From assembly GCA_021292105.1 (NCBI GenBank), contig CM037865.1:73672128-73736127 (forward strand): a stretch of DNA of 64,000 nucleotides, given 5' to 3'. The notes beneath the pieces are model-generated. The model was given only the letters and a program-made list of their open reading frames with translations, had not been told where the DNA came from and ran no database searches. A program made the position numbers and the translations under genes. Source of the DNA: Anadara kagoshimensis (lineage: Eukaryota; Mollusca; Bivalvia; Arcoida; Arcidae). Positions 1 through 64,000 of this stretch are shown one piece after another. Numbering within the stretch: position 1 is the stretch's first letter; each line of letters begins with the position of its first letter.

Positions 1-87
1 GGGACATTAAACATTGTTACTCAACTTTATTGTATTCAGAATAGTATATTTATCATTCGGTACTATTTAATTTTTATTCTGTCACAG

Positions 88-246
88 AGATCCAGTAGAA
101 TTACAGAATAAATTGGCAGATTTACAGTACCAGAACAGAAAGTTATTGGAGGATAATGGCAAATTACAACAGCAACTTGATCACCAAGAAGAAGTCATAA
201 ATTTAACCTCTACTGAAGTTATCAGCCTACAGAGAAAAATAAAAAG
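88..246 (+). CDS. Exon 1 of window (internal): coiled-coil segment
   Basis: Preceded by an acceptor (TCTGTCACAG) and followed by GTCAGA. The reading frame starts with the third base of a split codon, then DPVELQNKLADL, and continues through NRKLLEDNGKLQQQ and EVISLQRKIK. It ends with two bases (AG) of a Ser codon completed in exon 2. Leu at heptad spacing and many Glu/Lys/Gln indicate a coiled coil. The GTCAGA donor is weaker than the others. This is the piece that most resembles KASH5/LRMP-type coiled coils (L-DL...NR-L...N-KLQ pattern), but only weakly. Confidence 0.85.
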
Positions 247-818
247 GTCAGATTTTACAACAATTAAAAAAAGACCAAAGTTAATATTAAAAAAATGCTA
301 TAAAAGCTGAAGGCCATGTGAGATCAATGCAAAGTGCAGCAGTATTTATACATGTATGTGTACATATGTATGTTTTGTTGAAACTTATTTTTCACTTTTC
401 CACCAAGAATACGAAACTTGGTCAAAAGCATATAAATCTCATTCACTGCATTTTTTGGTGCCACAACAGCAAAAGTTGGTGAATTGGTTACATTGTCTAA
501 AGATTCTTCGTTGAAAGCATTTGACAGAAATTTTATGCGAGTTTTAGATTCTCTAGGGTCTTAAAGAAAAATATAATGGTCAAGTTAATTTTTAAATAAT
601 GAAGCAGAACAATGAACCCATATGATAATACCACTTCCTATAATGAACATTCATATACCTTTAAAGTGCTATTATTGAGCATTGCACTTTGTTGGTCCTA
701 AAATTGAAATTTTTAAATACATGTGTATATAACAATCAAATGCTGAATGAACCACAACAGACACTGTAACTGTAAGAATAATTAGAGTTAGTTTTAGAAA
801 ATATCTTTATTATTTCAG
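247..818. other. Intron 1, nothing recognised
   Basis: AT-rich unique-looking sequence between exons 1 and 2. I see no repeat or RNA gene. Confidence 0.6.
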
Positions 819-987
819 TTTGCAAGAAATGGTTGATTTGAAAGAAGAGATTCAAAGAGAAAATGAAGATTTGAAATCGGCTGTTTCCAAACTTCAGGAT
901 AAAAGAAAAGATTTAGAAAATAAACTGAATCATATTGAAAGAGAAAATAATCAGTATGAAAGTAAAAACACAGAACTAGAAAAGAAG
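819..987 (+). CDS. Exon 2: coiled-coil segment
   Basis: Acceptor TATTTCAG, donor GTAACT. The first base completes Ser from exon 1, followed by 56 codons (LQEMVDLKEEIQRENEDL ... ESKNTELEKK), phase 0 at the end. Densely charged heptads with no Pro or Gly, typical of a continuous parallel coiled coil. An opposite-strand open frame over 815-1,060 is a shadow of this exon. Confidence 0.92.
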
Positions 988-1329
988 GTAACTTAATATA
1001 GATATTTATTATTGAAAACCCAGAGTTACAGGAGAAAAACAACAAAACTTTGTATAACAATATGATTTACCCTAATGTCAGTGCCTAGGTAGTGAGGGAA
1101 CTGTGATTTGTAAGCCATACTTAAGATTACTTGGTCACTAAGCTCTCCCACTCCCCCAAGAAATGAGAAACCTGCAATAAATAATGATGATTAATTGAGA
1201 TGGATATTTTTGTAATAAGAAAATCCATATACAAAATTGAAGAAATTTTTCTGTTATATTTAACACAATAAGTTTCCTAATAACCTATTTGTTTGTTTTA
1301 CATGTACATTGTAATCTTTTATTTTATAG

Positions 1330-1407
1330 GTACAAACACTAAATGGTCAACTTGAGACAGCTTCCAGTAAAGCTTTGGAATTAAGAAACCTCTTAGCAGA
1401 AACTAAA
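1330..1407 (+). CDS. Exon 3: coiled-coil segment
   Basis: Acceptor TTTTATAG, donor GTAATT, 26 codons (VQTLNGQLETASSKALE ... LLAETK), phase 0 at both ends. It continues the heptads of exon 2. Confidence 0.9.
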
Positions 1408-2409
1408 GTAATTATTTTATTTTGTTTTACATGTATTTTAAATAAAGGGATGATACCAACTAAGTTGGTCCACTTAATGAAAGATATGGGGCAGACGTAT
1501 GGTGTGTCCTGTTAACTGTAGCCTGACAGGTTTCGGATTTTGTCAATCCTTCATCAGCGGCAATATGTAATTTACATGTATTTTAGTTAACAAATTCATG
1601 CATGTATGTGCTTCAATGGGTGTGATATTGATTGTCCCACAGTGTCAGAAGTATTGTGGCATCCTGCATGGTTATCTATGTACTTGGATACTTTTAACAC
1701 GACTAACTTAATCTTTCCATAATTATCATGACATATGAGAAAAAAAAATTAATGAGTTTTTGTTAGCCTTCGTTAGATTATTTTAATTACCGGTATCTCA
1801 AATGAAGTGACATGGTCTTTTTACAATACGAGACAGTTTAAAATACAAGAAATGTTTATTAGAATATAGCAAACACTATCGTTACCCGGTAGCTATTTTT
1901 GTCCCATTATTTTAACTGCTGCCTTGATTTTTACCAAATCATTGTAAATATATGGTCTCCTAGTGTTTTGTATATTTCTTTATAGAAATTTTGTTTGTGT
2001 TGTTTGAGAATATAAAAACCTGTTAAAGATGTTAGGAAGTGAAAATATTTGAAGTAGGCAAATAATTTGGTAGATTAACTTGTTTATTTCACACAAATTC
2101 TTGTAAATGTGACAGATTGGTTTAATCTCTGGTATTGAGTCAATGATTAACTATAAAACAATGTTATTTGTGCCATTCTTATATATAATCTACCGTTGAA
2201 CATAACTTATATTTTTATAACAATTTCATAAATGATAAATATTCCTGATCATTAAGTTTTTATTAAAATGCTTGGCAACTGTAACTCAACACATTTATAT
2301 TTTATTTCATTGATTAAGTGTAGTTACAATAAATTATTGAAGGATTATCATGCATCATTACATTTAGTTACAGATATTTACATTGTTTTATTGTTATGTT
2401 TTATTTTAG
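1408..2409. other. Intron 3, holding a hammerhead-like motif
   Basis: Apart from the minus-strand ribozyme-like motif at 1,513-1,566 and one TACCGGTA palindrome (1,788-1,795), I see nothing recognisable. The sequence is AT-rich. Confidence 0.5.
1513..1566 (-). ncRNA. Hammerhead-ribozyme-like motif (probably degraded)
   Basis: On the minus strand the order is CTGATGA (1,551-1,557), a GGATT/AATCC stem II around a short loop, GAAAC (1,530-1,534), then CTGTC ending at 1,525. GCC/GGC flanks on either side can form stem I. This is the layout of a type I hammerhead core. Oddities: an extra A sits between CTGATGA and stem II, and stem III (ACCTGT) is poor, so activity is doubtful. Hammerheads of this kind are known from Penelope-like elements and animal retrozymes. 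No reverse transcriptase is seen nearby. Confidence 0.45.
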
Positions 2410-2466
2410 CACAGACTTTCACAAGTTCAGGATATTAAATCAATACAGGAAGAACAGTTATCCGAG
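2410..2466 (+). CDS. Exon 4: coiled-coil segment
   Basis: Acceptor TTATTTTAG, donor GTAAAA, 19 codons (HRLSQVQDIKSIQEEQLSE), phase 0 at both ends. A short exon kept by frame and composition. Confidence 0.85.
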
Positions 2467-3116
2467 GTAAAATATTTACACGATTTATTTCCTGTTATAA
2501 AACTTTAATTGCATTATGTTGTAAGCAGGACAGTCAGCATCAGTGTTCAATGTTAAAAGTTTCATTTTAAGGTGTGCAGGTCATCTGGCCTGATTTATTT
2601 GACCTGAGCCAAATTTCAGCTATTTAAATCACATTTTGTCTGTTATTCATACACTTTTACTACAACAACTTCTCTGAAACCAATGGTTAGATTTCAACCA
2701 CTTTTGGTAGAAAGCATCTTTAGGGCAAGGCAATTAAAGTGTTAATGGAAACCCTATAGTGACCAAAAGTAGGTCACAGTAAGTCAAATCGTCTTCTCTG
2801 TTACTGTGGTAATGTGGTAAAAAGTAAGTCACTGGGTTACAATGAGTACATGAATGCTAGTATCTGTATAAGAAAATGTGGGCCTTGAACTTTAAATGTT
2901 ATTAAACCAGCTTTTTTTTACAGGAGAGTAGTTCAAGGCCTATTTAACATCTTACATTTTTTGTTTTAAAAATGTTTAGATTCAGAATAAACAGACAGAA
3001 CACAAGATGGGAGAAGAATGAAATATATATTGAGATTAAAAAAATATTCATAACATGTATATCATATTTCTTTTTGCCATTTATAAATGAACATTATACA
3101 TTATAAATTTTTTCAG
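2467..3116. other. Intron 4, nothing recognised
   Basis: AT-rich, without a clear repeat or open frame. Confidence 0.55.
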
Positions 3117-3176
3117 AGATTTACAGAAATTGGAGATCTGAAAGAAAAAACTCAAAGTTTATCACACATTGTTGAG
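3117..3176 (+). CDS. Exon 5: coiled-coil segment
   Basis: Acceptor ATTTTTTCAG, donor GTTTGT, 20 codons (RFTEIGDLKEKTQSLSHIVE), phase 0 at both ends. The donor is non-consensus at +3 to +5 but frame continuity supports it. It is followed by a 7.6-kb intron full of repeats. Confidence 0.82.
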
Positions 3177-3230
3177 GTTTGTAAGAATTAATAAGTATTG
3201 TTGTTGATTTATATTGTCCCTGCATTGATT

Positions 3231-5986
3231 TTTAGCTCACCTGACCGAAGGTCATGTGAGCTTATGGCATAGCGCAGCGTGTGTATGTGCGTGTGTGCAT
3301 GTGTGCGTCGTTAACACCTATTTTCGACTTCTCCTCTGAAACTACTGGACAGTTTTTAATGAAACTTTGTCAGAAGTATATATGGGCCGGTGCAATTCAG
3401 ATTTGTTCGTGGCGTTGCTATGGCTACTATAACTAGGTCAAGGTGACCTAGGGGTGCAAAAATCTTAAAAAATCTTCTTCTCCGAAAGTACTGATTGGAG
3501 AAAAAATCTGATGTGATATTTGGCTTCTCTAGGGTCTTAAGCCTATAGTTTGTTCATTTTGTGAAATTCTGATAAAAAATAGGTTACGCGTTTTTGCGTT
3601 TAATTTGGAAAAAATCGTAAAATAGCTTCAAATTGTTATAACTTAACTATTTGACCAGATAATGACATGGGGTTTTCAGTTTTGACATCTTCTTGTTAGT
3701 ATCTTCAAAATGAGGTCAAGGTCAATTGTGAAGGTCGTGACCTAATTTTTTTTATCTCTGATTATAATTATTATCTCAAAAACTATAAACTTTTTGTATA
3801 GGCATGTATATTAGAATGTTGTAGGTATTGATACAACGATCATTTTGATGTATAGAAAAAGGTCATGGGTTCAAAGGTCAAGGTCACACATGCGAAACAA
3901 TACCGAAATGGTTAATTATCTCGAAAACTATAAACATTTTGTATAGGCATGTATATTAGAATGTTGTAGGTATTGATACAACGATCATTTTGATGTATAG
4001 AAAAAGGTCATAGGTTCAAAGGTCAAGGTCACAGATGCGAAACAATACCAAAATGGTTAATTATCTCTAAAACTATAAACTTTTTGTATAGGCATATATA
4101 TTACAATGTTGTAGGTATTGATACAACAATCATTTTGATGTATAGAAAAAGGTCATGGGTTCAAAGGTCAAGGTCACAGGTGTGAAACAATACTGAAATG
4201 GTTAATTATTTCGAAAACTATAAACTTTTTGTATAGGCATGTATATTAGAATGTTGTAGGTATTGATACAACGATCATTTTGATGTATAGAAAAAGGTCA
4301 TGGGTTCAAAGGTCAAGGTCACAGATGCGAAACAATACCAAAATGGTTAATTATCTCGAAAACTATAAACTTTTTGTATAGGCATATATATTACAATGTT
4401 GTAGGTATTGATACAACGATCATTTTGATGTATAGAAAAAGGTCATGGGTTCAAAGGTCAAGGTCACAGATATGAAACAATACCGAAATGGTTAATTATC
4501 TCGAAATCTATAAACTTTTTGTATAGGCATATATATTAGAATGTTGTAGGTATTGACACAACGGTCATTTTGATGTATAGAAAAAGGTCATGGGTTTAAA
4601 GGTCAAGGTCACAGATGTGAAACAATACCGAAATGGTTAATTATCTCGAAAACTATAAACATTTTGTATAGACATGTATATTAGAATGTTGTAGGTATTG
4701 ATACAACGATCATTTTGATGTATAGAAAAAGGTCATGGGTTCAAAGTTTAAGGTCACACATGCGAAACAATACAGAAATGGTTAATTATCTCGAAAACTA
4801 TAAACATTTTGTATAGGCATGTATATTAGAATGTTGTAGGTATTGATACAACGATCATTTTGATGTATAGAAAAAGGTCATGGGTTCAAAGGTCAAGGTC
4901 ACAGATGTGAAACAATACCGAAATGGTTAATTATCTCGAAAACTATAAACTTTTTCTATGGGCATATATATTAGAATGTTGTAGGTATTGATACAACGAT
5001 CATTTTGATGTATAGAAAAAGGTCATGGGTTCAAAGGTCAAGGTCACACATGTGAAACAATACCGAAATGGTTAATTATCTCCAAAACTATAAAGTTTTC
5101 TATAGGCATGTATATTAGAATGTTGTAGGTATTGATACAACGATCATTTTGATGTATAAAAAAAAGCTCATGGGTTGAAAGGTCAAGGTCATAGATGTGA
5201 AACAATACCAAAATGGTTAATTATCTCGAAAACTATAAACTTTTTGTATAGGCATGTATATAAGAATGTTGTAGGTATTGATACAACAATTATTTTGATG
5301 TATAGAAAAAGGTCATGGGTTCAAAGGTCAAGGTCACAGATTCGAAACAATACTGAAATGGTTAATTATCTCGAAAACTATAAACTTTTTATATAGACAT
5401 GTATATTAGAATGGTGTAGGTATTGATACAACGATCATTTTAATGTATAGAAAAAGGTCATTGGTTCAAAGGTTAAGGTCACAGATGTGAAATAATACCG
5501 AAATGATTAATTATCTCTAAAACTATAAACTTTTTGTATAGGCATGTATATTAGAATGGTGTAGGTATCAATACAACGATCATTTTGATGTATAGAAAAA
5601 GGTCATGGGTTCAAAGGTCAAGGTCACAGATGTGAAACAATACTGAAATGGTTAATTATCTCGAAAACTATAAACATTTTGTATAGGCTTATATATTAGA
5701 ATGTTGTAGGTATTGATACACTTTTCGATCACTTTGATGTATAGAAAAAGGTCATGGGTTCAAAGGTCAAGGTCACAGATGTGAAACAATACTGAAATGG
5801 TTAATTATCTTGAAAACTATTAACTTTTTGTATAGGCATGTATATTAGAATATTGTAGGTATTGATACAATGGTTATCATGATTTAAAGAAAAAGTCATT
5901 GGGGTTTAGTATTTATGTTTTCTTAAAATCTATCAGCTAGCCATTAGTTATCAGGTGAGCGTATCAGGCCCATGGGCCTCTTGTTA
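3231..5986 (+). mobile_element. Tandem-repeat-containing interspersed element, copy 1 (14 units of 145 bp)
   Basis: The 5' end TTTAGCTCACCTGACC can fold into a hairpin with the following GGTCATGTGAGCT. The 3' end has AGGTGAGCG, which mirrors the 5' start, and the small palindrome GGCCCATGGGCC before TCTTGTT. About 600 bp of unique left arm lead into direct repeats of 145 bp. Each unit contains GGTCATGGGTTCAAAGG followed by TCAAGGTCA, with anchors at 3,861, 4,006, 4,151, 4,296 and so on to 5,747. No coding capacity. The architecture matches the non-autonomous tandem-repeat MITE or pearl/Helentron-like elements described in bivalves; that class assignment is inference. It lies in intron 5. A second copy is at 13,771 and a diverged one at 37,534. 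Confidence 0.8.
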
Positions 5987-6756
5987 ATTGAAAATATTCA
6001 ATTGTTTCAAATTTTAAAAAATAAGATAAATAATAACTTCTAGGTAAAGAAATGTGAAGCTTTCCAGATTTTTTAACATCAGAATTGTATCTTATTTATT
6101 TTGCAATTCTGAAAACTGAAACGATATCATTGGGTTTTAATAACTGCACTCTATTTGCTTAGAGAATTATTGTCATACTGTCAAGTTGTAGTTGTACACA
6201 TACACATTTACCCTAGTGATGGATGGTTGAAAATATAATATTTAGTATTTGTATTCATGAGATAGAAGTATTGTTATTTCTCCAAATTTCTTCAAACAAG
6301 TAGCTTATAGTCAGTCATAAATTCATTTCCTGCTTACTTTTGCAACACTGACTCTATATAATCTACACATCATGCTTTACCTATGTCTATGGCATGTTAA
6401 TCAGAAATTTTATTTATTTTGTTTACTTTTGATGAATATATTTCTTACAGATCTTTCTGTTGCTGTTACCTGGTAACCTTATTTTCTAGTTTGCATACAT
6501 ATATTCAAGCTTACCACATAGCCTATGAATCTGCTTACCAGTACTTTGTTGCAAAAAACCAAGTTGGATTACAATTTGACATTACATGTGCCTACTAGGT
6601 TTTGGGTTATGAATTATTGTTGCTATTGTCATACTGGTCATTGTGGCTTCTGTTAACATGTTATCACTTAACTGCTCATGACAACTATACCTGTGTATGT
6701 AAATATGTTTTGTTTGACCACAAGGATTGCTGCTTTGACACATTTGTTTTGGTGAC
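5987..6756. other. Intron 5 interval, nothing recognised
   Basis: AT-rich sequence between the element and the minisatellite. A small open frame from 6,602 runs into the satellite and is not supported. Confidence 0.5.
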
Positions 6757-6784
6757 TTATTGTTCTATGCTATTGCTGCTTTTA

Positions 6785-8094
6785 ATAATTATTGTTTTTG
6801 GCTGGTAATTCATTGTCACTCTTGCTATTGGCTGGTAATTCATTGTCACTCTTGCTATTGGCTGGTAATTCATTGTCACGCTTGCTATTGGCTGGTAATT
6901 CATTGTCACTCTTGCTATTGGCTGATAATTCATTGTCACTCTTGCTATTGGCTGGTAATTCATTGTCACGCTTGCTATTGGCTGGTAATTCATTGTCACT
7001 CTTGCTATTGGCTGATAATTCATTGTCACTCTTGCTATTGGCTGGTAATTCATTGTCACTCTTGCTATTGGCTGGTAATTCATTGTCACTCTTGCTATTG
7101 GCTGGTAATTCATTGTCACGCTTGCTATTGGCTGGTAATTCATTGTCACTCTTGCTATTGGCTGATAATTCATTGTCACTCTTGCTATTGGCTGGTAATT
7201 CATTGTCACTCTTGCTATTGGCTGATAATTCTTGGTCATTGTTGCTATTGGCTGGTAATTCATTGTCACTCTTGCTATTGGCTGATAATTCATGGTCATT
7301 GTTGCTATTGGCTGGTAATTCATTGTCACTCTTGCTATTGGCTGATAATTCTTGGTCATTGTTGCTATTGGCTGATAATTCTTAATCATTGTTGCTATTG
7401 GCTGGTAATTCTTAATCATTGTTGCTATTGGCTGATAATTCTTAATCATTGTTGCTATTGGCTGATAATTCTTGGTCATTGTTGCTATTGGCTGATAATT
7501 CTTAATCATTGTTGCTATTGGCTGATAATTCTTAATCATTGTTGCTATTGGCTGATAATTCTTGGTCATTGTTGCTATTGGCTGATAATTCTTAATCATT
7601 GTTGCTATTGGCTGATAATTCTTGGTCATTGTTGCTATTGGCTGATAATACTTGGTCATTGTTGCTATTGGCTGGTAATTCATTGTCACTCTTGCTATTG
7701 GCTGATAATTCTTGGTCATTGTTGCTATTGGCTGATAATTCTTGGTCATTGTTGCTATTGGCTGATAATTCTTGGTCATTGTTGCTATTGGCTGGTAATT
7801 CATTGTCACTCTTGCTATTGGCTGATAATTCTTGGTCATTGTTGCTATTGGCTGATAATTCTTGGTCATTGTTGCTATTGGCTGGTAATTCATTGTCACT
7901 CTTCCTATTGGCTGATAATTCTTGGTCATTGTTGCTATTGGCTGATAATACTTGGTCATTGTTGCTATTGGCTGGTAATTCATTGTCACTCTTGCTATTG
8001 GCTGATAATTCTTGGTCATTGTTGCTATTGGCTGATAATTCTTGGTCATTGTTGCTATTGGCTGGTAATTCATTGTCACTCTTGCTATTGGCTA
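6785..8094. repeat. 30-bp minisatellite, homogeneous part (about 43 units)
   Basis: Period exactly 30 bp. Each unit has GCTATTGGCTGRTAATTC followed by one of three endings (ATTGTCACTCTT, TTGGTCATTGTT, TTAATCATTGTT). Endings alternate in local blocks, a sign of unequal exchange. Because 30 is a multiple of three and the unit lacks stops in several frames, long open frames appear on both strands. They are artefacts of periodicity. Every unit contains an inverted CCAAT box (CAGCCAATAG on the minus strand). Confidence 0.95.
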
Positions 8095-10510
8095 ATTCTT
8101 GTTCCTTTTACTATTGGCTGATAATTCATGGTCATTGTTGCTATTGGCTAATTCTTGTCCCTTTTGCTATTGGCTGCTAATTCATGGTCATTCTTGCTAT
8201 TGGCTGCTAATTCATGGTCATTCTTGCTATTGGCCGGTAATTCATTGTCGCTCTTGCTATTGGCTAATTCTTGTTCCTTTTTCTATTGGCTGCTAATTCA
8301 TGGTCATTCTTGCTATTATCTGATAATTTATTATCATCTGGTATTGGCTGATAATTCTTGGTCATTGTTGCTATTGGCTAATTCTTGTCCCTTTTGCTAT
8401 TGGCTGCTAATTCATGGTCATTCTTGCTATTGGCCGGTAATTCATTGTCGCTCTTGCTATTGGCTAATTCTTGTTCCTTTTTCTATTGGCTGCTAATTCA
8501 TGGTCATTCTTGCTATTGGCTGATAATTTATTGTCATCTGCGATTGGCTGCTAATTCATGGTCATTCTTGCTATTATCTGATAATTTATTGTCATCTGCG
8601 ATTGGCTGGTAATTCATGGTCATTCTTGCTATTGTCTAATTTTTGTACCTTTTTCTATTGGCTGGTAATTCATGGCCATTCTTGCTATTGGCTGGTAATT
8701 TATTGTCATCTGCTATTGGCTGGTAATTCATGGTCATTGTTGCTATTGGCCGGTAATTCATTGTCGCTCTTGCTATTGGCTAATTCTTGTTCCTTTTTCT
8801 ATTGGCTGCTAATTCATAGTCATTCTTGTTATTGGCTGATAATTTATTGTCATCTGCGATTGGCTGCTAATTCATGGTCATTCTTGCTATTGAGTGAGTG
8901 AGTGAGTAATGGTGTTTAACGTATTCTTGCTATTGGCTAATTCTTGTTCCTTTTTCTATTGGCTGCTAATTCATGGTCATTCTTGCCATTGGCTGATAAT
9001 TTATTGTCATCTGCTATTGGCTGGTAATTCATGGTCATTCTTGCTATTGGCTAATTCTTGTTCCTTTTTCTATTGGCTGATAATATTCATGGTCATTCTT
9101 GCTATTTGCTGATAATTTATTGTCATCTGCTATTGGCTGGTAATTCATGGTCATTCTTGCTAGTGGTCGGTAATTCATTGTCACTCTTGCTATTGGCTAA
9201 TTCTTGTTCCTTTTTCTATTGGCTGCTAATTCATAGTCATTCTTGCTATTGGCTGATAATTTATTGTCATCTGCGATTGGCTGCTAATTCATGGTCATTC
9301 TTGCTATTGGCTGATAATTTATTGTCATCTGCTATTAGCTGGTAATTCATGGTCATTCTTGCTATTGGCTAATTCTTGTTCCTTTTTCTATTGGCTGATA
9401 ATATTCATGGTCATTCTTGCTATTTGCTGATAATTTATTGTCATCTGCTATTGGTTGGTAATTCATGGTCATTCTTGCTATTGGCTAATTCTTGTTCCTT
9501 TTTCTATTAGCTGCTAATTCATGGTCATTCTTGCTATTGGCTGATAATTTATTGTCATCTGCTATTAGCTGCTAATTCATGGTCATTCTTGCTATTGGCT
9601 AATTCTTGTTCCTTTTTCTATTGGCTGCTAATTCATGGTCATTCTTGCTATTGGCTGATAATTTATTGTCATCTGTTATTAGCTGCTAATTCATGGTCAT
9701 TCTTGCTATTGGCTAATTCTTGTTCCTTTTTCTATTGGCTGCTAATTCATGGTCATTCTTGCTATTGACTGATAATTTATTGTCATCTGCTATTGGTTGG
9801 TAATTCATGGTCATTCTTGCTATTGGCTGGTAATTTATTGTCATCTGCTATTGGCTTGTAATTCATAGTCATTCTTGCTATTGGCTGATAATTTATTATC
9901 ATCTGCTATTGGCTGCTAATTCATGGTCATTCTTGCTATTGGCTAATTCTTGTTCCTTTTTCTATTGGCTGCTAATTCATGGTCATTCTTGCTATTGGCT
10001 GATAATTTATTGTCATCTGCTATTGGCTGATAATTTATTGTCATCTGCTATTGGCTGCTAATTCATGATTATTCTTGCTGTTGGCAAATTCTTGTTCCTT
10101 TTTCTATTGGCTGATAATATTCATGGTCATTCTTGCTATTTGCTGATAATTTATTGTCATCTGCTATTGGTTGGTAATTCATGGTCATTCTTGCTATTGG
10201 CTAATTCTTGTTCCTTTTTCTATTAGCTGCTAATTCATGGTCATTCTTGCTATTGGCTGATAATTTATTGTCATCTGCTATTGGCTGCTAATTCATGGTC
10301 ATTCTTGCTATTGGCTAATTCTTGTTCCTTTTTCTATTGGCTGCTAATTCATGGTCATTCTTGCTATTGGCTGATAATTTATTGTCATCTGCTATTGGCT
10401 GCTAATTCATGATTATTCTTGCTGTTGGCAAATTCTTGTTCCTTTTTCTATTGGCTGATAATATTCATGGTCATTCTTGCTATTGGCTGATAATTTATTG
10501 TCATTCTTGT
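8095..10510. repeat. Diverged, higher-order part of the same minisatellite
   Basis: The 30-bp unit continues but is arranged in longer composite blocks of roughly 90-150 bp. These combine CTATTGGCTAATTCTTG with TTCCTTTTTC, a GCTGCTAATTCATGG unit and a GATAATTTATTGTCATCTG unit, repeated many times to 10,510. Units are more mutated than in 6,785-8,094. The array is interrupted once at 8,892-8,922 by foreign sequence. Confidence 0.9.
8892..8922 (-). mobile_element. SINE tail fragment inside the minisatellite
   Basis: GAGTGAGTGAGTAATGG then TGTTTAACGT breaks the repeat rhythm. It is close to the reverse complement of the 3' tail of the tRNA-SINE at 30,991-31,262 (TTAAACACCATTACTCAACTCA). A short 3'-end fragment of that family is the simplest reading. 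Confidence 0.55.
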
Positions 10511-10795
10511 GTTTGGCTATTTACATTTTTATGCCTAACACTGATGTGAAAATCTTCCTGTAATAACTGAAATTTCTGAAACTTGATACTTTGAAAATTG
10601 GAGTTCTTTTAATTTTCATTTGAATAGACCTATAGTAACCAAGTTACATCTATGTCTGCTCTCTTATCAGTTTTCATGTTATTTCTTACTTTGGTAGACA
10701 GATATATACATGTGCAAAGTATTGTTTCTGTTTCTTTATAAGTTTTTGATAATGTACACAACCAATGCAAATGTTCAGATTTGTTTCAATTTCAG

Positions 10796-10860
10796 GAACT
10801 CCGTCAAGAAAAAAATAGTTTACAACTTCAGCTTTCACAAATACAGATGGAGAGTGCAAG
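10796..10860 (+). CDS. Exon 6: coiled-coil segment
   Basis: Acceptor CAATTTCAG, donor GTTTGT. 21 codons (ELRQEKNSLQLQLSQIQ ... ESA) plus AG of a codon completed in exon 7. Last heptads of the first coiled coil. Confidence 0.88.
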
Positions 10861-11005
10861 GTTTGTATTACACAATTTAGTTAGCTAACTAATAATTCTA
10901 ATCTTTGTCTTTTTAACACCATCTGAGCCACTGGAACAACCCTTTTACAGTAGGGGTAATGACTTTTACATGTAAATGCTTTTAAAATAGTTAAAGTTAA
11001 AGTCT

Positions 11006-11284
11006 GTCCCGAGCAATTAGGCCCATCAGGCCGGAGCTTATCCCGGTTTCCGTGGCGTTAAGCGACTGAGAGTACAAGACTCCCCCCTGAATGGGACGCT
11101 GGTCCGTCGCAGGGTTAACCCCCAGCATTTTGCTGGTACTCATTTATTTTTCAGCTGAGTGAACTGGAACAACGTGAAATTAAGTGTCTTGCTCAAGGAC
11201 ACAACACATCGCCCGGTCCAGGGATCGAACCCACGACCTTCGAATCATGAGTCCAACGCCTTAACCACTAGGCCACGCGCTTCC
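11006..11284 (-). mobile_element. tRNA-derived SINE, minus strand
   Basis: Read on the minus strand it starts near 11,284 with GTGGCCTAGTGGTTAAGG (A-box-like), then GGTTCGATCCC (B box). These are followed by a body with TGTGTCCTTGAGCAAGACAC and CACTCAGCTG, a core shared by many metazoan SINEs. It has no CCA or discriminator and runs on past the tRNA part, so it is a SINE rather than a tRNA gene. It lies in intron 6. Confidence 0.8.
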
Positions 11285-11565
11285 ACTTTAAAATAGACTG
11301 GGTACTATATATGTTGCTTGATGATTATGATACATGGTGTTGTATCTAGCTGCTAAAAGTGAACATGATTGTTCATATCTTGAAAGAAAAAGTCTATTTT
11401 AAATATATAAATCAACTTGTTTATAGTTCTTTTGTTTGTTGTAATATTTTCTTCGATGTTAGATTTTACTTTGAAATATGATGTTTAGATGACTTAACAA
11501 GTTTCTCTTTTGCTTCCATTTCCATAATAACATAATACATGTATAATTAATTTTCTATTCCTCAG

Positions 11566-11737
11566 TTTACAATCTAAAGCAGATAATACCAGCATACATT
11601 ACAGTAGTGATAAAACAGATATAGAAGATGAACAGGATCTGGGTTCCTCTCCAAACAGAAAAGTATCAGCATTTCTGGCATGTAGTACCCCAATCAAACA
11701 GGGCAACATCTCCATATGTGCAGAACTTAAACAAATG
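11566..11737 (+). CDS. Exon 7: Ser/Asp linker (shortest form)
   Basis: Acceptor TATTCCTCAG. T completes Ser, then 57 codons from LQSKADNTSIHYSS through the acidic TDIEDEQDLG to CAELKQM, phase 0 at the ATG|GTAAGT donor. The 3' part, from GGGTTCC at 11,641 through the donor, is amplified in the array that follows, so several alternative 3' ends exist. Ends at 11,737, 11,842, 11,947 or 12,052 all stay in phase 0 with exon 8, adding 0, 35, 70 or 105 residues. Which donor is used cannot be told from sequence. Confidence 0.88.
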
Positions 11738-12792
11738 GTAAGTAGGGTTTACTCTCCTGACAGAAAAGTATCAGCATTTCTGGCATGTAGTACCCCAATC
11801 AAACAGGGCAACATCTCCATATGTGCAGAACTTAAACAAATGGTAAGTAGGGTTTACTCTCCTGACAGAAAAGTATCAGCATTTCTGGCATGTAGTACCC
11901 CAATCAAACAGGGCAACATCTCCATATGTGCAGAACTTAAACAAATGGTAAGTGGGGTTTACTCTCCTGAAAGAAAAGTATCAGCATTTCTGGCTTGTAG
12001 TACCCCTATCAAACAGGGCAACATCTCCATATGTGCAGAACTCAAACAAATGGTAAGTAGGGTTTACTCTCCTGACAGAAAAGTATCAGCATTTCTGGCT
12101 TTGATACCCCTATCAAACAGGGTAACATCTCCATATGTGCAGAACTCAAACAAATGGTAAGTAGGGTTTACTCTCCTGACAGAAAAGTATCAGCATTTCT
12201 GGCATGTAGTACCCCAATCAAACAGGGCAACATCTCCATATGTGCAGAACTTAAACAAATGGTAAGTGGGGTTTACTCTCCTGAAAGAAAAGTATCAGCA
12301 TTTCTGGCTTGAAGTACCCCTATCAAACAGGGCAACATCTCCATATGTGCAGAACTTAAACAAATGGTAAGTAGGGTTTACTCTCCTGACAGAAAAGTAT
12401 CAGCATTTTTGGCTTGTAGTACCCCAATCAAACAGGGCAACATCTCCATATGTGCAGAACTTAAACAAATGGTAAGTAGGGTTTACTCTCCTAACAGAAA
12501 AGTATCAGCATTTCTGGCATGTAGTACCCCTATCAAACAGGGCAACATCTCCATATGTGCAGAACTTAAACAAATGGTAAGTAGGGTTTACTCTCCTGAC
12601 AGAAAAGTATCAGCATTTCTGGCTTTGATACCCCTATCAAACAGGGTAACATCTCCATATGTGCAGAACTCAAACAAATGGTAAGTAGGGTTTACTCTCC
12701 TGACAGAAATGTATCAGCATTTCTGGCATGTAGTACCCCTATCAAACAGGGCAACATCTCCATATGTGCAGAACTCAAACAAATGGTAAGTT
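11641..12792 (+). repeat. 105-bp tandem array: exon 7 end plus its splice donor, 11 copies
   Basis: GTAAGT donors follow ATG at 11,738, 11,843, 11,948, 12,053, 12,157, 12,262, 12,367, 12,472, 12,577, 12,681 and 12,786. Eight periods are 105 bp and two are 104 bp. Each unit is the last ~98 bases of exon 7 plus the first bases of the intron. In frame it reads as a 35-residue repeat (VSRVYSPDRKVSAFLACS, then TPIKQGNISICAELKQM). The 1-bp deletion in the unit ending at 12,156 shifts the frame, so the open frame stops at 12,158-12,160. The unit ending at 12,366 carries a TGA. Each unit also has a CCTGACAG acceptor-like string 26 bases after each donor, too close to define an intron. Units are nearly identical, so the expansion is recent. 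Confidence 0.93.
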
Positions 12793-13014
12793 GTTTGTTG
12801 CTATTGAAGTTCTTAGATAGAAAGCTGATAAATTATGAATATTGGTAACAGTTTTGTTTATGACAATAAAATTTTGGTAACTTGAAATTTCATTTTCACG
12901 TACTATGAATAACACAGTAATTGTTTGTTTGGTCCTTTACAAATACTAAACATTGCTTACCTCGAAAACTAGAAATCAAAAGAAAAGTCTAATGTACATT
13001 TTTACACTTTACAG

Positions 13015-13197
13015 ATAGAGAGTGAGAAGTATATGCCTTTTCCTTTAAGTACAAAAGAGTTTCATGATGAATTGTCCTTTGATATAACACCACTTTGTGA
13101 TGATGATGACGACGGTGACAGTAGTGATCAGCAGGACGGGGATCAGAACTCATCTGTATCAGTTAAAGATGAATTAACACTGGAAATATCAAAATTT
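13015..13197 (+). CDS. Exon 8: acidic linker
   Basis: Acceptor ACACTTTACAG, donor GTAAGT. 61 codons, phase 0 at both ends. It starts IESEKYMPFPLS, passes a run of seven acidic residues (CDDDDDGD...) and ends DELTLEISKF. The Asp run and Ser/Gln composition mark a flexible acidic linker between the two coiled coils. Confidence 0.92.
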
Positions 13198-13275
13198 GTA
13201 AGTTTTATATACTGAAAAATCATTAATTTTATCGGTGGCCCAATTTTCCATGATTTTGTGGATACACAAAATAGT

Positions 13276-13498
13276 GTATGTTACAAACTTAAGCCTGAAA
13301 TGTTACGAACTTAAGTCTGAAATGTAACAAACTTAAGTCTGAAATGGTGCAAACTTAAGCCTGAAATGGTGCAAACGTAAGCCTGAAATGGTGCAAACTT
13401 AAGTCTGAAATGGTGCAAACTTAAACCTGAAATGGTGCAAACTTAAGCCTGAAAATGGTGCAAACTTAAACCTGAAATGGTGCAAAACCTTAAATGGA
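13276..13498. repeat. 22-bp tandem repeat (about 10 copies)
   Basis: Units of GGTGCAAACTTAAGYCTGAAAT type with small length changes. The first copies read GTTACAAACTTAAG. In intron 8. Confidence 0.85.
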
Positions 13499-13770
13499 AC
13501 CACCTTACGAATTGGTATTTGTTCTTAGAACCACAAAGCTTGGACATATTAAAAATAAATGAATTCAAAGTATATATGAGTATAAATGCTTAAAATTAGA
13601 GCTTCTAACAATTTGTATTTTGTTTTGACAATTGAGACTGTTTACAAATTATAAAAAAATGAATATATAGAGTTTTACTCTTTTGAAATTTTGAAAAAAG
13701 CCTACTGTATCCCTGAGAGTTTAACATGATACATGTTAATGAATATGTGAAGTTTTGTTTTTGGTTTTTT

Positions 13771-16291
13771 TAGCTCACCTGACCGAAGGTCATGTGAGCT
13801 TATGGCATAGTGCAGCGTGTGTATGTGCGTGTGTGCGTGTGTGCGTGCGTGTGTGTGTGCGTGCGTGCGTCGTTAACACCTATTTTCGACTTCTCCTCTG
13901 AAACTACTGGACAGTTTTTAATGAAACTTTGTCAGAAGTATATATGGGCCGGTGCAATTCAGATTTGTTCGTGGCGTTGTCATGGCTACCATAACTAGGT
14001 CAAGGTGACCTAGGGGTGCAAAAATCTTAAAAAATCTTCTTCTCCAAAAGTACTGATTGGAGAAAAAAACTGATGTGATATTTGGCTTCTCTAGGGTCTT
14101 AAGCCTATAGTTTGTTCATTTTGTAAAATTTGGATAAAAAATAGGTTACGCATTTTTGCGTTTAATTTTGAAAAAATCGTAAAATAGCTTCAAATTGTTA
14201 TAACTTGACTATTTGACCAGATAATGACATGGGGTTTGCGGTTTTGACATCTTCTTGTTAGTATCTTCAAAATGAGGTCAAGGTCAATTGTGAAGGTCGT
14301 GACCTAATTTTTTACCTCTGATTCTAATTATTATCTCGAAAACTATAAACTTTTTGTATAGTCATGTATATTAGAATGTTGTAGGTATTGATACAACGAT
14401 CATTTTGATGTATAGAAAAAGGTCATGGGTTCAAAGGTCAAGGTCACAGATGCGAAACAATACTGAAATTTTTAATTATCTTGAAAACTATAAACTTTTT
14501 GTATAGGCATGTATATTAGAATGTTGTAGGTATTGATACAACAATCATTTTGATGTATAGAAAAAGGTCATGGGTTCAAAGGTCAAGGTAACAGATGCAA
14601 AACAATACTGAAATGGTTAATTATCTTGAAAACTATAAACTTTTTGTATAGGCATGTATATTAGAATATTGTAGGTATTGATACAACGATCATTTTGATG
14701 TTTAGAAAAAGGTCATGGGTTCAAAGGTCAAGGTCACAGATGGGAAACAATACCGAAATTTTTAATTATCTCGAAAACTATAAACTTTTTGTATAGGCAG
14801 GTATATTAGAATGTTGTAGGTATTGATACAACAATCATTTTGATGTATAGAAAAAGGTCATGGGTTCAAAGGTCAAGGTAACAGATGCGAAACAATACCG
14901 AAAGTTTTAATTATCTTGAAAACTATAAACTATTTGTATAGGCATGTATATTAGAATGTTGTAGGTATTGATACAACAATCATTTTGATGTATAGAAAAA
15001 GGTCATGGGTTCAAAGGTCAAGGTCACAGATGCGAAACAATACCGAAATTTTTAATTATCTTGAAAACTATAAACTTTTTGTATAGGCAGGTATATTAGA
15101 ATGTTGTAGGTATTGATACAACAATCATTTTGATGTATAGAAAAAGGTCATGGGTTCAAAGGTCAAGGTCACAGATGCGAAACAATACCGAAATTTTTAA
15201 TTATCTTGAAAACTATAAACTTTTTTTATAGGCATGTATACTAGAATGTTGTAGGTATTGATACAACGGTTATCATGATGTAAAAAAAGTTGTTGGGGTT
15301 TAGTATTTACAGTTGACTCTCGTTATCTCGAACTCGACGGGGAAATGCAAAAAGTTCGACTTATCCGGAGTTCGAGATAACAGATGTTAAAAACGACAAC
15401 AAAAGGGAAGTAACTCGTACACGCCTACCGGAAGTCGCTTTCGGTTTTATCTTGTCAAACTGTATATTGCCGGTTTCTCCTATATCGTATGTATTCAAAC
15501 ATGATATATAAAAACTGCATTATTTATTATTTGCATTTATGATTGAGAATGTACCGGTAGTATATAAAAAATCGGGAGATTATCTGTTACTTGTTATTAG
15601 CCGACAAATAGTGGAGTCCGCTTTGGTCTCCATACCAGTTTCGCTTTGTGTACTTTAATCATCCCAAGCTTCCGGTTGTATTGAGTAATGTTCACATCAC
15701 ACGTTTTCGGAAGCCATGTTCAGCTTGGCAGTAATTATAACACCTGCTTATCCCCATGATGGTTTAATTGCTTATGCAAGGGATAATAATTAAGGGCTTA
15801 AGGAAATTGGGAGGTCAGTGCAATGTTGTAATTTTAAAATCAACACGAGACCGACAGTCAAATATTTTATTTGTGTCGGAATGTGTTTTTTCTACCAAAT
15901 AATCTGTAGGCGCTGACAAATTTGATTTCTCAAAATTTTTTGTTCGAGTAACAAATTAATTTTCCTAAATTTTTTGTTCGAGTCAACAAATTTAATTTCC
16001 TAAATTTTTTGTTCGAGTTAACGAGTGTAATTTTCCTAAGATTTTCATTCAAGGGGACGAAAATATTGTTCGACATATCCGATAATTTGAAATATCCGAG
16101 TTCGAGATAACCGGAGTGATTTTGGTTTAATAAAGAACAACTCTGTTCGGACTTTTTAAAAAAGTTCGAGATATCCGGTAGTTCGAGATATCCGAGTTCG
16201 GGATAACGAGATTCAACTGTATGTTTTCTTTAAATCTATCAGCTAGCCATTAGTTATCAGGTGAGCGTATCAGGCCCATGGGCCTCTTGTT
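13771..16291 (+). mobile_element. Tandem-repeat-containing element, copy 2 (6 units), interrupted by a MITE
   Basis: Nearly identical left arm and right end to the copy at 3,231 (TAGCTCACCTGACC ... GGGCCTCTTGTT), with a GT/GC-rich stretch at 13,815-13,870. It has only six 145-bp units (anchors 14,421, 14,566, 14,711, 14,856, 15,001, 15,146) against 14 in copy 1. The right arm is split by a 910-bp insertion at 15,310-16,219. Non-coding. Confidence 0.85.
15310..16219. mobile_element. Non-autonomous TA-flanked DNA transposon (pogo/Tc1-mariner type MITE)
   Basis: Ends CAGTTGACTCTCGTTATC and GATAACGAGATTCAACTG form a terminal inverted repeat of about 27 bp with about two mismatches. TA sits directly on both sides (15,308-15,309 and 16,220-16,221). 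Copy 1 of the host element reads ATTTATGTTTT at the same place, which is the empty site with one TA. Many internal TTCGAGATAAC-type repeats, no transposase frame. The superfamily is inferred from TA duplication and CAG termini. Confidence 0.85.
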
Positions 16292-16433
16292 TTTTCAGAT
16301 TTTGGTCTTTTAACATGATAACCTTTTCTAACAATTAGCTTGTTTGTGTGATATTTTTATGTTTACATAGTGATCATAATAATGTCAAACTACATTTAGT
16401 TTCATTATCATAATTTTTTAATGGAAATTGTAG

Positions 16434-16618
16434 ACAGAAAAATACAGACAAAAACAAGCAGAAATCATGGATGAAGTTGACAAGTTCCTGAAAGTACCTG
16501 GAACACAGTTAGCAAAAGATGTATCTAATCAGCTTCAAGTCAGCCTTAGACTCAAAATGGAAGAAATGTCTCAGCGAGTAACAACATTAGCCACAGCAAA
16601 AGATATGGCTGATAAAAA
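16434..16618 (+). CDS. Exon 9: start of coiled coil 2
   Basis: Acceptor AAATTGTAG, donor GTAATA. 61 codons plus AA of a Lys codon completed in exon 10. It reads TEKYRQKQAEIMDEVDKF, LKVPGTQLAKDVSNQLQ and LRLKMEEMSQRVTTLA. Helical and charged, with one Pro-Gly break near residue 22 of the exon. Confidence 0.92.
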
Positions 16619-17179
16619 GTAATATGATTGTTTATGTCTCTTTTATTTCTCTGAATTTTTAACACCCTGTTTCGTTTCTTAAATATATTCCGTTTTTGGT
16701 CTGGGAATTTGTTTTTACACTTTAACAACCTATACCATTACAAAACGGTTGGTTTGAAAGAGCAATCTTCTCTGTTTTCACCATGTGTTCAAGTCAGTTT
16801 AACTATCAATAATATCTTGTACAAATACAGATCAATTATACTTGTACAAAATATTACAAATGTGAGAGAAAACATTATGCAAAGTTAAACCTATTTTTTT
16901 GTGTAAACTTCATCATTTTCAGCTTGTGAAAAGTTGGTAACCTTCAAAAACATAATGATTTTAAACATTTAAACAATTTTGGATCATGAACAGAAAAACC
17001 TAGAATTTTGTAACTCTATATAGACCGTCATTGCATGATTTATACTACTGTTTTAGTAACGTCATTTTTTTATTTACAGACACCTTATTTTGAACTTTGA
17101 TACTTAATTTAAATAAGTAGATATTGTTTTTGTTTTGTCATTTGCTTGTTAAACCTTCCTATCTCTTTTCTGTTTTCAG

Positions 17180-17217
17180 GATGGATTTTCTGTCTAGGAA
17201 AAACAAGCGATTGAAAG
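17180..17217 (+). CDS. Exon 10: small coiled-coil exon
   Basis: Acceptor TGTTTTCAG, donor GTGAGT. G completes Lys, then MDFLSRKNKRLK and one base of a Glu codon. 38 bp; both splice sites are strong and phases fit exons 9 and 11. Confidence 0.9.
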
Positions 17218-18065
17218 GTGAGTTCAGATTATCCTCTTGTCCATTAAGCTTGTCTGTAAAATATACAGAAGAGCTTAAGCCATTTCATATGGTATCTAAA
17301 CATAATGATTAAATATGAGATTAATGTTTTCATAAACAAACTTTTTTGTAAAAGAGCTCAACAAAATGCAGTTCTGATGCAGAAATTCATACTTTTATCA
17401 TGGACAATATTAGTTTCAGTCACAACTCTTAACCCCATTGATTTCCTGTCCATTGCCAAAACAAAAATGACATCAACTGTCTGATAAAATTAAGAATACA
17501 CACTGCCTGTAGAAGGAATGATATATTAAAATTTGTTATTGCAATAGAACTTTTACAATGAATGGTATAATCAATCATCCATGATCTAGTCACACAGTGT
17601 AGCTGCAGTGAGCAACAGTTCTTATTACAATTCTTATATTATAGTCAATTCTTAAGTGTCAACTGAACCAAGATTCTGGAATTAATTTACTTCATTAAAA
17701 AGAATTATATAAACAATTGTCAGCAATTTGGCAATGAAAACTATTAATTTTACCTATGAACATCTTCCATAAATGATTTGTTACAATAAAAAATTGAAGG
17801 TGAGATACAATTGTGGCCTGCTTTAATATGTTTTGGTAGGTTGAGTTTTATTTTCTTGAGCTTTCTAGTTTTTACCATGCCCTACCATCAAGAATAAATA
17901 GTAAATGTATCTTATTCTTGTGTTCTTTTACAAATTTATCAATAGATGAAATGTTTTAATGCTATGGAGTTATGGACCACAAAGATGGTCTAAAACACAT
18001 ACACACACCCGACACACACATGCAATCCTTTATTTTAAAGTCATCTTTTCTGTTCTGTTTTCCAG

Positions 18066-18220
18066 AGGAGAATCAAAAGTTGAAAAAGATAACAGAAGAA
18101 TCTAAAATCATGCTAGCAGATTCAGATCGGGAGATGGAGAATGCTATTGATAATAGACTTTTAATACTAAAGGATAGGTTAGATCAGGAACGTTCACACA
18201 GACAAAAACTTCAGAAAGAG
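18066..18220 (+). CDS. Exon 11: coiled-coil segment
   Basis: Acceptor TGTTTTCCAG, donor GTATGA. AG completes Glu, then 51 codons (ENQKLKKITEESKIML ... DREMENAIDNRLLILKD ... RQKLQKE), phase 0 at the end. Regular heptads. Confidence 0.93.
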
Positions 18221-18287
18221 GTATGATTACCTGTATCCTTTCATTATCTTGCTTTTCTCAATTTTATTACTAGTACATGATTATTAG

Positions 18288-18470
18288 TACAGTCAAACCT
18301 GTCTATAAAGGACACCTAAAGGAACCAGTAAAAGTGGCATTTATGGGCAGGTGGCCATTCTATACAGGTTCAAATAACATGAGTAGTGAGCAATTGGAAT
18401 AACATGTTACTAATTTAAAAGCAGGTGGTCCTTATATGAAGGTGGCCTGTAAGGCAGATTTGTCTGTATA
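18288..18470. mobile_element. Short MITE (TACAGTCAAACCTGT type)
   Basis: Starts TACAGTCAAACCTGTC and ends with the degenerate inverse GATTTGTCTGTA. The inner GGACAC/GGTGGCC parts are loosely inverted. A related fragment with TACAGTCAGACCTATA is at 34,423. In intron 11. Confidence 0.6.
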
Positions 18471-18764
18471 AGAATAAGAATTATTCCCAATCATTATTCC
18501 TTAAAAGCCTTATGATCAAAGGGAGACACTTCAATTAAGATTTTTGATTTTTACATAAGGGAATGCCAAACTCAATCATTAACAATGAATTATTGTATTT
18601 TCATTATCCCTGGTTATGAGGTGATGTGATGTGTACAACACGTAGGTGTAGGTCAAAAGTCAAGGCCAGAATGTCAAATCTTAGTTGGGTGGGGGAGTTT
18701 GGAATTTTGCTGTCAAAAGACAATTTTAGTTTAGTTTATATTGCTTTTTGTTTAATTGTTTTAG

Positions 18765-18841
18765 ATTAAAGATAGTTATGATGTTATACGACACATGGAT
18801 AAAACTTCACACTTGTTACATGAAATCCAAATTCTAAAGAG
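18765..18841 (+). CDS. Exon 12: coiled-coil segment
   Basis: Acceptor TTGTTTTAG, donor GTAAGG. 25 codons (IKDSYDVIRHMDKTSHLL ... EIQILK) plus AG of an Arg codon. Followed by the longest intron, 8.9 kb. Confidence 0.9.
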
Positions 18842-18937
18842 GTAAGGAAGAATATTTTAATTTTGTTATTGTAATAATAAGCATGCTTTGCTGTTTTCTT
18901 AATTGTAAAGCCTTTATATGTTATAAAATGCATGTAT

Positions 18938-19441
18938 CAGAGCCCCAGATAAGAGGCGTATCTTCGCAAATACGCTATGACTTTTTAAAAATACGCTTTA
19001 AAATTTAATTAAAGGTGTACCAAAACGCATTGAAATTGCTTACTACGCTTTACATTTCCAGTACAACGCGTAACAATAATTTTGTTAACAAGTATCACTT
19101 GCCTGCATGCTTTCATACAAGCTTACATTTGTTAAATGTTATAATGATCAAGATCAATGAACAAATTGAAAACATAATGGAGACAATTCCGGTCCGAATT
19201 TGTACTTTAAAATGACAGTCCAGATCTGTTCCGGTCTCGAATCTTACCCTATATCATTTTCTTTTCACCTTTTATGTTGATATCACAAAATGTCATCTGC
19301 TGTGAAAAAAGGCTATTATGTGCGCAAACAGTCAGACAGCAGTAGCAACAGTATCAATATGCTTTAGATTTTACAGGATACGCTTTAGAAAAAAAGTAGG
19401 GGGTAATGACCCTTTATGTCCAATTCTTATCTTGAGCTCTG
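18938..19441. mobile_element. MITE with CAGAGC termini, copy A
   Basis: Ends CAGAGCCCCAGATAAGA and TCTTATCTTGAGCTCTG are imperfect inverted repeats. Inside is AAAAAGTAGGGGGTAATGAC, shared with copy B at 20,689. Flanks TGTAT and TATAT are a near-perfect 5-bp direct repeat. The open frame at 19,015-19,215 inside it looks accidental. Confidence 0.7.
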
Positions 19442-19901
19442 TATATATTGACAAAAATTAAAAAGTTGTAACATTACTACTGGTTATGAGGAAATATTCA
19501 CAAAACACTTTGACTCCATATAAAGTGCATGTGTATTGACCAACTTTAAAGTTATTCAAGTGTTTTCTTTGGTATGACAGTATCTGATATGCATGTATGT
19601 AGATCTTTTGTTGCTTGTAACTTCTGATTGACATAATAAAATGCCAAACAAGACTGCACTTATACTAGTATCAAGATTGTGTTGGCTAGATTCTTTGATA
19701 TTTTTAGATATTTTATCATTGGGAACTACGGGTCACTTGTTTTTTCTTTAAGTTAGCTTAAAAAAGAGTACCGGTATTAAAATATCAGTAGAGATTCTGA
19801 GTTTTGATGTAGGACTTCTGTATAGGGCTCTTTGAACATTGGAAATAGGGTAATATAAAATGGTGTTTGATTACATTTGATAGGAGAATATCAAAAAAAG
19901 A

Positions 19902-20150
19902 TTGATTAAATTGGGTTTTACATCCCAGTCAAAAGTATTTCACTAATATATCGAGATGTCACCAGCTATAGGTAAAGTGACAGAAATTTTTACCTTTGCA
20001 GTGTGCTCATGACAATGTACAGGAAGGTTCTTTAATGTACCCTGCATGCTATGACACGGAGACTCTGTTTTTAAGGTCTGTTCTGAAGTACCCTTTGACT
20101 TTCATATCTAAATGCCGAGTGCTTGGCCAAAGAACGGTCACTACCTAGGC
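19902..20150 (-). mobile_element. tRNA-SINE body, minus strand, head missing
   Basis: In reverse complement it contains the same blocks as the SINE at 30,991: GTAGTGACCGTTCTTTGG, CAAGCACTCGGCATTTAG, ACTGGGATGTAAAACCC at the 3' end. The tRNA part is absent (5' truncated). Next to it at 20,147-20,168 is a GGCCA microsatellite. Confidence 0.65.
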
Positions 20151-20688
20151 CAGGCCAGGCCAGGCCAGGTTTCGAAGAAGAAAATTAAACAAAAAAGACA
20201 AAAAGAATGAGAATGAGTCCAGGGTTGCCAGTAAGAGCGAGCTATCAATTAAATATAGACAGTAATTTCTTGGAAAAAATATAAGCATTTGATATAAGTT
20301 TGATTGTTAAAGTTGGTTGATATTGACCTAAGGTCATAATGATCTAATTTAACATTCCCTTTAAACAGCCTTAAAAACTGCATATACATATTTATGAATC
20401 CCTTCATGGTTTTTGAAAATAGTTGACTTTGACTCGTATTTAAAATCACAGTAACCAGTGAGGTAGTCATACCTTAAAAAGGCTACTTGTCATGGTCAAA
20501 AGACTAGAAACTTAAAAAAATTCACAGCAACAATGCATAGAGCCCTATTATTCCATAGATAGTATAATATTAAACCCATATATCTGAAAAAAAATGTTCA
20601 ATTTAGATAATAAATTTTAATGTACAAATACTCATTTAAATTGATTTTCAGATACCTTATCTGTGTTTTTAAACTTCTGATTGTGAAC

Positions 20689-21035
20689 CAGAGCTCTAGA
20701 TAAGAGGAGTATCTGTGAAAATATACCCTTTAATATTTTTGAAAATACTCTCTAAATTGTAAATGTAAGGGTATCAAAACCATTTGAAAACCCTTATTAC
20801 CCGGGGTTGAACTCCTGACCCAAGTATACCTGTAAAATGCCATTGTCACAATGAAGATGTTGTTACTGTATTATTGTTAGAAGTTATACTTTTTTGAATA
20901 AATGGCTTTAACAGTTGAAAATACTCTTTACATTTTTATTGATCAGTGTTGATACTCTTTAGATTTTACAGGATATTCTGTAGAAAAAAGTAGGGGGTAA
21001 TGACCCTTCAGGTCAAATTCTTATCTGGAGCTCTG
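20689..21035. mobile_element. MITE with CAGAGC termini, copy B
   Basis: Ends CAGAGCTCTAGATAAGA and TTATCTGGAGCTCTG, flanked by a perfect 5-bp direct repeat TGAAC (20,684-20,688 and 21,036-21,040). Shares the internal AGTAGGGGGTAATGACCC block with copy A. No coding capacity. Confidence 0.78.
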
Positions 21036-21040
21036 TGAAC

Positions 21041-22440
21041 AATAATTCCAGAAAAAAATAAGGAAGTTCTACCGTATTGTCTTCTTTGAAAAAAATCAAT
21101 TTAGAAAAATAGTTGACATCTCAGTGAAAGTATTTAGCCTCTGATACAAGAAGGCAATATTTTGTGTTAAATTGGTCTGTAGCTTTTGTCAATTATAGAA
21201 TTGTATTTACTATAATGCCTTCACAGTTCAGAAATAGATTGTTACAGCAGATGTAATCTATTTATTTCTATATATTGGTCCTCCATGACTCCATAGATCA
21301 ACTTTTATTGTCAGTGTTTATATTTTAACTCTATATTTATTTGCTCACATGTGCTATTTGCTTTTCTCAATGAAATCAGTTTTTAACAGATTTTAGAGCT
21401 GCCATTGGATAATTTTTCTCTTTCTTTGACAAATGGATGGGTAACTGTTAAATTGGAAATTGTGACTATTGAACATTAAATCTGTTGATAGCTGAGGAAA
21501 TGGTAAAAAGATGTATAGTAATAACTTGTTAAAAGACAGGCGTAATGACAGTTTTGATAACAAAACTGCAGAAAGTAATCAAACTATAGTATATGAATCA
21601 ATATAGGAATGTAATTTAGCCTGAATACGCTTTGGCTTAACAGTTCTTTATCCAATCTTTTATGGACTTTATGACAGTAAGAGATGATACTGCTCAGTTT
21701 GTAAGGTCAGACATTGGATTATATGTTCCAACAAATCAAATAATTTTATGGATTTAAAATGGGTAAATGTACATCTAAGCACAGTTTTTACGCCTCTAAA
21801 TATAGTAATAAACGGTAAGTATATACTTTTAAGTTAATTTTTTTTATATCTTTTACTCTTGATGACAAAACAATTTTTATAAAAGATTTTCACACATTCA
21901 ATCTTTAAGTAATCCATTAAAGATTTCTGTAGAAGAGATTTTTGAAGAGATGGAAAATAATGCTAAAAGTATTTGGTAAAATGTTTGGATATAAAACAAA
22001 AGGGAAGATTTTAATGGAAAAAATACTAAGTGCTTTTAATTTCAGATTATTTAGTACTTTAATATCATTACAATATGGTTATTGATTCTTTGCCAAAATG
22101 GAAAATTGTACCGGTACATGCATATTTAATTCTTATGGTCTTTTTAAAGTTTTAATCCAGATGCTGTGTTTAATTTTTAATTATTTTCATTAGGACCAAA
22201 ATAATTCATCTTATTGAAGCAACTGTTATGTATCAACACTGTATCTCATTTTAAACCAGTAAAATTTAAATAACAGAATTGTATTTAAATTAGAATTTAA
22301 AAGCAATATAAATCATATGGAATGACATTTTAATTAAATTGAATAAAATAATCAATGAGTTCATGTCTTAAATTGAGATTAAATTTAAATGAAAATGCAT
22401 GCCTACTGCAGAACAAATATCGTGATGCATATCACTGTTG
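21041..22440. other. Intron 12 interval, nothing recognised
   Basis: AT-rich sequence with one TACCGGTA (22,109-22,116). Confidence 0.5.
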
Positions 22441-22451
22441 CATTATTACAT

Positions 22452-23870
22452 TAGTTTTACCCCCACTTCAAAGAAGAGGGAGGGTTATACTGCTTAACCT
22501 CTGTCCTTCCATCTGTTCATCCGAAACAAAAACTTTGTAACATTTTTCTCTACGAAGAAACTACCTCTATCCTTCTATCTGTCCATCAGAAACAAAAATT
22601 TTAGTAAGTTTTCTCAGCAAATACTAATCCCAGAAACTTGAATTTTTGTATTCCAGTCCAATATGGGGGTCCCTTTTCATTTATAAATTGTATTTCAATA
22701 AATTGGATAACATTTTAAAAATTAAGAGCAAAAATGAACATAAACTACTAACATTGTATGTTCTGCCTGACTAAGCTACAATCAATTTTGGCATGATAAG
22801 CTCTTTTTCTGTTCAAACTATTTTTTGTTATTGAGTGCTCTTAATAGAAAAAACAAATTGATTTTAAGATTTATAAAATTATGTATTAGATATTTCATAT
22901 TTAGCATCCTTATGGCAATCAGTTCATAGGCTGTGGGGTCCCGTATGAGAAGCTGTAGGGGAGGGGGCAGTAAGTTATACAAAAATGGTATCTAATTATT
23001 TACAACCTTAGCTATTTTAGAAGTAGCATCCTCAAGACAGGTAGTATTTGTTTATTTTGAACAAAACCTTGACTTTTTAGCTTGTAAATGGGGAAGCTAG
23101 ATTTGAGCCCTATCAGTTATATTAAAAAAAAAAAAATGCGATTAATGTACAATAGTCAAACCATAGTTACGTGCATCAGTTATAGAAAAACTAATATTTG
23201 ATTTTGCATAAACCTTGGCAGTAGGACCCAAATGGGGAATGGCTGTAGATGGCTCTATAAATTATATAGAAATATCTGGCTAATAAAGTACAATAGCTAT
23301 TTTAGATGTAGCATGCTCAAGAGAAGTAGTGTTTAATTTGCACAAATTTTAACTTTTTGGTCCCTAATGGGACCCTATTAATTAAAGAATCCTTATATAA
23401 GAGTATTTTATGTACAAATAGGGAAATTTGCTTCCCCTATCTGGTAGTATTTTATTGCACAATCTGTAACGGTTGGGCTTCAAATGTAAAAATGTTAGAG
23501 GGGTAATAGAAATGATTCAAAACCTCTGGAAAGCTTACAGAAGCTAGACATTAGATTATTATACCTTGCAATCTAATGACATATCATTTTAATTGCACAA
23601 ATCTTTGCTGTGATGCTTCAAATGGAAAACCAAGTGGTACCTATGAATTATTCAAAAATCTTGTTTGGTGCACGTTCAGTGGCTAAACCTTGGATATTTT
23701 CAATGCAAACCTCATAGGAAAAATTGTATTGAATTTCTACATTATTGGCTGTGGTGCTACAAAAGGAGAAAGTTTTGGGAGGTTCTTTTTACTTAGTAAA
23801 CATTGTATTAAAATACTGCAAGAAATATACTGTTAGACATTGGACATGTCCTTCAGGTGAGCAATAAGGA
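22452..23870. repeat. Old, degenerate interspersed repeat
   Basis: Begins with CCCCACTTCAAAGAAGAG and a pair of similar segments (CTGTCC...ATCTGTTCATCCG and CTATCC...ATCTGTCCATCAG). It later repeats AGCTATTTTAGAWGTAGC and TTGCACAAATYTT several times and ends near TTCAGGTGAGCAA. Looks like a decayed element with internal tandem structure. Borders are approximate. Confidence 0.4.
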
Positions 23871-23879
23871 CATTTTACC

Positions 23880-25037
23880 AATAACAGATGCAAAAAATTA
23901 TTTTGTGTTCAGTGCATGAGTTCAGGTTTTCTCTGAAACTACTGAACCATTTGGATGAAATCAACAGTCCTTTAATTTCATGATTAAAATATAAGTAGTT
24001 ATAATATGTCATATTGAAACATCAAAACAGAGATAATAATAAAATGTTTTGGCCTTTTAGGAGAGATAAATATAGGGGATGGTTATGCTGATTTCTAACG
24101 TTTAACTGTTTTATAACTGTTGATTTAGCTTTGTCCTTGGTGGGTTACATGATGAATTTACTTCTCGTTGCTCTTTGGCAGTCTCAACGTTGTATTAAAT
24201 TGAATTATCACGCCAATGTTCTAAAGGTTTTAGTTCAAAAATTGGATAAAAGTCAGACCACTTGGGATACTTTATCTTGAATAATTACAATAATTACAAT
24301 ACTGGAAATTCTACTCTTGATTTGATGTATTTAAAGTGTGGGTGGTTAGTGCCATGTAATTTTTGTTCTTCTGTTATAAATATATCTAGTATCTGAAAAC
24401 AGCTCTTCTAGAGTAATTGTGGCCAAATAGTTTAAGATCTGATTTCAAACCTGATATTGCTTGCTACCCTGTAGTGTGTGATGTCGCTGAAAAATCAAAG
24501 AATTTTGTTCTGTTATATGTATCCTGACATTTTTTTTTGAAAGACATTGATACAATTTTTAAAGTTGACTAATTGTATAGCAGAACTGGCCCCAGACCAT
24601 TCTAATAACAATAAAACAAGCATGTGCATTGTGGTTTGCCTGTTACCTAGAATGCCCCACCACTAACTTCTAGGAATAAGTTATTGGCACATTTATCAAA
24701 CTCTGTAACTGATGTAAATGGTATGAGATAAATTTGACTGCTCTGTCATTTTATTAAACAATCAATCTTGCTACTGGACGATTGATTCTGGCTGATCTGA
24801 GGAGCCTGAATGTCTCCTGAGTGGTGTAAAGCATCACATCATTGTCTCTCATCACATTTATGCTGATTCTACTTTGAGAAAGTTAGGCACTCCAATTTCC
24901 TTCATTATCCCAGAAATGACCACATTGATATAGGAAGATAAATCTTGACATATTACTGGCACTTCACTGCATTCTGTGTTATGACTCTTTACTGGTAGGC
25001 TTAGTATCAGAAAGAAACACTGAATTTTAATCTATGA
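23880..25037. other. Intron 12 interval, faint repeat remnants only
   Basis: TTCTCTGAAACTACTGAACC at about 23,929 echoes the left arm of the element at 3,231. GAGAAAGTTAGGCACTCC at about 24,878 echoes the SINE-like segments at 30,330 and 39,825. Otherwise unremarkable. Confidence 0.35.
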
Positions 25038-25193
25038 CATGGCTTGTCAGCTTTCCTGGCAGTAATATAGGGCTGGTCAGCTTTCCTGGCAGTAATATAG
25101 TTATCACCTGACATGGCTGGTCAGTTTTCCTGGCAGTAATATAGTTACCACCTGACATGGCTGGTCAGTTTTCCTGGCAGTAATATAGTTACC
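25038..25193. repeat. Short tandem repeat
   Basis: Four copies of GTCAGYTTTCCTGGCAGTAA plus TATAG; three are separated by ATCACCTGACATGGCTG-like spacers. Nearly identical copies. Confidence 0.8.
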
Positions 25194-27749
25194 ATCATTG
25201 TTTCCTATTATAAATATTGGCAGAAACTCGTACATTACCAGAACCTGTTCTAAGATTAACCCTTATAAGGAATACAAGTTAAATGGGTTGCAAATGGATG
25301 AACAATCCAATGATGTAACTCAAAAGCTTTCTGTAACAACCAACCATTATCATCTGTGATGTGATCAATTCAGAGGTGAATATGTTGTTTACAGGTGATT
25401 AGCACCTGTTGGATTTCTTGTACCGGTATATTGGATCATATCTAAAGCTTTATATTTGTTGATCATCATCATCAGACATTGGTAATTTCTTATATACAGG
25501 ATTGTTACGATTTCCCATCAACCTGATGAAGTAAGATTTATTGACCAGAGTATCGATTACCTAATTTTTCTACTTGCAATAAAATATTCCATTTTTAGGA
25601 TTAAACAACTCTGTGTTACATATAAATGGTTGATTTACAAGGAATTCCTAGGGTCTCCAGAGACAGGAACATTACAGATTTAAACATAATTTTTTTGGGA
25701 TGTTCTTTAGGCATAGATATACCTAAACGTAAATAGAGAATCCGTAATTGGTCTATGTCTAAAATTTCCAGCTGCTAAAATTGATAGAGAATTCCGAATG
25801 GATTATCCTTTAACAGACAATTTGATTAAGTAAGTGTTTATAATTGAAAACTGGTATTGTAGGTCTCTCAGTTAACATGTTACTGTCCTGTATCAAAATT
25901 GTAAAGCCTAACTGCTTATATCATCAATATTCTCATGATGTACATTTGACATTTATGTTTGGTCAATGCCCGGATGACATAGGACTTCACATATATATTA
26001 TATATAGCATGGCAGTATAGCTGTGTTAGGATTAGATTGTGTTTATATTAGATATTGATTTATTATATCATGTTACTTGTGAAAAGTGTTCTTCTTAACT
26101 CAATCATCTTATAACTGAAGTAATGTCTACTTCTAAGAGGGTGTTTGGTAGTCTTATGAGTTAATGTCACAGTTATAGGCTGTTGAGCTTGTACAGTCCT
26201 CAACCATTCATGTACCGGTATATCAGAATGTAATATGCTAGTATCATAGTATGGAACTAATTATATCAACAAGAACTGTAAGAAGATCATTATAGCTCAT
26301 CTGTATATCTGGTTCATCAAAAATGTCTCACATTCGGATTCGACCCAGGCAGAACCCAGTGAAAAAGTTTATCATTTCGCTTGCCATAAATTGGTGGTTT
26401 TCTCCAAAATACCAAAACCAACTACCTTTTGTGAAAAATGTTGACTGTGGTTTAAAACATCATTTTTAAATTCTACTCTTCTCATGCCAGGGACATGGTT
26501 TGAGTTCCCAAGAGTGAGCTAAAAATACGAAATGTTTGGATTGAGAGGATCGGTAAAGTGCTGAAGGTCCCAAAAACAACTAGAAGCATGTGTTTTCATT
26601 TACTGATATTTTAATCAAAATAAAAAGTTGTGGATTATGACAACTACAGTAAACAATCAATGTCTTCGATTTTAAAGAAAGAGACCAATAAAACTAGTGT
26701 ATGAACTTGGTCAGATTTTGCATGTTGTATGTATCCTTTCTTGCAAGAAAAACATTTTTGCATACTGTTTTCCTGTTCATGTTCCATGATTTTTTTTGGA
26801 GTGTTATTTTTAATTCTAACATGACCTGTGTTTTCCTTCATATGAAACATTAAGAGAGCCAGTCGTGGTATAACAAACAATATACCCATCGCAGTTCCGT
26901 TTTAATGAGGTACTCCCTTGTTTGTCTTATGACGTCATGCTATGTGTCGCGAACAATGGTTGGGATGTCATTTTCATTCATCAAAAAATTTATTTCAATG
27001 GAGGTAATCTCAACAGCCAAATTGTATCAATGAAGCTTTTTTGTAAATAGTTAATAGATAGTAAAATGTACTTCCGAAAAAAGAGTTTGCAATATTTATT
27101 GCAATCATTTTTATCTAACATGTTAGAATTGAAATGATCAACATTTAAAGCCACCTCGTGATATATGAACTCCGGCCCGTGTATTATTTGACGATATACC
27201 ACGGGTAAATGTTGTTTGTTTCTTAAATAAATTCATATCCTAAATATGTCTCAGTAGGGAATCTTGCTTTCACTGAAAGCTCTTCTCTGTAAAACTAATA
27301 CACTGAAAAATAGTTATACTAAAGATGGATATAAAACAAAGAAACATTATGAAATGCATGTGATTTGAAATTGTATTTAATAATTTAATGATTTTGATAT
27401 ATCACATATCATTCCTTACCTTCATTTGCCTTGACGAACTTGACTTAAACCCTGTTACCTTTTATGAGTTTTGGCATAGATTGGCTCCCTTTGTCCTTAA
27501 ATTTTTTAAAATATATTCATAGCTTAACTTAGCAATTAACTAGCATGATATTTTTACTTTTTGGTATATTTTTACATTTAATTGATGGCAAAATCAAGGC
27601 ACAAGATCCAACCTAGCCAATCACTTAACATGCCATAACCAGTCTACATGTTGATGTTCGATACAATTTAAGATGGACAAACATGTCTTTGGTTTCTTTT
27701 TGCTTTGTTGATTCATTATGGTATTTTATTTTGTTCTTTCATTTTGCAG
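25194..27749. other. Rest of intron 12, no gene seen
   Basis: Contains TACCGGTA at 25,421 and 26,213. A SINE-like piece (CACATTCGGATTCGACCC, then GTTTATCATTTCGCTTGCC) sits at about 26,330-26,440, similar to 28,900 and 30,330. Minus-strand open frames at 26,644-26,889 and 26,990-27,202 have no splice context or family resemblance. Confidence 0.4.
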
Positions 27750-27790
27750 AACAAATGCAGAATTAGCAGAAAAATGTCACAAGTCTGAAA
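27750..27790 (+). CDS. Exon 13: small coiled-coil exon
   Basis: Acceptor TTCATTTTGCAG, donor GTGAGT. A completes Arg, then TNAELAEKCHKSE and one base of the next codon. 41 bp, phases fit exons 12 and 14. Confidence 0.88.
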
Positions 27791-28561
27791 GTGAGTATCT
27801 TATATGTCTGTACTTATTTAAGGTTGTTTGGAGGTACTGGGTACCTGTTGAAAACCACTTATCTTTGGCCCACAAACAACTTAAGATTGAGAGGCACATT
27901 TATCATTAAACCAGTACATACTACAGACAACTTCCCCACAAAGGCCCAACACAGAAAATTACAATAAGCCCTTTGGGTCCAGATAAGACAGTCTCTCCTG
28001 TGAAGTAAGGGGGAATTACATTGATCTTAGATATACAGTATGGCAAAAATATATATACATATGTGTACAAGTAATTTCAGTAATGATTTGGAGAAGCACA
28101 CAAATTGTTTCTTAAATAAGATGTATTGATTGTGCAGAAGATATTATTTTGTAATGAATAGGCTCTTTCAATTAAATGGTAGTCCTCAGATTTAAGTTGT
28201 AAGATGTGTATCAATCCCAAAACACTACTAAGGATAGATTTGTAATGGTCTGTGAGCCATTTTATCAATAGAATACAAATTGCTTTTGGGATGAAAGGGT
28301 AAAAAATTTGGTTTCATTTGTGCCTAATATTATCGGTAAATAGATCAAATTATGTCTGTAATCATCATTTTAGTTGTGATTTACTTTAGCAGTATTATTT
28401 AAACATTGAAGCTTGTAAAGTCCATCTCCTCACTGGCTACAATACATATAGATAAATAAAATGTAACCATAAAAATGATCTGTTTACTTGTTAAGAACCC
28501 TAAAAATGTTGTATCATGACTTGTTTGGCTTCTTTTAACTGACTTATATTTTATTTTGTAG

Positions 28562-28644
28562 TAAAGTCTGAGGAGTTGGAAGAAGAAGCAATGAAAAATC
28601 AAGACATACTTAGGGAGAAGGAAGTAAAATGCCTGGAAATGGAG
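28562..28644 (+). CDS. Exon 14: coiled-coil segment
   Basis: Acceptor TTATTTTGTAG, donor GTACTG. TA completes Ile, then 27 codons (KSEELEEEAMKNQDILRE ... KCLEME), phase 0 at the end. Confidence 0.9.
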
Positions 28645-28757
28645 GTACTGTATCATATGTTGTATAGATTATAAAGCAAGATGTAATAAAATATATTTCT
28701 AGAAAATGGGTTGATGTAATTTTGGAATTACAACTGAATACCTGGAGAAAACCCAAC

Positions 28758-29135
28758 ACCTAGGTTTGAATCCCTCTCAGAACACGTCCTAGTGCAAACT
28801 GACTTTCTCTATGATCAGGCCAGCACCTTGATGGTCAAGTGGTCTAAAGCCTGCACTTATGGATCACAGCCCCTCCCAACACCTAGGTTTGAATCCCTCT
28901 CAGAACATGTCCTAGTGCAAAAAAAGTTTATCAGTTTGCTTAGCAGAAGTTGGTAGTTTTCTCTGGGTACTCTGTTTTCCTCTACGGTCTCTGAACTGAC
29001 TGCCTTATTATCAGTGACAGAATCTTGACTAGGGCACAAAATACCATTCCACTCCAAGACCTGCCCTATTGGAATTCCAACTTAAATTACAGGGGCATTA
29101 CGATCCATGATCTGTGAGCTTATGTGTTATACCAC
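28758..29135 (+). mobile_element. SINE-like segment with an internal duplication
   Basis: CACCTAGGTTTGAATCCC with CTCAGAACAYGTCCTAG occurs twice (28,758-28,800 and 28,878-28,922). It is followed by TTTATCAGTTTGCTTAGC and CTCTGGGTACTCTG, blocks also seen at about 30,293-30,425 and 39,733-39,945. B-box-like GGTTTGAATCC suggests a tRNA-derived origin. In intron 14, followed at 29,160-29,400 by a decayed CTGTCCATC-type repeat. Confidence 0.5.
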
Positions 29136-29649
29136 TTAGTCACAGAGGCTCTCTTCTATCTTTATATCCCCACAAACTAATGGGAGGGAGTGGGGGGTAA
29201 TATAGGAATCACCGTGTCTGTTTCTGTCCATCTACCTGTCCATGCAAAATTGTGTCCAGGCCATATCTCATAATTGGTTTGGACAACTGTTATAAAACTT
29301 TACATAAATAATCATTATGGTTCAAATGTGTGTAAACCCCTGTAGATGTTGGGGGCTGGAGGGGGGGGGGGTATTTGTCTCTAAAGAGACAGTTCTTAGT
29401 ACCAGTAGCAAAAGTGAATAAGGATCAGACACCTTTAAACTGGTAGAAATAATAAAAAAAAAATATTAGAATATTAAAAAAATGTTGTTACAATGGCATA
29501 TATAAACAATCAATGATCTGAGAATTCGATAAAATTTTATTTCACTAGACATAAAGCAGTTGCTTGGTGTGTTGGTGGTTTTGATGACAAACTTACTGTT
29601 GTTAATTACAGATTATAATATTGGGGTGTTACATTATTTCTGATTATAG

Positions 29650-29748
29650 GAATTACTGGCTGAAGTTAAACTGGATAGACAGGTAGAGCTGAAAGAACTC
29701 TGGAGACTTGTACATGCTGATATTGAACAGGAATTCCTTGATGATCAG
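29650..29748 (+). CDS. Exon 15: coiled-coil segment
   Basis: Acceptor TTCTGATTATAG, donor GTATTC. 33 codons (ELLAEVKLDRQVELKELW, RLVHADIEQEFLDDQ), phase 0 at both ends. Confidence 0.92.
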
Positions 29749-30292
29749 GTATTCAACACATACATGTTATGACATCTGTGACATTAAACAAAGTAATCCA
29801 GGACATTTGTTTAATCACAGTTGACAGACATTTTTATCAAGGATATATGATCATAAATATTACAAGACTGATTTTCTTTAAGAAAGACCGCCTTTAGAAT
29901 TTGGTACAGAGTTGAAAATTTGAGATTTTGTGTAGATTTTAGTAAGGGTCAAAATCCAGGAGATTCTTGACAATTCGAACTTACAACATGCATCTCAAGA
30001 TAATAATCACTTTCCAAATTAAATGATATAAAGTGTTCTGCATACTTAAACATAGCTTTGTAGTGTAGGTCTGGTTTTCAGTTCAGGACTTATGATAGAA
30101 CACAAGAGTTCAGTTTTGTTAAGGTAGCAGTATCTAGTGTAGTGACATGTAAATAATACCATTTAAGTTTTAGAGTATTTCCTTTATCATCGTCTCCATG
30201 TTTCTTTGGTTTTTCTTTGTTTTATCTTCATTCCTTCCTAGTTTTATTCAATTCAAACCATTGTATCCCCTATACATGTAACTGACCAATCA

Positions 30293-30425
30293 GGGTAGAA
30301 TCCAACACGGGCAGGTCCTAATGTGAGAAAGTTTATCAGTTCACTTGCTGCAAGCCTGTGTCAGTTTGCTTGTGAAAAGTCAGTATTTTAGGTACTCCAG
30401 TTTCCTTCATCATCCTGAACTGAAA
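30293..30425 (+). mobile_element. SINE-like fragment
   Basis: CCTAATGTGAGAAAGTTTATC ... TACTCCAGTTTCCTTCATC matches blocks at 39,810-39,900. Diverged and without a clear tRNA head. Confidence 0.45.
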
Positions 30426-30826
30426 AAAATCCAATATAAGCAAAAGAATATTGGCTTGGGTGTGAAGCACTATTACTTCATTCCACAATTTATTGACTTT
30501 AACTGCCAGATTAAAAAAATTTTAAATCTGGAAAGTCTATTGATATTTTGAAATTTGCACTTTATAAAATGAAACATAAAGTGTAGACAGATATTGTGAA
30601 TTTTTACTATACAGTGTTGTAAAGCAGTAAAACAAACTGTATATTGTAGAGAATTACACCTGTTACAGGTATATCATGTCCCGGTAGTATAGATTAGCTG
30701 TGATTTAACATATGTTACTTACTGATCAGGATTCTCATATTTTAACTGTCATATTAATATATCTATAATAAATATATGTTTTGTATACTTCATGCCATAT
30801 TATGTACCATATTTATATGATTTCAG

Positions 30827-30937
30827 AAAGAAAACATCTTAGCAGATAGTTCAAATCAATTGAAAGAAAAAATATCTAATGAGATTCTTAATTTGAAAAC
30901 ACAACTTCAAAAAAGGGAGACTGAATTAGATGCACTG
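30827..30937 (+). CDS. Exon 16: end of coiled coil 2
   Basis: Acceptor ATATGATTTCAG, donor GTAGGT. 37 codons (KENILADSSNQLKEKIS ... LKTQLQKRETELDAL), phase 0 at both ends. Last strongly helical stretch. Confidence 0.92.
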
Positions 30938-30990
30938 GTAGGTTAATATTTTAATTTTATAGCTCTTGTTTGACATGAGTTTTTTTTTTT

Positions 30991-31262
30991 ACCACTGCGG
31001 TAGCTCAGTTGGTAGAGTGCTGGTTCTGTAAGTGGGAGGATCGTCGGTTTGAACCCCGGCCGGGTCTGACCCAAGACTTGAAAATGGGTAGTGACTGTTC
31101 TTTCGCCAAGCACTCAGCATTATGAAATGAAAGTCACGGTTCTTTCAGATGGGAACTTAAAATAAAAGAGATCTCATGTCACGGTGGCCTATAGCTGGCG
31201 ACGTTTCCATTTAAGTGAAATATTCTTGACTGGGATATTAAACACCATTACTCAACTCACTT
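30991..31262 (+). mobile_element. tRNA-derived SINE, full length
   Basis: Head GCGGTAGCTCAGTTGGTAG (A box) and GGTTTGAACCCC (B box, about 31,046), then a body with GACCCAAGACTTG, GTAGTGACTGTTCTTTC and CAAGCACTCAGCATTATG, ending ACTGGGATATTAAACACC and an ACTCAACTCAC tail. Not a functional tRNA gene because the head continues straight into the body. Relatives at 19,902 (minus), 44,260 and 48,383. In intron 16. Confidence 0.82.
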
Positions 31263-32073
31263 AACTTGTAATGAGTTTTGTAAAAATTTCAATATGTGTC
31301 ATCTATATAGTTACTAAACAACCAGCATCGCTGATGTGTGAAAACCTATTGTTTTTGTATATGACAGACATGTCAATGAATACTCAAGTTCTTGACCAAG
31401 ACTTTGATAAAAAAATGCTTAATATGACCAGTGCCAGGCACATATTCATCATTGGCAAACAAGATTCTTTAAATGAGTTCTTAAACAGGTTATTCATGAC
31501 TGAAAAAAAACTGTCGCTCCTCATAGCTATGCATTCCAGTACACAATTATAGTTGGAGAGGTCTAAATAAAAGTGAAATTATTTTAATATTGGAATTGCA
31601 CACAATTTGTTTAATCTAATACATCAATCAGTCTTGGCAAAAATTTCATGGAATATGATTATATAAATCTACCATCCTGTTGATGGCTATTTTGTTGGAG
31701 AACTAAACCTTAATGAAGTATTACATTGTTTTCTTAACTTGTCTGTTGATAATGATCAGGTTAACCACACATTTATTGATAAAATTGTGAAATAAAAGAT
31801 TTATTTATCAGTTTGATTCACAATTCCTCTGGTGCTAATTATTGTAAGTTTTATTGCTGTGTATATATAAAAAGGCAATTTATTTTCAAAGTTATGGTTA
31901 TTTACATGTAAAATGCCATTTATTTTCAACTTAAAAATGACTTAAAACAATCAAAATGTCATTTCTTGTTGATCTTTAGCAAGTTTTAGCTCTATGGGCT
32001 AAATATAATCAGTTAAGTTTGAAGAGTGAGTAGTGCACATGTTCATTCATTTGATCTTTTTACTCCTTTCTAG
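31263..32073. other. Rest of intron 16, nothing recognised
   Basis: The 93-codon open frame at 31,271-31,552 has no acceptor/donor that fits exons 16 or 17 and no recognisable motif. I treat it as chance. Confidence 0.5.
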
Positions 32074-32173
32074 AATAGAAAACCTGCCTTAAAGAAGCTT
32101 CCACTAAATGAAGATTGTAGATGTGATTGTTACTATCAAGATCAGGGTAGTAATTCAAGTTCTCCACTTGTAG
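32074..32173 (+). CDS. Exon 17: Cys-rich junction
   Basis: Acceptor CTCCTTTCTAG, donor GTAAGT. 33 codons (NRKPALKKLPLNEDCRCDCY, then YQDQGSNSSSPLV) plus one base. The C-R-C-D-C cluster is unusual; with the cysteines in exon 18 it could bind metal or form disulfides, but no known finger is recognisable. Confidence 0.9.
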
Positions 32174-32572
32174 GTAAGTGGTTGTTATTATAATAAGACC
32201 AGTGGCTTATTCAAGTTAATCACTTGTTGGCTCATCTTTAAATCATAAATGTAGCAAAGAAGTTGCAGAGGGTTTGATGTTTTGCACAGGTCTGTCCATC
32301 CAACACAAGTTTTCCACACAGTATTTCTTAATGCTTGCAAATATTGAGCTGATTCTTGGTATACCACAATGAAATACAGATCAAATTTATATTTTGGTCA
32401 CTCATAATTTCATTAAAATAACATTTTTTTGCACTTTCCTATTCCAAACATGAGTATTGTGTTTTTCTTTCAGTCTACAGATTTTGTATTATAAAAAGAT
32501 CTATGCCTCAAATTTTCTTGGAATTAATATTGTTTTGTACCTAAATATTGCTAACAGTGGAAGCTTTTATTG

Positions 32573-32770
32573 GAAGAATGTGGCTCAGTTGGTAGAGCAT
32601 CTGACTTGAGATCCAAAGGTCATGGGTTTGAATCCTGTAGGGGCATATTGTGGCCTTAAGCAAGCTACTTCATTCAATATTGCTGCTGACTTATACAGTG
32701 TCAAGACAATAGACAGATGGGCAGCAACCTCTGCAACTGCTCTGTCTGTCAGCTAGCACTTAAACATGTC
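32573..32770 (+). mobile_element. tRNA-derived SINE, different family
   Basis: TGGCTCAGTTGGTAGAGC (A box), then GGTCATGGGTTTGAATCC (B box), followed by a non-tRNA body (GCAAGCTACTTCATTC ... CTGTCAGCTAGCAC). No TSD identified. In intron 17. Confidence 0.68.
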
Positions 32771-33355
32771 CTGAGTTTTTACTATTACAAAGCAGATATG
32801 CAAAATACAGATTGTCAATCATGATTACATCGGGGTAACTTAGTGTAATCTGATGACACTAGCATGATAATGCAAAGATTAAATTGTGCCAATACAAGCC
32901 TAAGGTTTACTTTGAAGATGTCTAATAAAGTAAAGTAAACAGCTAGACGTGTTATAACAAAGGGAATGTAAACAACAGACAATTTATTATCTGTCATAAT
33001 GTCTATATATCACTGTGTTCTTAGAGTTGTTCCTCTTATGTGTAGAAAATGCATTTGGAGACAAAGTAAATAGCTCTTAAATTATGAAAAATTAATACCA
33101 GTATCTAAATAATAATTTGATATAGATCCACCTTTTTTCAAAATAAGTAACCCATGTAATCCTTTGGCTATGATTGCCTTGTCGTTTCTGAAATGAGACA
33201 TTATAGCTGTTCAATTTTCTGTGTCTTTTTAAAGAGCAAGGGTTGCATAATGCCAATTTAAATGATTATGGTGCAACAAGAATCAGCCATTGATTGCTAT
33301 GTTTTGTAAAGAAAATATTCAAAATTACTAAATAGTATATTTCCTTCTTTTTCAG

Positions 33356-34385
33356 AAGCATTAACAATTGATTTTTTCAACGGTAATCAGCCAGTTTATA
33401 AAAGTAAAAAGATCAGTTGTGTAACAGACTCTGAGGGGAACTTTGTAGCCCAAAACTGTATTCATAAGTGTTCATGTCATGGTTGTAGAAACTGGACTAC
33501 ATCATCAAACCCAGTGTTAAATAATAATTATAAGAATTCAAACTTCTTAGTTGACAGTGTACAAGAGGACATTAATAAATCAACCAGCTCTAGTACCAGC
33601 GGTGTCCTTGACCTTGACCTTAGTTCATGTAGTTTACGAAGTTCAGACTTAAAAAATCGACCAAAAGACCTGAATATAAAATCGGGACAAGAAGGTGACA
33701 ATGCTGACACTGGTGGGACAGATGTAGATTCCTCACATTGTTCACATTTAGGAGGTGGTGATGTGTTAGACAACTTAGAACCATGTATATCTGACAGTTA
33801 CCTCAGGAGGTGGAGCTTTAGAGCAGCAATAGCTAATCAGAATGGTGTAACAGATAATTGTACACTGTTTCCAAGATGCAGAAGCCTTAGTTTTTTAACA
33901 GCAATAGAAAGTGGACAAAAAACTCCCTCAGACACAACTTCCTCAAAAGTGATCGAGTCCATGAGTACTGATGACACCACTCCAGACAGTCCATCTGATA
34001 ATACTACTGCTGAAATTGACATGGCAGAGAACAAGGACAATAGTGATAGGTTACAACAAGAGAGATGTACTTCAGAAAACATGTTAATGTTACAACAGGG
34101 ACGATTTGTGGACAATAGTGATATCAAAGTAAGAACTGGACAAGATCCCCAGATAGACAAGATGGACAATCACTATCATGTTAATTCATCAGAAGATCAT
34201 GCTTCAGCTTGTCATTCTACAAACAGTATTGATGATAAAGGCTATTGTTGGAATGATAATTTGTGTTACTATGACAATGATGGTGTAGAGTCCATGTATT
34301 CTAGTTATAGTTTTTCTCATCTGTCTTACCCATCAAACACAGTCTACCATCACCATCATCACCAATATCATCACCAAGACAAAAT
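33356..34385 (+). CDS. Exon 18: long low-complexity exon
   Basis: Acceptor TTCTTTTTCAG, donor GTAAGT. AA completes Glu, then 342 codons plus AT. It opens with ALTIDFFNGNQPVY and a Cys-rich patch (CIHKCSCHGCRNW). Long Ser/Thr/Asp/Asn-rich stretches follow (LDLDLSSCSLRSSDL, many SD/TD pairs), and it ends with a His-rich run (five His at VYHHHHHQYHH). If the donor is not used, ATG TAA would end the protein at 34,388. Predicted mostly disordered; many Ser/Thr next to acidic residues could be phosphorylated (inference). Opposite-strand frames here are shadows. Confidence 0.94.
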
Positions 34386-34422
34386 GTAAGTAATGTATTA
34401 TTTATAAAATAATTTTAAAAAG

Positions 34423-34535
34423 TACAGTCAGACCTATATGTTAGGTCTACTAGCAATTTAAGTAAAAGTGACTTTTATATGAACAGGTGTTCTCTTCATA
34501 CAGGTTGAAATAATATGGTTAATTCAATTAAAAGA
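34423..34535. mobile_element. MITE fragment
   Basis: TACAGTCAGACCTATA with AAGTAAAAGTGAC and CATACAGGTTGAAATAA, parallel to the element at 18,288. The following 34,555-34,680 holds degenerate TCAGTYWGACCTGTAA repeats. Confidence 0.4.
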
Positions 34536-35125
34536 TTAATAAATGCAGGGCTAAAAAGTTAGGCCAGTCAGCTGACCAGACACTTTTCATTTAGACATGC
34601 AGTTGGACCTATAACTTCAGTTTGACCTGTAACTTTTCAGTCAAGTCTGTAATGTTTCAGTCAGACCTGTACAATTTTGTAAATTCTCTTGATTTTCTTA
34701 GAGAAAAAAACTTAAATTTTGATAATAAGGCTAGCTAGAAATTCAATGTAATTTTTAACACTGCTTATTGGCTTACACCAATGTTTTGCATCAAATTAAC
34801 ACACAAGGTTAACAAGGAACTTTGTGGGAATACATCTAGCTAAAAAATAAGCTTTACCATCATCTATGTTTTAAGACTATCCAGTTGTGGCTTAGTATTT
34901 AAAGAAGTGCCAATAGACATCAACGTTTTCTTTTAAAGAAACATACAAGATATCATTATTCTTACATACATTGTCTGTTTTAGAAATTTGTATAATTTCT
35001 TTATGAATTTGTTTTAACATTTTTTTTTATAAGTTCACCAACAGTGTTTAATTACTGTCAACTCTGACTGGCCCATGCCTTGCTAAAACAGGTCATATTT
35101 CCAAAACCAGGGTCAACTTCACTTG

Positions 35126-35437
35126 CAGGGATTTATCAAGATCTTTTGGGAAAAGGCCCTAAACTAAAAATTGGGAAAAACCAGCAACTTTTTGCTCATT
35201 TTGGGAAAACTTTGACATCATTTTTGATGCCATTAATGATTAAATCTAATGCTTTTATTGTACTAAGTTGATTGAAGATTGAGAAAAACAACCACATATA
35301 TGGCAAGACTTCAGCTATGTATCTGGTACGATTTTCTAATTGGGAATTTCCTCAGCCCATTTTGGGAAAAAATCAATGTTTTTTCATTGGGAATGGGGCC
35401 GAATTTCGGCCCTAAATAGGCTCTTGATAAATCCCTG
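35126..35437. mobile_element. Non-autonomous CAGGG-ended MITE with 5-bp target duplication
   Basis: Perfect 16-bp terminal inverted repeats CAGGGATTTATCAAGA and TCTTGATAAATCCCTG, flanked by ACTTG on both sides (35,121-35,125 and 35,438-35,442). Interior rich in TTTTGGGAAAA motifs in both orientations, no coding. hAT-like termini with a 5-bp duplication fit the hAT5 group (inference). Confidence 0.85.
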
Positions 35438-36234
35438 ACTTGATATATGGGCTGTGTCCCATCCCTATAACAACTAAGTATTAAGGCAAGGAAACAATAA
35501 GTGACAAACAGTAATTTGTTTTTGGGTCAGTACAGCAAAGGCGTGTTCTATTTTGAACACTGCACACATTAAACATTATGGATTACGTGAATAGAGTGCT
35601 ATTGATAAATTGAATTCATTATTTTGTCCAAATGGGTTTTTAGAATAATCTTCAAATTTGTGTAGAATGAACCATTTGACAAAATCTATGTAAAGTTTAT
35701 ATATGGGTCTTGTTGGGTAAATAAATTGATCACTAGGTAAAATCTTAGAAACACTCTTGAAGTTGCAGTTTTAATCCAATCTTTTTATTCGCGAATGATT
35801 TTGATCATTCTCGAATGTAGCTGTTACATGCAGATTTCTCAACCCGAATATTCTTCCGTTACAGAAAATCAACTCTCTCTCGTATGTAGGTCGAAGTTTG
35901 AATAAAGGGAGATAATTCAAATTTCAATAACTTTTGTATTCTATGGATTTGATGGGTAAATTGTCATGTAAATGGGGTTTATTTATTGAGTAATATTGAT
36001 TTAGTAAGAAATTGATACGAGATTGAAAATAGAACGCTGCATTTTGTTGTATTTGAGGATAGAATATGTTAATGACGTCACGCGGATCCCCCCTCCCGGT
36101 CAACAGATTTTTTCCTTGTATATATTATAATCTGAAATCTGATTGGTTGAGATCGTCTTCTTGACCCAGATGTTAGCTATTTTTAGCAGTAATTAACTTT
36201 TAATGGTTTTATCATACCTGCCAACCCTCCCGAT

Positions 36235-37070
36235 CAGGGATTGAGATTATCGGGCGCCCAGTTTTTCGCTCTGGGCGATAAATGTATCATACACAGGTCG
36301 CCCAGGGCTGCCAGGTGGCGATTAGAATTTTCAGTTCGGTGTATTTGACATTCCGATCCGTTTACCGATTTCCTGTTTATATTTCTGACTGGCGACAATA
36401 ATAGTAAAATTGAAAAATGGGTATCATATAGTTAACAAGTGTAAATGGACCGGTGTTCCGACCGGAATTCAAATACGGTGCCATTTCGTTTCCTTTTCTG
36501 ATATTTATGTATAAAATGATACTTCCGGCTTTCTGCCATGTGGAAATTTTTAGGAGCATCGACTCCAAAGGCTAAACAAGGACCTGGGGAAAAACGAAAG
36601 TACTATCAAGAGTATGAAAAGTCCAAACGCATCGGAGCATATAAAAAGCCATGGGAAGATGGCAGGCCTTGGTTGTATGATACGCAGGACGGAATGAAGT
36701 GTGCCGATTGTGTAGAGTTCGACAGAAAAAAATCTGTATTTACCGAGGGTTGCACTAGTTATAAACTTGACAGTGTAAATAAACATGACATTTCTGAATC
36801 TCACAAACAGGCCCAAGCCTTTAGTAATGCAAAACAAGTTCCTGCTAATAAATCAAAATCTGCCAAAATTATACAGTCATTGACATTGGCAGTACCTATA
36901 GATCAACATTTTCTGCAAAACCATTTGTCAATGTAATTGCAGATGTTGAATATCGAAAAGTAAAGCAAGGGATAGAATAATCCAAATGTATATGCCTAAA
37001 ATAATTCAGATCAACCATCACTCTTGACAGTTCATTGTATGGCTCATCGAAAAGTTAAGCTCAATCCCTG
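36235..37070 (+). mobile_element. hAT-like element carrying a truncated zinc-finger ORF
   Basis: Starts CAGGGATTGAGATTA and ends TAAGCTCAATCCCTG, inverted repeats with one mismatch. Flanks CCGAT and CTGAT differ by one base, consistent with a 5-bp duplication. It contains the ORF at 36,538-36,936 and a GGGCGCCCAG/GGGCG-rich 5' part. At about 0.84 kb it is far too short for a full hAT transposon, so it is a deletion derivative. Confidence 0.7.
36538..36936 (+). pseudogene. Truncated transposase-like protein, TTF/BED-type zinc finger only
   Basis: 132 codons from ATG (MWKFLGASTPKAKQ) to TAA. Residues 36-90 have the pattern K-P-W...R-P-W-L, then C55-x2-C58, a G-C-T-S-Y-K core, and H83/H89 (KHDISESH). 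This is the N-terminal TTF-type finger of hAT-derived proteins such as C17orf113, ZNF862 and KIAA1586. The catalytic RNase-H-like domain and C-terminal dimerisation region are absent. The ORF sits inside inverted repeats at 36,235-37,070 within intron 18 of the host gene, so it is a transposon remnant rather than a host exon. It could still make a small DNA-binding protein. Confidence 0.72.
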
Positions 37071-37461
37071 CTGATACTGCTTTTCCCGTTTTTCAAAGCA
37101 TTCCGTGAAGTCATCCTTAAAAAATTATAAATTGATTAGAGTGAAATCTGGGATAGCGATCACTTTGTAGAGTGGTCATCTGTCAACTACATTTTTATCA
37201 TGTACAGAACCTTTGTAGAGGGGTCACCTGTCAAACCCAGTCAGCGGGGATCCTAACGGCCACCCGATTGAAAAAATTGTTGTTTACAAGATTTACTAAA
37301 ATTATGCTGGTCTCGGGAATAAAAAGTCTTCCAAAAATTATCGAATTCTTAAAACACAACTCTGGTGATATAAATAATAATAAAATAATAGTTAATTTTT
37401 TCAAGTTATTAATTTATTTAAAAAATATCCTCAATTATGACATGAAAGATATCAGAAGCTT

Positions 37462-37533
37462 ATTAGCTCACCTGAGCCAAAGGCTCAGATGAACAATTGT
37501 CATCTATCTTCATCCGTCTTGTATAAACTTTTT
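37462..37533 (+). mobile_element. Solo 5' end of the AGCTCACCTGA element family
   Basis: TTAGCTCACCTGAGCCAAAG and ATTGTCATCTATC duplicate the start of the element immediately downstream. Confidence 0.6.
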
Positions 37534-38842
37534 AGCTCACCTGAGCCAAAGGCTCAGATGTGCAATTGCCATCTATCTTTGTCCGATGTGCTTCATGTAT
37601 AAACTTTTCACATTTTTTATCAATTCCTCCAAAACTACAGAGCCAAATTGGATGATATTTGACAGTAATGGTCAAGTAAGGGGTTTTCAGATTTGCACAT
37701 ATGCAAGGATTATGTCCCCTTGGGGCCCCATAAAGGGGAAATTTGTGAAAATCTTTAAAAATCATCTGCTCTGAACCTACAAGAGATATAACTTAGATAT
37801 TTCATGTAAAACACTATGGGCACCTAGTTTTAGATTTGCACATATTGTAGCTTTAGGGGCCAAAATGAGATAATGGCAAGGTACTTGAGGGGGAAATTGC
37901 AAAATTAATGTATTTGTCAATATATTTGAAAACTATAAGCTTTTTGTATGGGCATCATCATCATGTGTATTGGAATACTGTAGGCATTTGCACAACGGTC
38001 ATTTTGATATATGAATAGAGGTCATAAGTTCAAAGGTCAAGGTCATAGATGTAAACGAATACTGAAATGGTTAATTATCTCAAAAACTTTGAACTCTTTG
38101 TGTAGGCATGTATATTAGAATATTGTAGGCATTTGCCTTACGGTCATTTCCATATATGAACGAAGGTATAGGTTCAAAGGTCAAGGTCATAGATGCAAAC
38201 AAATACTGAAATGGTGAATTATCTCAAAAATGATAAACTTTCTCTATAGGCATGTATATCAGAATGTTATAGGCATTTACACAATGTTCATTTTGATATA
38301 TGAATGTAGGTCATAGGTCTAATGGTCAAGGTTATAGATGCAAATGAATACTGAAATGATTAATTGTCTTAAAAACTATAAACTTTTTGTATAGGCATAT
38401 ATGTTAAAATATTGTAGGTATTGGCCTAACGATCATTTTGATATATGAATGAAGGACATCAAGGTCACTGATGCAAACAAATACTGACATGGTTAATTAT
38501 CTCAAAAACTATAAACTTTTTGTATAGGCTTCTAAATTGTAGGTATTGACCTAATATTCATTGCGATATTTAGATTAAGGTCATGGGTTCAAATTTTTCT
38601 TTACCTTTTTAGTTGTTTATAAACAATATATTGTAGCTAGATTTCAGATATATTATATGTAGCACTCTTATGACTAGTTATGTTATAATAAATTTGCAAA
38701 AAATCCTTACATATAATTGGCCCTTACTGTTGAAAATTTATTTGGACATTCTCTTTAATTAATGTCAATGACCATTGAACCTCTGCATGAGATATGTACT
38801 CAGCTGCATGTGAGCATTAAGGCTCATGGACCTCTTGTTTAA
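37534..38842 (+). mobile_element. Diverged tandem-repeat-containing element, copy 3
   Basis: Starts TTAGCTCACCTGAGCC with a GGCTCA hairpin partner. It carries about five decayed units with TTCAAAGGTCAAGGTCATAG and ACTATAAACTTTTTGTATAG like copies 1 and 2, and ends GGCTCATGGACCTCTTGTT. Much older than the other two by divergence. Open frames on both strands at 37,532-37,774 are not supported. Confidence 0.72.
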
Positions 38843-38845
38843 TAT

Positions 38846-39729
38846 TAGGGTCTCCATGACGATGGAAGTAACTTTGACCATCCTTGATGGTTCCATACAT
38901 GCATTTATTCGGATTGAACTATTTCCTACATGAATCCTTAATATTGGTCCAATGTGTGAATATTAAAACAGCCCCATGCTCATAGTCTGCACATTGCACA
39001 CTACATGAACCCGCTATGTTGTGTTGGGAGCAATGCAAGGTGAACATAACAACCTCCTTTCAGTTACCTGACAACTTCATATACCTGACACTACATTGAT
39101 GGAGACACTGAACTCCCTGTCTTTCTGATCTTTCGCGAATTTTAGTACTTTCAGTACTTTGATTTAAACTTAGCCAGATTGGGCCTCTTGACTAAACCCA
39201 AGTCAAATTTACCCAATTACAAATTATGCAAAAGAGTTGTTGTTACTTTTAGGCAGATTCTTTAAATAAATCTCCATTGAAACCGCTAGGCCTATTAGAA
39301 CCAAACTTATTGAGGGAGGAAGATCCCAGTTGATGCAGATTTAAAAAGCATTGTTATCTGAAATACAAGATGGCCACTGTTACTATTACGTAAATAAAAA
39401 CAAAAAAGACAAGTAGCTGATTTATTTATGGAAAGATTAAGTTCAAATTTTAAACATGTATATAGAAAGCATTGGCCTGGTAGATGCATAGCCATTTGAC
39501 ATATGAACCATAACAGGTTTTTCTGAATTTTTATTGACCTTGTTTTCAATAAATTTGCTAGTAAAATATTTTTAGAAGTTTTTCAAAAGTTTAAAATTTG
39601 AATGATTTTCATTGTGAAAAATTGTTGATTAATACATATTTGAATTGTGTCTAGCATGGCTGTCTGAAATAAAAAACAAATAAAGTGCAATTTGATTGAT
39701 ACAGGCCTTATTTGGCCTCTTATTTGTGA
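38846..39729. other. Intron 18 interval, nothing recognised
   Basis: No clear repeat or coding segment. The minus frame at 39,307-39,549 looks accidental. Confidence 0.45.
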
Positions 39730-39732
39730 TTG

Positions 39733-39945
39733 ATGTCTCAGTGGCTGAGTGATCTACAGCACACAGTAACAGATGACAAGGTCTCTCACTGCCTAGGTTT
39801 GAAATTCGATTTAGCAGATTCTAATGTGAGAAAGTTGGCAGTTCCCTTGTCAAAGGTTTTAGTTTGTCTCAAGGCATTCCAGTTTCCTCCACCATCCAAG
39901 CAAATGACTGCCTTGATGTAAGTGAAAAATCTTTACATTATTAAC
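39733..39945 (+). mobile_element. tRNA-related SINE
   Basis: Head-like CTCAGTGGCTGAGTGATC and CTAGGTTTGAAATTCG, body AATGTGAGAAAGTTGGC and TTCCAGTTTCCTCCACC, end CTTGATGTAAGTG. The same blocks occur at 26,330, 28,758 and 30,293. Confidence 0.6.
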
Positions 39946-40782
39946 TCAACTCTCTTACTCTTGTTTACATTTCAAAATGATATCAATTAAGATATCAACA
40001 TAATTTATATTACAGGTTTACTAAAATTTTTACACAGAACCCACTTATTCCAAAAAGTCCAAACTCATTTCAGTAATTAATTTTCAAAAATAAAAATGCT
40101 GATAAATTCAATCAATGAGCTGTTCTATGGATTTATAAATAAAAATCTTCATCAGTTTACTGGACTCCCAAGTTTGCAGATTTCATGGCCCATTTGAAAA
40201 TCTGATGGCCCTGGGCCAGGAGCCCCCTCTCTAATTTCACACACTGTGTTATAGATTTTTTTTATTTTCACAAAATGATGTTCACACACTATGTTTAAGA
40301 CAAGTTTGGCATTTACTAATGTGTGTTACCTTGATGATATACAGAAGTGGGAGTAATAAATTAAAAGAAACTTTGTTTGAAGCTCTCTAGTAACAGTGCG
40401 GTAAATTCTTTCTAAACAGTTACTACTGCATATATCAAATATAAACACCAGGCACTAACAGAACAGATAATATGATAAACCAGATACCTTACAAACCAAA
40501 GAAATATTAACATACACAAAATGATGATGGGAATTCTTTCATTCATTAATTGTTTAATGCTGTTTTCATGATCATTTGGTATCCTGTTTTTCTAGTGCCT
40601 TGCCATGTTGATGATATATACTGGAACAAATTTGTTAAGCTTGTACATACAAGAATAAATTAGATCTTGTGTTCCTTCCAACGATATTAACGTTGAAATA
40701 ATTTGTGTCTGGTATGCCTAATGGTAAAATATAATAAGACTGGTTCTGTGTAGATATAATTTATTGATAATAATTAAATCAG

Positions 40783-40989
40783 GGAATCTAATCAGAGATT
40801 TGAGAGAAAGCTGCCAATTCTGAAGGAAGAAGACAAACAAGAGGTAGAAAATCTGACATTTGTGTCTAAGATTGACAGTAATACTACAACTGACAGCTGG
40901 AATGATACAGAGAACGATAACATAGATACTGGAGAGTACCAGGAACAACAACAACAATCCTCTGTTACATCACATTCCATATGTAACAG
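40783..40989 (+). CDS. Exon 19: Ser/Asp/Asn-rich tail segment
   Basis: Acceptor AATTAAATCAG (weak pyrimidine tract), donor GTAAGA. G completes Met, then 68 codons (ESNQRFERKLPILKEEDK ... NTTTDSWNDTENDNIDTG ... QQQQSSVTSHSICN) plus AG. Acidic, with a short Gln run. Opposite-strand frames are shadows. Confidence 0.88.
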
Positions 40990-41368
40990 GTAAGACAATA
41001 GTGTAACTTATAATTGTTATAATTGTTCATCAGACGTAAATACTGACTAATTAACTTATTGTAATATTCTTGGATGTACAAGACAAATATTCTGTTAACT
41101 TATTGTAATTTCTGGATGTATCATACATATATTCTGTATACTGAGGTAAGACATTTATATGAAACGTAGATACAGAAGTTAAAACTCACTAATTCCTCTT
41201 TTATCATCTCCTTCCTGGTTGATAGATTTAAGTTTGTTTGGCATCAAAATAGAAGTTTTATATTTTGAAATTCAAAATGCTTGAAAAAAATATGAAACCT
41301 ATTTATTTACCAGTAGTTATTTATTTATTCATTTATTTATTTCTTAAATTCTAGTTTAGTTAAATTTA

Positions 41369-41388
41369 TTTTTTTTTTTTTTTTTTTT
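41369..41388. repeat. Poly-T tract
   Basis: About 20 T, preceded by ATTT repeats at 41,320-41,342. In intron 19. Confidence 0.9.
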
Positions 41389-41759
41389 CATTATTATCAT
41401 TATTATTTGGTTTGAGATTTTTTTACAAACCGTATGTGATATCCAACATTAATTTTTGTTCAGATCAATATTAAATGTCAAACTTCATTTCTATTTCCTT
41501 TCTCAACAGTAGATAGCTGCTTTGCTTTACTAGCTTTGGGCCAAACATCTGCGTTTTCATTATTTTTTTTTCTTTTTTCAATTCACAGTCTCTGTGAGTG
41601 GTAAGTTGTCACTTAGTCATTTTAAACTACCTAACAGCTTATTACATAAACTTGAGTCAATCTTAATTATATAAAATATTGGTACTGACGTGACATTGAT
41701 CTTTATAGAATAATCACAGACATTATCTTTTGCTAATGGATTAAATCCCCATAAAGCCC

Positions 41760-41893
41760 TCATACCTTTAACATAGAGCTGCAATGGTTGGCTAGGGAAA
41801 AAAAACATCACTGCCATACCCCTACAAAGTTTGTCATCATACCTTCAACATAGAGCTGCTATGGTTAGCTCAAGGAAAAACATCACTGCCATA
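41760..41893. repeat. Tandem duplication of about 57-59 bp units
   Basis: CATACCTTYAACATAGAGC ... AACATCACTGCCATA occurs at 41,760-41,818 and 41,837-41,893 with a few differences. Confidence 0.75.
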
Positions 41894-42929
41894 GCTGAAA
41901 TGTATTTGACGTTTACCAGTTAAATATGTCACAAAACATTGGTATCTTGATTTCTCATATAAAAACTGTTCAGAATCCTTGTATTTTATGTAAGATTGAA
42001 AACAAAAGTCATAAACTTCTTACAGTATCATAAGTATCATGTAATGTTGAACACTTTTATTTACAACCCACAGTTTAGTTGTCACATATCAGAAATAAAA
42101 TGACACCTCAAATAAAAAAGAATAACAGAATTTCCTGATCCTCAGCAGATTTTCAAAACTGGTAAAATTCGTTAAAATTTGGAAAATAAGAAATAATCAT
42201 TGTGCAATAGGCTATTTAGCAGGAGTAGTTTTGTTTGATTAGGAGGAATTCCTGAAAAATTGTGAAATTTGATGATATTAAATATAAAATCCAGAGACAT
42301 GGCTGTATTAATTGTGTGTTACAAGCAGCTGCTTCATATATAGGATTATTACTCAGACATAGATAAATATCAATCAATGATTTAAGCTGTATTTATCGAC
42401 AGCCAACCATAGTTAAAATCAAGATTGATATAGTATTATCAGCTTCTTACTGTCAGACAATGATTTCTGTTAATTCACCCTTCCTATCACTTCTAGCAGT
42501 TTTCTCACCTTTTTACAGGAAATGCAAATCATTACAAATAGCTTTTTAGTTTGTTGTAGTAATTTGTCCAAGCTGTTGTACTGGTAAAAAAAATGTGTTT
42601 TAAACATTGTGAAAAACTGACTTTCATGTTTCTTCAATTTACTCTGATTTTGTCCATATGTTTAAACCAAAAACATAATAAGCATTTTTTTTAATTGTCT
42701 TTCAAGCATTGATCTGTAAATTGAAATGAACAGTTAATACTTAAAGCGGTCTCCATTTTACCTTACGGTAAAAAAATAAAGATTTTCTTATGTTTTTTGT
42801 TAGAGTTACTTTGAACCTTTATAATTGACTTTTCGGAACATTTTTGTTGTCAGTAATTTAAAATCATGTTAATAAAATATATACTTTGGTCTTTTGGATA
42901 TTTTTTCAACCCCTTGAAAAAAAATTTTG

Positions 42930-43020
42930 GTTTTACAATTTTGGTCAAAGCACTGCTGATGAGGGATTGTATTCCAAAACAGCTGTCTAGCTGCTGTAAA
43001 ATTAACACTGGTATAATATG
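42930..43020 (+). ncRNA. Hammerhead-ribozyme-like motif, probably inactive
   Basis: CTGATGA at 42,956-42,962, stem II GGGAT/ATTCC around TGT, then AAAAC where GAAAC is required, palindromic stem III ACAGCTGT (42,979-42,986) and the cleavage-site C at 42,987. The flanks match the copy at 48,792 for about 90 bases (ATTTTGGTTT ... GTAAAATTAA, GGTATAATATGT). Change of the catalytic G12 to A should abolish cleavage. Confidence 0.6.
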
Positions 43021-44259
43021 TGATTTAAGCCATATAGATAATTAAAGATGAGTGATACATTTTCAGCAGTAATATTTAGTGTATGTATCTTAAATGATCT
43101 CATCCAAAAATAAATGCTATCTGTTAGAAAGACATGCTACTTGAATGTGCACTCCTTAGTTCTCTGTGGTATGTGGTAAACATACTGTAATAATAAACAT
43201 TATCAAATAATAAACTTTTCAAATAAAAACAAGATAAGTGTCTAAACATTAAACATTGTTGTGTTACATTTACTTCATGATTACTTTGATGAAAGTGTAA
43301 TTAATCATCAATATTTTACCATCACTCCTAGATCCTGATAGTGTATTTGCAACTCATTCTACAGGACTCAGCAGTTGGTTTTAAGACTGCATATTAACTT
43401 GTGTTCAATTTTGCAGATATATGCAGTACCAGTATTTATAGCTTAGTTTTGTATACAATCTTTATTAATTTTTGGGGATTTTCTTTGCTTAAATTATAAC
43501 TAAACCTTTTTCAATTTTAAAGCACTAAAGGATGTTTCTGAATAAAAATTTTGATCAGTAGTGCTTGAAACAAAATTGAGGAAATGTAGATATTTTTTAG
43601 ATTTTGAATGTTGAAATAACACTTTTGACACTATATATTACTGTGTCTTTAAAATCATGCCATTCCAACCGAAGCTTTTCTGGAATGGAAGATACTGATC
43701 AAAACCAGACTTTGGCATGAAAGATATGTTAATTAATGACCAATTGGGAAAAATTGAAATATGACTGACACTCACAAGATTAGACAAGGCATTAAGAACA
43801 AAATTAGACAAGACATCAAGAGAAAAATTAATTACAGAACTCAATATCACTATACAGACAACTATTACTGTCTTCTGTGAACCATTACTCTTATATATAA
43901 TCATATTTCTGAGAAGAGTAAAAGTAACAAATTATGTATTTTTTATTTTCAATTGTCAGATATAGTTATTATAGTTAAGAATTAAAGATATTTGTTTTTT
44001 TTAACAAATCATGCTATATGGGATCCAACCAATGCCTTCCGTTTGAACTTGTGCCCCCATGTTACAAATGATTTGATTAGAAAACAGTTGAACAGGTTAG
44101 GAAAGCCATTTAGATACTTTTGATGTAGGGAATAAGTTGTATACAACATGTGGTCTGTACAGTAGACACTTTTTACATACTGAAACAAAATTTATTTTTT
44201 AGTTAACTCTTTCCCAAGATTGACTTAGCATTAGGCTATATTTAATCCAGTTTCATCAC

Positions 44260-44562
44260 CATGGTAGCTCACTCTGTTTGTGGTGGCCATTGGTTTGAAT
44301 GCAGCTGGGGTCTGACCAAGACTTAGAAATAGATAATGACTATTCTGTCACCAAGCACTTGGCATTTAGAAATGATAATCACGGGGTCCTTCAAAACAGA
44401 CCAACATCACAGCAGGTGTGGCACATTAAAGAACTGCCCCAGCACATAGCCCTGAGCACATTGCAAAGGCAAAAATTTCTGTCACTTCACCAATAACTGA
44501 TGATGTCTTGATGTAAGTGAAATATTATTGACTGGGACGTAAAACCTCAATCAATCAATCAG
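44260..44562 (+). mobile_element. tRNA-SINE, diverged
   Basis: Head ATGGTAGCTCACTCTG and ATTGGTTTGAATGC, body GGTCTGACCAAGACTTAG, CAAGCACTTGGCATTTAG, AAAATTTCTGTCACTTCACC, tail ACTGGGACGTAAAACC plus CAATCAATCAATCA. Same family as 30,991. The 65-codon frame at 44,299 is accidental. Confidence 0.75.
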
Positions 44563-44920
44563 TTCCAATCACTTGGACAGTGTACTTCTTTTCCATGGAT
44601 ATGGCAGCTTTACATTAAAAGCAGTCCTGATACTATACCAGAATGGCAGCATTTCTCATAGATCACACATCTCCAGTTAAAACTAATAATATTACTTGTT
44701 TTTTCATTATTATCATAGCTGAAAAAGCACAGGGAAACAGCATGACATGGCATCTAGAACAATAGATAAATTAATTCTCATTGTCTCTGATACAGTAAAA
44801 TATACCGGTAGTTAACACAAAATTTGAGTCTGAATTAACTGGTGCATTGCTTGAAATAGCTGTTATTTCTTTTAAAAAAACAAATTAATTGTAGAATTTT
44901 CTTGACTTGTATATTTTCAG

Positions 44921-44975
44921 AGGTCAGAAAAGAACAAGAGAGTGCAGTGGTAATGAAACAGGACTAGATTTACAT
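44921..44975 (+). CDS. Exon 20
   Basis: Acceptor TATATTTTCAG, donor GTAAGT. A completes Arg, then 18 codons (GQKRTRECSGNETGLDLH), phase 0 at the end. The basic QKRTR cluster could be part of a localisation signal (inference). Confidence 0.85.
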
Positions 44976-45194
44976 GTAAGTAGAACTTCTTTAAAATTAC
45001 TTTAAATTATTGTACTAGGTACCCCAAAATTAAGGGGGTATATATAGGAATAAACATATTCATCCATCTAGATTGATTGATTTCTGGACAATAACTTGAA
45101 AAAAGCACTATTATGCAAGTCACAATAATTTTCCAGTTGCTACCAGAAGTTCTTTCATTTTGTTGTCATTTAACTAGCCTTAAGAACCATGTGC

Positions 45195-47752
45195 TAACTG
45201 ATTATAACCAGCTCTCAGGAATGAGGTTTTGAAGATTGTCATTATAACCAGCTCTTCAGGAATGAAGGTTTTGGAGACTTTGTCTGTCAATTATAACCAG
45301 CTCTTCAGGAATGAAGGTTTTGGAGACTTTGTCTGTCAATTATAACTAGCTCTTCAGGAATGAAGGTTTTGAAGACTTTGTCTGTCAATTATAACCAGCT
45401 CTTCAGGAATGAAGGTTTTGGAGACTTTGTCTGTCAATTATAACTAGCTCTTCAGGAATGAAGGTTTTGGAGACTTTGTCAATTATAACCAGCTCTTCAG
45501 GAATGAAGGTTTTGGAGACTTTGTCTGTCAATTATAACTAGCTCTTCAGGAATGAAGGTTTTGGAGACTTTGTCTGTCAATTATAACCAGCTCTTCAGGA
45601 ATGAAGGTTTTGGAGACTTTGTCTGTCAATTGTAACCATCTCTTCAAGAATGAAGGTTTTGGAGACTTTGTCAATTATAACCAGCTCTTCAGGAATGAAG
45701 GTTTTGAAGACTTTGTCTGTCAATTATAACCAGCTCTTCAGGAATGAAGGTTTTGAAGACTTTGTCTTTCAATTATAACCATCTCTTCAAGAATGAAGGT
45801 TTTGGAGACTTTGTCTGTCAATTATAACCAGCTCTTCAGGAATGAAGGTTTTGAAGACTTTGTCTGTCAATTATAACCAGCTCTTCAGGAATGAATGTTT
45901 TGAAGACTTTGTCTGTCAATTATAACCATCTCTTCAAGATGAAGGTTTTGGAGACTTTGTCTGTCAATTATAACCAGTCTTCAGGAATGAAGGTTTGAAG
46001 ACTTTGTCTGTCAATTATAACCAGCTCTTCAGAATGAAGTTTGAAGACTTTGTCTGTCAATTATAACCATCTCTTCAAGAATGAAGGTTTTGGAAGACTT
46101 TGTCTGTCAATTATAACCAGGTCTTCAGGAATGAAGGTTTTGAAGACTTTGTCTGTCAATTATAACCATCTCTTCAAGAATGAAGGTTTTGAGACTTTGT
46201 CTGTCAATTATAACCATCTCTTCAGAATGAAGGTTTTGAGACTTTGTCAATTATAACCATCTCTTCAGAATGAAGGTTTTGAGACTTTGTCTGTCAATTA
46301 TAACCAGCTCTTCAGGAATGAAGGTTTTGAAGACTTTGTCTGTCAATTATAACCATCTCTTCAAGAATGAAGGTTTTTGGAGACTTTGTCAATTATAACT
46401 AGCTCTTTAGGAATGAAGGTTTTGGAGACTTTGTCTGTCAATTATAACCAGCTCTCAGGAATGAAGGTTTTGGAGACTTTGTCTGTCAATTATAACCAGC
46501 TCTTCGGAATGAAGGTTTTGAACTTTGTCTGTCAATTATACCAGCTCTTCAGGAATGAGGTTTTGGAGACTTTGTCTGTCAGTTATAACCAGCTCTTCAG
46601 GATGAAGGTTTTGGAGACTTTGTCTGTCAATTATAACCAGCTCTTCAGGAATGAAGGTTTTGAGACTTTGTCTGTCAATTATAACCAGCTCTTCAGGAAT
46701 GAAGGTTTTGGAGACTTTGTCTGTCAGTTATAACCATCCTCTTCAGGAATGAAGGTTTTGGAGACTTTTCTGTCAATTATAACCAGCTCTTCAGGAATGA
46801 AGGTTTTGGAGACTTTGTCTGTCAGTTATAACCAGCTCTTCAGGAATGAGGTTTTGAGACTTTGTCTGTCCACCTTTGGGTTTTTTTTTTCAGTTTAACA
46901 CTCTTCAGGAATGAGGTTTTGAGACTTTGTCTGTCAATTATAACCAGCTCTTCAGGAATGAAGGTTTTGAGACTTTGTCTGTCAATTATAACCAGCTTTC
47001 AGGAATGAAGGTTTTGGAGACTTTGTCTGTCAATTATAACCAGCTTTCAGGAATGAAGGTTTTGGAGACTTTGTCTGTCAATTATAACCAGCTCTTCAGG
47101 AATGAAGGTTTTGGAGACTTTGTCTGTCAATTATAACCATCTTCAGGAATGAAGGTTTTGGAGACTTTGTCTGTCAATTATAACCAGCTCTTCAGGAATG
47201 AAGGTTTTGGAGACTTTGTCTGTCATTATCCAGCTCTTCAGGAATGAAGGTTTTGGAGACTTTGTCTGTCAATTATAACCAGCTCTTCAGAATGAAGGTT
47301 TGGACTTTGTCTGTCAATTATAACCAGCTCTTCAGGAATGAAGGTTTTGGAGACTTTGTCTGTCAATTATAACCAGCTCTTCAGGAATGGGTTTTGGAGA
47401 CTTTGTCTGTCAATTATAACCAGCTCTTCAGAATGAAGGTTTTGGAGACTTTGTTGTCAGTTATAACCATCTCTTCAGGAATGAAGGTTTTGGAGACTTT
47501 GTTGTCAATTATAACCAGCTCTTCAGGAATGAAAGGTTTTGGACTTTGTTGTCAATATAACCAGCTTTCAGGAATGAAGGTTTTGGAGACTTTGTCTGTC
47601 AATTATAACCAACTCTTCAGGAATGAAGGTTTTGGAGACTTGTCTGTCAATTATAACCAGCTCTTCCAGGAATGAAGGTTTTGGAGACTTTGTCTGTCAA
47701 TTATAACCAGCTCTTCAGGAATGAAGGTTTTTGGAGACTTGTCTGTCTGTCA
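45195..47752. repeat. 49-bp minisatellite (about 50 copies)
   Basis: Unit: AATTATAACCAGCTCTTCAG, then GAATGAAGGTTTTGGAG, ACTTTGTCTGTC. Variants lacking CTGT give 45-bp units. From about 45,930 onward single-base losses are frequent in runs of G, A and T. One interruption at 46,871-46,905 (CACCTTTGGG, poly-T, AGTTTAAC). Open frames in it change with each indel and are not genes. Confidence 0.95.
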
Positions 47753-48256
47753 ATTTGTAAAAATGTCTACTGCACTTGTCTAGACTATTGTAAATAATCC
47801 TCAGAATATAATCCAATATATACGCAGTCATTATTCTCCACCCTGCATATATTTCCTTCAATTACAGTGGATATATATCCATCAATTACAGGTTATGCTC
47901 TTATACTTAACAGATTTATAGTTCTATAGAACAAAGTCAGTAAAAAGTACATTTTATGTATAATAGGGTTTTAAGTACAGTCATGTGACCTGTTTGACTT
48001 CAGGATTTCTGGGTATGGGAACGATTGGGATTACAGTACTCTGCCAACACAGGCTCTTTTGAACACTGATATTGTAAATAACATTTTGATAAAGAACTAC
48101 TTGGAAGATGGAAGAATAAACAATGCATTCTTATTCAGTATTCGGACACCTAACTAAAATAATTTTTTTTCAAAACTGCATTTTTCAGTTCACACATCAG
48201 TATAGGGTATAGAAATAAATTACATGTGTCACAGAAGATATGCATTCCATATATTG

Positions 48257-48274
48257 CCCCCCCCCCCCCCCCCC
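48257..48274. repeat. Poly-C tract
   Basis: 18 consecutive C followed by TCTCG. In intron 20. Confidence 0.9.
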
Positions 48275-48382
48275 TCTCGTATATTAACTTTTGTCTGGGA
48301 TTAAATCTAGAAAATCTATCTATAAATACATTTTTACACAGTAAATGATATATTGTAACACTTTATCCTTTGATATAACAAT

Positions 48383-48661
48383 GGTTGCTTCATCAGGCCA
48401 TAGGTTTGAACCCTGGGTGGGGTCTGACCAAGGTAGTGACCGTCTTTTTGCCAAGCAGTCTGCATTTAGAAATGGAAGTCACTGGGTCCTTGGGAACAGA
48501 CCTTAACAACCGATGTCCTGTGTCATGGCAGGCATCTCCCTGGACATTACCCTGAGAGCACTGCAAAGGTTAAAGTTTCTGCCATTTCAGCTATAGCTAG
48601 TAATGTCTTGATATAAGTGAAACATCTTTACTAGGACATAAAACCCCATTTAATCAATTAA
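48383..48661 (+). mobile_element. tRNA-SINE, 5' damaged
   Basis: B-box-like TAGGTTTGAACCCTGG, then GGGTCTGACCAAGGTAGTG, GCCAAGCAGTCTGCATTTAG, CTGCAAAGGTTAAAG, tail ACTAGGACATAAAACCCC. Same family as 30,991 and 44,260; the A-box region is degraded. Confidence 0.72.
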
Positions 48662-48764
48662 CAATCCTTTGACATAATGGAATTGTTTGTTCTTTGACAT
48701 TCTAAGGGGAATCACTTCATACTCAAACAAGGTTTTTATTAAATGATGAGTCTTATAAGATTTT

Positions 48765-48855
48765 GGTTTCACAATTATGGTCTAATCACTACTGATGAGG
48801 AATCGTATTCCGAAACGGCCGTCTAATGCTGTAAAATTAAAAATGGTATAATATG
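48765..48855 (+). ncRNA. Hammerhead ribozyme motif with intact core
   Basis: CTGATGA (48,792-48,798), stem II GGAAT (48,799-48,803), loop CGT, ATTCC (48,807-48,811), GAAA (48,812-48,815), self-complementary stem III ACGGCCGT (48,815-48,822), predicted cleavage after C48,823 (GTC). Stem I can form partly between TCACTA before the core and TAATG after GTC. All invariant hammerhead core bases are present. The loop-less stem III is typical of hammerheads in Penelope-like elements and retrozymes, which work best as dimers. No element ORF is seen around it. In intron 20. Confidence 0.68.
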
Positions 48856-49521
48856 TAATAGACCTTATTTAACTGAATTTAGATTGAATTAATATCATTA
48901 TGAAATGGGTACATTGTAAATGCTCAGTTTAGTTATAACTATAAAGAAATAGGAATATTAAATATTGGAGTATACATGTACTTGTAGGTTAATTTCTTGA
49001 TTTGTCTGTCTTGGATTGATATCCCCTGGCTGTGATTAAGATGTTAATAATATAATTATAATAGGAAACACTTTTACAGCACATGTCTCTGAAGGCCTTA
49101 TAGATAGCTGTTATAAGGATCTTCTCTGTAATAAATGTACTTATTGTGGGTGTATTACTTAGGTATAAATCATTTAAATTAGAGGTTTGATAACACCCAT
49201 AATTTAACTTTCATGTGAGGAGCAGAAGAAATCTCTCCATCTATTTAAGTAATAAAATTCTTTACTTCACATTTATTTACCTGTAACTGATGGGAAGGTA
49301 ATAAGATTTCTGCTTAATGCACTATGAGATGAAGTAATGACTGAAATAAGATTGAAGACATTATTTATATGTAGACTGAACCTTGGTAATACCATGATAT
49401 AATTAATGCATGATTTATATTTATATTAAGTTAAATTGCACATTTTTTTATATTTTATTATATTTCTTTTAACTTTTAGATAATGTATTATAATGTATGA
49501 TATATATACATAATTTTGTTG

Positions 49522-49543
49522 ATATATATATATATATATATAT
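49522..49543. repeat. TA microsatellite
   Basis: GATATATATA run about 50 bp upstream of exon 21. Confidence 0.85.
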
Positions 49544-49592
49544 TAACTAAAGTGTCTACATTTGTGTGTATAATTTATATTTTAACATTTAG

Positions 49593-49668
49593 AATTTTGA
49601 CGATGTCACTGGTTCAGTGGGAAATGTTACAAACAGATCAAATAGGGTGTTACCTTTTGAAAATATAG
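49593..49668 (+). CDS. Exon 21
   Basis: Acceptor TTTTAACATTTAG, donor GTAAGT. 25 codons (NFDDVTGSVGNVTNRSNR, VLPFENI) plus one base, phase 0 in and 1 out. Confidence 0.86.
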
Positions 49669-49820
49669 GTAAGTGTTACATAAACGAGCTTTAAAGGCAG
49701 GATTGATATGGAGATGGATAGGTAGGTAGATAGAAACATATATATCACACAAATATTTGGATATTTATCTTATATAGAAATTTTAGAAATTTTAAATTTT
49801 CTCTCACATTTCTACAATTA

Positions 49821-50007
49821 CAGTAAAACCCCGATTCATCGCCACCATTTGTTCAGTCAAATTTTGGCGTTATAAAGGGATTTGGCGATAAATTGAGGGA
49901 GACCCTTAAAGAAAAACATAAACAAAATGAATTTTGGTACTTCAAAAAAGAGTGGCGATAAGCGAGGTGGCAAAGTTATCGAGGGGCATTATAACGAGGT
50001 TTTACTG
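49821..50007. mobile_element. Short TA-flanked MITE
   Basis: CAGTAAAACCCCGATTCATC at the start and AACGAGGTTTTACTG at the end are inverted repeats. TA on each side (49,819-49,820 and 50,008-50,009). Internal GGCGATAAATTGAGG/GGCGATAAGCGAGG. 187 bp, no ORF; pogo/Tc1-mariner type by TA duplication (inference). In intron 21. Confidence 0.82.
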
Positions 50008-50657
50008 TACTGATATATTCTTACACAATTCTACAATTTTGCTATTTAATTTGTATGTTTATACATTCTCACATGTTCTTACCAGGTTTTTACCTATCCT
50101 TTGATATTTAAGATAATTAATATATTAACGCACAATATTTTGCTATTTAACTTGTATATTTCTACATTTTCACATGTTTTTACCAATCCTTTGATATTTA
50201 CGATAATTTATATATTAACGTACACAAAAAATGTCTTTAACTATTGAATAAAGAAAGATAATTGCTGGCACACATGATATATGTATCACTGCACTGTAAG
50301 GTGTATTTGTTAGTGTTCTATAGAAATGTGAGAAATATCACCTATCTCTTGAATAGAAAGAGGATGTCTGTCGGTATATCCTGTTTAGACCTTGATTTCA
50401 TTGATTTAAAAAGTATGCAAGCTAAGTGAATGAAGAGATATAAAAAAACATTTTATTATCTTTTTGTAAACTTGCTTACCAAGTTTAAACATTGGTTTGT
50501 AGCAATAAATTCAGAAAGCATGCAATTGCAGTCTATATAACTTTAGAAAAATACTACAGTTATTTTTATTTTTTGTGTGTGATTTTGTAAACTTGTTTGG
50601 GAAATTTATAGTTGGAGTAAAGAATACAAGTGTAATTTGATCTTTATTACTTAACAG

Positions 50658-50776
50658 AATTGAATACAGAAACAGATATACAGAAGAATTATTGCAACAA
50701 CAAATCACTTGATAAGAGTCATGATGTTTCTGCTACAAGTGTTACAAGTGAATTGGCACACCAGCTAGAAAAATTG
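50658..50776 (+). CDS. Exon 22
   Basis: Acceptor TATTACTTAACAG, donor GTAAGG. AA completes Glu, then 39 codons (LNTETDIQKNYCNNKSLD ... TSELAHQLEKL), phase 0 at the end. The opposite-strand frame at 50,511-50,708 is a shadow. Confidence 0.9.
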
Positions 50777-52230
50777 GTAAGGATTTAGGACATTAAGGGA
50801 AAATTCTAAAATAAAATGCTTAGATGCAAAATTAAAATTAGTTTAGTGATAAGAAAATGAGTACCATGTCTTTATGTTTGAATATGTATAGGAAGTTAGT
50901 TAAATCCAAAGGGTTGCAAATTTGCTTATCACAAAGTATTTTGAAGTCAGAAAAAAACCAAAACAATTCAAACCCCTTTAAATCAACAAAATTTGCCTGA
51001 ACAAATTTTGTTGATTAATTGAGGTTTTCTGTATTTTTCACCCACTTGTAATAATTATACCCTTGAGCAGTTGTTTGTTATTATTCCTTGTGACAAAAAC
51101 CTTCCACCATTCTTACATAGAGCATCTAGTGTTTCACAAACTATTTTATTCTTGTCAAAGAGTTAAACAGTAGAAAGACAAACATTTAAATGTAAGTTAC
51201 TAGATATCTACATCTATTAAATGAACACTGATTAAGTGCCAATCCCAGGTCCTTTTGTGATTTGGATCAATAAAGTGGTATTTAGGCAATATTCTAGTGT
51301 CTAGGTCCTTGATTGTTTATAATGTCAGTGATTGGTAATTTGATTTGTTCTGTTAATGTAAAACAAATCCAATTTTAAACTCTTAATGGTTTTATGGGGA
51401 ATCGGATAACTGGAATTGACAATACATGTACATATATCAACATATACCAGAATATTAGGAATTTTTGTCAGTAGTGTGTAACAGTATATTGTAACTCTGA
51501 AGTGATTCCTTCTGAGATTAGATAAATGTGCAACTGCAACTTTGATGTCTAAACCTTACAAAAATACTTGATCCACACGAATGTTTTTCCAAATTTATAG
51601 GTTTCATTAGATATGGGAATGTTTTAAGTCAAACTTGCCTAAAGGCCATTGGATCTTTTGACATGACACAGTATGTGTCTGTGCAACATCTTCTCTGAAA
51701 CTACTGGACCATTAAGTTGTACAAAAGAGACTGATGCTTTTCCCCATTTGATTGTCCAAAGGCTGATGCCTTTTTCCTCCTACATGGTGATATAAAATCT
51801 TGGCACAAGCTATTTCTTGAGTTCTCTGTTTCCTTCCAGTCCGTCCCTAGCTTCTTTATTCCTTTCTGGACTGCCTTGTAACATGTTAATATTGGTCTCA
51901 TCTTCATTTTATTATTAGCAATATATGCTTCGCATAGAAAATAATTGATAAATCCCAAGATGTTAGCGTGCAATAAATATCGATATTTGCACACTAACTT
52001 TGTTTCAGTCCGAGGTTTCCCAAATAAATTTTTTCATATTGCTCGCTTTGTCACATGACGCTGTTGTTTATGATGTCATATGATTGTTGTTGAGGTCATC
52101 GCTGTGTTGTTGTCATATTGCACTAGTTCTTATATCAATTTACAAGAACTTGTGTGATATTTATGTATTGTACGACAAAATGGTATTTCAGCTGAAATAC
52201 TTGACGAAAGTAAACCAAATTTATTTTGCT
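50777..52230. other. Intron 22, first part
   Basis: No clear repeat. A 97-codon minus frame (51,701-51,994; KMRPILTCYKAVQKGIKK) has a protein-like look but no recognised family or splice context. Confidence 0.35.
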
Positions 52231-52241
52231 ATATAATAAAA

Positions 52242-52361
52242 GGGTTATTGAACTGATATTGTGAAATATTGTCCCTCGTTGACTCAAAATTTGCACTTGC
52301 AAGCTCGTGCAAATGTCGAGTCAACTCGGGACAATATTTCACAATATCAGTTCAATAACCC
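52242..52361. mobile_element. Foldback MITE (60-bp arms)
   Basis: GGGTTATTGAACTGATATTG... is matched by its inverse at the other end. The outer 34 bases are perfectly complementary and the inner 25 nearly so, with almost no loop. A TATAATA direct repeat lies at 52,232-52,238 and 52,362-52,368. In the transcript it would form a long hairpin. Same-strand intron 22. Confidence 0.85.
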
Positions 52362-52915
52362 TATAATACTGTTGTTGTGTCTTAACAAACAATGACACCA
52401 ATCCTCTGTCTTCTGTATTAATTCCATTAAGACACAGGTGTTTAGATTGGTCTTCATCTTGAGGTTAATCCTTTATCCATTATTATTTCCAATATTCCTA
52501 AATCAAGCTGTATGAATTTTTTAAAAGGGATTATGTAGAACTCTCTTTAACTCACCTAGATTAATCCACACACATTATATATAATATAAAGATGAACTAT
52601 TCTGTAAAACCTGGAAATGTTTGTGTTCCTATCTATTTATGTTGGATCAAAAGAGTATCAAGAACAAGAGAAATAATAGTATTTATAATATTTTAATTCA
52701 TTAAGATTTACATTTGCATTGACTTTTGCAGTATTAACAATATGGAAATAAAACCACATAAGATAGTGATAATGTCACTGCTTTTTATGATGATCCAGAT
52801 TTCAGACAACTTTCATGAAAACTAACTGACATTTTTAACAGATTCATATATATACATATATATTTAAGTGTGAAAAGTGAATTATAATATGATATTGTTT
52901 TGTCTGTTTGTGTAG

Positions 52916-53020
52916 ACGTTGGATGATAAATCTATAGAATCTGAGGGTAGTGGTGATATGACAGAAACCACCATGAAGAAAACATTTCTAAGTCTTAGTC
53001 AGATGAACAAAGTTAGACAG
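52916..53020 (+). CDS. Exon 23
   Basis: Acceptor TTTGTGTAG, donor GTAAGT. 35 codons (TLDDKSIESEGSGDMTETTM, then KKTFLSLSQMNKVRQ), phase 0 at both ends. Confidence 0.9.
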
Positions 53021-56000
53021 GTAAGTCTATATCAATTATTTTGTTTTAAAAAAAAAACAATGTCACACAGGACTACTGATGATCATGGAAAATCAAACCA
53101 ATCTTTAAAAAATACCAGGTATTATTGTGTAGTAAAAATTTTTGAAGTGTACTTTCTATATGTGAAGTAAAACTACTATAATGATTATCCTGTATTCCTG
53201 TAGTAGTTATTTAAAGTATCATCAGTTCACGCACAAAAATAGAGCATCTTGACAAAGTATTAATATCATTTGATTTTCTCAGAAAATGACCAACTTCATA
53301 TAGACAAGAAAGTCAATGAACATTTCTTACCAACAGTGGTTAATTAACAAAAAAGCTTAGTGTGAAGCAGAAATTACGGTAGCCCAACTTTCCCACTTTA
53401 AAACAAACCAATGAATGATAAGCAATAGACCAATGGCTGGTATATTCTCTAGAAGCATATTTAGCAGAACTTTTGGCATGTTTGCACAAAACGATGAAGA
53501 GTTTTTGTCATCCCCAATGTAATTAATCTTTTTGGTGAGTTTCTTGAAGGACTGGCATGTCAGATAAATTATGCTGTTATAAATGTAATCTAGCTTAGGT
53601 TAATTCTCAGCAGATCCTTAAAGCCACTGCACAAGTACTTAATTTAAGTATGATAGAAAGCATGGCATTTGGCAGTGTTTTTCTATATTTTGGTTTTGCA
53701 ACATTCAAGTTATATTTTTCATATTTTGTTTTAGTTTTCTTTGGCTATAAAATAATTACTATAATATCATATACAGATGATGAATCGAAGTTACTTAACA
53801 TGCATGATTATTGCAACCAGGATATATACAATTTTTATGTCAAAATAATTTTATGTTGGAATTTTTATCTGTAAGGATGTATCTAAAGTAAATAAGTGTT
53901 TGTGTAGGTGTTCCTATCATTACAGATTTCTTTTCATCTCTTAGTGTACATAATGAAGGCAAATTTACAGTATTACTTTTCTTGTTTAGATAATCTTTAC
54001 AATCTGTACTTTTGAGACAAGTAGACTGAAATTGTTACATAACAAATTACTGCATCATCTACTTGATCAAAACCAACATGAATAACATTTAAGAAAAATC
54101 TTAAATCATATTAGACATTAGAAATCTGACCTGTGTAAACTTTGTATTTCCAAGAAAGATTGGTGGGCATGATTATGGTTCGAACAGGTGATTTTTATGT
54201 GCTTGTTTAAAAAACAGGTTGTATTATGTTCTGATGTTAGACTTTTGTATTCTAAGCACTAAAGACCCAGATCTTTAATGGATTTAAATAAAAAAAACTT
54301 TACATCTTCATGAGTAAAATATGTTGCACAAGTTTAAATTTGAGACATGTTTGATGATTTCCTTGAGTTATTCCCCTTTGACTGAGAGATCTTTAAAAAA
54401 ATTGAATAATTATAGACAAAATTTAATGTAAAACATATACCATAAACACAATCAATTTCTGTCTTCAATATTTCTGAAAATGATAATTCTTTTTAGTTTG
54501 AGAGGTAGATCAAAGGTCAAGGTCATAATCTTAATTAAAGTAAGGGGGGGTTTCTAGTTTAAATAGCTTTAATGTTTTGTCACCAATCTCTCGGCAGTTA
54601 CAGAAATAGAAGGTCAAGAACCCTTAGAATAGAAAATAAAAAGCCTATGTAAAAAGAAAAAAAAATTAACTTGAGCAGTTCAAAATGGTTTTTAAATTTC
54701 TACAAACCAACTTTTTAAGATGTAGCTGCATGGATAAATCAAGTAATACATATACTGCTTCTCTGTCTGATGTCTGATGTCTGTTAACCTTGTCATTTGA
54801 AGTGAACTCTTTGCAGTGGTTTCAATCCAAAAATAAAATATTATGTCATAAATTTCATTCTACTGGGTATTTCATGTGAATACATGTCCATCTTGTCAGC
54901 GAAGATGAAATCTTGTATTTCAACTCGAAAATAGATTATTATATTATGAATTTTATCATATTATGAACTTTTTTGTCCCATTTTCAGTCTTTTTTCCCAT
55001 TTCAGTATGTTTAAAGGTGACAGTTAATCACATTCAATTAACAATTCTCAGCAAAGACAAAATCTTATATTTCAATTCAAAATAGATTTTTATTGTATAA
55101 GTATTATGGATTTGATTCCATTTAGAGGTTATGTTAAAATCAAATTCAATTAACAAGTTGATCAGAAGATAAATTAAAAGTCAGAAGCCTTTTTGGCCAA
55201 TTTAAAGGATAAAAATTAATGAGAGAAACAGCTAGGTAAATCAAGTACTGGTACCCATCTGTATCAAGTCTGTTAACCTTGTCATTTGAAGTGAACTCTT
55301 TGCATTCGTTTAAATCCAAAAATAAAATATTATGTCATAAATTACATTCTACTGGGTATTTTCAATCTGAATACATGTCCTTCTTGTCAGTGAAGACAAA
55401 ATCTTGTATTTCAACTCAAAATAGATTATTATATTATGAATTTTATCATATTATGAACTTTATCCCATTTAGGCATGTTTAAAGGTGATAGTTAATCACA
55501 TTCAATTACCAATTTGATCAGAGGATAGTATAACTATGATAATGATCAGGCTAAAACAATTATTTCCAGTTAATGACTCTGGCAATATGATATCTACATC
55601 TACGGTTGGTGAGAAATTAGCTAGCTGTGAAGATGAGTTACCAGTATATATTTGTTCTGCTGTAATCTGTTCTTAATTCTATTTGTTTTAAATCATTTCT
55701 GTACACCTACTAATTTTTACCTGTGTAACAAGTACCAGTAGTTATTCAATAGACATTTAAAATGTATTTAGATTTCCACCCTTTGAGGATTTCTTTCAGA
55801 TTTAAATTTTGAACTTTCTGATCCCTATTATGTCTTGTTTTATAACAAGTCTTGAGAAGAAGGAAGTACATATTAGTGTGACAGTAACGATTACTCTATA
55901 TATTTGTGCCTGTCTGCAGTGTAAAAACTGATTCCGTAGTGACTGGGGATTTATTTGTGTGTCTATTAATGATTTATATGGATTTTCCTGTGTCTATGCA

Positions 56001-56967
56001 GTCTTAGAGTACACATGGTAAAGTATTTTATGATTTATGTCTAAATTCTAATGTTTCAGAACTGCTGATTGCACTCTTAAATTTTTGTGATATAGTTGTA
56101 AATTTGTTTGATCTTCAAGGGCCAAGCAAATGAGGAATGAAAGATGTTGTGCATGTCTTCTGATATCAGTGCATGTGTTTAATTTTATGTTTTTGTACTT
56201 GAAAAACTTTTGAGATACTGAGATTTATGGTATTGAATTGATACTTAAAGTTCAAATATTTTAAGTTAGTTTCATTTTTAAGGAAATTATTGGAAGGGGG
56301 TTGTATATATTGGTACTGTCTGTTGTTTGATATACTATATCATATTTATTTACACTTATATTTTTGGTGCATGTTTTGTTGCTTCAAAATCTGTTAAAAA
56401 TACTGATAGTTTCCTTGATTTTTGTGGGTTTACACCAAAACATATGCATATAATGTCCAGTGTATTATGCCATTTAATTATCCTAGAATAAATATTGACC
56501 TAAACTAGTCTATCGGGTCAGAAAGACCTCAATTAGATAAAACTTAGTGAAGGGAAATGAAGCTTGAAATTAGAAAAATCGTTAGTGACCACACCATGAA
56601 ATGTAGATGATGACCACTTAATTAAATTCCAGTTTTTCAGCAAGTTAATCCAAGTAAGAATTTTATGTTCTCAATCTGTTGTCAGATGTTGGTCTTAAAA
56701 GGGGTCATGGGGCCATTGACCATTTCGAAAACACGACAGGGGAGATAACACCTATGAACGAAAACGAGGCTTGGGGGGGCAAGCTACATCCGTCCAGTAT
56801 AGTTGCAGTGTAGAATATGACGATTGAAACGGAGAAAAAAAGACTTTTGTTGTACCCCAGGTTGTACAAAAGTCTTAAGTATATCACAATCTTCACAATT
56901 TATAATCCAAAAATATTTGTCAAAGAGTTTTGATTATTAAAGCATTTATTTGATGTATTTATTACAG
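53021..56967. other. Intron 23
   Basis: AT-rich. Holds a direct duplication (54,778-55,060 and 55,266-55,520: GTTAACCTTGTCATTTGAAG ... TTAAAGGTGAYAGTTAATC). A short open stretch at 55,571-55,678 is out of phase with exon 23. Nothing else recognised. Confidence 0.5.
54778..55520. repeat. Direct duplication of about 250 bp, 490 bp apart
   Basis: Both copies contain AAATATTATGTCATAAATT, CTACTGGGTATTT and AATAGATTATTATATTATG in the same order, with modest divergence. No coding. Confidence 0.75.
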
Positions 56968-57054
56968 GCGAAAATCATGTCAAAATTACTGGACAGTAGA
57001 TATCAAGAAATGAATTTCATCTTCTATAGAATTACTATAACATTTAGTGCATAA
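56968..57054 (+). CDS. Exon 24: last coding exon with stop
   Basis: Acceptor TATTTATTACAG, phase 0. 28 codons (AKIMSKLLDSRYQEMNFIF, YRITITFSA) and TAA at 57,052-57,054. The first half reads as a helix continuing MNKVRQ of exon 23. The last residues are hydrophobic but too few for a membrane anchor. An alternative last exon beyond the window cannot be excluded. Confidence 0.8.
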   Translation, partial: AKIMSKLLDSRYQEMNFIFYRITITFSA

Positions 57055-57141
57055 TTTATCTTTTTTCTATTTTTGAATAACGTCCAATTTCAATTTTTTA
57101 TCTGTGATGTAATTCTTAATCTGGTTATATTTAAATAATCA

Positions 57142-57399
57142 GGCCCCGGTTTCACTATCATTCCTTAGCTAAGATTTTCCTTAACTTAAACCTTGCAAAA
57201 TTTCAAATCTTTATAATTTTGTTAATTTTGAAGATATGGAGGAATTTAATGTGTCATTTGTAAGATCACCTCTAGAATAAAACATTTGCATTTAGTTTTG
57301 ATAAAAATTCACCAGTTGTTTCAAAAAAGAGATTAACAAAATTTGCTAAATTTAAGTTAAGGAAAATCTTAGCTAAGGAATGATTGTGAAACCGGGGCC
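57142..57399. mobile_element. MITE with 49-bp inverted repeats in the 3' region
   Basis: GGCCCCGGTTTCACTATC ... CTTAACTTAAA is matched by TTTAAGTTAAGGAAAATC ... GTGAAACCGGGGCC with one mismatch in 49 bases. It starts 88 bp after the stop codon. It contains the first AATAAA after the stop (57,276-57,281). Confidence 0.88.
57276..57281 (+). terminator. Candidate polyadenylation signal AATAAA
   Basis: First canonical hexamer after the TAA at 57,052, inside the MITE loop. Another AATAAA is at 57,492-57,497. Use of either is not provable here. Confidence 0.4.
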
Positions 57400-58171
57400 A
57401 GTTTTGTTTTCCTTATATCTGTGTATGGCTAATGTAAAATTTAATATTTTATAATGTATTAAAATCAGTTTGGCAGTCTTTTTTAAGGTAAAATAAACAA
57501 AATTTTTCGAAAGAATGAAACTTTACTCTAAAAATCTTCATATTTAATTTGATCAACGCCCGTGACGTTTAATAGAGTCTTTAAAGTATTCTGTGTTCAA
57601 CGTTGCTGATTATATATACCACATTTCTTCTTCCTTATTTAACTTTTTTTTTTTCATTTTAAGAGGTTCTGAATATATTAAACAAATTTAAACCGCACAA
57701 ACATTTTTAACTGTTCATTTTGAAAATTTTATATTTTGATTATTTTTTATTATCATAATTTCATTCTGTAAATATTTCTCGAAGTCAGAACTTCTGTAAT
57801 AGAAAATTACTGGAACCGAGAATCTTTATTTCAAAAGTGATAGTTTTGACTTGTACGAAAGTGTATATTACATATTTTTACCCACAGGTAAAGGTTGCTA
57901 ATTAATGTTGATAATCTGCATACCTTATCAACAGACGCGGTAACTTATTGATAACGGAAGCAAATTCCAAATTCCCATTGGATCAGATGATAGTATATTA
58001 TACGTGGAAAATGTACCTACATGGTGTTAATCTCATTAACAGATTAATTAATTACCTTGATTTATGATGAATATTATGATTCTGAATTACTAGTACCCAC
58101 ACTAGTTTTGAAACTGCCGTGAATTAATACTTCTAATTTCATGACTTCGTATAGTTAATGACTGTGTATTC

Positions 58172-58174
58172 AAA

Positions 58175-58221
<47 letters not shown>

Positions 58222-58271
58222 AAATAAATAAATTCATTCATTCATTCATTCATTCATTCATTCATTCATTC
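58172..58271. repeat. Compound tetranucleotide microsatellite
   Basis: AAAT repeats (about 58,172-58,230) pass directly into ATTC repeats (58,232-58,271). Confidence 0.92.
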
Positions 58272-60792
58272 TAAACTTACCGTTGAAGAGCACATGGAAT
58301 AAAATTCTGTGACGTTGAACCAGCTACAATTATAGATGTTTGCACTATATTCTCAAAATGATTTTTAATTTTATTTTTTATTACTTTTATTATTTTTTGT
58401 GAAAAAAGACTTTAAAATGAAATAAAATTCAAATTCTTTAATTTCTAAAACGGAAACTTTGGGTGTAAATTCTGTAACGATATGCCGGTTACCTGTGAAA
58501 TACCGGTATAAATCCGACGTAGAATTTTGTCATCTTTAACGCAAATTGGAAGCAAAAAGTCGTTTGTAAAAATATCCTGAGAAACAACAAATGTCGAAAA
58601 ATGTAACCATAATCAAGATTTTGGATACTATAAGGGAAAAGGGTGAAATAAAGGCAATTTTTTAAACAAAAATAAAAGGAAAGACATCAGATATAAAAAA
58701 ATTTTTACACCATAGGCACGGGATTATTTCGATCTTTTAAAACTTATGATAACAAATTGATGGTTTAATGGTAAAAAATACTTTTTCAACGATTTTATTC
58801 ACGTTCCTTCATAATTTAATTACTGTAAATCGGAACTTGAGCTATTCGGGGTCTATCGATGAGGAAAAGTTGTACTATATGGCAAGTGAGTGGTTTATTT
58901 ATTTTTTTAAATAGAAACAATTACTAGTTCTTACTCTCAACTAATAACTGTTTTTACTTATTTATATACCACTTTATTTGACACATAGGAAAGATATATC
59001 AACTACAGATAAATTTACAAACGTAGACATCTTTTTTTTAACAGCCGTGTCAACTTTCGGTTTCCTTTTTGGTTGCTGTAATTTAAATAATTTCTAAAAA
59101 TAAATGATTAATACAAACTGTTTCACTTTCTGTATTATTTTATTTCTTTTATTCGTCATAATTGTTGGTGAAAACGATAACGAAGAACTACTAATTCACA
59201 ATTTTCGACAACGTAACCGCATCTCAATGTAGTCTTTCTTCAGCAACCTGTTGGACTTGCCCCCCCACGAGACTTAAACGAGACTTCGGTAGACGCGAGA
59301 CTTTGTGTTTTCGAAATGGTGAATTGATCCTTTATTTTGCTAAATGGTCGCATTATATGGCCTTATTGGCTTTTATAGGTCAAGCTTAACATCATGAATG
59401 CAAAAATATTGATGCTTTATTTTATATCAGTTAATTGTGATCATAAGATATAAACCACAGGCATGTATGGACAGAGTGGGAAATATAAAAAGAGTTTCGT
59501 CCCTTTAACAAAACATCCCTACGATCATGATTTACATGACTTTCATGATATTGTTTTGGTTCTATGAAATAAAAGCTATAGATAATAATGTACAGGACAA
59601 TATCAAGATTTATGGACTGTTCTCAAGCCAGAATATGGACTACCATTTTGATATGGCCCAAATGGTCCAGTTTGGCCAGCCCATAAATATTGGTATGCCC
59701 TGTTCATAAATAACGGTAACTATTGCTTAAATGGTGTTTTAGAGGAGGCCCTTCTGAAAAATCCTAGATTGCACACTGTTACATTAATTAAATTTGACAA
59801 ATTTGTACCAATTTCATTGGTTGAAAGGTGAAAAAAAACACATTCAGGTTTCTTAATGGCCCAAATGAAAACAACAACCAATGCTTAAATGTATATATGG
59901 TAGCTCTGTACTATACATCATTAGTGTACTTGTATAAATTGGAGAAAATATGAAATGATAGGCAAATCAACAAAAATACATGTTGCAAGTCAAACATTAA
60001 ATAATGGTTAAATACCAATATTTTTTTAATGCTGTAAGAAAGTACAATCCTGGAGATTTCTGTTTAAAATGCTGATGATTGTATCATGCAAATTAATTTT
60101 CACCATTTACTGTACATATGCCCTATAAATCTTGAAATAATTGACATTTTCTTAAATTGTATAGGTTCATTAGGTCTATTACACACATCTTGCACTAGAA
60201 TCCCCTTATTAAAAGAATTCACCGAAAGGAGAAATTTATAGCTTAATTGCAATTTCTGAATCTCATTGAGAGCTTTCATTTGTTTAATTCTGCATGTAAA
60301 CTATTAAAAGCTTTTAACCTTTATACACCAGACTTAAGTAGAATTCACACTTAGATAATGGTGATGGAATGTATCTCAGTATCTGTAACTCCCCATCAAC
60401 TCTATTTCTGATTTCTTCATACTTAACTAATTATAAGTTATGTGTTTAATGAGGAAACAAGTTCATAAAGTCAGGAGAGATTGAAAGTAAATCTGTATAG
60501 GTTTATGTTTTAGTTGGTAATGAGTATAACTGTGTAATGAAATAGAAACAGTATAACAGGACTGGTGTCTTGCTGCTGGCAGTAAAGTCTTAAAATAATA
60601 ACTTTGATCAATATTTATACAATATTTCCCTTCAATTATGGCTCCTCAGTCTATCTTTTAATCAAACTGTTACTTGATAAGAAAATGATTGTCAGTATAT
60701 CCAGTAAAGATACCAGATACATCAGTCAGTTCATCAGCTTTTGTAATGCCAGTACTGTATTCATTCTTGGATTCACAGTATATCTTAGTTAG

Positions 60793-60797
<5 letters not shown>

Positions 60798-60854
<57 letters not shown>
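60798..60854. repeat. CT microsatellite
   Basis: About 28 uninterrupted CT dinucleotides. Confidence 0.95.
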
Positions 60855-60859
<5 letters not shown>

Positions 60860-61310
60860 AAAAATGCCACACAACTTCTTCCTTTACCTTGCCTGTTTTT
60901 TGTATATTCTTCATAAAATCAATTTTTAAAAAAATCTTTAAAGTTTATTTCTTGATTGATTTTGATGAAATTTTTATTGGAGGTAAGGCAATGTTTAATG
61001 CTGGCATTGTATAGTTGTTTAATTATGCACAAGTTAAATTTTATTTCCTGTCTTTTGGACTTTTTTACTGTTATAAAATTTAGTGCTGCATTACCAAATA
61101 GGGTCAAACTTTTTGCAGACCAGAAATCATTTCAATATTACTTAATGTTTATCTCTAATACATTTAATTGATATCATTGAATGGCTTTGTTAATTAAAAC
61201 AAGTTTGTCAATTACTTCAGAATTATACAAAAATATTAAAACTGGTCTGATTTTTTTTCTCTCCATTACACATGAATATGAGAACCTTTTTTCAATAGTA
61301 ATCAAATTTT

Positions 61311-61438
61311 AGGTTTTGAAGATGTCATAGTTATTCCACTTCCTTTTATTCTCGGTATTGATTTTACAAATGGCAGCTGTAGAGATATAGTCAGAATGTG
61401 CTTACCCTTCCGGAGCACCTGGCCTCACTTATCTGTTG
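61311..61438 (+). other. Possible exon or repeat fragment
   Basis: AATCAAATTTTAG acceptor-like start, then an open frame DVIVIPLPFILGIDF ... RMCLPFRSTWPHLSV to a strong donor-like GTAAGT at 61,439. However, CTTACCCTTCCGGAGCACCT resembles a string I associate with dispersed repeats in bivalve genomes, and no partner exon is visible. Phase does not fit exon 23. Confidence 0.3.
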
Positions 61439-61439
61439 T

Positions 61440-64000
61440 AAGTTCACATGTTTAAAGCTAATTTGTCAGTTTTCAACGTTTTTATTTTGCCTTTGAGATT
61501 GTGATTTGAAAATGGACATGTTTGTTTATAATTGCTGTTGCAGCCAGATGAGCAACACACCCTTTTGACTTTCTAGTAGAAATATTTTGATTTACAGAGG
61601 CATTGAACGGTCATGAACATTAATATTACCTATTCTAAAATCAATATTAATGAATGTGTTAAAAACTTGTTAACCTTTAATTCACTCCCAAATGTTACAG
61701 ACATTTGTAATTATTGTGCACTGGAAACAATAACAATCAGTTTGATTTGTCTGAGCATTCATGAGTTCATTAGTACATGATATATATAAGTGGAGAACAA
61801 CATAGTCTATATTAATATATAGAGCTACAAAACACATCAGGTTGTTTTCATTATAAGCATGTATGTATCCTTGTTTAAGGTCACTTGATCTAACAGTGGT
61901 ATTAGATAAATGATCTCTGGTCATATAAATCATAATGTTTAACTGATACAGTAGTGAAAATGTTTGGTAAGTTGGACATATTTTGCAATATTCATAGAAA
62001 AGAGGATTGGTGCTGTAGGAAAAGTTCAAGGTAGGACAAATATTTTGAGCTGTTAAGGTTTGATTTGTGTATTGTTGATTGTGCATTAACACAGTTGCAG
62101 AGTGACCAAAGTGACTGACCTGCTAGATAAACATTTAAAAGATGACCAACTGTTGATTGGATTTCTATGCTTGTAGAAGTGAAATATGCAAGTTTTTAGA
62201 AAATCCAGTAAAATTGGTATGATTTACTTACTTGAGCATGAAATCGCTATGCTTTTCTGCAATTACCACAAAGTAAAATGTTGACATTGTTGGGATTTTT
62301 TATGAATTATTGCTGCCTGATCAACTGGATTAAGATCGTGTATAAAATATAGTTGGTAAGCTTTAAATTACGGAATAAGTTGCACTTAAAATTAGTTCAC
62401 AAGCTAGTCTTAAAATCATAAACTTTAAAGAAATCAGTTTTATTGGTGGTCTTTTTTTCTTTTTTTTTGAGTTTTTTGGTTGAGTTTGTATTACTTTTGG
62501 AGTAAATTTTACACTATGTCTTAGCACTTTTGGGCATAATAATTTATTCTTTCCAGTAATTTCAATTTTTTTAAATACTAAGACTAAGTGCCAGCTGCTG
62601 TTATTTTTTAACTTTTAATATGATGGGTGGGGGAAGAAGTTTAATTATTCAACTGATAACTGCTTTTGGAAGTTGAAATGAATTTAAAGAATGTTGTAAT
62701 TTATGGTATGCAAAACATGTTCTATTTGACCTTATACAGAAGTTATAGATACCAAATTACATCAAGCTGTGTATATGTAACAGAATATTTGTTTCATCAG
62801 TGAAATTGTTCAAAGGAAAAAAAAAAAAAAAAAAAAAAGAAAAGAAAAACATGCAAGTGATTTCTACCCTATTTACAGATGGGTACTAAATTGAAAATCA
62901 TGAGAGATTTCATGTTTATCTGGAACTTTCTCACCTGACTACAAAATTACCCATTTATCATACATTTCTATATGGATAAAGTAAATTTTCTTTCAAAAAT
63001 GTTCATTTGTAAAACTAACTTTTCCTTGTGTATTATGTGTACAGTATTTAGCATTGTTTTCTTGAATACTATGGTTTACACAGTTATTTTTGTCCAACTT
63101 GTCTTCATTTTATAACTACGAAACTTCAGCTTTAGGATATTACAAAAAAAATCAAAGTTCCTTGTACTTCCAGTTACAAGTTTTACTGTATATAGCTACC
63201 ATCTCAGATCCAATATTTCTTCTGATCTAATCTGACTATCAATTCAATACATGTGGACATAAGCTAATACTCAAACCTTAAAATTATGCATTACATTTCT
63301 TACTACAGGGAATATAGACTTTTGTAACTAAAATATGTAAGATTTTCCCCATTTTTCTTACCAACCAACATCAGAGCTTACAAAATTACAGCATATAACG
63401 GTAATTTACGTATTTATTCAATTTATGCATATAATTGCAGTCATATCTTAACCATGAAAATTAAAATCTAAGACCTCTACCTGTCTCGACTAAATTCCTA
63501 GAATATCCTGTATAAATTAACTTCAATTACACAAACTTCAAAAGATTGAACACTCCATTTGCTGAAACAATAAATATTTCTCAAAAGTGTAAATTTAGTT
63601 AAAATCCTACTTATTTCGCTCAAATACAATTTTTAGAATTTCATGTGGCCAGGCATTGTAAACAAAACACAAGCTGAAGCTCTGTAACAGATTTTATGAA
63701 AAGTTATAGAGCGAAACGAAACAATTAGTCTGGAATGTTGAGTGATACTCTTGATTAGTAATTATGTTCCTTAGACGGTGCATTAATCTCTTAATCTGAT
63801 TACGACACGCGTACGTGGGTGCTTGTCTGTAATTCACTGTGTCGTCCATACTTGATGATTGACTTTTCACCTGACTTTAATTCAACAGATTATGTAATTT
63901 ACATAATATTGGGAATGTATTGCCAGTATTCCGTATTCTTCATGAAAATTTTATACCGTGAACATTACCAGTAAAACGGTATAAGAAAACGGGACATATT
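61440..64000. other. End region, nothing recognised
   Basis: AT-rich. A poly-A tract is at 62,817-62,838. The 136-codon minus frame at 61,682-62,092 has random-looking composition. No repeat family identified. Confidence 0.45.

Follow-up and report, generated by a model that had tools for sequence, protein, structure and literature searches.

The window, by which we mean the whole 64-kb stretch of DNA analysed here, carries on its forward strand nine exons of a gene that continue the reading frame of two exons lying upstream of it (-10006 to -9815 and -6774 to -6653, counted from the first base of the window), and the joined exons encode a protein of 481 residues. An EF-hand is found at the N terminus (PF14658, EF-hand_9; E = 4.3e-11, 43.5 bits against a cut-off of 37) and residues 110-294 match the KASH_CCD coiled coil (PF14662; E = 2.5e-20, 73.7 bits against a cut-off of 43.3). 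Because both domains are present, the gene looks like that of the dynein adaptor KASH5, of which LRMP is a relative with the same EF-hand plus KASH_CCD build. Exon 7, which begins at residue 302, is the first exon past the coiled coil, and it is the 3′ end of this exon, together with its splice donor, that is repeated in tandem. The features are listed below.

88..246, + strand: window exon 1, KASH_CCD coiled coil (in-frame gene model)
819..987, + strand: exon 2, coiled coil (in-frame gene model)
1330..1407, + strand: exon 3, coiled coil (in-frame gene model)
2410..2466, + strand: exon 4, coiled coil (in-frame gene model)
3117..3176, + strand: exon 5, coiled coil (in-frame gene model)
10796..10860, + strand: exon 6, coiled coil (in-frame gene model)
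11566..11737, + strand: exon 7 to donor 1, 172 nt, with GNISICAELKQM (in-frame gene model; acceptor score 4.3, donor score 5.7)
11641..11737, + strand: unit 1, the original exon end, 97 nt (alignment of 11 units)
11738..12785, + strand: units 2-11, head to tail, each with a GTAAGT donor at its end (TRF, unit alignment)
11735, 11840, 11945, 12050, 12154, 12259, 12364, 12469, 12574, 12678, 12783, + strand: starts of ATGGTAAGT (exact string match)
11738..11743, + strand: donor 1, predicted to be the one mainly used (by analogy with the parallel arrays, and from exon definition)
12053..12058, + strand: donor 4, last donor in frame with exon 8 (+105 residues; translation of every donor choice)
12158..12160, + strand: TAA within the GTAAGT of donor 5, met after the 1-bp deletion of unit 5
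12310..12312, + strand: TGA in unit 7
12786..12791, + strand: donor 11
13015..13197, + strand: exon 8, phase 0 at both ends (in-frame gene model)
16434..16618, + strand: exon 9, last exon placed in frame (gene model, weak splice-site scores)

According to PMC9242646 and PMC10071310, KASH5 is an adaptor that activates dynein and has, past its coiled coil, a putative Spindly motif; the potential motif occupies residues 371-376 and the coiled-coil region extends to residue 349. The window gene resembles KASH5 (CCDC155) in the order of its parts, an EF-hand followed by the KASH_CCD coiled coil and, past it, a Spindly-like motif. It differs in that the motif has I for L and that no transmembrane segment and KASH tail were found by a simple screen for a hydrophobic stretch with a short PP tail, made on the + strand after 34386, exon joins being uncertain past 16618. 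Exons 9 and 10 (16618 to 18066) are out of frame with each other; the model may lack a short exon or a different boundary at this place. A PDB search with the coiled coil returned keratins only (E 0.006-0.009) and one with the EF-hand part nothing useful. A whole-genome search with PF14662 was discarded: it gave two sub-threshold matches on contig C2, matched two control prokaryotes as well and missed the exon-split gene of the window.

Structure and reading frames of the donor array

The array extends from 11647 to 12791 with a period of 105 and 10.9 copies at 95% matches (TRF), and ATGGTAAGT has exactly 11 exact matches on the + strand of the window, every one of them inside the array. An earlier note on this DNA had described 11 GTAAGT donors at a 105-bp period, and both TRF and the exact string count agree with it: the eleven donors (ATG/GTAAGT) are identical and follow one another at a spacing of 104-105 bp from 11738 to 12786. 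Units 5 and 10 measure 104 bp and the others 105 bp, except for the 97-nt unit 1. Units 2-11 start with GTAAGT, followed by the joint and then by exon sequence again, the joint connecting a point some 7 nt inside the intron to the exon sequence GGGTTCC. At the place where the other units carry GGGTTTACTCTCCTGACAG or close variants, unit 1 carries GGGTTCCTCTCCAAACAG. This comparison upholds the proposal that the duplication started inside the exon and, since the duplicated unit began there, that the acceptor-like CCTGACAG is exon-derived. Downstream of donor 11 the sequence is intron unlike the unit joints, and because a different intron sequence comes after it, unit 11 probably keeps the original exon-intron edge.

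Thirteen of the 105 columns vary among units 2-11. Units 2, 3 and 6 are identical to each other, as are units 5 and 10 (alignment of 11 units), which suggests that blocks of units were copied together. Homogenised inner units of this kind are expected of tandem-repeat turnover; an escape of the edge units from homogenisation is weakly seen, unit 1 having no joint and unit 11 one private change, with private changes also in the inner units 7-9. An excess conservation of the 9-bp donor across units was rejected, nine chosen columns being all invariant with P = 0.29.

Whole-genome searching (1.115 Gb, 36 contigs) placed the array at this single position and revealed no paralogues of exons 7 and 8, the protein matching the array and exon 8 alone. 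Arrays are otherwise common in the window, since tandem arrays make up 17.6% of it (seven TRF rows summed). They include 145-bp satellites of like sequence at 3770-5899, 14330-15267 and 37962-38529, two of the three in introns of the KASH5-like gene, and a 30-bp array (6798-10509) that is open from stop to stop on both strands (6739-8121, +, 460 residues; 6757-8091, -, 444 residues) and encodes repetitive WLVIHCHSCY.

When every donor choice was translated, donors 1-4 were found to join exon 8 at phase 0 with 0, 35, 70 or 105 residues added, exactly as had been claimed. Each choice among donors 5-11 yields a premature stop: donor 5 creates a TGA where it meets exon 8, and with donors 6-11 the TAA at 12158-12160 is read. 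The earlier note had attributed the loss of the later donors to two 1-bp deletions and a TGA. The later donors are indeed non-productive, but the TAA at 12158-12160 stops reading before the TGA of unit 7 is reached, and the two deletions are probably one event since units 5 and 10 are identical. The joint GTAAGTAG, the form taken by eight of the ten joints, is open in one frame (V S R) and contains TAA or TAG in the other two (by eye), so that donors of that form act as stop traps.

Splice sites were scored with a home-made weight matrix. All 11 donors reach 5.7, compared with -2.5 to 3.8 for the donors of the eight other modelled exons, and only 26 of the 3722 GT sites on the + strand of the window score at least 5.7, 11 of these 26 being those of the array. 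Depending on the donor, exon 7 would measure between 172 nt (with donor 1) and 1220 nt (with donor 11), and intron 7 correspondingly between 1277 nt and 229 nt. The acceptor-like sites of units 3-11 score 3.3-4.1 in seven of nine cases, against 4.3 for the acceptor of exon 7 itself, and -0.6 in units 4 and 7. From a donor to the nearest unit acceptor there are 26 nt, and if one unit were retained after donor 1 as a separate exon of 79 nt, it would be translated as KSISISGM and then a stop (by eye).

Exon-end arrays elsewhere in the genome

Each strand was searched for three GGTAAGT at gaps of 83-113 bases, with the reversed string as a control; this located 3577 + 4388 places, against 1162 + 1200 in the control. 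At gaps of 75-105 the counts were 422 + 409 versus 22 + 60 for CAGGTAAGT, 586 + 895 versus 265 + 149 for ATGGTAAGT, 103 + 488 versus 176 + 31 for AAGGTAAGT and 106 + 305 versus 24 + 148 for GAGGTAAGT. Among the matches listed (about 100 per search, not all classified), most looked like arrays without an exon. Parallels were chosen among these listed matches as coding-looking, a non-random sample that comprises at least nine arrays with the window included. The genome thus holds at least eight other exon-end arrays with repeated donors, three of them with protein-family or structure-sequence matches; L055-L059 are taken as exon ends because a frame stays open in them from an acceptor-like site to the donors.

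L047, 3963-4728 in G000:C1:1611000-1619999, - strand: DEP gene (E = 4.6e-7, 30.1 bits, just below the cut-off of 32.7), 8 donors, 91 bp
L049, 3487-4383 in G000:C1:13352000-13359999, - strand: biotin-protein ligase (E = 1.5e-7, above the cut-off), 8 donors, 113 bp
L052, 838-1350 in G000:C2:52144700-52146900, + strand: cytoplasmic dynein 1 heavy chain, CAG/GTAAGT, 5 donors and a decayed sixth, 102 bp, in frame
L055: 3 donors, 98 bp, weak Ras-family match (E = 0.0089, below the cut-off)
L056: 5 donors and a decayed sixth, 47 bp, without a protein match
L057: 10 GTAAG donors (some GTAAGG or GTAAGA), 47 bp, without a protein match
L058: at least 7 donors, 44 bp, running beyond the stretch examined, weak Las1 match (E = 0.034, below the cut-off)
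L059: at least 9 donors, 48 bp, running beyond the stretch examined, cadherin-like by eye, without a protein match

The first six inter-donor units of the biotin-protein ligase array are identical, for which reason it was probably amplified recently. In the DEP gene, TAAGTAG is common to exon and donor, a possible microhomology at the joint. Three candidates were rejected as parallels: L036 (G000:C1:7585175, +) consists of ankyrin-like, near-identical 99-bp coding repeats in which GGTAAGT is read as GKS (by eye), L053 is an array of 44-bp units whose examined stretch contains no exon, and L048 is a 71/101-bp satellite (TRF alone). L024, L050, L017/L051 (donor positions only) and the short-period arrays L025-L035 stand outside the nine-array count. 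At G000:C2:63662840-63663105 (+) we observed units of about 45 bp of the form CAG/GTAAGTGAAGC...TTCTTCGTCACAG/GTAAGT, each a possible tiny intron without an intervening exon, recalling recursive splice sites.

Periods divisible by three occur in three of the nine arrays, the window included, which is the chance value. In all six out-of-frame arrays a stop is met before donor 2 when donor 1 is read past; such genes can be functional only if splicing picks the first of their many similar donors. The dynein array allows this to be checked against a protein of known structure. Its exon matches residues 1685-1746 in solved structures of cytoplasmic dynein 1 heavy chain 1, whose chains have 4646 residues (E around 1e-19, 4.5e-20 for the best match), and, weakly, Pfam DHC_N2 (E = 0.0077). 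When donor 1 is connected to the following exon, the resulting 128 residues all align to 1684-1811 of the solved chain (E = 3.6e-45), with two single-residue gaps elsewhere and none at the joint. Donor 1 is therefore the old exon end, and the copies past it should lie in the expected intron.

Codon differences between units were counted in exon cores of hand-set length, with the joint excluded; units 5 and 10, which are frameshifted, and the sixth dynein unit, whose donor has decayed, were left aside. Over the nine arrays 23 of 38 variants are synonymous against 24% expected (P = 1.2e-6, or 8e-8 to 1.2e-5 under other transition weights), variants within one array being non-independent. The proportion is 16 of 25 in the arrays that are untranslatable past donor 1 (P = 2e-5; 2.5e-6 to 1.1e-4) and 7 of 13 in the in-frame arrays (P = 0.017). 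It varies from array to array (biotin ligase 3/3, L058 3/6, L057 2/4, L059 1/4); L056 has one synonymous and one other variant with six units, one and none with five. The window array contributes four synonymous differences out of six to this count. Taken alone, five of its seven variable core columns are synonymous (P = 0.007-0.019), and five of ten over the whole unit (P = 0.05-0.11). We did not accept this bias as proving the translation of more than one unit, since it is equally strong where translation past donor 1 cannot occur. It fits a descent of the units from a working exon, through turnover at position 1 or through exchange between silently differing alleles.

Choice among the repeated donors

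We consider it likely that the array is a minisatellite of the mirage type known from amphioxus, in which donor 1 is mainly used and the other ten units leave with the intron, having no function of their own. The array would have arisen by tandem duplication of a boundary segment made up of the last 97 nt of exon 7 and about 7 nt of intron 7, and would have been amplified by unequal exchange or slippage, blocks of units being copied jointly. The spliceosome would then act mainly on donor 1, producing an exon of ordinary size (172 nt) and removing the ten other units as intron. Donors 2-4 might be used at a low level, adding 35-105 residues, and the early-stop mRNAs from donors 5-11 would probably be lost to nonsense-mediated decay. 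As a whole, the array would be a by-product of a repeat-rich genome.

The prediction that donor 1 is the main donor is made because of the parallel arrays and of exon definition. According to PMC9225289, the upstream of two identical CAG/guaagu donors was the only one used, under exon definition, in each of five minigenes whose flanking introns measured 365 nt. In the human genome as a whole, the same source gives a preference for the upstream donor in only about 60% of cases when the donors are near-equal, and for the downstream donor in about 60% among all alternative donors, unmatched for strength. The 229-nt intron that donor 11 would leave is perhaps within the size range of intron definition; this would give the last donor the advantage and argues against donor 1.

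The earlier note had suggested that copy number and donor choice could generate length variation, or else a productive/non-productive switch. In a generator of protein length, donors 1-4 would all really be used and copy number would vary between animals, so that one to four copies of a 35-residue unit follow the coiled coil. Donors 1-4 are open and in frame, which distinguishes the window from six of the eight parallels, and all donors are of equal strength; moreover, the title of Turri et al. 1995 speaks of multiple splice donor sites in the human IFI6 (6-16) minisatellite. We nevertheless regard such a generator as unlikely, and the data do not bear it out. In-frame periods occur among the nine arrays at the chance rate, and donor 1 is the sole productive choice in the six out-of-frame ones. 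Minigenes with identical donors choose the upstream one (PMC9225289), and splicing, as judged by RT-PCR, is reported as undisturbed in amphioxus (PMC3087553).

The unit also contains, at residue 351 in exon 7, the sequence ICAEL, which approaches the Spindly consensus L-theta-x-E-theta given in PMC9481740 and PMC7615804 except that I replaces L. This counts for the generation of length variants, and against it counts the absence of any match to the strict consensus from the 481-residue protein. ICAEL is one of three relaxed matches in that protein, and shuffling yields a relaxed match in 6% of cases for the first 60 residues of exons 7-8 and in 10% for 118 residues. It is a weak hint that each unit may carry a dynactin-binding motif. 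That the choice among donors 1-4, together with inherited or somatic changes in unit number, sets the number of Spindly-like dynactin-binding motifs in a KASH5-like adaptor appears very improbable to us; if true, it would amount to splice- and allele-tuned recruitment of motors by such a dynein adaptor.

Alternatively, the array could tune output as a productive/non-productive switch in which the use of a downstream donor or of a unit acceptor brings a premature stop and destruction of the mRNA. All of donors 5-11 do lead to stops, most unit acceptors (7/9 in units 3-11) come close to that of exon 7, a 79-nt unit exon would end in a stop and donor 11 would leave an intron of 229 nt. Yet a single deletion event, copied once, accounts for the loss of frame, and unrelated genes show parallel arrays of like structure, so that we hold a switch to be improbable.

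There is little chance that the array is misassembled or has a different true copy number. It comes from a single assembly, and repeats can be misassembled; on the other hand, the 1.1-kb array contains informative variants (the 13 variable columns), is flanked on both sides by a coherent gene and is present once in the 36-contig assembly, and copy numbers differ among the eight similar arrays. Least credible is an intron gain in progress, in which units would become exons or introns by splicing from a unit's donor to the acceptor-like CCTGACAG of a unit further downstream: most units do have both sites and such repeats have been proposed as an intron source (PMC3087553, PMC4974935 and PMC2812944), but neighbouring sites are just 26 nt apart, and the frameshift caused by including a unit as an exon leads to a stop (by eye).

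Many exons of this genome have their donor in 3-11 or more copies, which makes the genome a natural experiment on spliceosomal choice between identical sites. In the out-of-frame arrays the first donor is predicted to win, and the in-frame arrays provide a test of a tolerated leak to later donors. The nine arrays also suggest how minisatellites arise at exon boundaries and how they retain the mark of coding selection without being translated.

Relation to known boundary-spanning repeats

Tandem repeats over exon-intron boundaries have been described as mirages in the amphioxus Adh3 and globin genes (BflGb6, BflGb9), where their length differs between haplotypes and RT-PCR suggests undisturbed splicing (PMC3087553). 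Those repeats and the window array have in common that they span the boundary, that many repeats contain splice signals and that the units are homogenised, and the 105-bp unit falls within the 10-160 bp of amphioxus mirages. In BflGb6 the acceptor side is repeated and in BflGb9 there is one duplicate of the 3′ edge of the exon, whereas here the donor side is present 11 times; at least nine donor-side arrays, moreover, occur in one genome. Length instability and normal splicing are reported for amphioxus, while the window array is known from the sequence of one assembly. Donor arrays as a class in a mollusc genome are not reported in the literature searched, which barely targeted bivalves and covered few subscription papers. 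The array shows several traits of a mirage: tandem repeats over an exon-intron boundary, splice signals (the 11 GTAAGT donors) within the repeats, and homogenised inner units.

Turri, Cuin and Porter (1995) reportedly described a minisatellite in the human interferon-induced gene 6-16 (IFI6) as a provider of multiple splice donor sites. Units that supply splice donors are common to both minisatellites. The IFI6 unit is about 12 bp long, against 105 bp here. The multiple donors of IFI6 are named in the title of that report; donor use in the window array is a prediction from sequence.

Tandem duplication has also been linked to intron gain, in the potato RdRp gene (PMC4974935), and human internal tandem repeats have been proposed as an intron source (PMC2812944). 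There, too, a duplication crossing a boundary copies the splice signals. The difference is that a new intron is not predicted here, a spliced intron between units being unlikely because the nearest unit acceptor lies 26 nt from a donor. Boundary-spanning repeats are already known from the amphioxus mirages, and the window array probably joins the minisatellites of the mirage type.
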